Part shown: positions 1 through 64,000 of the stretch, one piece after another
Layout: each line of letters opens with the position of its first letter
Numbering within the stretch: the first letter of the stretch is position 1
Source: Acidobacteriota bacterium
GTDB lineage: Bacteria > Acidobacteriota > Holophagae > Thermotomaculales > Thermotomaculaceae
DNA: 64,000 nucleotides
Assembly (NCBI GenBank): GCA_013152385.1
Contig: JAADGL010000027.1
Span: forward strand, 1-64,000
Direction: 5' to 3'
The notes under the pieces: generated by a model
Databases searched by the model: none
The model's input: the letters and a program-made list of their open reading frames with translations, nothing else
Told to the model about the DNA's origin: nothing
Translations under genes and position numbers: made by a program

Positions 1-1044
1 ACGACCGGGGCGCCGAAAGTGGTGTACCGGACACTGGAAGAGCAGCATTTTAACGCCGTGCGGCTGGGGAAAGGATTGCTGCTTTCTGTTTTTGAGGAGG
101 GGGATGTCGTTGCCAATCTTCTGTTTGCCGGAAATATGTGGGCGTCGTTTGTATCTTACAATCAGGCGCTTGAACATACCGGGTGCCGTATTCTTCCCAT
201 TGGCGGCCAGCTTCCGATGGATGTAATTATCAACTATCTGACACTGTTTGGCGCAACTGCAATTATCACCATCCCTTCCGTGCTGCTCAGCCTCGCGGAG
301 TATGTGGAGAAAAACGGAATTGATTTGAAGATTCGGAAGGTTTCCACCGGCGGGGAGCACCTGTTCAAGGAAGCGAAGGCCTATCTGAGTGAGGTTCTCG
401 GCGTGGAGCAGTTTGCGTCCACCGGCTACACCACCAACGATACCGGCGCCATCGGATATCAGTGCAGCTATTGTCAGGGCGGTGTTCATCATCTTCATGA
501 AGACTTGCATTACATGGAAATTATTGATGAAGACGGCAACCCCTGCGGGCCGGGAGAAATCGGAAGAATTATCGTGACCAACCTTCAGAGAAAGCTTATG
601 CCGACAATCCGGTATGAGGTGGGGGATCTGGGCCGCTGGATTGAAGGAGAATGTAAATGCGGCAGAAAAACCAGACTGTTTGAGCTTCTCGGCAGAAGTG
701 ATGATGTGCTGATTATCGGCGGCGGGAATATTCACCCGGAGGTTATCGCGGAATCGCTTGCGGAAGCCGGGGAACTGAGCAACCATTTTCAGATGATTGC
801 GGAAATCCATAACAAAAAAGACCGGCTTCGGGTCCGGATTGAAGCAATGGGGAAAGATATTGCCGGGCTGGAAGGCAAGGGAGATGTTTTAAAGGAAATT
901 ATTTACGGGAAATCAAAGGAATTAAAATCTATGTACGATGTGGGATTGATTGAGGATATCTACGTGGAAATTGTGCCTGCCGGGAACATTGAAAGAAATC
1001 CCAGAACCGGCAAGGTTAAATTGGTGTTGGATGAAAGGAGTTGA
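1..1044 (+). CDS. Adenylate-forming CoA ligase, phenylacetate-CoA ligase (PaaK) family, 5' truncated
   Basis: The frame is already open at base 1 and the first codons read TTGAPK, the phosphate-binding A3 motif of adenylate-forming enzymes. The true start therefore lies upstream, and the GTG at 19 is internal. Further on come the typical PaaK-family elements: a YTTNDTG stretch, a GEIGRIIVTNL segment followed by RYEVGDLGRW, then CKCGR and GRSDD ahead of the small C-terminal domain. Family members activate aryl or acyl acids to CoA thioesters using ATP. The actual substrate cannot be read from the sequence; phenylacetate is only the family archetype. A STAS-domain gene follows after two bases. 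Confidence 0.85.
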   Translation, partial: TTGAPKVVYRTLEEQHFNAVRLGKGLLLSVFEEGDVVANLLFAGNMWASFVSYNQALEHTGCRILPIGGQLPMDVIINYLTLFGATAIITIPSVLLSLAEYVEKNGIDLKIRKVSTGGEHLFKEAKAYLSEVLGVEQFASTGYTTNDTGAIGYQCSYCQGGVHHLHEDLHYMEIIDEDGNPCGPGEIGRIIVTNLQRKLMPTIRYEVGDLGRWIEGECKCGRKTRLFELLGRSDDVLIIGGGNIHPEVIAESLAEAGELSNHFQMIAEIHNKKDRLRVRIEAMGKDIAGLEGKGDVLKEIIYGKSKELKSMYDVGLIEDIYVEIVPAGNIERNPRTGKVKLVLDERS

Positions 1045-1046
1045 CA

Positions 1047-1361
1047 ATGGGGCTTGAATTCAGAGAAACGGAAAAATATCTGATTATTTCCATTGACGGC
1101 CGGCTGGATTCGCTGAACGCGAGGGATGTGCTGAATACAATCAATGAAAAACTGGAAAATCAGGAAAAACATATTCTGTTCAACCTTGAAAACCTGGAAT
1201 ATATCAGCAGTGCCGGCCTTCAGGTTTTTCTGGTTTGCGTTCAGAACCGGAAAGCGGTGTCAAAAAAGGTTTTTATTTATAAACCTGGGGAGATGGTTGG
1301 TGATGTGATTAAAATTTCCGGTTTTTATCAATTTCTGGAAAAAACAGACAGCATGGAATAA
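1047..1361 (+). CDS. STAS-domain protein (anti-sigma factor antagonist type)
   Basis: A 104-residue single-domain protein with the SpoIIAA/STAS pattern: an N-terminal beta strand (YLIISIDGRLDS), the NLENLEYISSAGLQ segment holding the serine normally phosphorylated by an anti-sigma kinase, and a final amphipathic helix. I chose the ATG at 1047 because AGGAG at 1036-1040 is six bases upstream; the in-frame TTG at 1041 touches the Shine-Dalgarno sequence. Known relatives bind a serine kinase/anti-sigma factor and release a sigma factor or control a phosphatase. No partner kinase is adjacent. Its neighbour is the unrelated CoA ligase, so co-transcription is likely but a shared function is not implied. 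Confidence 0.85.
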   Translation: MGLEFRETEKYLIISIDGRLDSLNARDVLNTINEKLENQEKHILFNLENLEYISSAGLQVFLVCVQNRKAVSKKVFIYKPGEMVGDVIKISGFYQFLEKTDSME

Positions 1362-1491
1362 ATACGGAGGAAATTCCGCCTGAATTTTCTTTTTTTGTGA
1401 TCTGTGAAATTGTTTTTGTATGAATTTCGTTTCCGGTGATTGAACAGTACCGGTCCTTGTGGTAGGATTTTGACTTCTGAGAACGGATTGA

Positions 1492-2631
<1,140 letters not shown>

Positions 2632-2648
2632 AAATTGGAGGTGTTCTG

Positions 2649-2978
2649 GTGTTTGAAACATACGCATACGCAGCGGGGGCCGGCGGCGCGGCCGCTCAGT
2701 CGAATTGGATGGTGCAGTTGTTCCCTTTGCTGGTGTTATTCGGGATTTTTTATTTTATTCTGATCCGGCCCCAACAGAAGAAGCAGAAAACGCTTCAGAA
2801 TATGTGGAACAGCCTGAAAGTTGGGGATAAGGTGATTACCAATGGCGGAATTCACGGTGAAGTGGCTTATGTCGGAGATAAGCTGGTTCACCTGAAGGTT
2901 GCGAATAATGTGAAACTGGTATTCTCCAAGGGGGCGATTGCCGGTCTGCAGAATCCGGTCGAAAACGGAAATCAGTGA
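2649..2978 (+). CDS. yajC: Preprotein translocase subunit YajC
   Basis: A 109-residue small inner-membrane protein with one hydrophobic segment at about residues 22-40 (LLVLFGIFYFILIRPQQKK), followed by the conserved basic RPQQKK junction and a cytoplasmic domain with the GDKVITNGGIHGEV motif. YajC copurifies with SecDF at the Sec translocon. GTG at 2649 is the likely start, with TTGGAG eight bases before it. Its position directly before secD and secF is the standard operon. Confidence 0.95.
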   Translation: MFETYAYAAGAGGAAAQSNWMVQLFPLLVLFGIFYFILIRPQQKKQKTLQNMWNSLKVGDKVITNGGIHGEVAYVGDKLVHLKVANNVKLVFSKGAIAGLQNPVENGNQ

Positions 2979-2997
2979 AGAGGGAGAAGTTGCCGAG

Positions 2998-4548
2998 ATG
3001 AAAGTTAAGATTCTGTTTGTAGTTTTACTGACAGCGGGGGCACTTTATTACATTTACCCCCCCAAGGAAAAGATTAACCTGGGTCTTGACCTCAGGGGTG
3101 GTATCCACATGGTTCTCCAGGTGGAGATGAAGGATGCGATGAAGGCGGAGCTGGATAATTCCAAATCAAACCTTGAACGCGTTCTGAGTGATGAAAAGGT
3201 TGATTTCAAGCAGGTGAAAGCCAACCATGACAAACTTCAGATTATGATCAGCGGGATCCCTGAAGATAAAGTGGACAAAGCGGAAAAAGTTTTTGATGAT
3301 TATATGTCCAACTTTGATGTCAGTGATGACGGTGACGGTTCCTATACCCTGACTCTGAAGAATGCGGCGAAGAAAGAAATCCGTAAACAGGCCATGCGTC
3401 AGGCATTGATTACCATCCACAATCGTGTGGATGCCTATGGTGTTGCGGAACCGATTATTCAGCGGCAGGGGCTTGAAAGCAATCGAATTGTTGTCGAACT
3501 TCCGGGCCTGGATGATCCTTCCCGGGTAAAAAAGTCCCTTTCCGAACCGGGCTGGCTGGAGTGGCGTCTCCTCGCCGCCCCCAACGCATTTAAATCCAAG
3601 GCGGATATTCTTGCTGCCGGAAACGGGAAATTACCTGCCGGAACAACCATTTTTCCGTCCGAGCCCCAGGCGGACGGTTCCGTTGTGTGGTACCTGGTAA
3701 AAGACCGGGTCGAATTGAACGGAAATGACATTAAAACGGCCCGGCGATCCTCCGACCAGTTCGGAAGTCCCAACGTGGCATTTACATTAAATCAGGCCGG
3801 GGTCGCGAAATTTTCACGGGTAACCACGGAACACAGGGGGGAACGCCTGGCCATCATCCTGGATAAAAAGGTGGTGTCAGCCCCCAGCATCAATGAGCCG
3901 ATTACGTCTCCCAACGCACAGATTACCGGTCACTTTACCATTGACCAGGCGGAGGATCTGGCGATTAAACTCCGTTCCGGTGCGCTTCCTGCAAAGATGA
4001 TTTTCCTCGAAGAACGGACGGTCGGGCCTTCCCTTGGACGGGATTCCATCCGAAAGGGTGTTCGGGCAGCAATGATGGGTTTGATTATTGTAATGCTGTT
4101 CATGCTGTTCTATTACAAAGCGGCCGGCATTAACGCCGACCTGGCTTTAATGCTGAATATGATTTACCTGCTGGGAGGGATGGCGTATTTTCACGCAACT
4201 CTGACTTTGCCGGGTATTGCCGGTTTTATTCTCACCATCGGTATGGCGGTGGATGCCAACGTGCTGATTTTTGAGCGTATTAAAGAGGAACTTCGTAACG
4301 GTAAAACGCCGAAATCCGCCATTGACGCCGGATTTGCCAAAGCCTTGTCCGCTGTTCTGGATGGAAATATCACCACTTTGATTGCCGCCCTTTTCCTCTT
4401 TCAATACGGAACCGGGCCGGTGAAAGGCTTCGCGGTTACATTGAGTCTTGGTATCATCGCGTCACTGTTTACAGCAATCTATGTGTCCAGATGGTTCTTT
4501 GACCTGCGCTTGGCATTGACGCCCAACGTGAAAAAGCTGAGCATTTGA
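2998..4548 (+). CDS. secD: Protein translocase subunit SecD
   Basis: A 516-residue SecD. The N-terminal membrane anchor (residues 3-20) is followed by the D1 motif LGLDLRGGIHMVLQVEM, a large periplasmic P1 region with the ALITIHNRVDAYGV segment, and five C-terminal membrane helices ending in the SecD/F signature GMAVDANVLIFERIKEE. SecD and SecF use proton motive force to finish protein export. I chose the ATG at 2998, with AGGGAG upstream; an in-frame start further upstream would run back into yajC. Confidence 0.97.
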   Translation: MKVKILFVVLLTAGALYYIYPPKEKINLGLDLRGGIHMVLQVEMKDAMKAELDNSKSNLERVLSDEKVDFKQVKANHDKLQIMISGIPEDKVDKAEKVFDDYMSNFDVSDDGDGSYTLTLKNAAKKEIRKQAMRQALITIHNRVDAYGVAEPIIQRQGLESNRIVVELPGLDDPSRVKKSLSEPGWLEWRLLAAPNAFKSKADILAAGNGKLPAGTTIFPSEPQADGSVVWYLVKDRVELNGNDIKTARRSSDQFGSPNVAFTLNQAGVAKFSRVTTEHRGERLAIILDKKVVSAPSINEPITSPNAQITGHFTIDQAEDLAIKLRSGALPAKMIFLEERTVGPSLGRDSIRKGVRAAMMGLIIVMLFMLFYYKAAGINADLALMLNMIYLLGGMAYFHATLTLPGIAGFILTIGMAVDANVLIFERIKEELRNGKTPKSAIDAGFAKALSAVLDGNITTLIAALFLFQYGTGPVKGFAVTLSLGIIASLFTAIYVSRWFFDLRLALTPNVKKLSI

Positions 4549-4560
4549 CGAGGTGATGGC

Positions 4561-5709
4561 ATGAAAAAAGAAATGAATATTTTTGGCGTACGTAAAATCG
4601 CAATTACCATTTCACTCCTTTTGATGGCAATTTCAGTGGTGCTGGTCGCCACGATGGGGGTGAAGCGGGGGGTTCAGTTTGTCGGCGGCAGTGAGTTTCA
4701 GGTAAAGTTTAAAAAACCGGTGGATATCAGTAAGCTGAGGTCGGCATTTAAAGATAACGGTTTTGCCCATGCATCTATTATGCAGGTAACCGGAGAAAAT
4801 GAATTTATCATTAAGCTGAAAGGGAAAGCGGGAGATGAAACCGCAAGGGGAAGTAAGATTTCCCAGCGTGTGAAACGGATTTTTCAGGAAGTTTCCGGTG
4901 AAAAAGAAACAAATCTCTTTGATTTGAACAAAACCAATGCCACCGATCTCGCGCATCTTTTGAAAAAGGCCAACCCTCTGAAAATTGATGAAACAAAGAT
5001 GATGGGGGAAGAGCACACTGTTTACAATGACATTGCGGACAAGATTGTCAAAGCCCGGTCAAAAAAGGGGGATTTCTTCAATTCAATGGATGAAGTACTT
5101 GCATTGGTGACCCAGCCGGAAGTGAAAAATTTTCTGAAAGAAAAATGTATGCTGGGAGATTACATAAAATTGAAGGAAGATACCTTCAGCCCGAGCATTT
5201 CTTCGGAACAGACCGAAAAAGCCATCCTTGCCATTATCATGGCTCTCGGGGCGATTCTGGTCTACGTGTCCATTCGGTTCAAATTTGACTTTGCGGTGGG
5301 CGCCATTCTGGCTCTGGTCCATGATGTGACCATTACGCTTGGTATGTTTGTTCTTTTCAAACAGGAGTTCACCCTGCCGGTTGTGGCGGCGTTTCTGACC
5401 ATTGTCGGGTATTCCCTCAATGATACGATTGTTGTCTTTGACCGAATACGCGAGAATTTGAAAATTGTAAAAACGGTTCCGCTGGATCAGGTGATAAATA
5501 CCAGTATTGTCCAGACATTGAGCCGAACGCTGTTGACTTCGTTGACGACCCTTTTTGTGGTTGTGGTTATTTTCTTTTTCGGCGGCCTTGCGCTGAAGGG
5601 ATTTTCTTTCCCGCTTCTTGTCGGAATTATTGTGGGAACCTATTCTTCCATCTACATTGCCAGTCCGATTTATTATTTTGTGGAGGAACACTTTTACAAG
5701 GAAAAATAA
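4561..5709 (+). CDS. secF: Protein translocase subunit SecF with a periplasmic insertion
   Basis: A 382-residue SecF, longer than the roughly 300-320 residues usual for the family. The ends are standard: an N-terminal helix, the GGSEFQVKF segment, then C-terminal helices with YSLNDTIVVFDRIREN. The extra length lies in the periplasmic region, about residues 118-205. There FDLNKTNATDLAHLL and a later IVKARSKKGDFFNSMDEV are spaced like the two halves of a ComEA-type helix-hairpin-helix unit. That comparison is by eye only. It follows secD by 12 bases and is closed by a strong terminator. Confidence 0.95.
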   Translation: MKKEMNIFGVRKIAITISLLLMAISVVLVATMGVKRGVQFVGGSEFQVKFKKPVDISKLRSAFKDNGFAHASIMQVTGENEFIIKLKGKAGDETARGSKISQRVKRIFQEVSGEKETNLFDLNKTNATDLAHLLKKANPLKIDETKMMGEEHTVYNDIADKIVKARSKKGDFFNSMDEVLALVTQPEVKNFLKEKCMLGDYIKLKEDTFSPSISSEQTEKAILAIIMALGAILVYVSIRFKFDFAVGAILALVHDVTITLGMFVLFKQEFTLPVVAAFLTIVGYSLNDTIVVFDRIRENLKIVKTVPLDQVINTSIVQTLSRTLLTSLTTLFVVVVIFFFGGLALKGFSFPLLVGIIVGTYSSIYIASPIYYFVEEHFYKEK

Positions 5710-5724
5710 TCCGAACGCAGACCG

Positions 5725-5750
5725 GGGGCAGAATTTTCTGCCCCTTTTTT
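5725..5750 (+). terminator. Rho-independent terminator after secF
   Basis: GGGGCAGAA at 5725-5733 pairs perfectly with TTCTGCCCC at 5736-5744 and is followed directly by six T. It closes the tgt-yajC-secDF unit. Confidence 0.9.
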
Positions 5751-5775
5751 GCATTTGCCGATCGGGAGGGGACAC

Positions 5776-7923
5776 ATGATCCGGATTGAGGATGTGTTGG
5801 ATGTCTATTCGAATAACCGCCCGGACGGTGATGTGCTTCAGATTCAGAAGGCGTATGTTTTTGCCAACATGATGCATGAATACCAGAAGCGGAAATCCGG
5901 CCTGCCGTTTATCACGCATCCCCTCAATGTTGCTTACACCATAGCTGAAAATAAGCTGGATACCGAAAGTGTGGTCGCTTCACTGCTTCATGATGTCGTG
6001 GAGGATACCGATGCGTCCAATGACCAGGTTGAGGAGCTGTTCGGACAGGATGTGGCAGGGATCGTGGACGGACTTACCAAACTCAGTGCGCTGGAAAATA
6101 TTGATGTTTCCGAACGGAAGGCGGCTAATTTTAAAAAACTTCTTATTGCCATTGCGAAAGATCCCCGTGTTTTGATAATCAAACTGGCCGACAGGCTGGA
6201 CAATATGCGGACACTTCAATTCATGAAGTCAAGTAAACAGAAGTTGATTGCCGGGGAGACGCTGGAGATTTATGCACCGCTGGCCCACGCCATCGGGATG
6301 GCAAGGATCAAGAATGAGCTGGAAGATCTGAGTTTCCGTTATCTGTATCCCAATGAATACGATGAGGTGTCAAGGGCAGCGGAAGAGAAAGAAAGTGTTT
6401 ATGCGAAAGATATGAATCAGATTCGCGAAATCCTTGAGCAGGAGATGAAAGCCAGTGGCGTACGTTGTGTCATTCAGAGTAGAATTAAGCATAAATTCAG
6501 TATTTTCAGGAAGATGAAAATGCAGGAGATTACACTGGATGAAGTTTATGATTTTCTGGCATTTCGTATTATTCTGACAGACAATGACCCCAATGAGTGC
6601 TACAAAGTGATCGGCATTCTCCACGGGCTTTGGACCTACATTCCCCACCGGTGGCGTGATTTTATTTCTCAGCCTAAGGAAAACGGCTATCGCTCGGTTC
6701 ACACGACTTTGATATATGAAGACGGGGTATTTTTCGAGGTACAGGTAAGAACGGAAGAAATGCATCAAATCGCGGAGCAGGGAATTGCCGCCCACTGGCA
6801 GTACAAGCAGGGGAGGGTGGAATCATTTGAAGAATCCCGTTTGTATCAGGTTCTGAGTCAGACAATCCTGGACTTGAAAGAGAAAACATCAGATGAATTT
6901 CTGACCGATCTTGCTCAGGGGTTGAAGGATATCAGCCACGGGATTACCGTTCTGACTCCCCGGGGAAGGACAATTGCGCTTCCGGATCAGGCGACCCCCA
7001 TTGATTTTGCGTATTCCATTCACACCGAGGTGGGAAATCACTGTGTCGGGGCAAAGGTGGACGGACGGCTGGTTCCGTTGCACACCGAGCTTCACGACGG
7101 TAATATTGTGGAAATTCTGACAAATCCAAATGCCAAACCAAGCCTGGACTGGCTGAAACTGGTTCGTACTTCACGGGCAAAGCATAAAATTCGGGCAACC
7201 TACCGTGCGCTGGAACGGGAAGAAAAGACGGCTGACGGAAAAGAGATGCTGGAAAAGGCTATGCGGAAACACAAAATTCCGTTTAACACCCTTGATTTGA
7301 AAAAAATTTCCAAAGCTTACAAATCATATAAGATCGAGAAGATTGAAGACCTTTATTTTCTGGTCGGCAATGGTACCATTTCCATTTCCCGGGTGCTGGG
7401 GATTATTGAGCCTGGCCTTGTTCGAAAGAAACAGGCAATCTCTCTCAGCCGGAAATCCGGTGAAACGGATAATTTTGAGAAGCGGGTGAGAATTCAGGGG
7501 CTGGACGGGCTTCTCGTCACCCGGGCACGCTGCTGCAACCCGATTTTCGGCGATCCGATTCTCGGTTATCTTACAAAACTGAAAGGGATCAGTGTCCACC
7601 GGGCGGATTGCGAAAATCTGAAACAGGGCAGGATTGATCCGGCCCGGCTCATTGATGTCGAGTGGGTGGAAGATCCGAACCATTCATTTTTAATTGAAAT
7701 TGTCGTTATTACCGAGGATATTACCGGAATGCTGGCCCGCCTTACCGATGTGTTTGATTCCATGAATCTCAATTTAAGAAAGGTTCAGGGAGAAAGTTTC
7801 CGTGCAAAAAACCAGGCGCAATTCCGATTTACCGTTCAGATTACCTCAAGAGACGAACTGAACCGTGCACTGGTCCGAATCAAAGGAACCCGGGGTGTTC
7901 TTTCCGTGTGGCGGAAAAAATGA
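5776..7923 (+). CDS. rel: Bifunctional (p)ppGpp synthetase/hydrolase, RelA/SpoT family
   Basis: A 715-residue long-form Rel protein. The N-terminal HD hydrolase domain keeps the His-Asp pair (SLLHDVVEDTDA), so hydrolysis should be active. The synthetase domain has IKHKFSIFRKM and PKENGYRSVHTT. A TGS domain (ITVLTPRGRTIALPDQATPIDFAYSIH), a zinc-finger-like region with RARCCNPIFGDPILGY, and a C-terminal ACT domain follow. It makes and degrades the stringent-response alarmone. The start is ATG 5776 with GGGAGGGG just upstream; an earlier in-frame TTG falls in the secF terminator. The stop overlaps the next gene's ATG (ATGA). Confidence 0.96.
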   Translation: MIRIEDVLDVYSNNRPDGDVLQIQKAYVFANMMHEYQKRKSGLPFITHPLNVAYTIAENKLDTESVVASLLHDVVEDTDASNDQVEELFGQDVAGIVDGLTKLSALENIDVSERKAANFKKLLIAIAKDPRVLIIKLADRLDNMRTLQFMKSSKQKLIAGETLEIYAPLAHAIGMARIKNELEDLSFRYLYPNEYDEVSRAAEEKESVYAKDMNQIREILEQEMKASGVRCVIQSRIKHKFSIFRKMKMQEITLDEVYDFLAFRIILTDNDPNECYKVIGILHGLWTYIPHRWRDFISQPKENGYRSVHTTLIYEDGVFFEVQVRTEEMHQIAEQGIAAHWQYKQGRVESFEESRLYQVLSQTILDLKEKTSDEFLTDLAQGLKDISHGITVLTPRGRTIALPDQATPIDFAYSIHTEVGNHCVGAKVDGRLVPLHTELHDGNIVEILTNPNAKPSLDWLKLVRTSRAKHKIRATYRALEREEKTADGKEMLEKAMRKHKIPFNTLDLKKISKAYKSYKIEKIEDLYFLVGNGTISISRVLGIIEPGLVRKKQAISLSRKSGETDNFEKRVRIQGLDGLLVTRARCCNPIFGDPILGYLTKLKGISVHRADCENLKQGRIDPARLIDVEWVEDPNHSFLIEIVVITEDITGMLARLTDVFDSMNLNLRKVQGESFRAKNQAQFRFTVQITSRDELNRALVRIKGTRGVLSVWRKK

Positions 7924-8546
7924 AAAAAGTACGCTTTGTCCTGATTTTTTTTGTTCTGCTCTTAACCGGGGTTTTCTTCTTTTTCCCGAGAACACCCATC
8001 GTTAACATGTTGAAGATTGAAACCGGTGTTCCGGCGCTTCCCGATCTCATTGCAGTACTGGGCGGCGGGATTACCAGAGGGGGCTTTCTTGGAAACTCTA
8101 CCCGGGAGCGGCTGGATGCTGTGGTGGCATATGTCCGCACCAAAGCTGTCAAATCCCCGATTCTTGTGCAGGAATACCCTGCCGGTCGGAAAAAAATGGT
8201 TGATTATCTCAGCGAAAACGGGATTTCCCGGAATCAAATTCTGGTTTCCGGTTTTCATTACAGTGAAAAGAGGGGCGGAACTGAAAATAATATCGGGGAA
8301 CTTTTTTATTTATTGAAAACGCACCGGGAAATGAAGCGGGTTCTGCTTGTGACTTCTCCCTATCACCAGAGACGGGTAATGCTGATTTTGAAATCAGCGG
8401 AAAAAGGCCTGAACAGGCGTAATATCCGATTTTATTTTCTCCAGTTGCCGGACAACGGGGAGATTAACCGTTGTCCCCGGATACGGTTCTGGCGTCTTAT
8501 TATTCATGAAGCAATCGGAATATTTTTTCAGCGATTGAGAGTGTAA
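7920..8546 (+). CDS. YdcF/SanA-like DUF218 membrane-anchored protein
   Basis: A 208-residue protein with one N-terminal hydrophobic anchor (VLIFFVLLLTGVFFFFP) and a DUF218 domain marked by LIAVLGGGI, an NTxE-like TENNIGE stretch, and LLVTSPYHQRRVMLIL. Relatives (YdcF, SanA, ElyC) are linked to envelope integrity or peptidoglycan/antigen precursors, with no agreed enzymatic reaction. ATG 7920 overlaps the stop codon of rel, so translation is probably coupled. Confidence 0.85.
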   Translation: MKKVRFVLIFFVLLLTGVFFFFPRTPIVNMLKIETGVPALPDLIAVLGGGITRGGFLGNSTRERLDAVVAYVRTKAVKSPILVQEYPAGRKKMVDYLSENGISRNQILVSGFHYSEKRGGTENNIGELFYLLKTHREMKRVLLVTSPYHQRRVMLILKSAEKGLNRRNIRFYFLQLPDNGEINRCPRIRFWRLIIHEAIGIFFQRLRV

Positions 8547-8640
8547 CTTATGCTATCATGAAAAAAGAATCTTGAATATCTGACTGTTAGGATGTGGGAA
8601 TGCATTATTCGGATGATCAGGGTGAATGAAGGAGGTTCAG

Positions 8641-9408
8641 TTGAATTTTCTTGACCGACTGGGAAATTGGGTGCTTGAAGTTGTGGCGCAGGCCGGTGAT
8701 TTCGCGATTCTCTGCGGGACGGCATTGAAGGCGATTTTTAAGCGCCCATTTGATATTCGAAATCTTTTCAAACAGTTGGAGAGAATTGGTGTGGATTCCA
8801 TGCCTGTGGTACTCATCACAGCCCTTTTTACCGGTATGGTAATTGCTCTTCAGACCTATTCGGGTTTCAAACGGTTTCAGGCGCAGTCCATGGTGGGCGC
8901 ACTGGTCGGAGTTTCTCTGACCCGGGAACTGGCCCCGGTTCTGGCAGGGCTGATGGTTGCGGGTAGAATTGCCTCTTCCATTGCGGCTGAAATCGGTACC
9001 ATGCGGGTAACGGAACAGGTGGACGCGTTGGAAGTGATGGGAGTGGACCCGGTTCAGTATCTCTTTGTGCCGAGAATTCTCTCCGGTACCATCATGCTCC
9101 CGCTCCTTGTGGGCGTTGCGGATGTTGTCGGGATTTACGGGGGCTTTTTTCTTCTGGTGAATGTTTTTGGCGAGAATCCGGACATGTACCTGAATAAGGT
9201 GTATCAGTACACAAATGTTCATGATGTGGTCAGCGGGCTGGTTAAGGCGGCGGTTTTCGGATTCGTAATCGCGATGGTGGGTTGTTTCAAAGGCTTGCGG
9301 ACCGAAGGCGGAGCGGAAGGTGTTGGCAATGCCACCACCGGTTCCGTTGTGATGGCGTCTCTGTTGATTCTGATTCTGGACTTCTTCCTGTCCAAATTGA
9401 TGTTTTAG
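8641..9408 (+). CDS. mlaE: ABC transporter permease MlaE
   Basis: A 255-residue MlaE/YrbE permease with five to six hydrophobic stretches and family-typical blocks: ALFTGMVIALQTY, SLTRELAPVLAGLMVAGR, and EIGTMRVTEQVDALEVMGV. It forms the inner-membrane part of the retrograde phospholipid (or other lipid) transporter. The start is most likely TTG 8641, because a near-perfect AAGGAGGT at 8629-8636 sits five bases upstream. The in-frame ATG at 8626 would place that Shine-Dalgarno sequence inside the coding region. The operon continues with mlaF and mlaD. Confidence 0.95.
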   Translation: MNFLDRLGNWVLEVVAQAGDFAILCGTALKAIFKRPFDIRNLFKQLERIGVDSMPVVLITALFTGMVIALQTYSGFKRFQAQSMVGALVGVSLTRELAPVLAGLMVAGRIASSIAAEIGTMRVTEQVDALEVMGVDPVQYLFVPRILSGTIMLPLLVGVADVVGIYGGFFLLVNVFGENPDMYLNKVYQYTNVHDVVSGLVKAAVFGFVIAMVGCFKGLRTEGGAEGVGNATTGSVVMASLLILILDFFLSKLMF

Positions 9409-9416
9409 GGGGCAAA

Positions 9417-10160
9417 ATGATAGAACTTAAAAATATCTATAAATCATTCGGCTCCAAACAGGTATTAAACGGTGTGAATTTACATGTTGTGAAAGGCGAA
9501 TCCTTTGTGATTCTCGGCGGTTCCGGTACCGGAAAGTCCGTTATGCTGAAGCACATTATCGGACTTTTAAAGCCGGATAAAGGCCGGGTATTCATTGATG
9601 GTCGGGATGTTACGGACTTTACCCGTCAGGAATGGTTTAAAATTCGGCGCCGTTTCGGAATGAGCTTTCAGGAAGCCGCACTCTTTGATTTTATGAACGT
9701 ATATGAAAACGTCGCATTTCCCATCCGGCGCCATACCCGGAGCACCGAAGAAGAGATTAAGAAACGGGTGGGCTACTGTCTGGATCTGGTGGGGTTGTCC
9801 GGAAATGAGAAGTTGATGCCGTCGGAACTTTCCGGCGGAATGCGGCGTCGTGCAGGTTTTGCCAGAAGTATTGCCTTAAACCCGGAAGTACTGTTATTTG
9901 ACGAGCCCACCACCGGCCTGGACCCGGTGATGACAGATCAGATTGACAACGTGATTAATGATCTGCGCAGGGGGCTGGATGTTACCTGCGTCACCATTAC
10001 CCATGACATGATCAGCGCATTTGATATTGCCGATAGAATGGTGATGCTTTATGAGGGTGAAATCGTGTTTACCGGGACTACGGATGATATATTAAAATCC
10101 CGTGTCCCGATTATCCGAAGCTTTCTGAAGGGAAGAATCTGTGAAGAAAAAACCCAGTGA
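9417..10160 (+). CDS. mlaF: ABC transporter ATP-binding protein MlaF
   Basis: A 247-residue ATPase with Walker A GGSGTGKSV, a Q-loop in MSFQEAALFDFMNVYENV (typical of the MlaF/TTG2A branch), the signature LSGGMRRRAGFARS, and Walker B LLFDEPTTGLDP. It energises the MlaE permease. ATG 9417 follows the mlaE stop by eight bases, with a GGGGG-rich ribosome site. The upstream in-frame extension lies inside mlaE and is not used. Confidence 0.96.
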   Translation: MIELKNIYKSFGSKQVLNGVNLHVVKGESFVILGGSGTGKSVMLKHIIGLLKPDKGRVFIDGRDVTDFTRQEWFKIRRRFGMSFQEAALFDFMNVYENVAFPIRRHTRSTEEEIKKRVGYCLDLVGLSGNEKLMPSELSGGMRRRAGFARSIALNPEVLLFDEPTTGLDPVMTDQIDNVINDLRRGLDVTCVTITHDMISAFDIADRMVMLYEGEIVFTGTTDDILKSRVPIIRSFLKGRICEEKTQ

Positions 10161-10169
10161 GGTGAAAAT

Positions 10170-11642
10170 ATGAATACTGAACGAAAAGTCGGATTGTTTT
10201 TTCTGGCAGCATTGATTGTAATTGCTTTTCTCATTATGAAAACCGGACAGTTTCAATTTTTTCAGAAGGGTGCCGTGTACACCCTCCGGGCAACCATGGA
10301 TTCCGCAACCGGGCTGGACAAAGACAGTGACATCCGGCTGGCCGGAGTCAAAATCGGTAAAGTTCTCGGTGTCAGTCTGAAAGACGGCAAAGCGGTTGTG
10401 ACCATGGAAATTCATAAAGAAGTTCAGCTTCCGGAGGGGTCCCGGGTAAAAGTGGTGGCCAAAGGGATATTGGGTGACAAATATCTTGAAATTTTACCGG
10501 GGAACCGGACAGGCCGGGTAAAATCAGGTGAAATGCTGGAGAGTGAAAAAGCCGTCTCCATGGACGATATTATGGATATTGTCTACTCGGTCGCAAAAGA
10601 TATTAAAAAAATTACCACATCTCTGAGTAAAACCGTGGGGACCAACAAAGGGGAAGAACAGATTGCCAATATTCTGGAAAACATTGACAGGATCACCTCG
10701 GATTTACGGGAGATTACGGCGCGGAACAAAGACAATTTCACCACCTCCATTGACAACATCAAATCTTTTACCGGAGACCTGAAGAAAGACATTCCGTCCC
10801 TGGCGGCCAAACTGGATAAACTCAGTAACCATCTCAATGAAATTGTGACGGAAAACCGGCAGAACCTGAAAGACACACTGGCCAATGCGAAAGAAGGTAC
10901 GAAAAAACTGAATGACGCGCTGGATTACATTGACAGCATTGCAAAAAAGATTGATACCGGTGAAGGTACAATCGGACAGCTGGTCAATGACAAAGAAACC
11001 GGCGACAACCTGAACAAGACGCTTGTTTCTTTTCGCCGGGCCATGGACAGTGCCAGCGATTACCTCGGTGCATTCAGTAAAACCGGTGTGTATCTCGGGT
11101 TTAAAAGTGAATATATGTTTGATATTTCCGATTCCAAAAGTTACTTCAGTGTGGACATTGTTCCTTCCGCCACCCGTCTGTACCAGTTGGAAATTATTGA
11201 CTCCCCTTACGGGAAAGTCAGGGAAAACAGTTATCATCATGTGATTACCGATCCCAGCGGAAATATCATCAATGACTACACCGAAACCATTACAGCTACA
11301 CGGGATGCCATGAAGTTTACGGCACTTATCGGCCAGCGTTACAAAGATTTCAATTTCAAGGTGGGGCTAATTGAATCCAAAGGCGGTTTTGCCCTGGATT
11401 ATGACCCTCACAACTATAGACGGTGGAAATTTTTCGGTGAGCTTTCGGATTTCAGCAGGGAGAACAATCTTTCGCCCCGTTTGAAGATCGGTGCCAGTTA
11501 CCGGATCTACGGAAATTTTTTCCTTGATGCAGGCGGCGATGATATTCTGGTCAGTGAAAACAGCCAGATATTCGCTGGTGTTGGAATCCGGTTCCGGGAT
11601 GACTTTTTCAAGCATTTGATTTCCAGTATGAGTTTCAAATAA
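10170..11642 (+). CDS. mlaD: MlaD/MCE-family substrate-binding protein with a long C-terminal extension
   Basis: A 490-residue protein, far longer than the roughly 180 residues of Escherichia coli MlaD. The single N-terminal helix is followed by one MCE domain at about residues 40-125 (LDKDSDIRLAGVKIGKV, KGILGDKYLEI). Next is a long helical stretch of heptad-like repeats at about 130-290. The beta-rich C-terminal part alternates polar and aromatic residues and ends in Phe-Lys. The helical part could span the periplasm, as in PqiB/YebT-like MCE tunnels; the C-terminal part looks barrel-like. Both are inferences from composition. ATG 10170 has GAGGTG upstream. Confidence 0.9.
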   Translation: MNTERKVGLFFLAALIVIAFLIMKTGQFQFFQKGAVYTLRATMDSATGLDKDSDIRLAGVKIGKVLGVSLKDGKAVVTMEIHKEVQLPEGSRVKVVAKGILGDKYLEILPGNRTGRVKSGEMLESEKAVSMDDIMDIVYSVAKDIKKITTSLSKTVGTNKGEEQIANILENIDRITSDLREITARNKDNFTTSIDNIKSFTGDLKKDIPSLAAKLDKLSNHLNEIVTENRQNLKDTLANAKEGTKKLNDALDYIDSIAKKIDTGEGTIGQLVNDKETGDNLNKTLVSFRRAMDSASDYLGAFSKTGVYLGFKSEYMFDISDSKSYFSVDIVPSATRLYQLEIIDSPYGKVRENSYHHVITDPSGNIINDYTETITATRDAMKFTALIGQRYKDFNFKVGLIESKGGFALDYDPHNYRRWKFFGELSDFSRENNLSPRLKIGASYRIYGNFFLDAGGDDILVSENSQIFAGVGIRFRDDFFKHLISSMSFK

Positions 11643-11658
11643 AGTAAGCAGCAGTTCA

Positions 11659-13017
11659 ATGGCAAAAAAGAAAACGAGTTTCGAGTGCAGTGCCTGCGGT
11701 TACCAGACATCCAAGTGGTTGGGAAAGTGCCCGGAGTGCGGCGCATGGAGCAGTTTTCTGGAAGTTCCGGAAAAAATGCCGGTTTATCATGGACAGGATA
11801 TTGCCGCAGCTACCCCCGAACCCATCAATGAAATTGAGAGGGCGGTTCACTTCCGCTATTCAAGCGGTATGCCGGAATTCGACCGGGTGCTGGGGGGCGG
11901 CTTTGTTCCGGGTTCGCTGGTTCTTGTGGGTGGAGAACCGGGGATCGGCAAATCCACCATGATGCTGCAGGTCTGTGAAAAACTGGCGGAAACCGGCAAA
12001 CGGGTGCTTTATTTCTCCGGAGAAGAATCCCCCACCCAGATCAAAATGCGGGGGGATCGGATCGGGGCTGTTTCGGGAAACCTTTATATCTCATCCGAAG
12101 TTACCGTATCCGGCATTCTTTCACAGGTAGAGCGCCATAAACCTTCAATGGTCATTGTTGATTCGGTTCAGACCGTGTTTTCGGAGGATATTTCATCGGC
12201 CCCGGGGACTGTTTCCCAAATTCGGGAAGCCACTACAAAATTTCTCTTTTCAGCCAAAAGGAGCGGGATCCCATTCATTGTCATCGGCCATATTACGAAG
12301 GAAGGTTCCATTGCCGGCCCCAAAACACTGGAGCATATTGTGGACACAGTACTGTATTTTGAAGGGGAACGGTTTCATGCCCGGCGGATTGTCCGGGCGG
12401 TGAAAAACCGGTTCGGTTCCACAAACGAAATCGGAATTTTTGAGATGACGGCTTCCGGACTGGTGCCGGTTCCCAACCCTTCCGCGGTTTTTATTTCCGA
12501 ACGGGCGCGGGACACAGCCGGATCTGCCATCATATGCGCGCTGGAGGGTACCCGTGCAATTCTTCTGGAGGTTCAGTCTCTTGCCGCAGACAGCAATTTC
12601 GGAACGCCCCGGCGCATGGCAATTGGTGTGGATCAGAACAGGCTTCATCTTCTTCTTGCAATTATTGAAAAACGGCTGGATTTTGCCATTCAGCGGGATG
12701 ACGTGTATGTCAACATTACCGGTGGATTTACCGTGAGTGAACCGGCAGCGGATCTCGGTGTCTCTATGGCAGTTGCCTCCAGTTTTCTCAATAAACCTCT
12801 GGGAGAGAAAGATGTGTTTATCGGGGAAATCGGCCTTGCCGGAGAAATCCGAAGTGTCGCGCAGCTGGAAAAACGGGTCAGAGAAGCCCGTGCCATGGGA
12901 TTTGAAAGAGTCATTGCCCCGTCCGGGCTGAGTAAAAACATCCGTGAACTTGCAAACAGGGAATTTCAGATTGCCGAAGTCGCAACTTTAAAGCAGGCCT
13001 TTGATCTTATTTTTTGA
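11659..13017 (+). CDS. radA: DNA repair protein RadA
   Basis: A 452-residue RadA/Sms, the standard length. Features in order: an N-terminal zinc finger CSACGYQTSKWLGKCPECG, a RecA-like ATPase with Walker A GGEPGIGKST, the RadA-specific KNRFG motif, and a C-terminal Lon-protease-like domain lacking an obvious catalytic dyad. RadA acts as a branch-migration helicase in recombination. It lies 16 bases after mlaD, so it may be co-transcribed, but a functional link is not implied. Confidence 0.97.
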   Translation: MAKKKTSFECSACGYQTSKWLGKCPECGAWSSFLEVPEKMPVYHGQDIAAATPEPINEIERAVHFRYSSGMPEFDRVLGGGFVPGSLVLVGGEPGIGKSTMMLQVCEKLAETGKRVLYFSGEESPTQIKMRGDRIGAVSGNLYISSEVTVSGILSQVERHKPSMVIVDSVQTVFSEDISSAPGTVSQIREATTKFLFSAKRSGIPFIVIGHITKEGSIAGPKTLEHIVDTVLYFEGERFHARRIVRAVKNRFGSTNEIGIFEMTASGLVPVPNPSAVFISERARDTAGSAIICALEGTRAILLEVQSLAADSNFGTPRRMAIGVDQNRLHLLLAIIEKRLDFAIQRDDVYVNITGGFTVSEPAADLGVSMAVASSFLNKPLGEKDVFIGEIGLAGEIRSVAQLEKRVREARAMGFERVIAPSGLSKNIRELANREFQIAEVATLKQAFDLIF

Positions 13018-13122
13018 ATCAGGCGAAAAGAGTGGCTGCCCGGCCTGATGCGTCATAACACCATCCTGGATGGCCCGGCTGGGTAAGGATAAAACTCACC
13101 GCGGCCCGTCCCGGGCGCCCGC

Positions 13123-14331
13123 TCACATTGTGGAAAGCATTACCCTGTTTCGACCCTTGTTTTTGGCAAGGTAGAGGCGTTGGTCGGCGGCGGAAATCAG
13201 ATCGTGTACCGTGTTGCCGTCTTCCGGAAATCCGGCGATACCGCCGCTGATGCTGATCAACCCCAGCGGTTGTTCTTCCCGGTGCGGAAACGGGTGGGTT
13301 TCGATTTTTTTCCTGAGAAATTCGGAAACTCGATACGCTTTTTCCCCGGAGAGCCCGGGAAAGAGGATGATAAATTCTTCCCCGCCGTAGCGAGCGGCAA
13401 TGTCGTGGGTTCGTATATTTTCCTGAACTATTCTTGATATTGTTTTCAGTAAGCTATCTCCTTCAAGATGTCCGTTTTGGTCGTTATATGCTTTGAAATT
13501 ATCCAAATCGAACATGAAAATGGAAAATCTTTCATATCCGATGGAGGCCTGCATGAGATGGTGGGCAAACAGTGTCATAAAAGATTTTCTGTTTACCAGG
13601 CCGGTCAGCCCGTCCCGGTGGGCCATTTTTTTGTAACGGGTCAGGAGGTAACTGAAAGCAAAGGCATTGGTGGCCATATCGGCAATCATGCGGAAAACGC
13701 GTTTTTCTTCGGCCCGGATGTCCCGGCCGATTCGTTTCATCCCGATAATTCCCAGCAGTGTAGCGTCTTTAATCAGTGGAGTCAGGATATCCATTTGGCA
13801 CTCGCTGGCCGGTTCTTCCCGGATTCGTCGTTTAACCGAAGTGCTTTCGTTGAGAAAATCCCGGGTTGTCATTGTAATTCCTTTCTCGGCAACGATTCCC
13901 GGGCGCCCTTTTCCGTAGTCGTAATGTTTTCCGAATTTGGAAAGTTGAATAGAGTGGCCCTCGGTCAGAATTAACTGTTTTTTTTCCGGAATAGCGGTAA
14001 AAAATACGACTTCTGTCGGTTCAAAAAGATCCACAACAGTTTCCACCAGTACCCGGGCAAGTTTCCGGGTGTCTTCCTGGGAAATCATTTCACTGGTTCG
14101 ATACGGCAGTTTGTCAAGAAGGTTGCTGTAGAACCCGCTTTTCTTTTGTTTGTCCTGAAGTATCCGGCTGTACTGGATGTCTTTTTTCCGGATTAATTCA
14201 AAGAGTTCCCCCCTGTTTTTCTCCATTTCTTTCAGGCGGCCCCTCAGGGACAGCTGAATACGGATCAGCAGTATGAAAAGCAGGATGATAACAAAACCGA
14301 TGTTGACCAGCTGACTCAGTGGCAACAGCAT
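13123..14331 (-). CDS. Membrane-anchored GAF-GGDEF diguanylate cyclase
   Basis: A 402-residue protein. One N-terminal transmembrane helix at residues 8-26 and a short coiled region lead to a GAF-like domain at about 70-215 and a C-terminal GGDEF domain. The active-site motif is GGEEF at residues 316-320. An intact inhibitory-site RxxD (RTHD, 307-310) lies five residues before it, so the enzyme should make cyclic di-GMP and be product-inhibited. AAGGAG precedes the ATG. It is convergent with radA and divergent from the Fe-S oxidoreductase gene. Confidence 0.93.
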   Translation of the reverse strand: MLLPLSQLVNIGFVIILLFILLIRIQLSLRGRLKEMEKNRGELFELIRKKDIQYSRILQDKQKKSGFYSNLLDKLPYRTSEMISQEDTRKLARVLVETVVDLFEPTEVVFFTAIPEKKQLILTEGHSIQLSKFGKHYDYGKGRPGIVAEKGITMTTRDFLNESTSVKRRIREEPASECQMDILTPLIKDATLLGIIGMKRIGRDIRAEEKRVFRMIADMATNAFAFSYLLTRYKKMAHRDGLTGLVNRKSFMTLFAHHLMQASIGYERFSIFMFDLDNFKAYNDQNGHLEGDSLLKTISRIVQENIRTHDIAARYGGEEFIILFPGLSGEKAYRVSEFLRKKIETHPFPHREEQPLGLISISGGIAGFPEDGNTVHDLISAADQRLYLAKNKGRNRVMLSTM

Positions 14332-14352
14332 ATTATAAAGTCTCCTTAATTG

Positions 14353-14381
14353 AGATTAAGTAAAATAATTTAAAATGTCAA
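14353..14381 (-). promoter_or_regulatory. Predicted sigma-70 promoter for the GGDEF gene
   Basis: On the minus strand TTGACA (14381-14376) is followed after 17 bases by TAATCT (14358-14353), about 20 bases before the ATG of the diguanylate cyclase. The -35 box is perfect and the -10 box fair. Confidence 0.55.
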
Positions 14382-14554
14382 GAAAAATTAAGGTGGTATA
14401 AAAATAATACAGTAATCTGTGAAACTGCAATATAAATCATCTTGTTAGGCCTGAACAAAATATGGAATACGAATTTTTTGACAAAAAAGTGAAACATAAA
14501 ATCGGAATTTCACCGGCCTGTTGCGTTGAGTGGGCATTCTTGTATAATTTTAAA

Positions 14555-14582
14555 TTGACAAAGTCAGGCAGAATCGTATAAT
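14555..14582 (+). promoter_or_regulatory. Predicted sigma-70 promoter of the Fe-S oxidoreductase gene
   Basis: TTGACA at 14555-14560, a 16-base spacer and a perfect TATAAT at 14577-14582. The operator-like palindrome begins at the last base of the -10 box, so a bound repressor would block initiation. Confidence 0.8.
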
Positions 14583-14599
14583 GAATGAATGGTCATTCA
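14582..14599. promoter_or_regulatory. FadR/TetR-type operator palindrome
   Basis: TGAATGAATGGTCATTCA is a perfect 7-base inverted repeat (TGAATGA/TCATTCA) with a 4-base spacer. It matches the Bacillus subtilis FadR (YsiA) box consensus TGAATGAMTANTCATTCA at all but one defined position. It overlaps the predicted start-site region of a gene plausibly used in fatty-acid beta-oxidation. The regulator itself is not in this window. Confidence 0.7.
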
Positions 14600-14622
14600 C
14601 TTTTTTGATCAAGGGGGTATTC

Positions 14623-16638
14623 ATGAATCCGACCGGTGAAATCCTGAACCCGACTCAGGGCGCATTTTTCTATGTATTTTTGGCTGTGTTTGTTATCGGT
14701 ATACTCTATTTTGCTTATTCGATATGGGGTTATTATCGATTGTTGAAACGGGCAAAGCCGGAGGACCGTTTTGACCGGATTGGTGAACGGTTTAAGCGGA
14801 TGCTGATGTTTGCTTTCGGGCAGAAACGGATTTTATCCGATGCCACCACCGGGCTCATGCACGCATTTATTTTCTGGGGATTCTGTGTGCTTTCCATCAA
14901 GACGATTTCCGCGTTTGCGGAAGGTTTTTCCGCTACGTCAATGGACTGGTTTATGGATAGTGCGGTGGGAACGGTTTACCTTTACGCGAAAGATATCTTT
15001 ATTATTCTGGTCACCATCATGGTGCTGTACGCGGCATTTCGCCGGGCGGTTCTCCGTCCGAAGCGTGTGGATCCGTCATGGGAAGCGTATCTGGTGCTGC
15101 TGCTTATCTTTATTCTTATGATCAGTGATATGTCTATGGATGCGGTAACAGCCGTGCTCGGCGGCAAGGTCGCATTTAACGGAAAAATTCTGAGCAGTCT
15201 GGTGGCCGGACTTTCTCACCACGGACTGGTTCTGTTTTATGATGTTTCCTGGTGGATTCATGTGGTGACGATTCTCGTTTTCCTGAATTTGCTGCCGGGG
15301 TCTAAGCATTTTCATGTGATTACGGCAATTCCGAATGTTTTTTTCCAGAAATTAACACCGAAAGGTGAAATTGCCAATGTGGAGAATCTGGAAGAACTGT
15401 TTGACACGGAAGATGAGAATATCCCCGTTGGTGTTTCCGCAATTACCGATTTGAGCTGGAAGCAGTATATGGATTTGTACACCTGTACGGAATGCGGCCG
15501 CTGTCATGAATTCTGCCCGACATTTTTAACAGACAAACCCCTTTCGCCCAAGCACGTCAATGATAAACTAAAGCATTTTCTCTATGACCATGAAAAAGAG
15601 ATTCTGGCAGGGAAGGGCGCATCATTGCCCACCATTATCGGGAATGTGCTTTCGGAAGATGAAATCTGGGATTGCACCACCTGCGGGCGGTGTGAGGCTG
15701 CCTGTCCGGTATTCATTGAAAATATTCCCAGGATCATTGATATGCGCCGGAAACTGGTGATGGTGGAAGCAAATTTTCCGTCAGAGTTACAACAGGCGTT
15801 TACCGGGATGGAGCGGAACGGAAACCCCTGGAATATCGGTATGAGCAAGCGGTTTGAATGGGCGGACGGCCTGGATATTCCGCTGATGGCGGAGGTGGAG
15901 AACCCGGATGACATTGATGTGTTGTTCTGGGTGGGATGTGCCGGTTCTTTTGATGACAAGGGAAAGAAAATTGCCACTGCATTTGCAAAAATCATGCAGA
16001 AAGCCGGTGTGAAATTTGCCTGTCTCGGAGAAGAAGAAATGTGCTGCGGTGACCACGCAAGGCGGGCAGGAGAAGAATATTTGTATCAGACCCTTGCGCA
16101 GCAGAATGTTGAGGTTCTTAACGGATACAAAGTAAAGAAGATTGTTACCATCTGTCCCCATGGTTTCAATACGATGCTGCATGAATACAAGGCGTTTGGC
16201 GGAGATTATCAGGTGATACACCATACGGAGTTTATTGCCGATCTGGTAAAGCAGGGTAAAATCACGCTGAATCATGAAGTGGCAAAAAAAATCACTTACC
16301 ATGATTCCTGCTATCTCGGCAGGCATAACGGCATTTACGACGCCCCCCGGGAAGTATTGAAGTCCATTCAGGGGCTTGAATTGAAAGAAGCTTCTTTGAA
16401 TCGTGAAAAGGGCCTCTGCTGCGGTGCCGGCGGCGGCCGGATGTTCATGGAGGAAGATCGGGGAACCCGGATCAATCACAAAAGGCTGGAGAATATCATG
16501 GAAACAGCGGCGCCGGAGGAAATCTGTACCGCCTGCCCCTTCTGTATGACCATGCTGTCCGATGCGGCCAATGAAACCGGCGTTGAAAATATTGCCACCC
16601 GGGATATTGCTGAAATTGTTCTGGAGGCAATGAGTTAA
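14623..16638 (+). CDS. Membrane Fe-S oxidoreductase of the ETF:quinone type (HdrD-like with NarI-like membrane domain)
   Basis: A 671-residue protein. The N-terminal part has about six membrane helices (to about residue 240) with His residues suited to b haem. Two [4Fe-4S] motifs follow, CTECGRCHEFCP from residue 288 and CTTCGRCEAACP from 351, then two CCG-type cysteine-rich domains (MCCGDHARRAG and LCCGAGGGRMFMEE, with CTACPFC). This layout matches proteins proposed to pass electrons from acyl-CoA dehydrogenase/EtfAB to menaquinone in anaerobes. I chose ATG 14623, with AAGGGGGT upstream, because the earlier in-frame ATG at 14581 lies in the -10 box and operator. Confidence 0.9.
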   Translation: MNPTGEILNPTQGAFFYVFLAVFVIGILYFAYSIWGYYRLLKRAKPEDRFDRIGERFKRMLMFAFGQKRILSDATTGLMHAFIFWGFCVLSIKTISAFAEGFSATSMDWFMDSAVGTVYLYAKDIFIILVTIMVLYAAFRRAVLRPKRVDPSWEAYLVLLLIFILMISDMSMDAVTAVLGGKVAFNGKILSSLVAGLSHHGLVLFYDVSWWIHVVTILVFLNLLPGSKHFHVITAIPNVFFQKLTPKGEIANVENLEELFDTEDENIPVGVSAITDLSWKQYMDLYTCTECGRCHEFCPTFLTDKPLSPKHVNDKLKHFLYDHEKEILAGKGASLPTIIGNVLSEDEIWDCTTCGRCEAACPVFIENIPRIIDMRRKLVMVEANFPSELQQAFTGMERNGNPWNIGMSKRFEWADGLDIPLMAEVENPDDIDVLFWVGCAGSFDDKGKKIATAFAKIMQKAGVKFACLGEEEMCCGDHARRAGEEYLYQTLAQQNVEVLNGYKVKKIVTICPHGFNTMLHEYKAFGGDYQVIHHTEFIADLVKQGKITLNHEVAKKITYHDSCYLGRHNGIYDAPREVLKSIQGLELKEASLNREKGLCCGAGGGRMFMEEDRGTRINHKRLENIMETAAPEEICTACPFCMTMLSDAANETGVENIATRDIAEIVLEAMS

Positions 16639-16646
16639 CCCAGGGG

Positions 16647-16684
16647 TTTTTTCCGGATTCCCATCGGGAAACTCCGGAAAAAAA
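16647..16684 (+). terminator. Hairpin terminator after the Fe-S oxidoreductase
   Basis: TTTTTTCCGGA and TTCCC are followed by the complementary GGGAA and TCCGGAAAAAA around a three-base loop, giving a long A/T-flanked stem that can serve either strand. On the plus strand the run of T precedes the stem, so it terminates better on the minus strand; plus-strand activity is uncertain. Confidence 0.5.
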
Positions 16685-16705
16685 CAAAATATCGAGATTG
16701 AGTAA

Positions 16706-16734
16706 TTGACAATTTTCCGATATAAGCGTATTGT
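16706..16734 (+). promoter_or_regulatory. Predicted promoter of the cytochrome/barrel cluster
   Basis: TTGACA at 16706-16711, a 17-base spacer and TATTGT at 16729-16734, 59 bases before the monohaem cytochrome ATG. Confidence 0.5.
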
Positions 16735-16793
16735 TATGTTGATTAGTGCGACATGAAGCGGCATGTTGTTAACAATAATCAAAACAGGAGGAT

Positions 16794-17141
16794 ATGAAGT
16801 TGAAGAAAGTAATCGTGATGGTTCTGGCATTGGGATTTGTTTTCGGTGTCAGCAGTTTCGCGTTGGACCGGAAGACGGGGAACATTGCTGCCGGAAAAAA
16901 GATTTTCAAAGAGCAGTGCAAGCCCTGCCACAATGGGAAAGATGCCAAGAAACTGACCCCGGCTTATAAAATCCGGGCGGAATGGAAACGGTATCTGAAA
17001 AGAAATGCAGCGAAACTGGCACGGAAACACGGTGAGAAAATTACCAAACAATTGAATCTCAGCGAAAAAGACATTAACAATCTGTGGGCATTCTGCTACG
17101 TGGGGGCCATGGATTCCGAGAAACCGCAAACCTGCGACTGA
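16794..17141 (+). CDS. Small monohaem c-type cytochrome
   Basis: A 115-residue exported protein. A cleavable signal peptide (hydrophobic VIVMVLALGFVFGVSSFAL, ending near residue 24) precedes a short mature region with a single CKPCH haem-binding motif. AGGAGG is placed just before the ATG. The mature part is lysine-rich, and no distal-ligand Met can be assigned with confidence. It presumably shuttles electrons in the periplasm. It sits upstream of a barrel protein and an octahaem cytochrome, but a terminator-like hairpin follows it, so it may be partly independent. Confidence 0.88.
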   Translation: MKLKKVIVMVLALGFVFGVSSFALDRKTGNIAAGKKIFKEQCKPCHNGKDAKKLTPAYKIRAEWKRYLKRNAAKLARKHGEKITKQLNLSEKDINNLWAFCYVGAMDSEKPQTCD

Positions 17142-17151
17142 TGTAAATTGT

Positions 17152-17177
17152 ACGGGCCTGCACTGCGGGCCCGTTTT
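17152..17177 (+). terminator. Terminator-like hairpin after the monohaem cytochrome
   Basis: ACGGGCC at 17152-17158 pairs with GGCCCGT at 17168-17174, followed by only four T. It may be a partial terminator that lowers expression of the genes downstream. Confidence 0.55.
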
Positions 17178-17252
17178 CAGCGTGCGTGTGCGAGTTTAGT
17201 GAATAGAACAATTTTTAACAACGGCTTTATTTAATATTGAGGGAGTTTTGAT

Positions 17253-19097
17253 ATGAGACGCAATCTCATCATTATTTTTCTGATTGCGGCCTTCTCCGTT
17301 TTTTCATCGTTTGCGCAGACAAACGTGAAAAAGGATGTGAATAATCTGAAAAAGCAGATTGAAGATCTGCAGGACCAGCTGGATGATCTTTCAGACAGAG
17401 TGGATGTGAATGAACAGCATACTGTCATGGACAAGATCGAATTTTCCTATGAATTGAGAACAATCGGTTACAGCATGAGTTACAACAATATGCGTGGCCT
17501 TCCGGATTGGGCTTCCTCCATGATGGGCCTCTGGGCTTTCGGCCGCCTTGCGGTTCCGGCAGGCCAGATCGGCGGTGTTCCCTATGGTTCCGGTTCCGGA
17601 TATACCTTCAACCCTGCTTTTGTACAGGCCAATCAGGCGGTTCTGCAGGGTCTGATGCCGGCGATGATTCAGATGGGATTCATAGATGCCAACGGTTTTG
17701 TAGATATGAACGGAAACGGCCAGTTTGATATGTATGATATGCCGATGATTGCGGTGGGTAGCCTCGGAACCCCGTTTTTTACCGGCACTTTCGGTGCTGC
17801 CGATATGGCCAAATATCAAATGATGTTTCAGGGGGTTCAACCGAAGGTTTATGACAATGACAACAGCCTGATGTATACCACCCGGCTCCGTATTGACATG
17901 GCTTCCAAAATTAATGACCATCTGAAATTCGGTGGGCGTCTCACCATGTACAAAGTTTGGGGAAACGGTGCCGAAAGCAGTTTTTTCAATGGCCAGATGA
18001 ATACAAACATGATGGACGGCCTGGACACTTCCGTTCCTTCCGACGACAAACTCCGTGTGGAGCGGGCGTTCTTTACCTATTCCTGGGACGGTGGACATTT
18101 TTCCGTGGGACGGCGGCCTTCCACAGACGGGCCCCCCATGCAGTATCGAAATTACAGCGTGGTTGGGGGATCGCCCCTTGCTACTTTGATTAACTGGCAG
18201 TTTGACGGTATGTCACTGGGGTTCAGCCTGGAAAACCTGACCGGTATCCCCGGAGCTTCTCTTAAATTCTGTTATGGTTATGGGTTCGAATCCGGTTATG
18301 GCAATTCTTATTCATATAACTCCACCGGTGCCGATGTCAGGGATACTCAGTTTGGCGGTTTCATTGCCAATCTGTACAAAACGAGAAAATTTAATGTGAC
18401 ATTGCTCTACGCCCATGCATTCAGTATTGCTGACGGCTTTACCGGAACGGTGGTGATGCCTTTCGTGGTGCAGGGAACCGATATCAACAATGACGGTGTT
18501 TTCGATGAGTATTACCTCGGTGCGAATAACGGGGGTTATATTTCCCGTACTCAGGCAACATCCAACATCGGTTCTGAAGATATGGCCACTTTGCTGGTAC
18601 AGGGAAACGCTTCTAATTTCGGTTATTTCTTCTCTTATTCCGTCAGTAAAACCAGCCCGGACGGCCGTTCCATGAATCCCATGATGCAGTTCTGGGGGAA
18701 AGACGCCCTGCTGAATGATAACGGTGGACAGCAGGACCACGGTGGAAATGCCGTGTGGGCCGGCATTGCCTACAATTGGGAAAACGGTGCCCGTCTCGGC
18801 GTGGAATACAACCACGGTTCAAAATACTGGTTTAACTTTTCAGGAGCTGAGGATAACATCGTTGGCGCCAAAGCGGCTGCACGCGGTGATGTTTATGAAC
18901 TGTACTTCACTTATCCGTTCTACGGAACACATTTCTTTGTGACCGGCGGATATCAGAAGTATGATTACGACTATACCGGCAGTGGCATGCCCCTTGGCGC
19001 ACCGAAAAAAATCGAAGACGCCACGGCATTTGATGCTCTGATGCCGATTGTGGACAAGGTGGACAATATCTACCTGTCATTGACTGCACGGTATTAA
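17253..19097 (+). CDS. DUF3373-like outer-membrane beta-barrel protein
   Basis: A 614-residue exported protein. The signal peptide (IIIFLIAAFSVFSSFAQ) is followed by a short coiled coil at about residues 25-50 (KKQIEDLQDQLDDLSDRV), then an extended beta-rich region with many aromatic residues and glycines ending in ARY, a barrel-type C terminus. The order of coiled coil, DKIEFSYELR start and long barrel fits DUF3373 porin-like proteins, which I recall near multihaem cytochromes. That assignment is from memory of the family pattern. It lies nine bases before the octahaem cytochrome frame, so the two are probably translated from one message and may work at the same membrane. Confidence 0.75.
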   Translation: MRRNLIIIFLIAAFSVFSSFAQTNVKKDVNNLKKQIEDLQDQLDDLSDRVDVNEQHTVMDKIEFSYELRTIGYSMSYNNMRGLPDWASSMMGLWAFGRLAVPAGQIGGVPYGSGSGYTFNPAFVQANQAVLQGLMPAMIQMGFIDANGFVDMNGNGQFDMYDMPMIAVGSLGTPFFTGTFGAADMAKYQMMFQGVQPKVYDNDNSLMYTTRLRIDMASKINDHLKFGGRLTMYKVWGNGAESSFFNGQMNTNMMDGLDTSVPSDDKLRVERAFFTYSWDGGHFSVGRRPSTDGPPMQYRNYSVVGGSPLATLINWQFDGMSLGFSLENLTGIPGASLKFCYGYGFESGYGNSYSYNSTGADVRDTQFGGFIANLYKTRKFNVTLLYAHAFSIADGFTGTVVMPFVVQGTDINNDGVFDEYYLGANNGGYISRTQATSNIGSEDMATLLVQGNASNFGYFFSYSVSKTSPDGRSMNPMMQFWGKDALLNDNGGQQDHGGNAVWAGIAYNWENGARLGVEYNHGSKYWFNFSGAEDNIVGAKAAARGDVYELYFTYPFYGTHFFVTGGYQKYDYDYTGSGMPLGAPKKIEDATAFDALMPIVDKVDNIYLSLTARY

Positions 19098-19118
19098 AAA
19101 GGGGAGATGAATTCGAAG

Positions 19119-20540
19119 ATGAAGAAACTCTTTGCGTTGATGTTAATGTTCCTGTTAGCGGGAATGGTGGTGGCAATGGCTCAGGATGACGATGAAGAAG
19201 ACATGAACCCGCCCCACTATGGCTATATCCAGAAGTATGAAGGGACCAAGACCTGTCTGAAATGTCATATGAAAGAGGCAACAGATGTTTTCCACAGTCT
19301 TCACTACCAGTGGAAGGGGAAAACTCCCAATACAATCGGCCTTGATGGCAAACTTCACGGGAAGATTAATGATATCAATGATTTTTGTACGAATCCGGGA
19401 ACCAGCCGTCTTGACATGGTGGTGAACAGCAAAGGAAAAGTGATCGCGGATGGCTGTGGCAAATGCCACATCGGAGACGGTTTGCTGCCCACCGATAAGG
19501 TTTCCGAATCCCAGCTTGAAAACATTGACTGTCTCATGTGCCATGCTCCCGGGTACAGTCGGAAGCTTACGAGGCTGAAAGACGGAAAACTGAAATGGGT
19601 GCCGAAAGACGGGCCCGATCTTCTGACAATCCGTGCGAAAAATGTCCGGAAACCTTCCGCCCAGATGTGCCTCCGCTGTCATGCCGGTGCCGGTGGCGGG
19701 ACCAATTACAAGCGGGGAGATCTGGAATCTGCTCATTTTGATGCGGACGACACAATTGATGTTCACTTTGCCAACGGTATGGCCTGCACCGAATGCCATA
19801 CGACGAAGAATCATCGGATTGCCGGTCGGGGTAACGATCTGTATGCGACAGACCTGCCCGGGGTGAAGGTGGCGTGTGAAAATTGCCATGAAAACGATCC
19901 CCATGACAGTGACCTTTTAAACCAGCATGCGAAGACGGTTTACTGCACTGTTTGCCACATTCCTGACTTTGCCCGTGTGGATGGTACGGATATGCACCGG
20001 GATTGGCGCAAACTGGAACAGAACCCGAAAAACGAAAAATATGATGAGCATGTGGTTCTGAAAAAGCACGTTCGTCCGGCTTATTTGTGGTGGAACGGGA
20101 AGAGCATTCTGCAGGATCCCAACAAACCGATTAAGCCGGTTATGGGTGTAGTCCATATGGCATATCCCGATGGCTCCATTAACGATCCCAATGCCCGGAT
20201 TTATGCGTTCAAACGGCATACGTCCATGCTGCCGGTTCTGAAAAAATCCAATCTGCTGATTCCTGTGGCACCTGATGTTGCATTCAAGACCGGAGATATC
20301 AACAAATCTGTTATCGAAGGTGCCCGTTCTTATCGGAACATGAAAATTACCAAGGCAGATTACAAATGGGTAAAAGTGGACCGCTACATGGGCCTGTTCC
20401 ATGAAGTACTGCCGGCAGACAAAGCATTGAAATGCAATGCTTGCCACGGTAAAAAAGCAAACCGTTTTGACTGGAAAGCACTTGGCTACAAGGGCGATCC
20501 CAGAAAATTCGGCGGACGTTTCACCGCGAAGAAAAAATAA
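19119..20540 (+). CDS. Octahaem c-type cytochrome, tetrathionate-reductase (OTR) family-like
   Basis: A 473-residue exported protein with a signal peptide (LFALMLMFLLAGMVVAMAQ) and eight CxxCH motifs: CLKCH, CGKCH, CLMCH, CLRCH, CTECH, CENCH, CTVCH and CNACH. Segments such as CLMCHAPG, DVHFANGMACTECHTTKNH, CENCHENDPHDS and CTVCHIPDFAR resemble the octahaem tetrathionate reductase family of Shewanella. Members reduce tetrathionate, nitrite or hydroxylamine in vitro, and true roles vary. ATG 19119 is preferred because the Shine-Dalgarno GGGGAG directly abuts the in-frame ATG at 19107; either leaves the signal peptide intact. Confidence 0.87.
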   Translation: MKKLFALMLMFLLAGMVVAMAQDDDEEDMNPPHYGYIQKYEGTKTCLKCHMKEATDVFHSLHYQWKGKTPNTIGLDGKLHGKINDINDFCTNPGTSRLDMVVNSKGKVIADGCGKCHIGDGLLPTDKVSESQLENIDCLMCHAPGYSRKLTRLKDGKLKWVPKDGPDLLTIRAKNVRKPSAQMCLRCHAGAGGGTNYKRGDLESAHFDADDTIDVHFANGMACTECHTTKNHRIAGRGNDLYATDLPGVKVACENCHENDPHDSDLLNQHAKTVYCTVCHIPDFARVDGTDMHRDWRKLEQNPKNEKYDEHVVLKKHVRPAYLWWNGKSILQDPNKPIKPVMGVVHMAYPDGSINDPNARIYAFKRHTSMLPVLKKSNLLIPVAPDVAFKTGDINKSVIEGARSYRNMKITKADYKWVKVDRYMGLFHEVLPADKALKCNACHGKKANRFDWKALGYKGDPRKFGGRFTAKKK

Positions 20541-20562
20541 TAAGTGTTAAAATGTTTGTGCA

Positions 20563-20585
20563 GGGGGCTTCGGCCCCCTTTTTTT
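20563..20585 (+). terminator. Rho-independent terminator after the octahaem cytochrome
   Basis: GGGGGC and GCCCCC are joined by a stable TTCG loop and followed by seven T (20579-20585). It closes the redox cluster. Confidence 0.95.
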
Positions 20586-20667
20586 ATGCCCGGTGCCGAT
20601 TCCGGACAGGCAGACCGGTGCTTTCATGTTACAATGCCTCTTACGGAAACAGGATACAGGAGTTGCG

Positions 20668-22893
20668 ATGCCGTTTTCAGCTGGCAGGGCGATTGATAGA
20701 GAGCGGGGTACGCTGGGAGCTTTTCTCGGTGTATACACGCCGACAATTCTGACAATTCTCGGTACAATAATGTATCTGCGCTCCGGATGGCTTACCGGCC
20801 ATCTCGGGGTGTGGCCTTTTCTCGCCATTATTGTGCTGGCAAATTTGATTACCCTTATTACCAGTTTATCCATCTCGTCTGTTGCGACCAATGTAAAAGT
20901 TGGCACAGGTGGGGCATATTATATTATTTCCCGTAGTTTAGGGCTTGAAATTGGTGGCGCAATCGGCCTTCCGCTTTTTCTTTCTCAGGCATTCTCCGTA
21001 ACCCTGTACGCATTTGGCCTTGCAGAGTCGCTGAGGATTGTATGGCCGAATATTCCGCTTCAGCCGGCAACGGTATTTTTTGTTCTGATTGTTGCGGCGA
21101 TTTCGATGCTCGGTGCGGAATTGGCGTTGAAATTACAAATTCCGATTATGATTCTTGTCGGCGTTTCCATTGTGGCGGTGGCGGGGGGTGCTGCGGGCCA
21201 TGCGGCTGCCCATGGCTGGCATATTGTGGAAGCTTCCGCTGACCTCACTTTCTGGAAGGGGTTTGCTGTTTTTTTCCCTGCTGTTACCGGTGTGATGGCA
21301 GGGTTGGGGCTTTCCGGTGATTTACATGCGCCGATGGAAGCAATCCCCCGCGGGACAATTTTTGCAGTATTGACAGGTGCTGTAATCTATCTTTCCCTGC
21401 CTTTTATTATGTCTTTCGGCGCAGACTCTGAAGCCTTAAGAACGGACCCTCTGGTATGGACCCGGATTGCTTTTTTCGGAAAATGGGTGATTATGCCCGG
21501 ATTATGGGGGGCGATTGTATCTTCCGCAATCGGCAGTATGCTGGGAGCACCACGGACGATTGCCGCGTTGGCGAAAGACGGGCTTGCCCCTGATAGATTA
21601 ACGGCAGAGGGCCAGTCTACGCGTCAGCTGTTTCCAAGCATAGTTCTTTCCACTTGTATTGCGCTTGCGGCGGTTCTCCTCGGAAATCTGAATGCCGTTG
21701 CTGTAATGGTCACAATCTTTTTTCTTACCGTTTACGGCATGATGAACATTGTTGCCGCAATTGAAGCTTTGAGCGGTGATGCCTCCTGGCGCCCCAAAAT
21801 GCGTTTTCCCTGGATACTTCATCTTGTCGGCGGACTGGGATGTTTCGGAGCGATGGTATTGATCAGCCCGGCTGCAGGCTTTGGTGCGGTTGTGGTGGAA
21901 GCCGTGATTTGGCTGTTGTATTCCAGAAAAGGATATCGGATTAAATGGGGGGATGCCAGGCGGGGCCTCTATGAAAGCCTGATTCGCTGGTCATTGATTC
22001 GTCTTGCGAGGCGCCCCATGACACCGCGGAACTGGCGGCCGCACATTCTGGCATTTGTGTCTGATCCGGTGAAACAATTGGATATAATTCGTTTCGGTAA
22101 CCTTTTTTCCCAGGAACGGGGAGTTGTGACCGTATGTGAACTGATGTTGGGGGATTTATTGAAAGACAATTTCCCCATTACTCAGCGGAAAGAGGAAATT
22201 CAGTCGTTTCTGGATCAGGAAAAACTTCAGGTTTTTGCCGAAGTGGATGTGGTGGAGAGCATTTCACAGGGAATTGTTGACGTGGCACAGGCAAATGGAA
22301 TGGCAGGAATTGAAAGCAATACGGTTCTGCTGGGATGGCCGCCTGAACCCGAAGGCCTGATCCGCCTTTTCCCGGTAATGCGGAAACTGGGGAAATTAGG
22401 AAAATCTCTTGTCATTGCCCGGACCGGTCCCGGGTGTATTTTTTCCGGGAAGGGATGCTGTCCCATCATTCATGTCTGGTGGGGCGGGCTTCAACGGAAT
22501 GGTGATTTGATGATGCTGCTGGCATATCTTCTGACGCAGAATGCAGATTGGAAAGATGCAAGAATTGAAGTAATCAGCATTGCCTCCAACGAGCTGATGA
22601 AAAAGCGGACGGAACGTTATTTGGAATGGTTGATTCCGGAAATTCGAATTCATGCCACACCACGGGTAATTGTTAAACCGAAAGAGGAATCACTTCTGGA
22701 ATTGATTCACAGGGAGAGCGGTAATGCGCATGTCGTTTTTTTTGGTTTGGCTGATCCTGAATCAGGGAAAGAAGCGGCTTACGCGAAACGGTTGCAGGAA
22801 ATTGCCGGTGATCTTCAGACCGTGTTTTTTGTAAAGAATTCTTCTCTGTTTATGGGAGATCTCCTCGGGGCGAATTCTCCCCTTGCCGATTGA
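20668..22893 (+). CDS. SLC12-type cation-chloride cotransporter/APC-superfamily permease
   Basis: A 741-residue membrane protein with about 12 helices in the first 440 residues and a soluble C-terminal region of about 290 residues. The segment GGAYYIISRSLGLEIGGAIG matches the hallmark block of eukaryotic Na-K-Cl and K-Cl cotransporters. The C-terminal part resembles the SLC12 regulatory domain, with alternating strands and helices. Transport of chloride with K+ or Na+ is inferred from the family; the ions are not established. ATG 20668 has CAGGAG upstream and avoids an N-terminal extension that would begin next to the upstream terminator. Confidence 0.82.
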   Translation: MPFSAGRAIDRERGTLGAFLGVYTPTILTILGTIMYLRSGWLTGHLGVWPFLAIIVLANLITLITSLSISSVATNVKVGTGGAYYIISRSLGLEIGGAIGLPLFLSQAFSVTLYAFGLAESLRIVWPNIPLQPATVFFVLIVAAISMLGAELALKLQIPIMILVGVSIVAVAGGAAGHAAAHGWHIVEASADLTFWKGFAVFFPAVTGVMAGLGLSGDLHAPMEAIPRGTIFAVLTGAVIYLSLPFIMSFGADSEALRTDPLVWTRIAFFGKWVIMPGLWGAIVSSAIGSMLGAPRTIAALAKDGLAPDRLTAEGQSTRQLFPSIVLSTCIALAAVLLGNLNAVAVMVTIFFLTVYGMMNIVAAIEALSGDASWRPKMRFPWILHLVGGLGCFGAMVLISPAAGFGAVVVEAVIWLLYSRKGYRIKWGDARRGLYESLIRWSLIRLARRPMTPRNWRPHILAFVSDPVKQLDIIRFGNLFSQERGVVTVCELMLGDLLKDNFPITQRKEEIQSFLDQEKLQVFAEVDVVESISQGIVDVAQANGMAGIESNTVLLGWPPEPEGLIRLFPVMRKLGKLGKSLVIARTGPGCIFSGKGCCPIIHVWWGGLQRNGDLMMLLAYLLTQNADWKDARIEVISIASNELMKKRTERYLEWLIPEIRIHATPRVIVKPKEESLLELIHRESGNAHVVFFGLADPESGKEAAYAKRLQEIAGDLQTVFFVKNSSLFMGDLLGANSPLAD

Positions 22894-22954
22894 TTTTTCC
22901 TTTCGGGACAAACCGAATCTTTGGCAGGAAAATTCCGGGATCAGGGAAATTCTT

Positions 22955-22984
22955 TTGTTGGCTGATGCCGCTATCAAGTATAAT
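22955..22984 (+). promoter_or_regulatory. Predicted promoter of uvrA
   Basis: TTGTTG at 22955-22960, an 18-base spacer and a perfect TATAAT at 22979-22984, 17 bases before the uvrA ATG. No LexA-like box is evident by eye. Confidence 0.5.
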
Positions 22985-23000
22985 CGGAAACTGAACGAAA

Positions 23001-25829
23001 ATGTGCGGGGTAGACGTGAAAGGAATTACAATTAAAGGGGCGCGGTCTCACAACCTGAAGGGAATTGACCTGGAAATTCCCCGGAACCGGCTGGTGGTCA
23101 TTACCGGGCTGTCCGGATCGGGAAAATCGTCCCTTGCCTTCGATACCATCTACGCGGAGGGTCAGCGGCGATACGTAGAATCGCTGTCTTCCTATGCGAG
23201 GCAATTTCTGGACCGGATGGAAAAGCCGGATGTGGATTTAATTGAAGGTCTGTCCCCGGCCATTGCCATCGAGCAGAAAACCACTCACCGAAATCCACGT
23301 TCCACCGTGGCAACGGTGACGGAGATTTACGATTACCTCAGGATTCTTTTTGCCCGGGCCGGTGAGCCCCATTGTCCCGAATGCGGGAAAGCGATTTCTT
23401 CCCAGTCTCCATCTCAGATTGCGGAAACACTATCTTCACTGCCGGATGGAAGCCGGATTTCAATCTGCGCTCCGGTGATTCGGGACAAAAAAGGGGAGTT
23501 TAAAAATTTTTTCAGTGCCTATCTTGCCAAAGGTTTTGTCCGGGCATTTGTGGACGGTGACGCGGTGGCGCTGGATGACCCTCCTGTCCTGGAAAAAAAC
23601 ATTCGTCACCGGATTTCTCTCATCATTGACCGTGTGAAAATTAACGCTGAAAACCGTTCCCGGATTGCGGAATCTGTGGAACTTGCGTTGAAACTGGCAG
23701 ACGGGCTGCTGGAAGTAATATTTCATGATACCGGAAAGACCGAACTATACAGTGAACATTTTGCCTGTCCGGACTGCAAGGTCAGTATTCCGTCTCTGGA
23801 ACCCCGCAATTTTTCTTTTAATTCTCCCCACGGTGCCTGTCCCCGCTGCCACGGACTCGGAAAGTTGATGGAATTTGATGAGGATTTAATTGTAAATCCC
23901 GGACTTAGTATCCGGGAGGGCGCTTTGCTGCCACTGAAAAACCCCGGAATGGGCTATCGAAGCACCTTGCTGAAAACCGTGGCCGCCAATTTTGGGTTTG
24001 ATTTTGATACTCCCTTCGGGCGGTTGCCGGAAAAAGCAAAGCATGCCATTCTCTATGGAACCGACAGTAAACTTGATTTTGTGTATGAAAGCAGAAAAGG
24101 CTCCCGCTATCAGTGGCGTTCTCACTATGAAGGGTTGATTCCCATGCTGCAGAGGCGGTACGGTGAGACTGCCTCCGCCGAGACGCGGGAGGACCTGGAA
24201 CGGTTTATGTCTGCGCGAATCTGCCCTTCCTGTAAAGGCAGGCGCCTGCGTCCGGAGATTCTTGCTGTAACCGTGAACGGGCGGAATATCATGGATTTTA
24301 CCGAGCTTTCCGTTGAACAGGCGGTTCGTGTATTTCAATCTCTGGAATTGAGCGACACCCAGAAAAAAATTGCGGACAAAATACTAAAAGAAATTGTCCA
24401 GCGCCTTGAGTTTTTGAACGATGTGGGCCTTTCCTACCTGACACTGGACCGGGCTGCCGGAACATTAAGCGGCGGAGAATCTCAGCGGATCCGCCTGGCA
24501 ACTCAGATCGGGTCAAAATTGATGGGCGTGGTTTATGTACTGGATGAACCGTCCATCGGTCTTCATCAACGGGACAATCAGCGTTTGATTCATACTCTGG
24601 AAAAAATGCGGGATCTCGGAAACACAGTGATTGTTGTGGAACATGACCAGGAAACCATTGATGCCGCGGATTTTGTGGTGGACCTTGGCCCCGGGGCCGG
24701 AAAACATGGCGGAGAAGTTGTCTGTCTTGGGAAGCCGGAAGAAATCCGGGCCTGTCCCCGGTCTCTCACCGGCATGTATCTTTCCGGGAAAAAATCTATT
24801 CCGGTTCCTGAAAAGCGCAGGAAGCCTTCAGGATGGCTGACTGTCCGGGGTGCTGCTCTGCACAACCTCAGGGGCCTGGATGTGAGATTTCCCCTTGGTG
24901 TCTTCACCTGTGTCACCGGTGTGTCCGGCAGCGGTAAAAGTACCCTTGTCAATGAAATTCTGAGAAAAGCGCTGTGGAGAAAACTGGGGGGACGGTCTCT
25001 GAAAGGGATCGGGCTGAACGGGCTTGCCGGCGCAAAGCAGGTGGACAAAATTATTTCCATTGACCAGTCTCCCATCGGCCGGACGCCACGGTCGAATCCG
25101 GCCACCTACACCGGATTGTTTACCCCCATCCGGGAGCTTTTTGCTCAGACTCCGGAGGCCCGGGCGAGGGGATACAAACCCGGCCGTTTCAGTTTCAACG
25201 TAAAGGGAGGGCGGTGTGAAGCGTGCAGGGGGGACGGTTTGCTGAAAATTGAGATGCATTTTCTCCCGGACGTGTATGTTACCTGCGAACAATGCGGCGG
25301 GCGGCGTTACAACAGAGAAACGCTGGAAGTCCGCTACAAAGGCAAAAATATTGCGGATGTGCTGGAAATGACAATTGAGGAAGCGCTGGATTTCTTCAGG
25401 ACCATTCCGAAAATACGAAAAAAACTGCAAACTCTGTTTGATGTGGGCTTATCCTATGTCAGCCTCGGCCAGCCCGCTACGACCCTGAGCGGAGGGGAAG
25501 CGCAACGGATTAAGCTGGCCAGGGAACTGTCCAAACGTGCCACCGGACAAACCCTCTATGTGCTGGATGAGCCGACCACCGGCCTTCATTTTGATGATGT
25601 CGCAAAGTTATTGTCGGTTTTGAACCGGCTGGTGGATGCCGGGAATACTGTGGTGGTGGTGGAGCACAATCTTGACGTAATCAAAAATTCGGATTATGTA
25701 ATTGATCTGGGCCCCGAGGGGGGAGACGGCGGCGGGAAACTTGTGGCGGCGGGTACGCCGGAAAAAATTGTCAGCTGTCGGAAATCATTCACCGGGCAAT
25801 TCCTGAAAAAGGTTTTGCGCAAAGGTTGA
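23001..25829 (+). CDS. uvrA: Excinuclease ABC subunit A
   Basis: A 942-residue UvrA, full length. It has two ATPase halves with Walker A motifs [13 protein letters not shown] and [13 protein letters not shown], signatures [12 protein letters not shown] and [12 protein letters not shown], and zinc modules ([28 protein letters not shown]). It recognises damage in nucleotide-excision repair. The start is ATG 23001; GTG at 23016 is a possible alternative. No uvrB or uvrC is adjacent. Confidence 0.98.
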
Positions 25830-25838
25830 AATAAGCGG

Positions 25839-26342
25839 TCATTCTTCCAGTTTCAGGACATATTTCCCGTAGATTCTGGACTTGTTTACCGCCCCCCATT
25901 CCCTTGAATCGGCGGAAACAAGCCGGTTGTCTCCAAGGACAAAAACGGAATTTTTCGGAACCGGAAAAGCAGGAATGGTTTCATAGCTTTCGGAATGGTG
26001 GTTGGTGTAGGGTTCCCGAAGCAGCTTGCCGTTGAGATACACACTGCCTCTCCGTATTGAAATGATATCTCCGGGCAAGCCGATAATCCGTTTTACCAGC
26101 AGCCGATTTTCGTTGATGGGAGAGAAAAAAACAATCACATCTCCACGGTGGAGGGTAGACATGTCCCCATTGAATTTATCCACTACAATGTGGTCATTAT
26201 TGTGAAACGTGGGGTACATACTGGAGCCGGAAATCACCATGGGTTTGAAGAAATAGAACAGAAGGATTATCGGCAGCAACAGTCCTCCGTACAGAAGAAG
26301 CAGGCTGGTTTTGTGCCGGTTCAACAGCTTAAGAAATTTCAA
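25839..26342 (-). CDS. lepB: Signal peptidase I
   Basis: A 167-residue type I signal peptidase with one N-terminal membrane helix (LLLLYGGLLLPIILLFYFF), the catalytic serine in SGSSMYPT, the lysine in LLVKRIIGLPGD, and the GDNR plus DSR box near the end. It cleaves Sec and Tat signal peptides on the periplasmic face. I prefer the TTG at 26342 because GGGAGG lies eight bases upstream. A TTG at 26369 would extend the overlap with the preceding gene to 41 bases. It overlaps that gene by 14 bases, consistent with translational coupling. Confidence 0.95.
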   Translation of the reverse strand: MKFLKLLNRHKTSLLLLYGGLLLPIILLFYFFKPMVISGSSMYPTFHNNDHIVVDKFNGDMSTLHRGDVIVFFSPINENRLLVKRIIGLPGDIISIRRGSVYLNGKLLREPYTNHHSESYETIPAFPVPKNSVFVLGDNRLVSADSREWGAVNKSRIYGKYVLKLEE

Positions 26343-26676
26343 AGCCAAATCCCTCCCGGTCCCCTTCAAGGTAGACTTTCTGAATAATATGGGGTGGTTT
26401 TACCGATTCGTCAAGCCTTTTGTAGATGTGATCCAGCAATGATTTCATGGAAAACGGCTCGCCGGTGAATATTTCCAGCGGTTCGGACTCCAAATGCTTC
26501 CGTAGTTTTTCCAGTACCTGCCTGAGTTGATCGAAATCCGCCACAAAGCCGTCCTTGTCCAGTTTCTCCGACGCCAATGTGACCACAAGGGAGAACCGAT
26601 CTCCACGCAGCTGCCCGTTATCATGAAATACCACCTTGCAGGGGACGCTGGCGGTGACGAAAAAGCTATTCTTCAA
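26329..26676 (-). CDS. PTPS/QueD-like protein lacking the zinc site
   Basis: A 115-residue protein with the beta-strand and helix pattern of 6-pyruvoyl-tetrahydropterin synthase/QueD (VVTLASEKLDKDGFVADFDQ corresponds to the GMVIDF region). Where active enzymes carry the zinc-binding HGH motif, this one has RGD (QLRGDRF), so at least two of three metal ligands are missing. Pterin or queuosine chemistry is therefore unlikely; a binding or structural role is a guess. The TTG at 26676 is the probable start, with GGAGG nine bases upstream inside the previous gene. It overlaps that gene by 11 bases and lepB by 14. Confidence 0.7.
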   Translation of the reverse strand: MKNSFFVTASVPCKVVFHDNGQLRGDRFSLVVTLASEKLDKDGFVADFDQLRQVLEKLRKHLESEPLEIFTGEPFSMKSLLDHIYKRLDESVKPPHIIQKVYLEGDREGFGFEIS

Positions 26677-26839
26677 TCGAGGCTTCCTCCGGCAGTAAAT
26701 GGGGAATTCCGTTTTCATCAATTGGATAGACACGGTTGCAACCGGTGCACTTCAATCCCGTTTTGTCCGCTGTCAATTGCAAATCGGTTTTGCATTCGGG
26801 ACAAACAATGATTTCAAGCAGCTTTTCATTAAATTTCAT
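26666..26839 (-). CDS. Trm112-family small zinc protein
   Basis: A 57-residue protein with the Trm112/YcaR pattern: LLEIIVCPECKTDLQL, then CTGCNRVYPIDENGIPHLL. The two Cys pairs make a zinc ribbon. Eukaryotic Trm112 activates methyltransferases; bacterial versions are poorly defined. GGAGGG sits four bases before the ATG. It leads an overlapping three-gene unit ending in lepB. Confidence 0.92.
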   Translation of the reverse strand: MKFNEKLLEIIVCPECKTDLQLTADKTGLKCTGCNRVYPIDENGIPHLLPEEASIEE

Positions 26840-26881
26840 GCTTCCCTCCAGGAATTCCATTGTATCAAACTCTGCTGTTGG

Positions 26882-26909
26882 AAAAAAGATGCCGAATCGG
26901 CCCGGCATC
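26882..26909 (-). terminator. Intrinsic terminator in the leader of the Trm112-lepB operon
   Basis: Read on the minus strand, GATGCCG, an eight-base loop and CGGCATC are followed at once by six T (26887-26882). It ends about 42 bases before the Trm112 ATG. No minus-strand gene lies upstream, so it is either a leader attenuator or a block to antisense transcription from the divergent metal operon. Confidence 0.7.
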
Positions 26910-26940
26910 CGTTATTTCCCCCCTTTTTTCCGGTTCCTGT

Positions 26941-26969
26941 TTGACAGACATGCTCTGGGTGTGTATACT
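26941..26969 (+). promoter_or_regulatory. Sigma-70 promoter of the arsR/ATPase operon
   Basis: TTGACA at 26941-26946, an exact 17-base spacer and TATACT at 26964-26969. This is one of the best promoter matches in the window. Confidence 0.85.
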
Positions 26970-26980
26970 GGTTTTGATGA

Positions 26981-26996
26981 TTGAATGATTGCTCAA
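26981..26996. promoter_or_regulatory. ArsR/SmtB-type operator
   Basis: TTGAATGATTGCTCAA is an imperfect inverted repeat (TTGA...TCAA) placed just downstream of the predicted start site. Its reverse complement reads TTGAGCAATCATTCAA, similar to operators of the SmtB/NmtR group. It would let the first gene of the operon repress itself. Confidence 0.65.
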
Positions 26997-27012
26997 ATGA
27001 AGAGGTGATAAA

Positions 27013-27375
27013 ATGACAGAAATATGCAGGGAACATGAGGAACATCGGGGCCGGATTGAGAATGGCAGAAAACATGTTCCGAACAGGGAGACGATTCTGG
27101 AAATATCGGATTTTTTTGCCGCACTGGGGAATCCGACAAGGCTTGGCATTCTATATGCCCTCTCCGGGGGGGAACTTTGTACCTGTGATCTTTCAGTTGT
27201 TTCGGAATTGTCGGTTTCAGCGGTTTCTCACCAGTTGAGAATTCTCCGTGACCGTAAGCTCATTTCTTTTCGCAAAGAAGGGAAAAATGTATTTTACCGG
27301 CTTCGGGACAGTCACATTGTTGATGTGTTGTCTGTTGCCCTTGAACATATGGAAGAGGGCTTGAATCATGGATAA
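27013..27375 (+). CDS. ArsR/SmtB-family metal-responsive repressor
   Basis: A 120-residue winged-helix repressor. It has the alpha-3 metal motif ELCTCDL (cf. ELCVCDL in CadC/ArsR) and a helix-turn-helix SVSAVSHQLRILRD. At its C terminus DSHIVDVLSVALEHMEE reproduces the spacing of the alpha-5 zinc site of SmtB/CzrA (Asp, His at +2, His at +13, Glu at +16). Having both sites suggests a zinc/cadmium sensor like ZiaR or SmtB. It is followed with an 8-base overlap by a P-type ATPase. Confidence 0.93.
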   Translation: MTEICREHEEHRGRIENGRKHVPNRETILEISDFFAALGNPTRLGILYALSGGELCTCDLSVVSELSVSAVSHQLRILRDRKLISFRKEGKNVFYRLRDSHIVDVLSVALEHMEEGLNHG

Positions 27376-29443
27376 ACGGATAAAATTTCACCTTGAGGGC
27401 CTGGATTGTGCCAGCTGTGCCGCCAGAATTGAAAATTCTTTGAAAAAAGAGGGGTTCCCTTCGGCCTCTGTCAACTTTGTGCGGAAAGAGGTGACACTGG
27501 AGGGCAATATGGAAGCGGCCCGGAAGGTGATTCTCCGGGCAGAGCCGGGGATCCGGGTAACGGACGCATCCGGTGCCGGACAGGTCGCGAAGGGTGAGGA
27601 GTCGTCCGGTTCGCCTGTTGCCATGATTGTCGCAGTTCTGTTTTTTGCCGCCGGCCTGATTTTCCGTTACGGGTTCGGTATAAACAATGTACCCCTGCTC
27701 CTTTTATTCAGCATTGCCTATCTCCTTGCGGGATGGAATGTGTTGAGGCGCGCTTTTCTGAATGTTGTCCGGGGCAATCTTTTTGATGAGAATTTTTTAA
27801 TGACAATTGCCACTTTCGGTGCTTTTGCTATCGGTGAGTTTCCGGAGGCCGCCGGAGTTATGATTTTCTTTATGGTGGGTGAATTTTTTCAGGATCTTGC
27901 GGTGAACCGTTCCAGACGTTCCGTCCGTTCTCTTCTGGCATTGAAAGCCGATTATGCCAATCTTCTCACCGATGGAAAGTCTGTTCGGATCCGTCCCGAA
28001 GACCTCAGGCCCGGAAACCGGATTCTTGTCCGTCCCGGGGAGCGCATTCCGGTGGATGGTGTTGTTGTCAACGGAGCTTCTGCACTGGATACTTCCGCGT
28101 TGACAGGCGAAAGTATGCCACGTGCGGTAAAAGCGGGGGAAGCTGTTCTTTCAGGGTCGGTAAACCTCAACGGATTGCTCACGGTTGAAGTTACAAAAGA
28201 ATTGAAGGAATCCGCCATTGCCAGAATTCTGGAACTGGTGGAGAATGCCACCGCGAGGAAAGCAAAAACAGAACGGTTTATTACCACATTTGCCAGGTAT
28301 TACACGCCTGCTGTGGTGGGGCTGGCTGTTTTGGTGGCACTGGTGCCGCCTCTTTTCTTCGGAGCGGCTTTTTCCGTCTGGATATACCGGGCACTGGTGC
28401 TGCTGGTTATCTCCTGCCCCTGTGCGCTGGTTCTCTCCATCCCCCTGGGCTATTTCGGTGGCATAGGGAAAGCGGCAAAAACCGGAATTCTGGTCAAAGG
28501 TTCCAACTTCCTTGACGCACTTTCCGCCGTGTCTGTGGTGGCAATGGACAAAACCGGGACACTGACAAAGGGGGTGTTCAAAGTAACGGACGTGGTCACA
28601 AAAAACGGGTTCAGCCGGGAAGAGCTGCTGAAAATTTCCGCCCTTGCGGAACTTCATTCCACCCACCCCATTGCGGCTGCCGTCCGGAAGGCCTGGGATG
28701 GTGAAATCAATCCCGCAGAAGTTCTTGAAGTGGAAGAGCAGGCAGGTTCCGGTGTTGTTGTCCGAACTTCGGATATGGAAATTATAGCGGGGAATGATCG
28801 TCTTCTTCATAAGCGGGAAATCAACCATGATACCTGTCATGTGGAAGGTACGGTGGTTCACGTGGCAGTGAACAAAAGCTATGTCGGCTACCTGATTATC
28901 TCGGATGAGATTAAAAACGACAGTGCGGCTTCTGTCCGAAAGCTGAAAGCGCTCGGGGTAAAAAAAGTGGTTATGGTTACCGGAGACAGCCGGGGCGTGG
29001 CGGAGAACATCGCAAAGCAGGCGGGTGTGGATGAGGTTTATGCTGATCTGCTGCCGGAGGACAAGGTGTCCGTTATTGAAAAATTGCAGCAGGAAACCGG
29101 CGGGGGCGCTAAAGTTGCCTTTGTCGGAGACGGAATTAACGATGCGCCTGTACTTGCAATGGCGGATATCGGGATTGCCATGGGAGGCCTTGGCAGTGAT
29201 GCGGCCATTGAAACCGCAGATGTTGTAATCATGGACGATAAACCTTCCAAAGTTGCTGCCGGAATGAAAATCGCACGAAAAACCAGGCGGGTTGTTACCC
29301 AGAATATTGTTCTGGCCCTTGGCGTCAAATTGGTTTTCATTGTTCTGGGTGTTGCCGGAGAAGCCACCATGTGGGAAGCGGTTTTTGCCGATGTCGGTGT
29401 GGCATTGCTGGCGGTTGCCAATGCTCTCCGTATTCTCCGCTGA
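27368..29443 (+). CDS. P1B-type heavy-metal ATPase, Zn/Cd/Pb exporter type
   Basis: A 691-residue pump. The N-terminal heavy-metal domain carries GLDCASCAARIE. The TGES motif (ALTGESMPRA), the SCPCALVLS membrane metal site, the DKTGTLT phosphorylation site, an HP motif (STHPIAAA) and GDGINDAPVLA follow in the usual order. DVGVALLAVANALRIL in the last helix contains the Asp-x-Gly seen in zinc/cadmium exporters. Overlap with the repressor gene and the shared operator indicate metal-induced expression. Zn2+ and Cd2+ are the likely substrates from motif and context; this was not tested. Confidence 0.94.
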   Translation: MDKRIKFHLEGLDCASCAARIENSLKKEGFPSASVNFVRKEVTLEGNMEAARKVILRAEPGIRVTDASGAGQVAKGEESSGSPVAMIVAVLFFAAGLIFRYGFGINNVPLLLLFSIAYLLAGWNVLRRAFLNVVRGNLFDENFLMTIATFGAFAIGEFPEAAGVMIFFMVGEFFQDLAVNRSRRSVRSLLALKADYANLLTDGKSVRIRPEDLRPGNRILVRPGERIPVDGVVVNGASALDTSALTGESMPRAVKAGEAVLSGSVNLNGLLTVEVTKELKESAIARILELVENATARKAKTERFITTFARYYTPAVVGLAVLVALVPPLFFGAAFSVWIYRALVLLVISCPCALVLSIPLGYFGGIGKAAKTGILVKGSNFLDALSAVSVVAMDKTGTLTKGVFKVTDVVTKNGFSREELLKISALAELHSTHPIAAAVRKAWDGEINPAEVLEVEEQAGSGVVVRTSDMEIIAGNDRLLHKREINHDTCHVEGTVVHVAVNKSYVGYLIISDEIKNDSAASVRKLKALGVKKVVMVTGDSRGVAENIAKQAGVDEVYADLLPEDKVSVIEKLQQETGGGAKVAFVGDGINDAPVLAMADIGIAMGGLGSDAAIETADVVIMDDKPSKVAAGMKIARKTRRVVTQNIVLALGVKLVFIVLGVAGEATMWEAVFADVGVALLAVANALRILR

Positions 29444-29485
29444 ATGACGCGGGATTCAGTAAATTTACAAATCGCTTTGTTCCTG

Positions 29486-30499
29486 TCAGCTTTCCCGTTT
29501 TTCTTCTTTTGGGTCGAAGAGGGCGGGGAGGCGGTGATTCAACCAGCTTTCCAGTTTGATGTTTTCAATGAAACCGCAGTGGCCGCCGTGGCCGGTGACG
29601 GAACGGTAGAGAAGGGGATTTTCTCTCAATGCGAGGATGTCTTCCACCGGAATGGCCGGGTCGTCTTTTGCTGCGATGATGAGCACCGGAACCGTGAGTT
29701 TGTCAAAAAAGTCCGGTTTAAGGGTGTAGGTGTTGAAATATTCCGTCACATTGGGGTAGGGACTTTGTTCTTTGATTAACAGCTCGGTAATTGCCATGCA
29801 GCTGGGGAGCGATTTTGCTTCACTGAAATCAAAATCATCCGGAAAAGCTTTTTCTTTTTTATCCATGGAACGAAACCACTTTTTCAGAAAATAGCGCCGC
29901 ATCCATGGAATCCGGTCAATAACTTCCGTGCTTTTTGCCGGATCCATCAGCGGGCTGATTCCCACCACAAGCTTCAGGTTTTGAATGGGTGTTTCTACAC
30001 ATTTCCGTGCGACACGGAGGGCAAAGTTGCCGCCCAGTGAAAAACCGGCAAGGAAAACAGGCTGTCCGGAATGCTGAGCCGCCATTTGGTCTATTGCTTC
30101 AAAAACCTCATTCAGACGGTCGCTTCTGAACGGGTCATGGTTCAGGTGATGGGTATCTCCGTGATCCCTGAAATTGAGGCGGAAAACATTAAAGTGTTTT
30201 TGGAACAGTGCTTCTCCCGTGCAGCGGATGTAGGTGGAATTGACACTGCCCTCCCAGCCGTGGAGGAGAATGGCCAGGCCTTTTTTCCCGGAATCCGGCT
30301 GCGGGCTGTAAAACCCCTGTATGCGGACGCCGCCTGTTACGGTAAGGATGCGTTCTTTGCTGTATTTAATCAGCTGTGAATGACGGGGCAGGCGCAGTTT
30401 TGCACTTGCCAGCATACTTTGCAGGGTAGGTGATTTCAGAAAAAAAGGCGGATTGAATGTGCCGGGATCTGCAATTTCAGCAGGGGAATCAGTTTTCAT
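29486..30499 (-). CDS. Alpha/beta hydrolase, YheT/EMB8-like
   Basis: A 337-residue alpha/beta hydrolase. LLHGWEGS forms the oxyanion region, GFSLGGNFAL carries the nucleophilic serine, and the catalytic Asp and His are probably in AKDDPAIP and TGHGGHCGFIE. The order and the FRDHGDTHHL segment match the YheT/UPF0017 group, whose substrates are mostly unknown lipid or short-chain esters. The ATG at 30499 has AAGGA upstream. It is convergent with the metal ATPase gene and lies 21 bases after the aldehyde dehydrogenase stop, suggesting one operon. Confidence 0.87.
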   Translation of the reverse strand: MKTDSPAEIADPGTFNPPFFLKSPTLQSMLASAKLRLPRHSQLIKYSKERILTVTGGVRIQGFYSPQPDSGKKGLAILLHGWEGSVNSTYIRCTGEALFQKHFNVFRLNFRDHGDTHHLNHDPFRSDRLNEVFEAIDQMAAQHSGQPVFLAGFSLGGNFALRVARKCVETPIQNLKLVVGISPLMDPAKSTEVIDRIPWMRRYFLKKWFRSMDKKEKAFPDDFDFSEAKSLPSCMAITELLIKEQSPYPNVTEYFNTYTLKPDFFDKLTVPVLIIAAKDDPAIPVEDILALRENPLLYRSVTGHGGHCGFIENIKLESWLNHRLPALFDPKEEKRES

Positions 30500-30520
30500 T
30501 ATCAATTGTCCTTTTTTCGG

Positions 30521-32092
30521 TTATTTTCGGAACATCCGGGGCAATGCCTTGATTGCCTTTATCATTCCGGACAGCCGGTTTCCGGCTCCTTTGCCGTAGA
30601 GTGCTGTTGTCAGTCCGGCCAGCCCGTCATACACCTTTCTGCCGTACGGATGCCACCAGAGGTTTTTTCTGACACCGGGCAGCCAGTCGTCCACAATTGT
30701 CTGGGGCCGGGTCATTTCGTTGAATCCGAGTTCTCCGTGGCTTCGGCCGATTCCCGATTCTTTGAATCCGCCCCAGGATGTTTCCGGAACACCGTGGCTC
30801 ATCAGGTGGTCGTTGATGGTAACCGCTCCGGCCTCAATCCGCTCTGCCAGTTTCCGGGCCTTTTTCCGGTTTTTTGACCAGACGGAGCCGGTGAGGCCCA
30901 GGTTGGAGTCGTTGGCCATCTGTACCGCGGTTTCCATATCGGAAACCTTCATGACTCCGATTACCGGCCCGAATGTTTCCTCCCGCATGACTTTCATATC
31001 CCGGGTGACATTTGTCAGAACCAGTGCGGGGTGAAACTGTCCCACAGTTCCCTCCGGCGGTTCGGGAGATTTTGCGAAAATATTTGCTCCGTGCGCCAGC
31101 GCATCTTCAACATGTGCTTTTACAACCTCCACCTGGGCCGCTGTAGTCATGCCGCCGAGGTCGCAGTCCGGGTTCAGGTTGTTTCCGGGGCGTAAAGCTT
31201 CTGTTCGCTGTTTCAGCTCTTTCATGAATGTGTCGTAAACGGCTTCGTGTACATAAATGCGTTCCACACCGCCGCAGGACTGCCCGGCGTTGGAGAATCC
31301 CGCCCATACCGCGCCTGCTGCCGCCCGGACAGGGTCTGCGTCTTCACAGACCAGCATGGCGTCATTTCCGCCGAGTTCCAGGTTTACCGGAGTCAGGGTT
31401 TCCGCCGCCATTGCCATCAGCCGTTTTCCCACCGGTACGGAGCCTGTAAAAAACAGTTTGTCCACTCCGTTTTTCAGGAACCCTTCCCCCGCCACACGGC
31501 CCGGGAGGTTCAGGTAATGAAAAATCCCGTCCGGAAGGCCGGCGGATTCAATCACCGATTTCAGCGCCAGGCCGGTAAATTGAGTTTCTGTTGCCACTTT
31601 CAGAATAACGGCATTTCCTGCCAGCAGCCCCATGACAACTTCTGAAAAAGGAATTGAAAACGGGTAATTCCAGGGGGAAATAATGCCGATAACACCGTAT
31701 GGAACCCGAAAAACCCGTGAACGTTTATTTACAAGGGCAATGGAACCGAATCCCGGCCTTTTGGCTTTCAAAAATGACGGTGCTTTGCGGCAATAGTAAT
31801 GAACAGCAATTGCACCGGCCATAATTTCGGCAGCCATTGCGTCCACAACGGTTTTCCCGTTGTCTTTGGCGATAATTTCCGACAATTCTTCCGCCTGGCT
31901 GACGATGGTATCCTGAATTCTGCGGATATGACGTACCCGGTCCTTCACCGGGAGTGCCGCCCATCCGGGTTGAGCCTTCCGTGCCGAAGCAATGGCTGTT
32001 TTCAGGTCATCAACAGTGTGCAGGGGAGATTCGCCCAGTAATTCTCCGGTTGCGGGATTGATGCACGCCGTCTGTTTTGGATCAGGGGACAT
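30521..32092 (-). CDS. NAD(P)-dependent aldehyde dehydrogenase
   Basis: A 523-residue aldehyde dehydrogenase with ISPWNYPFSIPF (cofactor region), the glutamate in VNLELGGNDAMLV, and the nucleophilic Cys in NAGQSCGGVERIYV. The C terminus extends about 40 residues beyond a typical short ALDH and is hydrophobic and basic, as in some fatty-aldehyde or succinate-semialdehyde-like enzymes. The substrate is not clear from the sequence. The ATG at 32092 follows GGAGG. Confidence 0.93.
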   Translation of the reverse strand: MSPDPKQTACINPATGELLGESPLHTVDDLKTAIASARKAQPGWAALPVKDRVRHIRRIQDTIVSQAEELSEIIAKDNGKTVVDAMAAEIMAGAIAVHYYCRKAPSFLKAKRPGFGSIALVNKRSRVFRVPYGVIGIISPWNYPFSIPFSEVVMGLLAGNAVILKVATETQFTGLALKSVIESAGLPDGIFHYLNLPGRVAGEGFLKNGVDKLFFTGSVPVGKRLMAMAAETLTPVNLELGGNDAMLVCEDADPVRAAAGAVWAGFSNAGQSCGGVERIYVHEAVYDTFMKELKQRTEALRPGNNLNPDCDLGGMTTAAQVEVVKAHVEDALAHGANIFAKSPEPPEGTVGQFHPALVLTNVTRDMKVMREETFGPVIGVMKVSDMETAVQMANDSNLGLTGSVWSKNRKKARKLAERIEAGAVTINDHLMSHGVPETSWGGFKESGIGRSHGELGFNEMTRPQTIVDDWLPGVRKNLWWHPYGRKVYDGLAGLTTALYGKGAGNRLSGMIKAIKALPRMFRK

Positions 32093-32177
32093 TTTTCCCT
32101 CCTGTCAATCCTGTATGTTCCGTTTATCATACCCTTTTCCCTGTTCATGGTCAAATTGTGCGGGGTATTTTGTGCGG

Positions 32178-32834
32178 TCACGCATGCAGGACATAACGGA
32201 ACATCAGCATGAAATGGCAGGCACTTCCCGCAATGACAAAAAGGTGCCAGATTTCATGGAACCCGAATTTTCCCGGCCATGGATCCGGTTTTTTCAGGGC
32301 GTAGATGACAGCTCCGACGGTATAAAATGCGCCGCCGGTCGCAAGCCAGAACAAGCCTTCCGGGGTCAGTACTCTGATAATGGGGTAGATGGCCACAATG
32401 CACACCCAGCCCATGAGAAGATAGATGGATGTGGAAATCCAGCGGGGGGCTTCCAGCCAGAAAAGAGAGATGAAAATCCCTGCAAACGCCAGGCTCCAGA
32501 CGACACCGAAAATACTCCACCCCCAGCCGCCCCTGAGCGCAACGAGGCAGATCGGGGTGTAGGTGCCGGCAATGAGCATGTAAATCATCACATGATCCAG
32601 TGTCCGGAGAATTTTCTGGCCCTGTTCGGAGAGAGGCAGCAGGTGATAGAGGGCGCTTGCTGTGTAGAGCAGTACCATGGATGTGCCGTAGATCGCGAAT
32701 GAAACCACGTGCCAGGCGGTGGCGTGGAGAGCGGCCAGAGTGACCAGTACGGACAGTGCCGCAACAGATAAAAACGCACCGAAAAGGTGGGATAGTCCAC
32801 TGAAAGGGTCTTTTAGTTTTTTGAATACGTGCAT
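32178..32834 (-). CDS. PAQR/hemolysin III family membrane protein
   Basis: A 218-residue protein with seven predicted membrane helices and the family's metal-site pattern: SALYHLLP, LDHVMIYMLIAGTYTP and HEIWHLFVIAGSACHF. Relatives include YqfA and hemolysin III; some act as zinc-dependent lipid hydrolases. I chose the ATG at 32834, with CCGGAGG eight bases upstream. A longer frame up to 32951 has no ribosome site. The small membrane protein gene starts 150 bases away on the other strand. Confidence 0.9.
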   Translation of the reverse strand: MHVFKKLKDPFSGLSHLFGAFLSVAALSVLVTLAALHATAWHVVSFAIYGTSMVLLYTASALYHLLPLSEQGQKILRTLDHVMIYMLIAGTYTPICLVALRGGWGWSIFGVVWSLAFAGIFISLFWLEAPRWISTSIYLLMGWVCIVAIYPIIRVLTPEGLFWLATGGAFYTVGAVIYALKKPDPWPGKFGFHEIWHLFVIAGSACHFMLMFRYVLHA

Positions 32835-32983
32835 AGATGCCTCCGGGAAATATTGGCCTTTTGCCCATCTCGTTCGATTCAAAATATCATGGGCGGGGAA
32901 AGGCATCAATCTTTTTAAAAAAGAAAAGATTGTGTTGTAAAGGGGATTCACATGGCATATATTTAGAAAGTAGGGAGCTTAAC

Positions 32984-33259
32984 ATGTTTCAGGAGAGCGA
33001 AGTTGTCAATCTGATCCTCGCGCTTTTAATTGTGGTCCTTTTTCTGATTTTTTCAAGGGGCTACCGCCGCCCCCGTTTTCCGTTTTTGTATCTTGGCTTT
33101 TTCTTTATGCTTCTGGCCTACATCTTTGCTGTTGCAGAAGGGGTGCTGTTCCCGGTGTTTTTTACCCTTGCAGAGCATTTCTGTCATGCGGTTTCCGGGC
33201 TTTTTTTTCTTCTCGGATGCTTGAAGATGGTGCGGAAATGGGAGGATTCGGATGGCTGA
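32984..33259 (+). CDS. Small three-helix membrane protein upstream of a hybrid kinase
   Basis: A 91-residue protein, mostly hydrophobic, with three likely membrane helices and an EHFCHAVSG segment. I do not recognise a named family. It overlaps the hybrid kinase gene by eight bases. Its layout parallels the N-terminal three-helix part of that kinase, including an acidic-aromatic stretch (EHFCHA versus EDFAQI), which suggests an ancient duplication or a two-part membrane sensor. TAGGGAG lies upstream of the ATG. Confidence 0.7.
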   Translation: MFQESEVVNLILALLIVVLFLIFSRGYRRPRFPFLYLGFFFMLLAYIFAVAEGVLFPVFFTLAEHFCHAVSGLFFLLGCLKMVRKWEDSDG

Positions 33260-35468
33260 CCATATTATTGCCATTTTTGATGTGATTTCTTTTTTTGCTT
33301 TTCTTTCCGCTTTCCTTGTTCTTTTCCGGGTACCTCGGAAAAGAATGGGTCGTTCGACCCGGGCCTTTCTTCAGGCCGCGCTCTTTATCTATGTTTTTGT
33401 CGGTTTTTCCAACACACTGCAATATAGTGGAATCACTGCGGCCCTGGATCCCTATGAGGATTTTGCGCAAATTGTTTTTCCCCTTCTTTTCCTGTTTTTT
33501 GTTTATTCCACGATGTTGAGGAGCGAGGTGGGCCTTCGTCTCATCAGTGAAAAACAGTTTGTCCAATCCATAGACCGGGCTGAAAAACGCTTTCGCCTTT
33601 TCACCGAACAGAGCCCGGCCGTGGTTTTTATTGTGGATGTGGATGGCAGGCATATCTATGCCAACCGAAGATGCAGGGAATTAAATGGAATCTCTGTTGG
33701 GAATGGGAATATTCCGAAGTGGCCGGATGAAGTGATGGATACCCTTCGTCGCCACAATCAGCTTGCCCTTGAAGAAGGCAAATGGGAGGGGCGGGAGCAA
33801 ATACCGGACGGGCATGGCAGGATTCATACGTATCAGGTGACAAAATTCAGAATTCAAGAGGAAGACGGGACGGTTTTCATTGGCGGTATTGCACTGGATG
33901 TTACGGAATATCAGGCACTTCTCGAGGAACAGCGCCAGTTGGCATCCATTATTGAGCAGTTGGGAGAGGGCGTGATGGTGACGGATTCGGACGGTGAGAT
34001 TATTTTTGTCAACCGGGCGTATGAGCAGATGACCGGTTACCCTCTGGAAGAACTTATCGGGAAAAATCCGCGGATTCTGAAAAGCGGGAAGCAGGATATG
34101 GAATTTTACCGAAAACTGTGGGGTACCATTACTTCAGGGAAAACCTGGCAGGGAAAGCTGATAAATAAAAGAAAAGACGGTAAGTTGTATCATGAACAGG
34201 CGACGGTTTTTCCCGTCAGCGGTAAAGGCGGGAATATTCAGTATTTTGCGGCGGTGAAAAGAGATATTACGCACGAAATTAAAATGGAAGAAAACCTGCG
34301 CCAATCCCAGAAAATGGAAACCATCGGCCAGCTTGTGGGGGGAATTGCCCATGATTTTAATAACATTCTCACCGCAATCAACGGATATTCCGAACTGGCA
34401 ATCTCAAACCTGGAGCCCGGAAGCAAAGCCCGGAGCCATATGGAACGGGTACGCGATGCCGGGGAACGGGCCGCGGCTTTAACCAAAAAACTTCTTGGTT
34501 TCGGCCGAAAACAGATGATTCAGCCTAAAGTACTGGATATTTCCGAAATAGTACGGCGGTTTCAGCCCATTGTCAGGCGTTTGATCGGAGAGGACATAGA
34601 GCTGGTGCTGAAACTTGGAGAGGATCTGCCGCCTATTTTTGCGGATCCGGCACAGATTGAACAGATATTGATGAATCTTCTGGTCAATGCCAGGGATGCA
34701 ATCAATGAAAACAGGGAGAGTGGAGAACGTAGAATTGTTATTGAAGCCAGTGAACTGTATCTGGATGAAGCCTACGTTAAACATCATGTGGGCGCATCTG
34801 TCGGTCCCCACATTCTGTTAAATGTTACAGACACCGGCAAGGGAATTCCGGAGGACCTTCAGTTGCGGATTTTTGAGCCCTTTTTCACCACAAAAAAGGT
34901 TGGTACAGGTACCGGATTGGGACTGGCAACTATTCTGGGAATCATAAAGCAGAACAATGGTTCGATTTTTGTGTACAGCGAAGAGGGCGGCGGGACGACG
35001 TTCAAAGTGTACTGGCCCATTTACAAGGCGGAAGATTCGGTCGGTGAACTTCGGAGAAAAGTTCTTATGGATAACCATGTGGTCAATGGAGAAGGCGTGA
35101 TTCTTGTGGTGGAAGACGAGGAAGATGTCCGTGCCATTGCGGTGGCGGTTCTGAAGAGTGCCGGGTATACGCTGTTGGAAGCGGAATCGGCGGAATCGGC
35201 TCTTGAAATGATGAAAAGCTACGAAGGGCCGCTGGATTTACTGTTTACAGACATTGTGATGCCGGGGATGAACGGAATGGAATTAGCTGAAAAATTGTCA
35301 GAACTGCGTCCCGGAATCAAGAAACTCTATGCTTCCGGTTATTCTGAAGAAGTGTTGGAACAAAAAGGCCTCCACGGAGTCAACGGCTCGCTGCTATTGA
35401 AACCGTACAGCAGAGGAGAGTTGACCCGGAGAATCAGCGATTTGCTGAATAAAAGCAGATCAGTTTAA
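33252..35468 (+). CDS. Hybrid sensor histidine kinase: three membrane helices, PAS, PAS, HisKA, HATPase, receiver
   Basis: A 738-residue kinase. Membrane helices occupy residues 5-95. The first PAS domain starts near 105 (FRLFTEQSPAVVFIVDVDG) and the second near 225 (LGEGVMVTDSDGEIIFVN). The phospho-accepting His is H367 in GGIAHDFNNILTAI. Next come the ATPase (NLLVNARDAI, DTGKGIPE, GTGLGLAT) and a C-terminal receiver with the phosphorylatable D667 in LLFTDIVMPGMNG. The nitrogen-type HDFNN box is common in hybrid kinases. The signal and output protein are unknown, and no response regulator is adjacent. Confidence 0.95.
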   Translation: MADHIIAIFDVISFFAFLSAFLVLFRVPRKRMGRSTRAFLQAALFIYVFVGFSNTLQYSGITAALDPYEDFAQIVFPLLFLFFVYSTMLRSEVGLRLISEKQFVQSIDRAEKRFRLFTEQSPAVVFIVDVDGRHIYANRRCRELNGISVGNGNIPKWPDEVMDTLRRHNQLALEEGKWEGREQIPDGHGRIHTYQVTKFRIQEEDGTVFIGGIALDVTEYQALLEEQRQLASIIEQLGEGVMVTDSDGEIIFVNRAYEQMTGYPLEELIGKNPRILKSGKQDMEFYRKLWGTITSGKTWQGKLINKRKDGKLYHEQATVFPVSGKGGNIQYFAAVKRDITHEIKMEENLRQSQKMETIGQLVGGIAHDFNNILTAINGYSELAISNLEPGSKARSHMERVRDAGERAAALTKKLLGFGRKQMIQPKVLDISEIVRRFQPIVRRLIGEDIELVLKLGEDLPPIFADPAQIEQILMNLLVNARDAINENRESGERRIVIEASELYLDEAYVKHHVGASVGPHILLNVTDTGKGIPEDLQLRIFEPFFTTKKVGTGTGLGLATILGIIKQNNGSIFVYSEEGGGTTFKVYWPIYKAEDSVGELRRKVLMDNHVVNGEGVILVVEDEEDVRAIAVAVLKSAGYTLLEAESAESALEMMKSYEGPLDLLFTDIVMPGMNGMELAEKLSELRPGIKKLYASGYSEEVLEQKGLHGVNGSLLLKPYSRGELTRRISDLLNKSRSV

Positions 35469-35609
35469 CCAGAGAACGGGGAAGGGCAGTACATTCTTTT
35501 TCGGGTCTCGCCTGTCTCCGTGCGGTGCAGCACGCCGCAGGCTGAATCCCGCCATTTTCCGCAAGTTACGGGCCATTTGTCCAAAATCCATTTTTTGTCC
35601 ACGGCGATA

Positions 35610-35972
35610 CTAAATTCGTATGTTACTGGGTGTTTTTCCCGTATGTTTCCGGAACCTGGCATAGTGTTTTGCAGTTGTCGAAGCAAATTTTCGGATTATC
35701 TGTTCCAGGTCGGAATTTTCCATAATTTCCCGGAATAACCGGTCGTTTTGAAGCCGCGGGCTGAGTTTGTATCCGCTGTCGCTGTCGGGGTCAAACCGGA
35801 TATCGTCCTCTGTCAGGGGAAGGCCGCCGCTCAGGGCTTTGTGGAGCAGTTTTATTACAGTTTGGGAGAAGAAATTTTGCAGGTCAATTACGCCTTCCGC
35901 GTGATTAATCTTCTCTCTGAATTCAGGGATCAGTTCTTTTTCGGTTGAGGTAAAGGACATCTGTCTTGTCAT
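35610..35972 (-). CDS. Hypothetical protein
   Basis: A 120-residue soluble protein that I do not recognise. It has a charged N terminus, a helix-rich middle (AEGVIDLQNFFSQTVIKLL) and a basic C terminus. Its ATG is preceded by GAGGAGGCGG at good spacing, and the composition is protein-like, so it is probably real. It stands alone between the hybrid kinase (opposite strand) and the short-chain dehydrogenase. No function is proposed. Confidence 0.65.
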   Translation of the reverse strand: MTRQMSFTSTEKELIPEFREKINHAEGVIDLQNFFSQTVIKLLHKALSGGLPLTEDDIRFDPDSDSGYKLSPRLQNDRLFREIMENSDLEQIIRKFASTTAKHYARFRKHTGKTPSNIRI

Positions 35973-36074
35973 ACCGCCTCCTCATGGGAATTTTCCCGTT
36001 TTTGTTGTTGACCGCCATTTTCATTTCAAAATATAGGGCTCTGCGGCGGAATTCGCAAGACTTTGTCCACAGTT

Positions 36075-36822
36075 CTAAATTTTCCAGTTTTTTTTCATGA
36101 GATTATCATAGTATCCGGGGAAAACATGCCGCAGCAATGAAAGAATCCGGTACCAGCCGGGGTAAACAAGTTGACGTTTTTTACGGAGAAAGGCATGGAA
36201 CGTGGCCCGGGCGAGTTTTTCCGCTGATCCGGCAAAGGGAGTTTCCGGGGGTGTCATGGCGCCGAGGGCCCGGCTGGAAAAACCGGTGTTGATGCGCCCC
36301 GGCAACACGTTGAGAAGATGGATTCCGCTGTCTGCCAGTTCTGCCCGGAAAGTGTCTGAAAATGCGTTCAGCGCGTTCTTTGAGGCACAGTAGGCGCCCA
36401 TGTAAGGGACAGGGAGAAAACCGGCTGCGGATGAGACTGTGATGACGGTTCCGCCGGTTGTTTTTAATGCCGGCAGCAGAAGTTTCGCCATTTCCACCGG
36501 GGCGAAAAAGTTCAGTTCCATAAGGGTGCGGAGTTCATTTAAATCCATCGTTTCCCAGCCTTCATAGAGGCCGATACCGGCATTGAGTATCAGTGCGTTT
36601 ACATGGTCTGTGAGGCTGCTGATATTTTCAATAAGTGCGGGAAGTGTGTCCGGTTTTGTTAAATCGGCGGCAATATGCTGTCCCATGGGGGCTTTCGGCT
36701 TGTGGCGGGAAATCCCGATGATTTTAAAACCGTTTTCCGAAAAAACCCGGCCGGGCAAATGCCCGGCCGAAACCGCCGGTAACTCCGGTGATAACAGCGA
36801 CTGGGCCGGCTGTTGCTGCCAT
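36075..36822 (-). pseudogene. Short-chain dehydrogenase/reductase interrupted by a +1 frameshift
   Basis: A GAGGAGG-preceded ATG at 36822 opens a frame with the NAD(P)-binding motif VITGVTGGFGRAFAR, but it stops near 36724. The rest of a normal SDR continues in another frame from GRVFSENGFKIIGISR, with NAG, SSAAGF and the active-site YCASK. The two parts join if one base is removed near 36750, inside the GC-rich palindrome around GCCCGGCCGGG. The repaired product would be about 248 residues, typical for SDRs. This could be a real mutation, a sequencing error or, less likely, recoding. Substrate unknown. Confidence 0.8.
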
Positions 36823-36970
36823 AGCCTTTCCTCCTCACTGAAAGCTTTCTTTCTGCACACTAACAGAGTTTACCGTGAGCAGTCAAGGAGGAGGTAAGAT
36901 TAAGACTGAGTAAAGACAGGGTAAAAGCAGAAGATTTTCTTTGCGAATTTATCCGGGCTTAAACTTTCCT

Positions 36971-37555
36971 TTACTCATTTTCAAACGTGAGCTGGATTTC
37001 ACTGACATCCACCAGGGTTTCGGCTGAGAGTTTTCGATGGAATTCAAGAAGTTCGTCCAGGGGCCCTGTCACTTTTGCGTCGATGCCGAATTGATACGGC
37101 GGAAGTGTCGCCATTACTCCGACACCGACGTCCTGCCAGGCTGGGATAGCACTTCGGCCGTCTGCTGTGACGGTAACAGAGAGCCGGCCTTTCAGCGAAT
37201 TCAGTTCGTTTCTGAAATGTTTTGCGCCGTCTTCATCAAAAAACCGGGCTTTCAATTCAAAGCCGGCGTCGATGATTTTTCGTCTGGAAATCACTTCCAT
37301 TCCCAGTTTTTCATGATTTTCCCGGATTGCGGTTTCCAGTTTTTTTGCGAGTTCTTCATCAAGGCAGAGATGAACGGAATTTTCAATTCCCAACCAGTTT
37401 TTCAGATGGTCTTTCAGGGTTTCCGATTCGATTCCGCTTTTTCGGTTGAAGTAATAACGGGCTTTTTCCCCGCTTCCGGCAAGATAGCCCATTAAAAATC
37501 CTTTCAAAAGGATGTACGGCGAACTGACGACTAATTCCACGAATGATTTTGCCAT
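36971..37555 (-). CDS. Hypothetical protein
   Basis: A 194-residue protein that I do not recognise. A moderately hydrophobic N terminus (VELVVSSPYILLKGFLMGYLAG) precedes two similar-sized alpha/beta segments, with FELKARFFDEDGAKHFRNEL and a C-terminal LTFENE. GGGAGG is well spaced before the ATG. It looks genuine. A peripheral or membrane-associated location is possible from the N terminus. Confidence 0.7.
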   Translation of the reverse strand: MAKSFVELVVSSPYILLKGFLMGYLAGSGEKARYYFNRKSGIESETLKDHLKNWLGIENSVHLCLDEELAKKLETAIRENHEKLGMEVISRRKIIDAGFELKARFFDEDGAKHFRNELNSLKGRLSVTVTADGRSAIPAWQDVGVGVMATLPPYQFGIDAKVTGPLDELLEFHRKLSAETLVDVSEIQLTFENE

Positions 37556-37742
37556 AGCTTGCCTCCCTGTCGGTTAATGGCTCGCACAAGCGTTTCGGGA
37601 ATCCTGCGTTGGTTTGCGCGGGTTTCTCATAAAAAATATAGGTTCGATAGCGGATTTTGTCCAGGAGATTTGGGATTTCAACTGTGTATTGTGTCTGGGG
37701 GTGGTAAAATTTAAAAGGCGAGAGATAAAAGAAGGAGTTCGG

Positions 37743-38696
37743 ATGGGCATTGTTTCATTTGAAAATATCTGCCAGGCGGCGGCGCGGGTTCGCCCTTACA
37801 TTCACCGGACACCGGTTTTAACCTGCACGGCACTGGACAGAATGGCTGGTGCTTCTTTGTATTTTAAATGTGAAAATTTTCAAAGAGCAGGGGCATTCAA
37901 ATACCGGGGAGCCTGCAATGCGGTGTTTTCCCTTTCGGATGACAGGGCAAAACGGGGGGTCGCAACCCATTCTTCCGGGAATCACGCGGGGGCATTGGCC
38001 CGGGCGGCTCAGGTTCGTGGGATTCCCGCCCGGGTGGTGATGCCGGAGAACGCACCGGAAGTAAAAGTGGAGGCGGTTCGGGGGTACGGAGCGCAGGTTA
38101 TTTTCTGTGAGCCGAATCTTGAAGCGAGGGAAACTGCATTAAACAGGCTGGTGGAGGAAAGCGGAGCGGTTTTTGTTCATCCGTATGATACCCCCCTTGT
38201 GATTGCGGGCCAGGGCACCGCAGCGGTGGAGTTGATTACGGATGCGGGGAATCTTGATATTGTACTTGCACCGGTGGGCGGCGGCGGGCTTTTGAGCGGT
38301 ACCGCTATTTCAACAAAAACACTGCTGCCGCAGGCGAGGGTGTTCGGTACGGAGCCAAAGCAGGCGGATGATGCTTTCCGTTCTTTCAGGAGCGGGGTTC
38401 TTGTGCCGTCAAGAAATCCGAATACGATTGCGGACGGCTTGTTAACCAGCCTCGGGAAGCTGACATTTCCGTTGATTCGGCAGTTTGTGGACGATATTCT
38501 GACCGTGTCCGAGGAAGGAATAAAAAAGGCAATGGCGTTGATTTGGGAGCGGATGAAGATATTAGTGGAGCCTTCTTCGGCAGTGGCTCTTGCGGCTGTT
38601 CTTGAACATCCGGAACCATTTCGAAACAGGAGGGTGGGGATTATTTTAAGCGGTGGAAATGTGGATTTAAAGCATCTTCCATGGACGGGAGTATAA
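37743..38696 (+). CDS. Threonine dehydratase/serine racemase-like PLP enzyme
   Basis: A 317-residue fold-type II PLP enzyme. The lysine in FQRAGAFKYRGA binds the cofactor, SSGNHAGALA positions the substrate, and PVGGGGLLSGTA holds the phosphate. There is no C-terminal ACT domain, so it resembles catabolic threonine dehydratase (TdcB) or serine racemase rather than the biosynthetic, isoleucine-regulated IlvA. It would deaminate Thr/Ser to keto acids. AAGAAGGAG lies before ATG 37743. It is one base from the Nudix gene, so they form an operon. Confidence 0.88.
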   Translation: MGIVSFENICQAAARVRPYIHRTPVLTCTALDRMAGASLYFKCENFQRAGAFKYRGACNAVFSLSDDRAKRGVATHSSGNHAGALARAAQVRGIPARVVMPENAPEVKVEAVRGYGAQVIFCEPNLEARETALNRLVEESGAVFVHPYDTPLVIAGQGTAAVELITDAGNLDIVLAPVGGGGLLSGTAISTKTLLPQARVFGTEPKQADDAFRSFRSGVLVPSRNPNTIADGLLTSLGKLTFPLIRQFVDDILTVSEEGIKKAMALIWERMKILVEPSSAVALAAVLEHPEPFRNRRVGIILSGGNVDLKHLPWTGV

Positions 38697-38697
38697 A

Positions 38698-39372
38698 ATG
38701 GAAGGGAATACGGCTTTTCTCGAATTTCTGAAAGAAAAATTGAAACGGAATCCGGGATTGAATGGCCGGGACGCCTTTATCCGTTCTGCGGTACTGGCTC
38801 TTTTAGCGGAATTTGACGGGGAGTTTCATCTGGTTTTTCAAAAGCGGAATCCCAATATCCGTCAGGGGGATGAAATTTCATTTCCCGGGGGAAGAATCAG
38901 CAAGAGGCGGGACAGCGATGTTGTGGAAACGGCACTTCGGGAAACAGAGGAAGAAATGGGAATTTCCCGGGAAAGGATTTCCGTATTGGGAAGGCTGGAT
39001 TATGTGATTGCCCCCACCGGTAATCTGGTTGATGTCGTGGCTGGCTTTGCCGATGTGGCGTCGCTGTCAGATTTCAGGCCGAATGCGGATGAAGTCTCCA
39101 GGATTTTCAGTGTTCCTCTTACCTGTTTCCGGGACAATCCTCCGGAAATATACTTTCTTCAATTGCAGGCAGCCCCGGAGCTCATACATGAAAACGGGGA
39201 AAGAGAAGTCCTGTTTCCGGCAAAAGCCCTGGGCCTGCCTCCCCGCTATCACAGGACCTGGCCGGGCGCCCGTTTGCCGGTTTTCGTCTACCGTTTTGAA
39301 GGGGAAGTAATCTGGGGGATAACCGCCAGAATCGTCTTTGATTTGACAACGCGGTTGTTTTTAGAAGGATAG
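38698..39372 (+). CDS. Nudix hydrolase, CoA pyrophosphatase-like (NudL/YeaB type)
   Basis: A 224-residue Nudix protein. The Nudix box reads FPGGRISKRRDSDVVETALR followed by ETEEEMG, preceded by the CoA-hydrolase-associated stretch VFQKRNPNIRQGDEISFPGG. Family enzymes split CoA or acyl-CoA to phosphopantetheine and 3',5'-ADP. The motif fit is good, but other dinucleotide substrates are possible. Confidence 0.85.
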   Translation: MEGNTAFLEFLKEKLKRNPGLNGRDAFIRSAVLALLAEFDGEFHLVFQKRNPNIRQGDEISFPGGRISKRRDSDVVETALRETEEEMGISRERISVLGRLDYVIAPTGNLVDVVAGFADVASLSDFRPNADEVSRIFSVPLTCFRDNPPEIYFLQLQAAPELIHENGEREVLFPAKALGLPPRYHRTWPGARLPVFVYRFEGEVIWGITARIVFDLTTRLFLEG

Positions 39373-39373
39373 T

Positions 39374-40180
39374 TTAAACAAATTCCAGTTGATGAGCCGG
39401 ATGAATCAGCCCCAGCTCTGTTGCATACCGGTAGAAAAGCATGAGGCTTTCTTTTTCGCGGGAACCGAATGTATAGTGAAGATTCTCTGTGAGATATTGT
39501 CGTGTGAGTTGCTGCCGCCGGGGGGTAAATCCGTTTGCGCGGCTGAAACTGTCCGCAATTTTAATGCGGCTTTCCATGTCATTCATCACAGCTTCCCGAA
39601 ACAGGGCGGGGGGGAGGACACTGTCATTTTTCAGTCCCCACATTGCGAAAACAAAGGGCAGGCCGGTGAAATCCTTCCATTGGGCGGCAAGGTCCATAAC
39701 AGCCAGGGAAGGGTGTTCCAGTGAAAAACAAAAGGCGCGGTCTCCGATGGCCAGCACAGCATCTTTTTCTTTGATTCCTTCCTCTATTTTGCCATGGAAA
39801 GGTGAAAATGAATACTCGCTTTTTCCCTGTTTTATCATCAGAATCTGAATCAGGGTATTGGACGTTCTGGAAGCCGGGTCCAGGCCGACGGAGCGGATTT
39901 CCGGCAGTGGTTTTTCTGAAAAAAGAAGAACACTTTCCACCGGCCCCTCGGAAGCGATACATACGCCGTCCACTGCGGAAATATCCGGGATTTCAGGGAG
40001 GGAAATAGATGAAACCAGCCCGGCATCCACAATTCCTGCGGCAAGTTTCCGGCAGGATTCGGCAGGAAGGTCATTGCAGGTTGAAAACAGGTTCCCACTG
40101 TTTTGCAGTCCCCGGGTGAGGGGAAGTGCGTTGAGATAGGGGATCAGTGAAATAAGCGGTTTATTCCGGTTTGAAGTCAA
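39374..40180 (-). CDS. mqnA: Chorismate dehydratase of the futalosine menaquinone pathway
   Basis: A 268-residue MqnA-like protein. Family-typical features are IPYLNALPLTRGL, the GIVDAGLVSS segment, GPVESVLLFSEKPLPEI, the SRTSNTLIQIL turn, AIGDRAF, and the DLAAQWKDFTGLPFVFAMW block. It converts chorismate to 3-enolpyruvylbenzoate, indicating menaquinone synthesis by the futalosine route. TTG at 40180 is the likely start, overlapping the preceding kinase gene by 20 bases; an AAAGGAG sits 12 bases upstream, slightly long. Other mqn genes are not in the window. Confidence 0.9.
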   Translation of the reverse strand: MTSNRNKPLISLIPYLNALPLTRGLQNSGNLFSTCNDLPAESCRKLAAGIVDAGLVSSISLPEIPDISAVDGVCIASEGPVESVLLFSEKPLPEIRSVGLDPASRTSNTLIQILMIKQGKSEYSFSPFHGKIEEGIKEKDAVLAIGDRAFCFSLEHPSLAVMDLAAQWKDFTGLPFVFAMWGLKNDSVLPPALFREAVMNDMESRIKIADSFSRANGFTPRRQQLTRQYLTENLHYTFGSREKESLMLFYRYATELGLIHPAHQLEFV

Positions 40181-42323
40181 TACAGAAACGGGCTCCTTTG
40201 TCCCCGGGGTTCATCAATCGAATGTTTCCGCCGAGAGCCCGCATAATCAATGTGGATAAGTGAAGGCTCAGCCGCAGCCCCCTTGTATGGTGATCCAACC
40301 CTTCCATGAGCTTGAACCGGTCAAAAATCATTTCAGCGGATTCAAGCGCTACCCCCGGCCCTTCATCCTGAATACAGAGACGTACAAATTGGCTGTCCCG
40401 GCCGGTGGAAATTGAGATTGAGCCGCCTTCCGGGGAATGTTGAATAGCATTTTCCAGTACGTATCCGATTACCTGTTCCGCCCGTGCCGGATCACTTAAA
40501 ATCCGGAAGGTACCGGTATTATTGAGGACGGTAATTCCGGATTCCTGCAGCGCTTTTTCATATTTTGTCAATACCTGTTCGACAATTCCATTGAGTTCGG
40601 TAACCTGCATTTCCAGATAAGCCCGCCCATTTTCAAAATTTACGGTATCAATGACCCGCTCAATGATTTTGGACAAATGGCGGCTTTCTTTGTAAATAAC
40701 ATCCAGAAAATGCTGCTTGTCCGATTCTTCCGTAACAATGCCTTCCAGCATACTCTGTGAATAGCTGATGATGGAGGTCAGGGGAGTGCGGAGTTCGTGG
40801 CTCATAAGGCCCATGAAATCATCTTTCAGTTTATCCAGTGTTTCCAGCTTTTTAACAGATTCTTCCAGGCGGGCGTTGGTGGTCTGCAATTCCGAGGTCC
40901 GCTGTGCCACCATTTCTTCCAGATGTTCCGCATAGCGGTTAATTTCCTGCATTTTGGTTTTCAGTGTCTGGTTCAGGCCGGATACCGTTCGGTACAAACG
41001 GGCATTTTCCAGTGCGATGGCGATGTTATTTGAAATCAGGTGATAGTAAGTTAAAGTGTCTTTCGTAAATGATTCGGCCATGTCCGAATAAAGATTGATA
41101 ATGCCCTGTGATTTGCCTTTGACCACAAGGGGAATGCACACAACGGATTTAATATGCGGCAATTCCCCGCGGACTTTCTCAAAAATAGATGGGTTTTTGT
41201 GCCGGTTGAGAAGGACAATCCGGTTCCGCTGGATAATTGCCCGGGCGGCGGAAAGCCCGCTTTCAAGAATAATATGATTCAACGGGTCGTCTTTCAGGTT
41301 GGTGTGCTCCGCTTCTTTCAGTTCCTGGTCTGGGCCCATGTCAAGAAGGATGGATACCCCGAAGTTGCCGTGACGCTGAAGCGCTTCGGAAGCAAGCTGA
41401 ATAACACGGTCGGTTTCCAGTTCGGAAACCAGTGTGGAACTGATCTGGTTGGCAGTAATCAGTTCCCGGATTCTAAGCTCCAGTGATTTTTTCAGTTCTT
41501 CCAGTTCATCGTACAAATCCGCCATCTGCAGGTTACTGGTTACCGCCTGCCGGAGAAGTGTTGTATTTTCATCCTCGTCTTTATCCCGCCCTGATGAATT
41601 TAACTGGATATTTACGGTGGCATTTTCCCTTGCAATTTCATTGTCTTCCGTTTCTTCTTCCTCTCTTTGCATCTTCAGCGGCTGTTGGAGGGAAAGAAGG
41701 AAAGAATCCAGTAAATCGTTTCCCACCGGCAGTTTGTGCTTCGCAATAATTTCTTTCATGGACATATCGCAGATTTTAAGGAAAGCGTCGGCGACACCTT
41801 CGCCCCGGATGGCAACGGTGGGGAAGAAGGGAAGCTTTTTTCCGGGATTCAGGGTGTCGTTGAGTTTGCGGATGGGGGTCAGCGGAGACAAATCCCGCTT
41901 ATTATATTGAAAAACCATAGGCAGGTTTTCCGGGCTCAGATTGTAGTAATTCAGATTATTCACCAGGTCTTTCATGCTTTCCACATTGTCCTGCAACAGA
42001 TTTTCCTGGCTGTCCACCACAAAAACCACTCCGTCAACCCCTGCCAGAACCGCTTTTCGTGTGGCATTGTACTTGACCTGACCCGGTACCGTGTATATTT
42101 TCAGTTTGATTTTGAAATTATTCAAGGTGGAGATAGTGATGGGCAGAAAATCAAAAAACAGTGTCCGGTCTTCATCGGTTTTAACGGAGAAAAGTTTTGT
42201 TGTACTGGCCGGGTCCATAACGGAATGCAGATATTGCAGTGAAGTGGTTTTTCCGCAGAGCCCCATCCCGTAATAAACGATTTTAACCAGTATTTCTCTC
42301 TTGGAAAAGCTGATCTGTACCAT
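40161..42323 (-). CDS. MglA-type small GTPase fused to a GAF domain and a histidine kinase
   Basis: A 720-residue single open frame. Residues 1-195 form an MglA-family GTPase: P-loop GMGLCGKTT (19-27), TVPGQVKYNATRK (78-90), VVFVVDSQ and the base-recognition NKRD (141-144). An acidic linker, a coiled coil and a GAF domain (about 310-450) follow. A second coiled coil leads to HisKA with H509 in LMSHELRTPLTSI, and an HATPase domain (NAIQHSP, DEGPGV). The ATP-lid glycine box is altered (TRGLRLSL instead of GxGLGL), so kinase activity may be reduced. No transmembrane segment is seen. It overlaps mqnA by 20 bases. MglA proteins normally control polarity and motility with an MglB partner, which is not adjacent. 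Confidence 0.93.
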   Translation of the reverse strand: MVQISFSKREILVKIVYYGMGLCGKTTSLQYLHSVMDPASTTKLFSVKTDEDRTLFFDFLPITISTLNNFKIKLKIYTVPGQVKYNATRKAVLAGVDGVVFVVDSQENLLQDNVESMKDLVNNLNYYNLSPENLPMVFQYNKRDLSPLTPIRKLNDTLNPGKKLPFFPTVAIRGEGVADAFLKICDMSMKEIIAKHKLPVGNDLLDSFLLSLQQPLKMQREEEETEDNEIARENATVNIQLNSSGRDKDEDENTTLLRQAVTSNLQMADLYDELEELKKSLELRIRELITANQISSTLVSELETDRVIQLASEALQRHGNFGVSILLDMGPDQELKEAEHTNLKDDPLNHIILESGLSAARAIIQRNRIVLLNRHKNPSIFEKVRGELPHIKSVVCIPLVVKGKSQGIINLYSDMAESFTKDTLTYYHLISNNIAIALENARLYRTVSGLNQTLKTKMQEINRYAEHLEEMVAQRTSELQTTNARLEESVKKLETLDKLKDDFMGLMSHELRTPLTSIISYSQSMLEGIVTEESDKQHFLDVIYKESRHLSKIIERVIDTVNFENGRAYLEMQVTELNGIVEQVLTKYEKALQESGITVLNNTGTFRILSDPARAEQVIGYVLENAIQHSPEGGSISISTGRDSQFVRLCIQDEGPGVALESAEMIFDRFKLMEGLDHHTRGLRLSLHLSTLIMRALGGNIRLMNPGDKGARFCIDFKPE

Positions 42324-42408
42324 AAAATCATCGTATAGAATTCAAACGCTTTTGTCAATTCCCGCCCTTCGTGGGGAAAGGGAAGGGAAGTAAAAGTGTG
42401 GGAAACGT

Positions 42409-42476
42409 GAGCAAAACGGGGACTGGCAATGTCTGCGGTACCGAGCAAAACGGGGACTGGCAATGTCTGCGGTACC
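42409..42476. repeat. Perfect 34-base tandem duplication
   Basis: The unit starting GAGCAAAACGGGGACTGG occurs at 42409-42442 and again at 42443-42476 with no mismatch. The unit length is not a multiple of three, and no coding frame crosses it. Confidence 0.97.
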
Positions 42477-42490
42477 TGTCCCTGTTTTGC
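42445..42490. repeat. Inverted repeat (REP-like hairpin)
   Basis: GCAAAACGGGGAC (42445-42457) pairs with GTCCCTGTTTTGC (42478-42490) at 12 of 13 positions around a 20-base loop. The left arm is also present in the first tandem copy. It resembles palindromic REP elements linked to IS200-like transposases, but no transposase is nearby. Confidence 0.7.
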
Positions 42491-42659
42491 GGCCACGGCC
42501 GGACAGAACCGGGGAGGTGAAAAATACTTAACAGATTATATATCAATAAAATAAGCTACAATATCAGCTGACTGCCCCCCGGGGGCGGGCGGGTACGCTA
42601 TTTTTTGAATAAAACTTGCTGTTCACAGTGTATGATGGAGTATCTACTGTGGCAGGAGA

Positions 42660-43229
42660 ATGTTTTTGAATTCTGTGAAGAGTCATTTTTATAACTGTTT
42701 TGCTTTGTATCTTAAACCCGGAAAATATTTTTCTGAAATTGAAGCCGGTGCTGGCCTGAATCCTGTCCTTGTATTGTTTGTATTTTTTGTCAATAATGCG
42801 CTGCGATCTTTTGGCATGGAAAAACCGGAACACGGCCCCGGGTTTTTTATCACTGTCATTATTATTACATTATTAGAATATTTTCTTTTTTATCGGTTGT
42901 TGAATACACTGGCAGTGTTTCTTGGCGGGGAATCGAATTACAAAAAGCTTCTATGGTTTGTGTATTCCATTCAATTGCCGATGGCAGTTGTCAATTCCCT
43001 CAGTGCATTTTTGATTGGAATGTCAGTGGGCAGCGGGATGGTTCTGATTGTTCTGATGCGAACATTTTTTTACGTATGGGAAATGTTTCTGTTTCTGTAT
43101 TGTTTCAGCCGGATTTACAAATTTTCCGCCGGAAGGGCGATTTTACTTGGCGCTATGATTCCATTATTGATGGTGCTGGTATCGGGCGTGGTCTTTGGTA
43201 TTGTGTTTGTTGTCCTGCAATTTTTCTAA
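42660..43229 (+). CDS. Yip1-domain-like integral membrane protein
   Basis: A 189-residue protein with about five hydrophobic helices after an amphipathic N terminus (YNCFALYLKPGKYFSEI), matching the layout of bacterial Yip1-like proteins. AGGAG at 42654-42658 is only one base from the ATG at 42660, so an in-frame TTG at 42666 (seven bases away) may be the real start. It lies next to a zinc-ribbon membrane protein in the same direction. Function unknown. Confidence 0.75.
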   Translation: MFLNSVKSHFYNCFALYLKPGKYFSEIEAGAGLNPVLVLFVFFVNNALRSFGMEKPEHGPGFFITVIIITLLEYFLFYRLLNTLAVFLGGESNYKKLLWFVYSIQLPMAVVNSLSAFLIGMSVGSGMVLIVLMRTFFYVWEMFLFLYCFSRIYKFSAGRAILLGAMIPLLMVLVSGVVFGIVFVVLQFF

Positions 43230-43242
43230 CAGGGGGGACTTT

Positions 43243-43725
43243 GTGAAAAAATGGTTTCAAAAATTTCGAAATATCTTTAACAGAGACAAGGAGATAACAA
43301 TCTACTGCCAGCACTGCGGGAAACTGGTTGTGGCAGAATACTTCAAATGTCCCGAATGTGGAAAATGGCGGCGTAATATTTTTACCGTGATTGTAGCTTC
43401 GTTGTTTTTTGCGTACGGCACTGTTGTATGGGTGTTGTTTTTGTGGAAGGTACTGCCGGCAATTTTCGGTTTATATCACCAGGCAGGGGTAAAAGCCAGT
43501 GCCTGGTTTTCAAATTCACTTCGGTTTTCAAATTTCTTTTATCAAACCGGTTTTATTATCTTTCCTCTCATCGCTTTCCTTGCGGCATACTTTGTTTTTA
43601 TTTGGAAACCGCACAAAAACTGGGGAATTAATCTCTTTCTTATTGTTTCATTCCTGTTTAACATTGTGATTCATCTGATATTGTTTGTCGCCTGTGTGCA
43701 ATTGCTTGTACTCTTTCCCCGGTAA
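43243..43725 (+). CDS. Zinc-ribbon membrane protein of unknown function
   Basis: A 160-residue protein. A cytoplasmic zinc ribbon YCQHCGKLVVAEYFKCPECG (two CxxC pairs 15 residues apart) is followed by three membrane helices. The start is GTG 43243, with GGGGGGA upstream. It follows the Yip1-like gene by 13 bases, so they are likely one operon and may interact. No substrate or reaction can be named. Confidence 0.7.
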   Translation: MKKWFQKFRNIFNRDKEITIYCQHCGKLVVAEYFKCPECGKWRRNIFTVIVASLFFAYGTVVWVLFLWKVLPAIFGLYHQAGVKASAWFSNSLRFSNFFYQTGFIIFPLIAFLAAYFVFIWKPHKNWGINLFLIVSFLFNIVIHLILFVACVQLLVLFPR

Positions 43726-43889
43726 GCGGGTATCAGGCTTTGACCCGGGTTCCGGAGCCGGAATTCCAGATGTCCGTCAAAACCGGAAGCAACGCTTTTG
43801 TTTCTTTTCATATTACGGTTTTTCCTGCAACATGCTGCCGTGAATTTGTGATGGCTTTTCCCGGATTTTTCCTGTTTTAACTTCTGCCC

Positions 43890-44666
43890 TTATTTCGGCT
43901 CATCCCCGGCAGAGGGTTTTTCCTGCCCGGGACGGGCTTCTGTTTGCAGAAAGAGCCGGTTGCCGAAGGGGTGGATGAGGTAGAGGCCGAATGCCAGTGA
44001 CAGTACGGTGGACGGGCTGACCAGTATGCCCATGATGAGAATGGCAATGGCCACCATGACGGTGGGGGAGGCTTTGCTTTTCAGGTCCACATCTTTGAAA
44101 CTGCGGTACCGTGCCCGGGATACCATCATCAATGCGGTGAATACCACCAGTGCAAAAACAAGGTAGGAGAAAAAGGGCAGGTTGACACCGTGGGGGAAGC
44201 GCAGCACCATGGCCGCAATCATTGCGGCCCCTGCGGGGATGGGAAGCCCGACAAAGTACCGGCTGGATATTTTTCCTTTTTGTATGTTGAACCGGGCAAG
44301 GCGGAGGGCACCGCAGGTCAGGAAAAGAAAGGCCGCTGCCCAGCCGAGGCGCCGGATAACCGGAAAGGTGTTCAAATCCGCACCTGTGAACGCCCAGTGA
44401 TAAACGAGGAATGCCGGGGCAACACCGAAAGATACCACATCCACGATGGAGTCCAGCTCGGCGCCGAATTTGGATTCGGTGCCGGTAAGCCTGGCAATCC
44501 GCCCGTCCAGCATGTCCATGAGCCCGGCAATGAATATCATGGCTCCCGCCAGCCGGTATTCTCCCCGCTGGGCCAGCACCATGGAGGAGAAGCCGAAGAA
44601 CAGATTGGAAACAGTGAACAGGCTGGGAAGTATAAAGACTCCCTTTTTTAATTCAAACTTTTTCAA
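43890..44666 (-). CDS. pssA: CDP-diacylglycerol-serine O-phosphatidyltransferase
   Basis: A 258-residue integral membrane enzyme with the CDP-alcohol phosphotransferase signature DG..AR.(8)G...D...D: MDMLDGRIARLTGTESKFGA then ELDSIVDVV. Several further membrane helices follow. It makes phosphatidylserine, the precursor of phosphatidylethanolamine; a psd gene is not visible. The apparent start is TTG 44666, with AAAAGGA five bases upstream. The last 25 residues are polar and proline-rich and poorly conserved. Confidence 0.92.
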   Translation of the reverse strand: MKKFELKKGVFILPSLFTVSNLFFGFSSMVLAQRGEYRLAGAMIFIAGLMDMLDGRIARLTGTESKFGAELDSIVDVVSFGVAPAFLVYHWAFTGADLNTFPVIRRLGWAAAFLFLTCGALRLARFNIQKGKISSRYFVGLPIPAGAAMIAAMVLRFPHGVNLPFFSYLVFALVVFTALMMVSRARYRSFKDVDLKSKASPTVMVAIAILIMGILVSPSTVLSLAFGLYLIHPFGNRLFLQTEARPGQEKPSAGDEPK

Positions 44667-44712
44667 TATAATCCTTTTCGTTCAACCGGTTTCGGTTGCA
44701 GGAGATTGCCCC

Positions 44713-44949
44713 TCAGGCCTCCTGTTGGTGCATATAGTCCATTATCATGGAATACATTTTGTCTTTCAAACTCAATTTCTGTTTTTTAATTGTGGCAACA
44801 TTCAGTTGTTCTTCGTCTGTCAGTTTGCCCTTTTTCAGGAGTTGCTGAAGCTGCATGTCAAAGTTGGCATGTTTGTCTTTGAGGGTTTTGAATTCCTGGT
44901 TTTCCCTGTAAAGCAACTCCTTGGCCTGGGCCTCTGTCAGCTGTGTCAT
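44713..44949 (-). CDS. DUF465 (YdcH-like) small protein
   Basis: A 78-residue helical protein with the DUF465 pattern: an N-terminal helix, FKTLKDKHANFDMQLQQLLK and the closing ATIKKQKLSLKDKMYSMI. The family is common and of unknown function; members form helical hairpins. GGAGG precedes the ATG. It is transcribed with pssA after a 46-base gap. Confidence 0.88.
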   Translation of the reverse strand: MTQLTEAQAKELLYRENQEFKTLKDKHANFDMQLQQLLKKGKLTDEEQLNVATIKKQKLSLKDKMYSMIMDYMHQQEA

Positions 44950-45046
44950 CTAAACCTCCAGTAAAACTTTATACATAAAATATACACTGTCCCCTGCTCT
45001 TGTCAAACCATTTTCAGCCGGACAGGAAAAGAGGGGATTTCCCGTT

Positions 45047-47605
45047 TCATTCTGTTTTGTCGTCCCATTTCAGGTCACTGACGGTCAGTACCGGTTCCAG
45101 CAGCGGATGAACCGGCCGGATACGGAAGCGGACACCGAATTTTCCCGTTTGATCCAGTATCAGTTCGCCGGTGAATTCGTGGAGTTCGCTGTCTTTCTGT
45201 TTGCCGTTGTGAAGTGTTGTGATTTCCACAAACTCGAAATTCCCCGAAGCGTTTACTTTGCCGAAATAGGCCTCAACCTGAATGTCTTCCGGGTTCAGGC
45301 CCCCGAGGTCCACCACCACCCGAGTCGGAATGGGTATGCCGACAGGATTTTCCTGTCCTGCGGGGAAGTCTGTACTGACAATTCTGACACGGTTCCAGCA
45401 GGTGGTGACTTTGTGCCGCCACTGATTCAGTCGTTTCAGCGGGGTGTAGTCGTTTTCACGGAAAGCACCGTATTTTTCAGCCGCAGTGAGATAAAAGTTT
45501 TCCATGTAGTCTTCTACCATTCTGTGGGTGTTGAAGAAAGAGCAGACGGTAGTGAGGTTGTTTTTCATTCTGGAAATCCACTCCCTCGGCAGGTTGTCGG
45601 ATGTCCGCTTGTAGAAGGTGGGCACAATTTCATTTTCGAGCAGGTCCAGGATGGCTCTGGCTTCCACTTTGTCCTGATATTCGGTGTCTTCGTATTCTTC
45701 TCCGGCACCGATGGCCCATCCGTTGATTCCGTTGTAGGCTTCACACCACCACCCGTCCAGTACACTCATGTTCAGTGCCCCGTTTGCCGCAGCTTTCATT
45801 CCGCTGGTCCCGCTGGCTTCCAGCGGGCGGCGGGGGTTGTTGAGCCAGACATCCACTCCCTGAACCAGGTAGCGTGCCACGTTGATGTCGTAGTCTTCAA
45901 GAAAAACGACCCGCCGGCGGAAACGCTTGTCTTTCGCGAAATGTACAATCCGTTTGATGATATCTTTTCCCGCCATATCGCGGGGATGCGCTTTTCCGGC
46001 AAAAATGAGCTGAACCGGACGTTTCGGGTCGTTCAGGATGGCAGAAAGCCGGTCCGGATCACTGAAAATCAGGTCTCCGCGTTTGTAGGTGGCAAAGCGT
46101 CTGGCAAATCCGATGGTCAGTGCCTCCGGATCCAGCACTTCCCGGGCGTCCTGAATTTCCTGCTGTTTTGCCCCCCGGCGTTCCAGCGCCTGAATCAGCC
46201 GTTTCCGGGTAAACGCGACCAGACGTTCCCGGCGCCGCTCGTGGGTGCGCCAGAGTTCCGCGTCGGGAATGTCGGAAACCATATCCCATATTTTTTCATT
46301 GTCCGGGTCTTCCACCCATTTGGGGCCGAGGTAGCGGTAGTAGAGCATCGCCATTTCAATGGAAATCCAGGATGGGATGTGTACTCCGTTGGTGATGTGG
46401 TCAATGGGAACTTCTTCGCTTTCCACTGTGGGATAGAGGTCTTTCCACATTCTGCGGGAGACTTTGCCGTGGAGTTCACTGACACCGTTGGCAAAGGCAC
46501 TGTGTTTCAATGCCAGCACTGTCATGCAGAACCCTTCGGATTTGTCTTCCGGGTGAACTCTCCCGAAACCCAGAAATTCATCCATGCCGAATCCCAGTTC
46601 TTTTGCGAAATCGTTGAGGTAACTGGAGATAAGGTCCGGCGGAAATACGTCGTTTCCGGCTGGAACAGGAGTATGGGTGGTAAAGACGGTGGTGGATCGG
46701 ACCAGGAGGGATGCTTCGTCTTTGCTGAGGCCGCTGTTTTGCAGTGACCGGAGCCGTTCCAGCATAACAAAGGCGGAATGGCCTTCATTCAGGTGATAAA
46801 CCGCCGGCTCAATGCCCAGTGTTTCCAACGCCCGAACTCCGCCGATGCCGAGAATGATTTCCTGCTGCAGCCGGTGTTCGATGTCTCCACCGTAGAGCTG
46901 GTCGGTGATGGCCCGGTCCGTATCCGTGTTCAGAGAGTTGTTTGTATCCAGAAAGTAGATGCTGACACGGCCCACGGACAGTTTCCAGATTCTTGCCGCA
47001 ACCTGTCGGCCTTTCATTGGGACGTAAACAGTCAGGGGTTCGTTGGTTTCGGAATCCCGCATCAGCCGGAGCGGCATGTTGTGGAAGTCATTTTCAGGGT
47101 ATTTTTCCTGCTGCCAGCCGTCGGATGTCAGATATTGCCGGAAATAGCCCTGCTGATACATCAAACCGACTCCCACCAGCGGGGCGTTGAGGTCGGACGC
47201 GGATTTGATGTGATCCCCCGCCAGCACGCCCAGGCCACCGGAATAGTTGGGGACCGAGTCGTTGACGCCGAATTCAGCGGAAAAATAGGCAACACGGAAA
47301 TCCCGGTCAATTCCAAGGGCAAATTGAAAGAAATGGCGGTCTTCAACGTAACGGTGAAATTCGTCCGAAACCCGTTTCATGTGGGTGAGAAAGCCGTCAT
47401 CCGTTGCCAGGTCGTTGAGCCGCTTCTGTTCCACTCTTCCCAGCATTAAAACCGGATTGTGATTGCATTTTTCCCAGAGTTCCCGATCCAGCCGCATGAA
47501 CAGTGTCAATGCTTCCGGATTCCATGTGTGCCAGAGGTTGTATGCCAGCTCTTTCAGCGGCGCCAGTTCTTCCGGCAGATTGGGTACAACGTTGAATACT
47601 TGCAT
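45047..47605 (-). CDS. glgP: Alpha-glucan phosphorylase, short bacterial/archaeal type
   Basis: An 852-residue GT35 phosphorylase of the TIGR02094-like form. The PLP-binding lysine lies in ASGTSGMKAAANGALNMS. Other family blocks are YFSAEFGVNDSVPNYSGGLG, HLNEGHSAFV and RFATYKRGDLIFSD. It releases glucose-1-phosphate from storage glucans or maltodextrins. No other glycogen genes are adjacent. It lies 20 bases after the NAD kinase stop in a minus-strand series. Confidence 0.95.
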   Translation of the reverse strand: MQVFNVVPNLPEELAPLKELAYNLWHTWNPEALTLFMRLDRELWEKCNHNPVLMLGRVEQKRLNDLATDDGFLTHMKRVSDEFHRYVEDRHFFQFALGIDRDFRVAYFSAEFGVNDSVPNYSGGLGVLAGDHIKSASDLNAPLVGVGLMYQQGYFRQYLTSDGWQQEKYPENDFHNMPLRLMRDSETNEPLTVYVPMKGRQVAARIWKLSVGRVSIYFLDTNNSLNTDTDRAITDQLYGGDIEHRLQQEIILGIGGVRALETLGIEPAVYHLNEGHSAFVMLERLRSLQNSGLSKDEASLLVRSTTVFTTHTPVPAGNDVFPPDLISSYLNDFAKELGFGMDEFLGFGRVHPEDKSEGFCMTVLALKHSAFANGVSELHGKVSRRMWKDLYPTVESEEVPIDHITNGVHIPSWISIEMAMLYYRYLGPKWVEDPDNEKIWDMVSDIPDAELWRTHERRRERLVAFTRKRLIQALERRGAKQQEIQDAREVLDPEALTIGFARRFATYKRGDLIFSDPDRLSAILNDPKRPVQLIFAGKAHPRDMAGKDIIKRIVHFAKDKRFRRRVVFLEDYDINVARYLVQGVDVWLNNPRRPLEASGTSGMKAAANGALNMSVLDGWWCEAYNGINGWAIGAGEEYEDTEYQDKVEARAILDLLENEIVPTFYKRTSDNLPREWISRMKNNLTTVCSFFNTHRMVEDYMENFYLTAAEKYGAFRENDYTPLKRLNQWRHKVTTCWNRVRIVSTDFPAGQENPVGIPIPTRVVVDLGGLNPEDIQVEAYFGKVNASGNFEFVEITTLHNGKQKDSELHEFTGELILDQTGKFGVRFRIRPVHPLLEPVLTVSDLKWDDKTE

Positions 47606-47625
47606 AAAATGCCTCCGGGGAGCGG

Positions 47626-48519
47626 TTACCGCTCACCCCATTTCAATTTTGCTTTCAGAACTTCAAAATAGTATGTTCCGGTTGGTTTGATCAGGCGGAC
47701 CATCCGGTCACTCCGTTTTACCTGCAGGCGGTAGTTGGAGAAAAACCGGAATCCCAGCTGTCCGTCAAAGGTTACATAGACATTTTCATGGGGCCGGTTC
47801 AGAGAAATTTCAATGACCGAACCGGCGTCCAGTACAATGGGGCGGTTGGTCAGCGAATGGGGGCAGATGGGCGTTACCGCCAGCACGTCGGTGTTGGGAA
47901 AGATGATGGCGCCGCCGGCTGCGAGAGAGTACGCGGTGGAGCCTGTGGGTGTGGACACAATCAGGCCATCCGATTTGTAATCGGATGCAAAAAACCCGTC
48001 AATGGTCAGTTTCAAGTCCATAATCCGGGCCAGTGCGGCTTTGTTCACCACCACGTCGTTCAGCACGGTTTCACTGACAATGGTTTCATCACCCGGCCCG
48101 ATGATTTCTCCGTGGAGCATCAGCCTTTTGTCGTAGGTGAATTTGCCCTCAATCAGCTGCTCCAGTGCCGCTTCAATTCGGTCTACCGGGGTTTCAGTGA
48201 GAAAGCCCAGGTGTCCGAGGTTTACGCCGAAAATCGGCACTTCGCGCTGACTCATCATCCGTGCCAGAGACAGCAGTGTTCCGTCGCCGCCCAGCACAAT
48301 GACCATGTCCACCGTATCGCAGAATTGTTCTTTTGAAATTCGTTTAAACCGGTTGTTCAGGCTGCTGTCCATCACGGTTTCCGGTATTTCCTGGTATCGA
48401 AGGGCATATTCCAGCCCCCATTTTTCCAGAGAACCGGCAATGGCTTTGAAAGAGCGGTTCAGCCTGTCGGCATCCGCTTTGGGTTTGTAAACCACACCGA
48501 TTTTTCTGAAATCAGCCAT
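47626..48519 (-). CDS. nadK: NAD kinase
   Basis: A 297-residue NAD kinase with the GGDGTLLSLAR phosphate-binding motif, NLGHLGFLTE and TPTGSTAYSLAAGG. It phosphorylates NAD+ to NADP+. It overlaps the upstream TlyA gene by eight bases, a frequent pairing in bacteria. Confidence 0.97.
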   Translation of the reverse strand: MADFRKIGVVYKPKADADRLNRSFKAIAGSLEKWGLEYALRYQEIPETVMDSSLNNRFKRISKEQFCDTVDMVIVLGGDGTLLSLARMMSQREVPIFGVNLGHLGFLTETPVDRIEAALEQLIEGKFTYDKRLMLHGEIIGPGDETIVSETVLNDVVVNKAALARIMDLKLTIDGFFASDYKSDGLIVSTPTGSTAYSLAAGGAIIFPNTDVLAVTPICPHSLTNRPIVLDAGSVIEISLNRPHENVYVTFDGQLGFRFFSNYRLQVKRSDRMVRLIKPTGTYYFEVLKAKLKWGER

Positions 48520-49321
48520 CTTTTACAACCTTTTCAATTTCATTTTTCATAGCATTCAGTGTAGCACCGCCACCCTGTATTTGCAACCTGAGAAGGTACT
48601 CGGTATTCCCCTTCCGGCCAATAACGGGAGACCGGGCAAGCCCCCCCGGAACCAGCCCGGTTTCGATGGTAAATTCAATTATATCTTCCAAAACGCGAAT
48701 GTGTTTACGTTTGTCTCTGATGACGCCGTTTTTTTCCACTTCATTCCGCCCCACCTCAAACTGCGGTTTGACAAGGATAACAGCGTCAAATGGCTGGGTG
48801 TCATCAATAATGCCGGGGAAAACCGGTATCAGTTTTTTGACGGAAATAAAACTGACATCCATACAGATAAATGAAACCGGTTCGCCCAAATCTTCCGGTT
48901 TCAGAAATCTCGCGTTGAAGTTTTCCATTACCACTACCCGGTTGTTCCGGCGCAGTTTGTAATCCAGCTGGTTGGTTCCCGAATCAATGGCAAAAACTTT
49001 TTTTGCTCCCCGTTGCAGCAGACAATCGGTAAATCCGCCGGTGGAAGACCCGAAATCCGCGCAAGTCCGGCCGCTTACGTCAATTCTGAAAACATCCAGC
49101 GCATGTTGGAGTTTCAACCCGCCGCGGCCCACAAAGGGATGCAGTTTTTCTTTCAGATGCAGGACGGTATTTTCCGGCAGCATTTCCCCCGGTTTTTCCA
49201 CTCTCCGGTTCTCCGTGTGAACCAGCCCCGCCATAATGCTTCTCCGGGCTTCTTCCCGGGAGCGGGTCAGCCCCTGCGTTACCGCCAGAATATCCGCCCG
49301 TTTTTTCCCAGCTTTTCCCAT
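48512..49321 (-). CDS. tlyA: TlyA-family rRNA 2'-O-methyltransferase
   Basis: A 269-residue protein with an N-terminal S4 RNA-binding domain (MAGLVHTENRRVEKPGEML region), then a FtsJ/RrmJ-like SAM domain with ADFGSSTGGFTDCLLQRGA and ICMDVSFISVKKLIP. Mycobacterial TlyA methylates 16S and 23S rRNA cytidines; the older haemolysin name is not supported. It is the first of a minus-strand run with nadK and glgP. Confidence 0.95.
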   Translation of the reverse strand: MGKAGKKRADILAVTQGLTRSREEARRSIMAGLVHTENRRVEKPGEMLPENTVLHLKEKLHPFVGRGGLKLQHALDVFRIDVSGRTCADFGSSTGGFTDCLLQRGAKKVFAIDSGTNQLDYKLRRNNRVVVMENFNARFLKPEDLGEPVSFICMDVSFISVKKLIPVFPGIIDDTQPFDAVILVKPQFEVGRNEVEKNGVIRDKRKHIRVLEDIIEFTIETGLVPGGLARSPVIGRKGNTEYLLRLQIQGGGATLNAMKNEIEKVVKDG

Positions 49322-49447
49322 GTTCCTCCCGCGCAGCTTTGCTCGCGGCAGTGCACGCGCGGATGGGTGAAGGAGAAGAATCAGGGGATTGACTGTCCCT
49401 GCTTTTGCCGCCCTTCACCCGGCACGCATTACGCTTCGCTTCTTTTC
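49322..49447. other. Intergenic stretch with partial REP-like similarity
   Basis: The segment CTGTCCCTGCTTTTGC near 49395-49410 is close to CTGTCCCTGTTTTGC in the hairpin at 42476-42490. Several short inverted repeats (GCGCGG, CCGCGC) are also present. No gene is evident. Confidence 0.35.
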
Positions 49448-50587
49448 TTATTTCAACAGGCTCCTGGCAATGACCATCCTCTGAATCTCGGAGGTTCCCT
49501 CGTAGATGGTGGTAACCCTGGCATCCCGGTAGAGGCGTTCAATTTTGTATTCCTTGGAATAGCCGTAGCCGCCGTGAATCTGAAGCCCTTCATAGGTGCA
49601 GAAAATAGCGGCTTCGGAGGCGTACAGTTTGGCAGAGGAGGAGAGGCGGGAATCCGGTGTCCCTTTCCCGTCCAGCCAGCCGGCTTTCAGAATCAGCAGT
49701 TCCGCCGCTTCAATCCGGGTTGCCATATCTGCCAGTTTGAACTGAATCGCCTGATTTTTTACCAGCGGTTTGCCAAACTGCTGCCGTTCTCCGGCATAGC
49801 GTACCGCTTCCGCCAGAGCGCCTTTCGCAATACCAAGTGCCTGCGCGCCGATTCCGATTCGCGAATGGTCCAGTGTCCGGAGTGCAATTTTCAGCCCCAT
49901 GCCTTCTTCGCCCAGCAGGTTCTCCGCCGGCACTTCCAGGTCTTCAATGGTAATCATGCAGGTTTTAGATGCCCGCATTCCCATTTTATCTTCCGGCTTA
50001 TTGACAATGAAACCGGGAGAATCCGCGTCCACAATGAAGGCGGAAAGCCCCTTATGCCCCTTCGACGGGTCGGTAAGGGCAATCAAAACGAAATATTTTC
50101 CCACGGAAGCATTGGTAATCCACGCTTTGGAACCGTTTAAAATATACTTGTCTCCCTGTTTAACTGCTTTGGTTTTCAACCCCCCGGCATCGGAACCGGC
50201 TCCCGGCTCTGTCAGGCAGAAACCGCCGATTACTTCACCGGAAGCAAGACGGGGCAGAAAGTTCTGTTTCTGTTCTTCTGTACCGAAATTGTAGATAGGG
50301 GCACAGCAAACCGAGTTGTTAACACTCATGGTTACGGCCACGGAGGGGTCTTCCCTTGCCAGTTCTTCCACCGCAATGAGGTAGGAAATGACATCTGCCC
50401 CTGCACCGCCGTACTCTTCCGGAATAAATGCCCCCATCAAGCCCAATTCTCCGAGCTTGGCAATTGCTTCGGCGGGGAATGTGGAATTTTTATCCCGTTC
50501 CGCCGCACCGGGCGCCAGTTCATTGACAGCAAAATCCCGGACCATTTTCCGGAACAATCCGTGTTCTTCTTCAAATTGGAAATTCAT
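49448..50587 (-). CDS. Acyl-CoA dehydrogenase
   Basis: A 379-residue FAD enzyme of the short/medium-chain acyl-CoA dehydrogenase family. [17 protein letters not shown] contacts FAD, and the catalytic-base glutamate is in [13 protein letters not shown]. It oxidises acyl-CoA to enoyl-CoA and passes electrons to ETF. Chain length cannot be assigned. It lies four bases after the second dehydrogenase, an operon of two paralogues ([13 protein letters not shown] in both). Substrates may differ, for example a branched or short acyl-CoA pair. Confidence 0.93.
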   Translation of the reverse strand: MNFQFEEEHGLFRKMVRDFAVNELAPGAAERDKNSTFPAEAIAKLGELGLMGAFIPEEYGGAGADVISYLIAVEELAREDPSVAVTMSVNNSVCCAPIYNFGTEEQKQNFLPRLASGEVIGGFCLTEPGAGSDAGGLKTKAVKQGDKYILNGSKAWITNASVGKYFVLIALTDPSKGHKGLSAFIVDADSPGFIVNKPEDKMGMRASKTCMITIEDLEVPAENLLGEEGMGLKIALRTLDHSRIGIGAQALGIAKGALAEAVRYAGERQQFGKPLVKNQAIQFKLADMATRIEAAELLILKAGWLDGKGTPDSRLSSSAKLYASEAAIFCTYEGLQIHGGYGYSKEYKIERLYRDARVTTIYEGTSEIQRMVIARSLLK

Positions 50588-50591
50588 AAAC

Positions 50592-51737
50592 TCAATACTC
50601 TTTCAAAAGCGATGCCGAAATAACAATGCGCTGAATTTCGGAAGTTCCTTCATAAATTTCAAGAATTTTTGCATCCCGGAACAGCCGTTCCATCGGATAT
50701 TCCTTCATGTAGCCGTAACCACCGAAAATCTGGACCCCTTTGGTAGCGGCTTTCATGGCTGTTTCGGCGGCAAAAACCTTTGCCATGCTGGTAATCTTAT
50801 TGCAGCGGCCGCCCTGCTGTTTGCAGTCCGCACCTTTGTAGGTGAGAAGCCGTGCCGCTTCCAGCTCCGTTGCCATATCGGCGAGAAACCACTGAATTGC
50901 CTGGTTGGCGGCAATGGGTTTGCCGAACTGTACCCGTTCTTTCGCATATTTTACAGATTCGTCCAGAACCGCCTGAGCCACACCGACACCCTGTGCCGCA
51001 ATACCGATCCGGGCACCGTCCAGGGTAGCCAGCGCGATTTTATATCCCTGCCCCTCTTCTCCCAGCAGGTTTTCCGCCGGTACTTTCATGTCTTCAAAAT
51101 ACAGTTCCGCCGTGCCGCTGGCGTTGATTCCCAGCTTGTCTTCCACCGTGCCGAGATTGTAGCCTTCAAAATCTTTTTCCACGATGAAAGCGGAAATTCC
51201 GTGATGGCCGGCAGACTTATCGGTAACTGCAAAAACAATGGCAACATCCGCGTTTGTGGCACAGGTGATAAAAATCTTGGTACCGTTGACAATGTAATAA
51301 TCACCGTCTTTTACTGCTGTGGTTTTGGTGGCGCCGGCATCGGAGCCTGCGCCGGGCTCTGTCAGCGCGAAGCAGCCCAGTTTTTCTCCCATTGCCAGCG
51401 GTTTCAGATATTTTTCCTTCTGGGCGTCGGTGCCGAATTTCATCAGCGGGTCGCAGACCAGAGAGTTGTTCACAGACAGAATGACACCGGTGGATGCGCA
51501 TGCCCGGGAAATTTCTTCCATCATAATGGCATAAGACAGGTAATCCATTCCGGCACCGCCCCATTCTTCCGGTATCGCCACACCCATAAAGCCCAGTTCA
51601 GCACATTCTTTCAGGATATCCACCGGGAATTCGTGGGTCCGGTCCCGTTCCGCAGCGCCGGGTTTGACCCGGTTATCCGCAAATTTGTGCGCCATTTCCT
51701 TCATCATCTGTTGTTCTTCGGTTAATTGAAAATCCAT
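50592..51737 (-). CDS. Acyl-CoA dehydrogenase, butyryl-CoA-like
   Basis: A 381-residue acyl-CoA dehydrogenase, full length. It has [37 protein letters not shown] and [17 protein letters not shown], with the catalytic Glu in YEGT. The N-terminal [16 protein letters not shown] and the short-chain substrate pocket resemble butyryl-CoA dehydrogenases. AAGGTGAAAT precedes the ATG. It is the first gene of the pair and would feed ETF and the Fe-S oxidoreductase elsewhere in the window. Confidence 0.94.
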
Positions 51738-52178
51738 ATTTCACCTTCCTTAAAAAAATTACCGTTAAATCCGGTCTAATTGTACCAGAAATTACCTTTC
51801 CCGGCGGTGGAAAATGAGTGTGAACCGTGATGTATTTTGAAAGATGAGAAGCAAGATACGGCCGGGCATGATTGTTCTGTGGAGTCCTGGCCCCGGCTCT
51901 ATTCTTTTTCAAAGCGACAAAAATCAGAAATACGTTGTTAAACGATGCAATTGCGTGGATTCGGATTACTTTGAAACGTGCGGGAAAGTGTGAAATGCAG
52001 TGGAATGTGACGATGCCGGCGGTGTAACAGCAGAAGATGCGGCCGAATGCCTTGCGTTTACAAAAGAATTCCGGGGAATTGTTCTCACCCGGCAGAAAAA
52101 ACATCACCCTGAACTGTCTCCTTGAATTATCTCTTTCCCCGCGAACCGGAGTCCCTGAATTTTTCCCCAAGTTTTTTC
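51738..52178. other. 440-base stretch without a supported gene
   Basis: Between the acyl-CoA dehydrogenase start and the trp leader promoter. A minus-strand open frame crosses it but runs into the dehydrogenase and lacks recognisable features. I see no operator or RNA here. It could be remains of a gene or a spacer with long leaders. Confidence 0.5.
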
Positions 52179-52207
52179 TTGACACATGGCGGCGTACCGT
52201 GTAAAGT
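52179..52207 (+). promoter_or_regulatory. Sigma-70 promoter of the trpB leader
   Basis: TTGACA at 52179-52184, 17 bases, then TAAAGT at 52202-52207. The leader peptide ATG is 31 bases downstream of the -10 box. Confidence 0.7.
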
Positions 52208-52237
52208 GCTTTTCAATACTTTTTGAAGGAGGTCGCC

Positions 52238-52303
52238 ATGAAAAAAATCGCATGTAAGTCCACACGGCTGATCGAGGTTGCCTCCTGGGTTTGGCGAAGC
52301 TGA
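52238..52303 (+). CDS. trpL: Trp leader peptide (attenuation)
   Basis: A 21-codon frame with a strong ribosome site (GAAGGAGG six bases before ATG 52238). It starts MKKIACKS and ends with EVASWVWRS and TGA; the two Trp codons, TGG at 52286 and 52292, are one codon apart. Position, strong Shine-Dalgarno and clustered rare Trp codons before trpB are the classic hallmarks of ribosome-mediated attenuation: stalling at the TGG codons when tryptophan is scarce would favour trpB expression. The coding claim is inferred from sequence only. Confidence 0.8.
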   Translation: MKKIACKSTRLIEVASWVWRS

Positions 52304-52339
52304 CCATCGTTTCTTTCTTCCTTTAGACAAATCAGTAAT

Positions 52340-52375
52340 GGATGCCGCAGATTCGGCACCCGCATTTTAAATTTT
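52340..52375 (+). terminator. Candidate attenuator hairpin before trpB
   Basis: GGATGCCG (52340-52347) and CGGCACCC (52354-52361) form an eight-base stem with one A-C mismatch around CAGATT, followed by GCATTTTAAATTTT. It lies between the leader stop and trpB. The T run is broken, so termination efficiency is doubtful, and I could not find a clear competing antiterminator pairing with the Trp-codon segment. Confidence 0.45.
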
Positions 52376-52417
52376 GTACGAATTCTGCCTTTGCGCAGTT
52401 TTTTGAAGGAGAACACT

Positions 52418-53611
52418 ATGTCGATTTCTACACAAACTCAGGAAAAAACAGGATTTTTCGGTTCTTTTGGCGGCAGTTATGTGCCGGAACCCCTTGTTCC
52501 CATCCTTGCCGAACTGGCAGATGCCTATGAGACCATTGTTCCCACCGAGTCTTTTCAACAGGAGTTGGCCTGTTTTTTGAAGCAGTATGCCGGACGGCCG
52601 TCACCGCTTTATTTTGCCGAGCGTCTGACAGCCTACGCGGGTGGCGCGAAAATTTATCTGAAACGGGAAGATTTGAACCACACCGGTGCACATAAAATCA
52701 ACCATACTCTCGGAGAGGGCCTGCTGGCCCGGCGGATGGGAAAAAAGAAGCTTATCGCAGAGACCGGTGCCGGCCAGCATGGGGTGGCAACCGCGACTGT
52801 TGCGGCGCTGTTCGGATTTGACTGTGATGTGTATATGGGTGCCGTGGATGTGGAAAAACAGGCACCGAATGTATTGAGAATGAAACTCCTCGGTGCCAAT
52901 GTGATTCCGGTGACAGACGGAGCGGCTACTTTGAAAGAGGCGGTGGATGCGGCGCTGATGGCATTTGTTCACGATCATGAGAATGTCTTTTACGCCCTGG
53001 GTTCCGCTGTCGGCCCCCATCCCTATCCCTCAATGGTCCGGGATTTTCAGAAAATAGTAGGGATTGAGGCAAAGCAGCAGATTCTGGAACATGAGGGGAG
53101 CCTGCCGGATTATCTCATTGCCTGTGTCGGAGGCGGCAGCAACGCCATCGGCCTTTTTCACAATTTTCTTGGGGATGAAGATGTGAAAATTATTGGCGTT
53201 GAGCCTTCGGGGAAGAGCCTGAAAGTGGGAGAACACGCCGCGTCACTGACCTTCGGCGAGGAGGGGATTATGCACGGATTCAACTCCATCATGCTGAAGG
53301 ACGAAAACGGTGAGCCGGCTCCGGTGTATTCCATTGCTTCCGGGCTGGATTATCCATCGGTGGGCCCTCAGCACGCCCACCTGAAACAGATTGGCAGGGC
53401 CAGCTATGAAATGGCATCGGACCGGGAAGCGCTGGATGCGTTCCGGCTTCTTTCCCGGTTGGAAGGCATTATTCCCGCCATCGAATCGGCCCATGCTGTG
53501 GCATATGCTGTGAAACTGGCGGCAAAACTACCGGCTGATAAGGTAATTGTTGTCAATTTGTCCGGCCGGGGGGACAAAGATATGGAAAGTTTGGCACCTT
53601 ATTTGAAATAG
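52418..53611 (+). CDS. trpB: Tryptophan synthase beta subunit
   Basis: A 397-residue TrpB1-type enzyme. PLP lysine in [14 protein letters not shown], cofactor-binding [10 protein letters not shown], and [13 protein letters not shown] at the N terminus. It condenses serine with indole. ATG 52418 has GAAGGAG seven bases upstream; a TTG at 52391 would lie in the leader. trpA and the rest of the pathway are not adjacent, so it is an orphan here, yet it carries its own leader peptide. A stand-alone TrpB could salvage indole or pair with a TrpA encoded elsewhere. Confidence 0.95.
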
Positions 53612-53687
53612 AAGTTCCGGGACTGGATATTTGTTTCTTCTTGCCGGGGATGCCGGCGGATAAATTGTAAAATTACAGGAGAATTTT

Positions 53688-54578
53688 ATGTTTTTGATAA
53701 AAAGATTGTCTTATCTGGTTTTTCTTACAGTTGCGTTATCCTCATTTGCCGGGACCGGGGCGGAGTATGTCAACGGTGTTGAGGGGATTAAAGCAGCCTC
53801 GGTTCCGCCGCCGGGTTTATACAGCCGGAATTATGTGGTGTTTTATTCGGCAGACACGTTGAGGGGGCCGGATGGCGGAAAGGTTCCTGTCGGGTTTGAT
53901 GCCGATGTGTCCGCAGTGGTGAGCCGGTTGCTTTACATTACGAAATACAAATTTCTCGGGGCGGACTACGGTTTTGATGTTACGGTTCCGCTGATTCGGA
54001 CATCATTGGGAATTGATGCGCTGTCGCTGGATGAAACCCGGGCCGGGCTTGGGGATATCATTATAGAACCGGTGATTTTAAGCTGGCATTTTAAACAGGC
54101 CGATTTGTCTGCGGCAGCGGGACTTTATTTCAAGACCGGAAATTTTGCCGCCGGCCATCCGGCTTCGCCGGGGAAGGATTACGGCACTACAATGTTTACG
54201 CTGGGGGGGACACTTTATCTGGACAGGAGCCGAAAGACCACTTTTTCCATTCTCGGCCGTTACGAAACCCACGGGACTGACGGCAGTACCGGGATTTCTC
54301 CCGGAAATGATTTCCATTTTGAGTTTGGTATCGGCCACACGTTCGGCCGGTTTACCGATGTTGGAATTGCCGGATATGCCGCATGGCAGGTCAGTGCGGA
54401 TTCCGGTGCTGTTACCGGCCCGGATGTCCGGGACCGGATTATGGCGCTGGGGCCGGAAATCAGTACGGTGCTGCCGAAGGCCGGGCTTATGATTTCCGTC
54501 CGGGTGCTGAAGGAGTTTAACGCGGTGGACCGGCCGGAGGGCTGGATTGCTGTGACCACACTGACGCACCGGTTTTAA
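53688..54578 (+). CDS. Outer-membrane protein of the phenol-degradation MetA/SphA-like transporter family
   Basis: A 296-residue exported barrel protein. The signal peptide (LVFLTVALSSFAGTGAEY) precedes strands with family features: VPPPGLYSRNYVVFY, RAGLGDIIIEPVILSWHF, FKTGNFAAGHPASPG and a C-terminal HRF ending in Phe. This matches the Phenol_MetA_deg pattern of predicted outer-membrane transporters, often tied to hydrophobic substrates, but substrates are unknown. It lies 76 bases after trpB and ends at a strong terminator, so it may belong to the same transcript. Confidence 0.8.
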   Translation: MFLIKRLSYLVFLTVALSSFAGTGAEYVNGVEGIKAASVPPPGLYSRNYVVFYSADTLRGPDGGKVPVGFDADVSAVVSRLLYITKYKFLGADYGFDVTVPLIRTSLGIDALSLDETRAGLGDIIIEPVILSWHFKQADLSAAAGLYFKTGNFAAGHPASPGKDYGTTMFTLGGTLYLDRSRKTTFSILGRYETHGTDGSTGISPGNDFHFEFGIGHTFGRFTDVGIAGYAAWQVSADSGAVTGPDVRDRIMALGPEISTVLPKAGLMISVRVLKEFNAVDRPEGWIAVTTLTHRF

Positions 54579-54670
54579 AGCCGCTGGCAGCCTGCGGCGG
54601 GCAGAAGCAGGTGCAAGTGTAAGCGCAGAAAGAACAGGAAATGGGGTGTAGAAAAGTAACGCGTGTTAAA

Positions 54671-54703
54671 AAAAACGGGAGAGGGCAGCCTCTCCCGTTT
54701 TTT
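54671..54703. terminator. Bidirectional terminator between the barrel gene and pepD
   Basis: CGGGAGAGG (54676-54684) and CCTCTCCCG (54689-54697) form a perfect nine-base stem with a GCAG loop. It is flanked by A5 on the left and T6 on the right, so it can end transcription from both converging genes. Confidence 0.95.
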
Positions 54704-54740
54704 GTTCTGAAAGTTAAACTTTTTTCACCGATACGGTGTT

Positions 54741-56204
54741 TTATGCCCCGGCGTAGATATCCTCAACCAGTGTCAGGAGGCATTTCCAGAATACTTCGGT
54801 GCTCTTGATGCCCACCCGTTCGTCCGGGGAGTGGGCGCCTTCGATTGTGGGGCCGAAGGAGATGGTGTCCAGCCCGCCGCATTTTTCACCGATGATTCCG
54901 CATTCCAGGCCGGCGTGAATTGCTTTTACTTCCGGTTCGTATCCCAGTGCTTTTTCAAAGGATTTTCTCGCGATTGCAAGGAGGGGGGAGTCGGGGTTGG
55001 GTGTCCAGCCGGGATAGCCTTCGTCCTGTGAGATGTCCGCGCCCAGTACTTCTGCCAGTGCCCGGTGCATGTCGCCCTGCCAGTCAATGGCGGAGGCGAT
55101 GGAGCTGCGGTGCGAGCAGAGGATCTGCAGGCTTCCGTGTTCACTGTGAACCGCAGCAAGGTTTGTGGAGCTTTCCACCAGCCCGTCCACGGCGGCACTC
55201 ATGTTCAGCACGCCGAAGGGAATAATCATCAGGGCTGAGAGGATGTCGTCGGTGGACATCAAATCAAACATGGTTTCCGGACGGTCAACAGCGGTAACCA
55301 CCAGTTCCAGCCCCGGTTCCACAATTTTGAATTCTTCCTGAAAGGCTTTCCCCATGGCGTTCAGGGTGTTTTTTGCCAGTTCAACAGCATTGCGGTTTAT
55401 CAGAATTGTAGCGGTTGCTTCTCTGGGAATGGCATTGTGCTTATCGCCGCCGTCAATATGGGAAATGTTGAATACAACCGATTTACTTAAAGAATAAAGT
55501 GCCCGTCCCAGTAATTTGACAGCGTTTCCTCTGCCTTCGTTGATGTTCAGGCCGGAATGCCCGCCCCGAAGCCCGGTGATTTTAACTTCAATCGCTTCCA
55601 TTTCAAAGGTGCTGTCTTCTTCGGATAACGGCAGTTCGATGTCGGAATCCCGTCCGCCGGCACAGCCGATGTAGATGGCGCCTTCTTCTTCGGAGTCCAG
55701 GTTCAGCATGATTTTCCCGGTGAGAAGGGAAGGGTCAAGTGTAAATGCGCCGGTGAGGCCGGTTTCTTCATCGAAGGTGCACAGCAGTTCCAGCTGTCCG
55801 GTTTTCACGTCCGGGTCTTCCAACAGTGCCATTCCTGCGGTGACGCCGATGGCATTGTCTGCGCCGAGGGTGGTGCCGTCCGCTGTTACCCAGTCGCCGT
55901 CAATGACCAGTTTCAGAGGGTCTTTTGAGAAATCATGGACAGTCCCCTTGTTTTTTTCGCAGACCATGTCCACGTGGCCCTGGAGGATAATCGTCGGTTT
56001 GTTTTCCATTCCGGGATCCGCTTTCTTGACCACTACCAGGTTTCCTGCTGCATCCCTTTTTGTTTCCAGCCCTTTGCCTTTTGCCCATGACTCAATATAT
56101 TCCAGTACTTTTTCTTCATGCTTTGAACATCTCGGAATTTTGGATATTTCTTCGAAATGATACCAAAGCCGCTCCGGTTTGAGATTTTCTGTAACTCTTG
56201 ACAC
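54741..56204 (-). CDS. pepD: Aminoacyl-histidine dipeptidase (PepD, peptidase M20)
   Basis: A 487-residue metallopeptidase with IILQGHVDMVCEKN, GTTLGADNAIGVTAGMALLE, the catalytic Glu in CTFDEETGLTGAF, and LDSEEEGAIYIGCAGG. PepD hydrolyses Xaa-His and other dipeptides such as carnosine. The GTG at 56204 is the likely start: AAGGAGG sits five bases upstream, within a longer frame beginning at TTG 56222. It may provide peptides to the amino-acid catabolism suggested elsewhere. Confidence 0.94.
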   Translation of the reverse strand: MSRVTENLKPERLWYHFEEISKIPRCSKHEEKVLEYIESWAKGKGLETKRDAAGNLVVVKKADPGMENKPTIILQGHVDMVCEKNKGTVHDFSKDPLKLVIDGDWVTADGTTLGADNAIGVTAGMALLEDPDVKTGQLELLCTFDEETGLTGAFTLDPSLLTGKIMLNLDSEEEGAIYIGCAGGRDSDIELPLSEEDSTFEMEAIEVKITGLRGGHSGLNINEGRGNAVKLLGRALYSLSKSVVFNISHIDGGDKHNAIPREATATILINRNAVELAKNTLNAMGKAFQEEFKIVEPGLELVVTAVDRPETMFDLMSTDDILSALMIIPFGVLNMSAAVDGLVESSTNLAAVHSEHGSLQILCSHRSSIASAIDWQGDMHRALAEVLGADISQDEGYPGWTPNPDSPLLAIARKSFEKALGYEPEVKAIHAGLECGIIGEKCGGLDTISFGPTIEGAHSPDERVGIKSTEVFWKCLLTLVEDIYAGA

Positions 56205-56356
56205 AAGTGCCTCCTTACTCAATCTTGTAAGTCCATTATGGAATGTAAAAACTGAGAAATCAAGGCGGGATAACGAAAAAACGGTACTTCCTGCCGGAAA
56301 TGGGATTTTTCTTCTTGCGAAAGTTTTCCGGCTGGCTTATAATCCCCTCTGGACGT

Positions 56357-56431
56357 GGGCGATTAGCTCAGTGGGAGAGCACTGCCTTCACACGGCAGGG
56401 GTCACTGGTTCAAACCCAGTATCGCCCACCA
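56357..56431 (+). tRNA. tRNA-Val (anticodon CAC)
   Basis: A 75-base cloverleaf. Acceptor stem GGGCGAT/ATCGCCC, D arm GCTC/GAGC, anticodon stem CTGCC/GGCAG with loop TTCACAC giving CAC (codon GTG), T stem ACTGG/CCAGT with TTCAAAC, discriminator A, and an encoded CCA. A T-rich tail right after it resembles a terminator. Confidence 0.97.
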
Positions 56432-56721
56432 TTTTTTTATCCTTTTTTGATTTTCCCGGTTTATTTTTTGAATTATGCTGTTTTTTCCGCCCTTCCTCTG
56501 TGTTTTCAGGGAGGAAGGCGGGATATCCGCATGCGGGGCGGCTGCGCGAGGGGCACGGCACAAAAATCCGGAGCCGCTGTCCGGTTGTTTCCGGAGATTT
56601 TTGGGTGCGGAATGGGGCTGAAGCGGGGAAACTACGGGGGGAAAGGGATGTCAGATGGAATCAATAAATTGATTTTATTCCGTCTTTTTTCCCGGTTTCC
56701 CCCTGTTTGATTGATTGGCTT
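56432..56721. other. 290-base gap with an inverted repeat
   Basis: T-rich just after the tRNA. Then CCGCCCTTCCTC (56487-56498) and GAGGAAGGCGGG (56511-56522) form an imperfect inverted repeat with no clear T run. No gene is supported. Confidence 0.5.
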
Positions 56722-58131
56722 CTATTTTCCTTCCAGTGTCAGGACTTTGTACATGGGATCCCACGGGGGCAGCAGGGTTGCTTTCTGGTTAAAGATTTTC
56801 AGTACGTTTTCAGGGATAAATTCTTTTTTTACGACAACAACCTGAACATAGTAGTCAAACCATTTGTCTGCCATGTAGTAGAAGCCGTTATGGCCGAATT
56901 TCTTTCCCCAGGAGTTTTCCACCAGCCATTTTACAGGCTGTTCGCCGTTCATGTCTACGCCGGTGAGTACCATGGCATGGGTGGGGGCATCGGTGTAGGT
57001 TTCAAACATCTGTTTCCGGGTAAGGTTGAAGTCCATGCCGTAGAGAGAAGCCATGTCGTGGATGCCCGGGGCCATGATGCCGGTTTTGCCGGAAGATTCT
57101 TTGCCCACGTCGCAGCCGAACCATACCGGTGTGTCGGCCAGCACGCTTTTCAGCGCCACCTGCCGCAGTATGTTAATGCTGACGTTGGCGAAGGTCAGGT
57201 TGGGCCGGTCGTACACGGATTTGTCCAGGTCAATCTGGTAGAGTCTGCCGAATTCTTTCGTGGGTACGGATTCCAGTGTGATGTAGTCGTCAAGGGGTGC
57301 CCCGATGGCGTCGTTGTAGAATTGAACCGGAGTCCATGTTTTGTATTGGGTGAGCTTTTTATCTTTGTCTTTGTACCGCCACCGGAAGGTTTTCGGCGGG
57401 ATTCCGAAGTTTACCGCAAGTATGCGGTAGACGTCTTTCAGTGCCTGAATTTTCAGTGCCATTTGTTTGTCAATGTTTTTTTCGGCACGGATTTTCAGCG
57501 CGTATTCTTTCAGTTTCAGGTCCAGCGTCCGGTTGATGGTGCCGGAGTGTGAGGAGGCGTAGGTTTCCGGCATGATGCTTTTGGGTACCACACCGTATTT
57601 TTTGACCAGCTGTGCCAGCCCTGCCCAGTATCCGCCGTCCGGTGTGGTGTGGTTCATCAAAAATTCGATGTAGCGGTTGTCCATGGGCAGGGAGCGGGTT
57701 TTCATCACCGCTTCCAGGAACATGTTGGCCTTTTCCAGTTTGTCATAGAAAAACAGATAGTTTTCCGAGAATTCGATATCTTTGATTCCCAGTTTTTTTG
57801 CGGCGATGGGCCGAAGAATGTTCAGTCCGGCAAACATCCAGCATCGTCCGGACCTTTCCTGGTTGGTAATGGAGATGTCTTTGATTCTGTGGGAGAAGTT
57901 GTCGTCCATGTGGTTAATGATTTTCCGGTTCAGTGTCAGTTTTGCCGCATCGGTGTCTGCCAGCGCGTTTCTGGCAAAGGTCAGGTGGCTGTCCATTTTC
58001 AGGGATTGGGACAGTTCTTTCAATATTTCCGGTGTCAGGCCGGTGGGACGGGTTTTTTTCGCCATTGCAGGGGCACCGGCGAGGATTGCCGCGGCAATGA
58101 GAACAATGACAAATCTGGAAAAGTATTTCAT
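56722..58131 (-). CDS. Exported C1-family aminopeptidase (PepC/bleomycin hydrolase-like)
   Basis: A 469-residue peptidase with a Sec signal peptide (FVIVLIAAAILAGAPAMA), unusual for a family that is normally cytosolic. The catalytic Cys is in SGRCWMFAGLNILRP, His in DAPTHAMVLTGVDM, and Asn in VENSWGKKFGHNG. Relatives trim amino acids from peptides. ATG 58131 has AGGAGG eight bases upstream. Export implies that peptides are digested in the periplasm or outside the cell. Confidence 0.9.
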   Translation of the reverse strand: MKYFSRFVIVLIAAAILAGAPAMAKKTRPTGLTPEILKELSQSLKMDSHLTFARNALADTDAAKLTLNRKIINHMDDNFSHRIKDISITNQERSGRCWMFAGLNILRPIAAKKLGIKDIEFSENYLFFYDKLEKANMFLEAVMKTRSLPMDNRYIEFLMNHTTPDGGYWAGLAQLVKKYGVVPKSIMPETYASSHSGTINRTLDLKLKEYALKIRAEKNIDKQMALKIQALKDVYRILAVNFGIPPKTFRWRYKDKDKKLTQYKTWTPVQFYNDAIGAPLDDYITLESVPTKEFGRLYQIDLDKSVYDRPNLTFANVSINILRQVALKSVLADTPVWFGCDVGKESSGKTGIMAPGIHDMASLYGMDFNLTRKQMFETYTDAPTHAMVLTGVDMNGEQPVKWLVENSWGKKFGHNGFYYMADKWFDYYVQVVVVKKEFIPENVLKIFNQKATLLPPWDPMYKVLTLEGK

Positions 58132-58245
58132 ACATTCCTCCTGAAACATTCAATCACCTGTATTGTAACGCGGTGAACGGGGAAATGTTGCACAAAAGGA
58201 TGAAATGTTACAATGCGCATGGACAGATGAAGACGGGAGGCGAAG

Positions 58246-59007
58246 ATGCGCTTGTTATCATGGAATGTGAACGGAATTCGCGCGGTTCATAAAAAGGGGT
58301 TTGCGGACTGGCTGAAGGCGGATAATCCGGATATCCTGTGCCTGCAGGAAACCAAGGCCCAGCCGGAGCAGATACCGCCGGAGATTTCAGCCTTGAACGG
58401 ATGGCATCAGTACTGGCGTTCGGCTGAACGAAAGGGGTACAGCGGCGTCGGATTGTTGACGAAGGTGAAGCCGAAGGAGGTTCGTTTCGGCCTCGGCGTG
58501 CCGGAGTTCGATATGGAAGGGCGCACGATTATTGCGTTTTATGATGATTTTGTGCTGTTTAATATTTATTTCCCCAACGGCCAGCAGTCTCCGGAACGGC
58601 TGGATTTCAAGATGCGGTTTTATGATGCTTTTCTGGATGTGGCGGATGAGTTGAAGGCTGCGGGGCACAGTATTGTAATCTGCGGGGATGTCAACACCGC
58701 CCACAGGGAAATTGACCTGGCACGGCCCAAAGCAAATGAAAAGACATCCGGTTTTCTTCCGGAGGAACGGGCGTGGCTGGATAAGTTGTTTTCCCACGGT
58801 TATCTGGATACGCTGCGTCTTTTCACCGATGAAGGGGAGCTGTATTCCTGGTGGAGTTTCCGTGCCCGGGCGCGGGAACGGAATGTGGGGTGGCGGATTG
58901 ATTATTTTATTGTGTCCGAAGATATGAGAGACCGGGTGAAGGACGCGTTTATTCTGGATGATGTTACCGGTTCCGACCATTGCCCCGTTGGGATTGAGCT
59001 GGATTGA
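58246..59007 (+). CDS. xth: Exodeoxyribonuclease III (AP endonuclease)
   Basis: A 253-residue ExoIII with [25 protein letters not shown] (catalytic Glu), [27 protein letters not shown] and [12 protein letters not shown] (His and Asp). It repairs abasic sites in DNA. It is divergent from the exported peptidase gene. Confidence 0.96.
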
Positions 59008-59106
59008 GGCAGGGGCGGCTCTTTCCTTTTCCCGCTTTTCCTTCGCGCCCTTCTACGGTACAATCAGGTGGAAAGAAATGGAGTTGAATAGAGGTGTGGG
59101 TGTTGA

Positions 59107-60993
59107 ATGCTGATCAATATTAGCCGGGTATGTAAATCGTTTGGTGCCGCGGAAATCCTGAAAAATGTCACCTTTCAGCTGGACCGGGGGGACCGGGTGG
59201 GAGTGGTCGGGGAAAACGGCACAGGTAAGACGACATTTTTGAATATTGTGTCGGGGATTCTTGCCCCTGACGACGGCACGGTGGCGGTGAAACGGGGCCT
59301 TCGAGTGGGGTATGTGGCGCAGTTGGCGCCTGCCCCTGAAAATATTACGGTACGCGACTTTGTCCGCCTCGGAGACGAACGGATTATTGAGCTTGAAACC
59401 CGTCTTCAGGCAATTGAAGAGGGGGCCGCCCACGATCCCCACGAGCTGGATACGCTGCTTCACCGCTATGATGTGCTGGGGGGCTATCGTTATGATGCCC
59501 GGGTATCGGGAATTCTCCAGGGCCTCGGCATTCACCATATTGAGGCCCGCCAGGCGTCGGAAATCAGCGGCGGAGAGCTGCGCCGGGTGATGCTGGCCCG
59601 GGTTTTTGCTTCCCACTCCGATGTACTGTTGCTGGATGAGCCTACGAACCATCTGGATGTGTATGCGGTGGACTGGCTGGAACAGTTTCTCCGGGATACG
59701 GATTCCGCCACGGTGATTGTGTCCCATGACCGGTATCTGCTGGATAAGGCGGTGAACCGGATTGTGGCGTTCAACAATGGGAAACAGTTGAATTTTACCG
59801 GAAATTTTTCCGCCTACGAGAAGCAGCGGGAGGCAATGGAAGAGCAGAACCGGAAAAAGTATCTGGAGCAGAAGCAGTTCCGGGACAAGGAGATGGATTT
59901 TATCCGCCGGAACATGGCGGGCCAGAAAACGAAGCAGGCCCAGTCCCGGCTGAAACGCCTGGAAAAGATGGAGTGGACGCAACGGGATTTGTTCCGGTTT
60001 CGGCGGTTTAAGCTGTCATTTACTGCTACCGGGCGCCGGAACAAAGAGCTGGTCCATCTGAAATCGTTGTCGGTGGGGTATGGAACGCCGGTTTTGACCG
60101 GGCTTGACCGGCTGATTCGCCGGGGAGACAGAATTGGAATCATCGGCCGGAACGGATCGGGAAAGAGTACGCTGCTGAAGACGGTTGCGGGGCAAGTCCC
60201 GCCTGTTTCCGGGGAGCTGCGACTTGCGGAAAATCTGAAAGTGGGGTATTTTGACCAGGATGTTCAATTGCCGGTTCCGGGGGGAACCGTCAGTGAGCAG
60301 GTTCTGGCGGCGGATCCGTCTTTTCGGAACGAGGATCTGGCTTCTTATCTCGCGCGGTTCTATTTTTTTGGAGATGACCTGGACAAACCGGTGTCAATGC
60401 TGTCCGGAGGAGAACGAAGCCGGCTGAAAACAGCGGTTCTGATGAAACAGCCCTGTGACCTTCTGGTGCTGGATGAGCCGACCAACCATCTGGACCTTCA
60501 GCTGAAAGATGCGGTGATGGATGCACTGATTTCCTTTGACGGAAGTTTGCTGGTGGTTTCCCATGACCGGTTCTTTCTGGACCGGGTGGTGAATGAGGTG
60601 ATTGCGCTGGAAGGGGGGCGGGCGGCATTTTTTGCCGGCTCTGTTTCCGCTTTTCTGGAACGGAGGAAACACCCGGGCGATGAAGCCCCCGCAATGAGCC
60701 GGGAGAAGGGAAAAGGGGCGGAAAATCCCGCTTTGCCTGCGGAAAAACAGGCACTGTCCCGTCCGGTATCAAAAAATGAACTTAAGCGGGCCCGCTGGCG
60801 CCTGGATGAGGTGGAAAAGGAAATTGAAACGCTGGAAAATGAGCACCGTGAACTGGCGGAAAGATTGGAAAATCCGGAAATTTACCGGAATGTGGAACAG
60901 CTGAAAACAGTACAGGAGCGGTTGAAAGAAGTGACGGCGGGCCTTGAGCGCTTGATGTCGGAATGGGAGGATTTGCAGGAACTATGTATGTAA
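59107..60993 (+). CDS. ABC-F family ATPase (Uup/EttA-like)
   Basis: A 628-residue protein with two ABC domains and no membrane helices. Walker A GENGTGKTT and GRNGSGKST, signatures SGGELRRVMLA and LSGGERSRLKTA, and a linker with MAGQKTKQAQSRLKRLEKME. The basic C terminus forms a coiled coil (residues about 560-625), as in Uup. ABC-F proteins act on ribosomes or translation, and Uup also affects genome stability. It overlaps smc by 10 bases. Confidence 0.9.
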   Translation: MLINISRVCKSFGAAEILKNVTFQLDRGDRVGVVGENGTGKTTFLNIVSGILAPDDGTVAVKRGLRVGYVAQLAPAPENITVRDFVRLGDERIIELETRLQAIEEGAAHDPHELDTLLHRYDVLGGYRYDARVSGILQGLGIHHIEARQASEISGGELRRVMLARVFASHSDVLLLDEPTNHLDVYAVDWLEQFLRDTDSATVIVSHDRYLLDKAVNRIVAFNNGKQLNFTGNFSAYEKQREAMEEQNRKKYLEQKQFRDKEMDFIRRNMAGQKTKQAQSRLKRLEKMEWTQRDLFRFRRFKLSFTATGRRNKELVHLKSLSVGYGTPVLTGLDRLIRRGDRIGIIGRNGSGKSTLLKTVAGQVPPVSGELRLAENLKVGYFDQDVQLPVPGGTVSEQVLAADPSFRNEDLASYLARFYFFGDDLDKPVSMLSGGERSRLKTAVLMKQPCDLLVLDEPTNHLDLQLKDAVMDALISFDGSLLVVSHDRFFLDRVVNEVIALEGGRAAFFAGSVSAFLERRKHPGDEAPAMSREKGKGAENPALPAEKQALSRPVSKNELKRARWRLDEVEKEIETLENEHRELAERLENPEIYRNVEQLKTVQERLKEVTAGLERLMSEWEDLQELCM

Positions 60994-63900
60994 TTCGTAA
61001 ACTTCGCCTCTTTGGCTTTAAATCATTTCCACGGGAAACCGTGATCCGTTTTTCTCCCGGCATTACCGGTATTGTGGGCCCCAACGGCTGCGGCAAAAGC
61101 AATATTGCCGATGCCCTGCTTTGGGTTATGGGGGAGCAGAGTTTCAAGAACCTCCGTGGCGGCGCCATGGAAGATGTGGTGTTTAACGGCAGCGATAAGC
61201 TGGCACCCATGGGAATGGCGGAGGTGGAACTCCAACTGGAAAACCTGAACCCGCCGGAGGGGGAAGAGCGGTTTGTGACGATTCAGCGCCAGTATTTCCG
61301 GGAGGGGGACGCCAAATACCGGATTAACGGGAAACGGGTCCGCCTGAAAGATATTCAGGAGTTTCTGCTGGAAATCGGCCTGGGTTCCAAATCATTTGCC
61401 ATTATTGAACAGGGCAGGGTGAGTACGCTGATTAACGCCCGTCCGGAAGAGCGCCGCCGTATGATTGAAGAAGCTGCCGGAATTCTCAAATATAAAATGA
61501 AAAAGAAGGAAGCGGTGGGGAAAATCCGCCTGACGGAAGAGAACCTGGAGCGGGTGGAGGACATTATTGCCGAGGTGAAACGGGGGCTGAATTCCCTGCG
61601 CCAGCAGGCGGGACGGGCCCGGCAGTACAAAGTCATTCAGGATGAGCTCCGGGAGAATAAAGAGCATTACCTCGCACATCTTGCGTTTCAGTTTCAGCGG
61701 GAACTGGACGGCTTTCGGAGCCGGAAGGGGAAACTTCAGGATGAATTTGCCGAAATGCTCGCGAAACGGGGGCGGCTGGAAGCAAAGCTGGAAGGCCAGA
61801 AGCAGAAAATTCTGAAGTCGGAGGATGAGGCTGCGGCATTGAACCGGACCTACTTTGAGAAAAAACTGCAGTCGGAACGCCTTGAAGCGGAAATCAGTCA
61901 TCTTCAGGGAAAAATTCAGGAGCTGGAAACCCGGCTGGCGGGATACGGGGAACAGTTTGCCCGCATTGAAAAGGAATTGGCGGAGAGTGACGAAACGGCA
62001 AAGCGGGAGAAACGGAACCTTGAGCTGGCTGCGGAGGATTTGGAAAACCTTGAAGTGAAGAAGGAAGAGATGCAGGCGGCGCTGGACCGGATGAAGGGGG
62101 AGCTTTCCGATGCGGAAACCGCTTTCCGGGATGCGGACCGTGGCTTGAAAGAGTCGGAGGGGCGCCATTTTACCTTGAGTTCGGAGATTTCTTTCACCCG
62201 GAAAGCTATCGAAGAATTGAAAGCGGACATCAAGGGGAAACAGGGAGTTGTGGATATCATCAGCAGGGAGACAGCGGAGATTTCAAATCGTATCCAACAG
62301 AAAGAAATGGAAATAGAGCGTCTCAATGAACAGATTGAAGTGCTGAACCGGGAAAAAGAAGACCTGGATGCGGCAATTTCCGGGCAGAAGCAGGAGCTGG
62401 AAGCAAAACGGGAAGGGCTGCGGAGCCTGGAAATTGAAATTGCCACAGTTGAAAAACATATGGAATCCATGCGTCATTTTCTGGAAGAACGCCAGGGATT
62501 TTCTGAGAATGTGAAAGCGCTGATGGAAAAGAAACCCGAACTCATTGCCGGTGTTCTGGGCGATTTTATTGAGACGGACGGGGAAATTGACGCTGCATTG
62601 GAGGCATTTTTCTCCGGTTTTTACCAGGTTCTGATTCCCCGGTCGAAAGAAGCATTGCCGGAATTGATTGAAACTGCGAGGGAGAACGGCCTGAATGGTG
62701 TTTCTTTTCTTGTTCCGGATCAGTCCGGAAACAAAGAAACCGCAGGCGGGCTGTTGTCTCATTTGAAATGGAAAGAGACGGTTTCCGGCCGGATTTCGGA
62801 ATATCTTTCCAAAGTGGCGGTTTGTGCCGGGGTCTCCGAAGGAATGGCCGACGCGGGTTCATTTCTGACCGGAGACGGTGATTTTTTTCTGGCGGAAACC
62901 GGTATTCTGACTCTGGGGCATAAGGATGAGCACGGATTTTTTTCCATCAAAACCGGGTTAAGGGAAAGTGAGGAGAAACTCAAGATTCTGCACAAAAAAC
63001 GGGATGGAATGAAAAGGGAAGCGGCGTCTTTTGCCGATGCTCTGGAAACCCTGATGTTCCGCAGGGAAGACCTTTTGTCGAAGCAGGAGGCGTTGAAACT
63101 GGATTTATCTGCTTCCCGGTCTTCCCTTGCCAGTGCCCGTCAGATGCTGGCATCCAAAGATGCGGACACAAAGCGGATTTCGGAAGAGATTGCCGCCCGT
63201 TCCGATAAATTACGGAATTTGAAAGAACGCTTTGCCGGCGCGGAGAAAGAAATTGCCGTTCTGGAAGAGAAAATTACAGCGGAAATGGATATCCGGCGCC
63301 GCAGGGAGCGGGAGTTGGCACTGCTCCGTGAAAAACTGGAGAGTCACGGGGAAGCCTTTACCGAGCTGAAACTTCTCCATGAAAAACGGGCTGCGACAAC
63401 AGCCAGTATTGAGAAAGAGTTGAAATTTCTTGAAATCCGGCGGGGTGAATTGACGGAGAGTCTGGAACAGGCGCGGAAAAACCGGGCACTGGATATGGAA
63501 AACCGGGATTCGCTTCGGGAACGCCTTGAAAATGCCAGAAAAAATGCGGACCTCGCGGTGGATGAATACCGGAAAATTGACAATCTGCTTTCGGAAAAGA
63601 AGCGGGAAGTTGAAAAAGAACGGCGTACCCTGGCTCTTTTTGAAGAAGAGCTGAGGGAACAGCGGGCAAAAGAGAGCAGCCATCGGGACAAAGAACAGGA
63701 GCTGGAACTGAAAATGGTGGAGGTTCAGGGGGAGTTTAACCGGATTCTGGCCCAATTGGACGAGTTGCTGCAGGGCGCGCCCCGTCCGGAATTTGCAGCG
63801 GTGGAAAATCCGGAAGAGCTGAAAGAAAAGGTGGAGAAACTGGAACGCCGGCTTGCCGGATTCGGTGTGGTCAATCTTCTTGCCATTGAAGAATGTGCCG

Positions 63901-64000
63901 AACAGGAAGAGCGGTTTAATCACCTGACGGAACAGCGGGAGGATTTGAAGAAATCCATCGCGAACCTTACCCGGGATATCCGGGAAATTGACAGCACCAC
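60984..64000 (+). CDS. smc: Chromosome segregation protein SMC (3' end outside window)
   Basis: At least 1005 residues are present and the frame stays open to the last base. The N-terminal head carries Walker A GPNGCGKSNIADAL followed by LLWVMGEQS, then IEQGRVSTLINARPEERRRM. Long coiled coil occupies about residues 160-500 and 680 onward. Between them is the hinge (VLGDFIETDGEIDAALEAF). The C-terminal ATPase half is beyond the window. SMC organises and segregates the chromosome. The ATG at 60984 overlaps the end of the ABC-F gene. Confidence 0.95.
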   Translation, partial: MYVIRKLRLFGFKSFPRETVIRFSPGITGIVGPNGCGKSNIADALLWVMGEQSFKNLRGGAMEDVVFNGSDKLAPMGMAEVELQLENLNPPEGEERFVTIQRQYFREGDAKYRINGKRVRLKDIQEFLLEIGLGSKSFAIIEQGRVSTLINARPEERRRMIEEAAGILKYKMKKKEAVGKIRLTEENLERVEDIIAEVKRGLNSLRQQAGRARQYKVIQDELRENKEHYLAHLAFQFQRELDGFRSRKGKLQDEFAEMLAKRGRLEAKLEGQKQKILKSEDEAAALNRTYFEKKLQSERLEAEISHLQGKIQELETRLAGYGEQFARIEKELAESDETAKREKRNLELAAEDLENLEVKKEEMQAALDRMKGELSDAETAFRDADRGLKESEGRHFTLSSEISFTRKAIEELKADIKGKQGVVDIISRETAEISNRIQQKEMEIERLNEQIEVLNREKEDLDAAISGQKQELEAKREGLRSLEIEIATVEKHMESMRHFLEERQGFSENVKALMEKKPELIAGVLGDFIETDGEIDAALEAFFSGFYQVLIPRSKEALPELIETARENGLNGVSFLVPDQSGNKETAGGLLSHLKWKETVSGRISEYLSKVAVCAGVSEGMADAGSFLTGDGDFFLAETGILTLGHKDEHGFFSIKTGLRESEEKLKILHKKRDGMKREAASFADALETLMFRREDLLSKQEALKLDLSASRSSLASARQMLASKDADTKRISEEIAARSDKLRNLKERFAGAEKEIAVLEEKITAEMDIRRRRERELALLREKLESHGEAFTELKLLHEKRAATTASIEKELKFLEIRRGELTESLEQARKNRALDMENRDSLRERLENARKNADLAVDEYRKIDNLLSEKKREVEKERRTLALFEEELREQRAKESSHRDKEQELELKMVEVQGEFNRILAQLDELLQGAPRPEFAAVENPEELKEKVEKLERRLAGFGVVNLLAIEECAEQEERFNHLTEQREDLKKSIANLTRDIREIDST

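Follow-up and report, generated by a model that had tools for sequence, protein, structure and literature searches.

Results

A small GTPase and a sensor kinase in one chain

The window, by which we mean the whole 64,000-nucleotide stretch of Acidobacteriota DNA analyzed here, encodes an MglA-type GTPase joined in one chain to a GAF domain and a histidine kinase. This MglA-kinase fusion is old and widespread in Acidobacteriota, and its layout has been kept by descent. The GTPase is the constant part of these proteins, which suggests that their core job is to act as a switch and not to transfer phosphate. The gene comprises the following parts:

40161..42323, minus strand: whole gene, MglA-type GTPase / helix / GAF / signaling helix / DHp (HisKA) / HATPase_c, 720 aa
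41736..42323, minus strand: MglA-type GTPase domain, residues 1-196, with Arg53 and Gln82 (phmmer against MglA structures; predicted fold similar to M. xanthus MglA, TM-score 0.90 by target)
42243..42269, minus strand: P-loop GMGLCGKTT, residues 19-27
41571..41657, minus strand: linker, residues 223-251, of low model confidence and differing among relatives
41424..41570, minus strand: helix 252-300 with motif LLxxAVxxNMxxAxLYxEL
41007..41414, minus strand: GAF domain, residues 304-439 (Pfam)
40827..41006, minus strand: signaling helix / coiled coil, residues 440-499, part of a continuous helix 421-526 in the model
40629..40826, minus strand: DHp (HisKA) domain, residues 500-565, with H-box SHELRTP (Pfam)
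40797..40799, minus strand: codon of the presumed phospho-acceptor His509
40170..40493, minus strand: HATPase_c (CA) domain, residues 611-718, with intact N and G1 boxes (Pfam)
40272..40274, minus strand: Arg684, where the G2 box normally has its second Gly (GLRL, not GLGL), specific to the window's genus

A preliminary description of this DNA had proposed a one-frame fusion of GTPase, GAF domain and kinase, and this is borne out by a single 720-aa open reading frame that begins with ATG and has no internal stops. Residues 3-186 match the MglA structures of T. thermophilus (E 1e-48) and M. xanthus (E 3e-47) in a phmmer search of the PDB, and GAF_2 (304-439, 6e-10), HisKA (500-565, 1.5e-13) and HATPase_c (611-718, 1e-13) are matched above Pfam cut-offs. 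The P-loop, VPGQ, NKRD and H-box motifs named in that description are all present: G19-T27, T78-V-P-G-Q82 (a TxxG motif with Gln) and N141-K-R-D144 (NKxD) in the GTPase, and H509 within SHELRTP in the kinase, together with an intact N box (N625) and G1 box (D653, G655, G657). The altered ATPase lid (TRGLRLSL) that it pointed out is equally real. The G2 box reads GLRL against the usual GLGL, with N625 and D653-x-G-x-G unchanged, and Arg684 is common to the three gene-bearing genomes of the window's genus, while the sister genus and nearly all other members have Gly. An assembly join or frameshift between the GTPase and kinase parts is ruled out, since independent assemblies carry the same frame.

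An AlphaFold2 model built from 25 homologues (mean pLDDT 78.6, pTM 0.42) divides the chain into the GTPase (1-196), a linker modeled with low confidence (223-251), an extended helix (252-300), the GAF domain (304-439) and, last, the CA domain. A single unbroken helix spanning residues 421-526 enters DHp, whose second helix covers 533-564. Foldseek searches match the C-terminal part to HK853 and YycG, and the GTPase part to M. xanthus MglA with a TM-score by target of 0.90; at a pTM of 0.42, the model leaves the placement of the GTPase against the remaining chain undefined. The motif LLxxAVxxNMxxAxLYxEL, in the helix before the GAF or PAS domain, recurs in most GAF-type and PAS-type kinase fusions and was not found in any kinase-less MglA protein examined. 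Helix 252-300 would be the most promising candidate for a coupling element between the GTPase and the sensor.

A constant GTPase and a variable kinase

Thirteen GTPase positions (G19, G24, K25, T26, T49, R53, T78, P80, G81, Q82, N141, K142 and D144) are invariant in the alignment of all 25 fusions. They include the N, K and D of NKxD, which reads NKQD in one clade, and the catalytic residues of the GTPase, among them Q82 and R53, the intrinsic Arg finger; no known catalytic residue of the family is missing from the window's protein. An intrinsic Arg finger adjacent to the G2 Thr defines Group 1 MglA proteins (PMC4316618).

The kinase is another matter. The acceptor His is present in 14 of the 25 fusions; the other 11 have Q, A, D, N, T, E or S in its place, or a deletion. 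Even so, 10 of these 11 His-less members retain N625, D653 and the G1 residues, with a G2 box of GLGL or GISL. In one relative (G016) the kinase motifs are entirely gone and the GTPase is retained. Among GAF-type fusions, the presence of the His changes state at least four times on the GTPase tree. Such counts are blind to gain versus loss, and we read the changes as losses, the more economical view where a DHp domain is concerned.

We also compared the window with its two congeners for selection. Estimates of dN/dS are about 0.04-0.05 in the GTPase, 0.02-0.07 in GAF, 0.15 in CA and, where estimable, 0.04 in DHp, all rough figures because dS is near saturation. All domains are under purifying selection, which is strong for the GTPase, GAF and DHp. 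Identity among species of the genus is 90-96% for DHp and 66-77% for CA, the least conserved and most relaxed folded part.

The GTPase does vary at P-loop position 21, the equivalent of Ras Gly12. This residue is Ala in 22 of 26 GAF-type fusions (loci L072, L074-L085 and L089 are listed for it), and Gly in the window's genus, in all PAS-type fusions and in canonical MglA. In T. thermophilus MglA, a Gly-to-Val change at the Ras-Gly12 position cuts kcat sevenfold, Ala not having been tested there (PMC3000849). By analogy with that drop, many of the Ala21 switches may hydrolyze GTP slowly.

Distribution and descent

Orthologues with 81-85% identity and the identical frame occur in named public Acidobacteriota records. 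Among 60 relatives, two genomes of the window's genus (G001, G002), three of the sister genus (G004, G005, G007) and two of another family in the class (G010, G012) have full-length orthologues. The sister genus also has a fragment (G006), and the other family has the copy with a wrecked kinase (G016). Neither the fusion nor mqnA was found in the 180 contigs of G003, also of the window's genus, which may reflect an assembly gap or joint loss.

The preliminary description had proposed counting the taxa that share this architecture, and a sample of 396 Acidobacteriota genomes places fusions in several families. Among the matches listed, which make phylum-wide counts lower bounds, at least families f8, f18, f35, f45 and f76 have open frames, some 720-790 aa long, with matches that span GTPase and GAF, and a GTPase-kinase fusion with an intact H-box is also present in family f5 (G152). 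Fusions of another type, MglA-PAS-kinase, are common in family f2, where many have an added C-terminal receiver domain, and are present in f3 too. One form seen in many f2 genomes, some of them single-contig assemblies, is an MglA-PAS-degenerate kinase-receiver protein (L091:1501-3885).

A phylogeny of 56 GTPase domains groups all MglA domains joined to kinases in a single clade (ultrafast bootstrap 100, SH-aLRT 95), although the inner branching order is unsure because the domain is short and some branches are long. One clade across many families rules out a recent chance fusion in a single genome. Beyond Acidobacteriota, a set of 299 genomes from the phylum of a Thiothrix locus yielded two stand-alone MglA proteins and no fusion. 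The fusion was also unseen in 150 genomes from the phylum of an Elusimicrobiota locus and 100 from that of a Leptospiraceae locus, searches that carry little weight as they returned no positive whatever. A plasmid search returned one stand-alone MglA, in Deinococcus.

Linkage to mqnA and the upstream region

Two features flank the fusion gene:

39374..40180, minus strand: mqnA, with a TTG start at 40180, 20 nt inside the fusion gene (Pfam VitK2_biosynth, 6e-42)
42330..42358 (region 42323-42358), minus strand: promoter-like TTGACA-17-TACGAT, conserved in two genera, with 6 nt between the end of the -10 box and the ATG

The overlap with mqnA had been taken as a transcriptional link to quinone synthesis. 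As gene linkage within close relatives this holds: the 20-nt overlap is shared by the window, L009 and L011 (the window's genus and one sister-genus genome), the two genes nearly overlap in other sister-genus genomes, the TTG-containing stretch is kept in L010 and L012, and the promoter is conserved in both genera. As a general association it fails. In two f3 genomes with a fusion 36% identical, mqnA lies two genes off with an SNF-type transporter intervening, and in the other lineages tested it is on other contigs or far away, with no PF02621 match at all in G080. A general mqnA linkage is therefore rejected outside f1 and these two f3 genomes, and the link is supported as gene linkage only.

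Upstream, a TTGACA-17/18-TAnnAT element stands 6 nt from the ATG in both the window's genus and the sister genus, and this spacing makes it likely that the fusion has its own promoter and an mRNA that is leaderless or nearly so. Apart from mqnA, the window neighbors of the fusion are unrelated genes; an RND efflux operon on the same strand lies upstream in the sister genus and two congeners, a position it does not have in the window. We also observe, at 42409-42476 upstream of the fusion, a 34-bp unit, GAGCAAAACGGGGACTGGCAATGTCTGCGGTACC, that is perfectly repeated twice, head to tail. The rest of the genome has five more related copies, against none for a reversed control.

Other MglA proteins of the host genome

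The premise that MglA normally stands alone does not hold in Acidobacteriota, where kinase fusions are widespread. The host genome encodes five MglA-type GTPases, and four of them are fused to further sequence. The canonical host MglA has 193 aa and is preceded by the gene for the roadblock protein MglB. The preliminary description had suggested looking for MglB/roadblock homologues; this is the sole roadblock gene detected in the genome (C66), and none was found beside the fusion. An adjacent MglB partner is therefore rejected, and the fusion lacks a coupled MglB within four genes, a feature of the MglA family. Elsewhere in the host genome, an MglA-PAS protein of 413 aa without a kinase (L002:1498-2739) is encoded beside a TadA/PilT-like secretion ATPase and a prepilin-like gene, and two further proteins (L003:1420-2556 and L005:901-2049) consist of MglA, a linker and a C-terminal part without a Pfam match, with similar proteins widespread in the phylum.

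Neighbor genes in other lineages

No receiver gene adjoins the fusion in the window's family. In f8, which keeps the His, the fusion comes after two stand-alone receivers and, in G080, before a GAF-kinase. In f76, which also keeps it, a kinase precedes the fusion (with a receiver domain in G329), and a receiver follows in G376. In three genomes of the His-less f18, the next gene, overlapping or almost touching, encodes a TPR + DUF4388 protein after the MglA-GAF-kinase:

L118:10879-12432: TPR + DUF4388 protein, f18
L141:5991-7544: TPR + DUF4388 protein, f18
L142:2674-4197: TPR + DUF4388 protein, f18

MglA-GTP of M. xanthus has a TPR protein, SgmX, as an effector (PMC7519303), and by analogy the f18 protein is a candidate effector. 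These neighbors fit a kinase-type output in some lineages and a GTPase output in others, from few independent lineages. Receivers stand beside His-keeping lineages only, a suggestive pattern for which the independent lineages are too few to provide a test.

Discussion

We give roughly an even chance to the fusion being a single-chain cytosolic G-protein/sensor-kinase switch, with the GTPase as its conserved core and the GAF-DHp-CA dimer as the most likely input. The long helices and the DHp domain would form a parallel dimer that pairs two GTPases. The GAF signal and the ATP or phosphorylation state of DHp-CA, relayed through helix 252-300, would set the GTP/GDP state, and the GTP-bound form would then bind downstream partners, like MglA elsewhere. 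We infer that signaling runs from GAF-DHp-CA to the GTPase, with the latter as output, because the GTPase is never lost. In the window's lineage, the kinase probably still autophosphorylates at His509, since its H, N and G1 boxes are intact, and Arg684 perhaps changes the behavior of the ATP lid. In His-less lineages, the module would work only as an ATP-binding pseudokinase. More tentatively, it is possible that phylum-wide these proteins are G-protein sensor kinases in which the kinase module, active or degenerate, serves as an in-cis exchange- or GAP-like regulator of the GTPase, having turned controller several times.

The preliminary description suggested that GTP state governs phosphotransfer, or the reverse, and this may be so. 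Repeated loss of the acceptor His beside an invariant GTPase speaks against phosphotransfer as the constant function. The switch reading is further supported by the ATP-site residues kept in 10 of 11 His-less members, by the single clade (100/95) with its at least four His changes and its kinase-fusion-specific helix motif, by the TPR-DUF4388 neighbor in f18 together with the SgmX precedent and the set of parts found in conservons, and by strong purifying selection on the GTPase, GAF and DHp in the window's genus. Counting against it, the receiver and kinase neighbors in the His-keeping f8 and f76 point to a kinase output there, and the window's lineage keeps its His, so that phosphotransfer may still matter there; this lineage may use both outputs.

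The main rival makes the GTPase the input: GTP/GDP binding, set in trans by MglB or an exchange factor, would gate autophosphorylation of His509, a response regulator encoded elsewhere would carry the output, and the His-less proteins would be later derivatives. The intact His509, N and G1 boxes of the window, the 90-96% identity of DHp across the genus, the receiver genes adjoining the fusion in two His-keeping lineages and the existence of MglB in the genome all favor such a GTP-gated kinase. We nevertheless consider it rather unlikely, given the repeated His loss under an invariant GTPase, the lack of a receiver gene beside the fusion in the window's family, the GLRL form of the G2 box in the window's genus, and a CA domain that is the least conserved folded part there (66-77%).

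ATP-site residues would be needless for a pure scaffold, and their retention in 10 of 11 His-less members, like the strong purifying selection on GAF and DHp, makes it improbable that the fusion serves mainly co-localization or dimerization, with the GAF-kinase part as a targeting or oligomerization scaffold and little signal passing between GTPase and kinase. The kinase-less C-terminal parts of the other host MglA fusions and the relative G016, with its GTPase kept and its kinase motifs gone, lean toward that idea. Very improbable, in our judgment, is a menaquinone or redox sensor whose GAF domain senses quinone or redox state and which regulates mqnA or respiration, an idea prompted by the common transcription unit. 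What recommends it is the 20-nt mqnA overlap in the genus and one sister-genus genome, the near-overlap in others of the sister genus, and mqnA two genes off in the two genomes with a 36%-identical fusion; however, linkage by itself is no proof of function, and mqnA is elsewhere in all other lineages tested, including G080 with its lack of a PF02621 match.

The way in which bacteria couple small GTPases to two-component kinases is an open question, and in conservons and M. xanthus the parts are separate. Across the phylum, fusions that keep the acceptor His and fusions that lack it form a natural series, in effect an experiment already set up to show whether the output lies in the GTPase or in phosphotransfer. 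We found no description of an MglA-GAF-kinase fusion in a literature search confined to open-licence papers, and its novelty is provisional. The main survey, which defined the family, listed 488 MglA-clade sequences and analyzed the 449 of at most 240 aa, setting longer ones aside (PMC4316618), a restriction that may explain why the fusion seems undescribed.

The fusion shares with the MglA family (M. xanthus, T. thermophilus; Group 1 of Wuichet and Sogaard-Andersen) its fold, TxxG switch II, R53 Arg finger, Gln82 and NKxD. It differs in carrying a sensor kinase in-chain, in forming its own clade, in lacking an adjacent MglB and, for most GAF-type members, in having Ala21. At 720 aa against 150-240 aa for classical MglA, it is better called an MglA-domain protein than a classical MglA. 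From cytosolic HisKA kinases such as HK853 and WalK/YycG, whose DHp-CA fold and motifs it has, it is set apart by the N-terminal Ras-like GTPase and the altered G2 box. DivL is a pseudokinase that keeps ATP-site residues without the His, and the His-less fusions resemble it in both respects.

The closest analogue is the conservon of Actinobacteria, which comprises the CvnA kinase, CvnB roadblock protein, CvnC, CvnD GTPase and CvnF GAF protein, and in which the GAF protein stimulates the kinase (PMC13343842). Both systems combine a histidine kinase, an MglA-type GTPase and a GAF module. In the conservon these are separate proteins from one operon with its own MglB-type protein, whereas the fusion holds all three in one chain with no adjacent roadblock gene, and no conservon-type four-gene operon (kinase, roadblock, CvnC, GTPase) is found at its locus. 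The conservon signal path has been called poorly understood (PMC13343842); a conserved covalent fusion fixes the stoichiometry of the parts and makes their coupling testable in a single purified protein.
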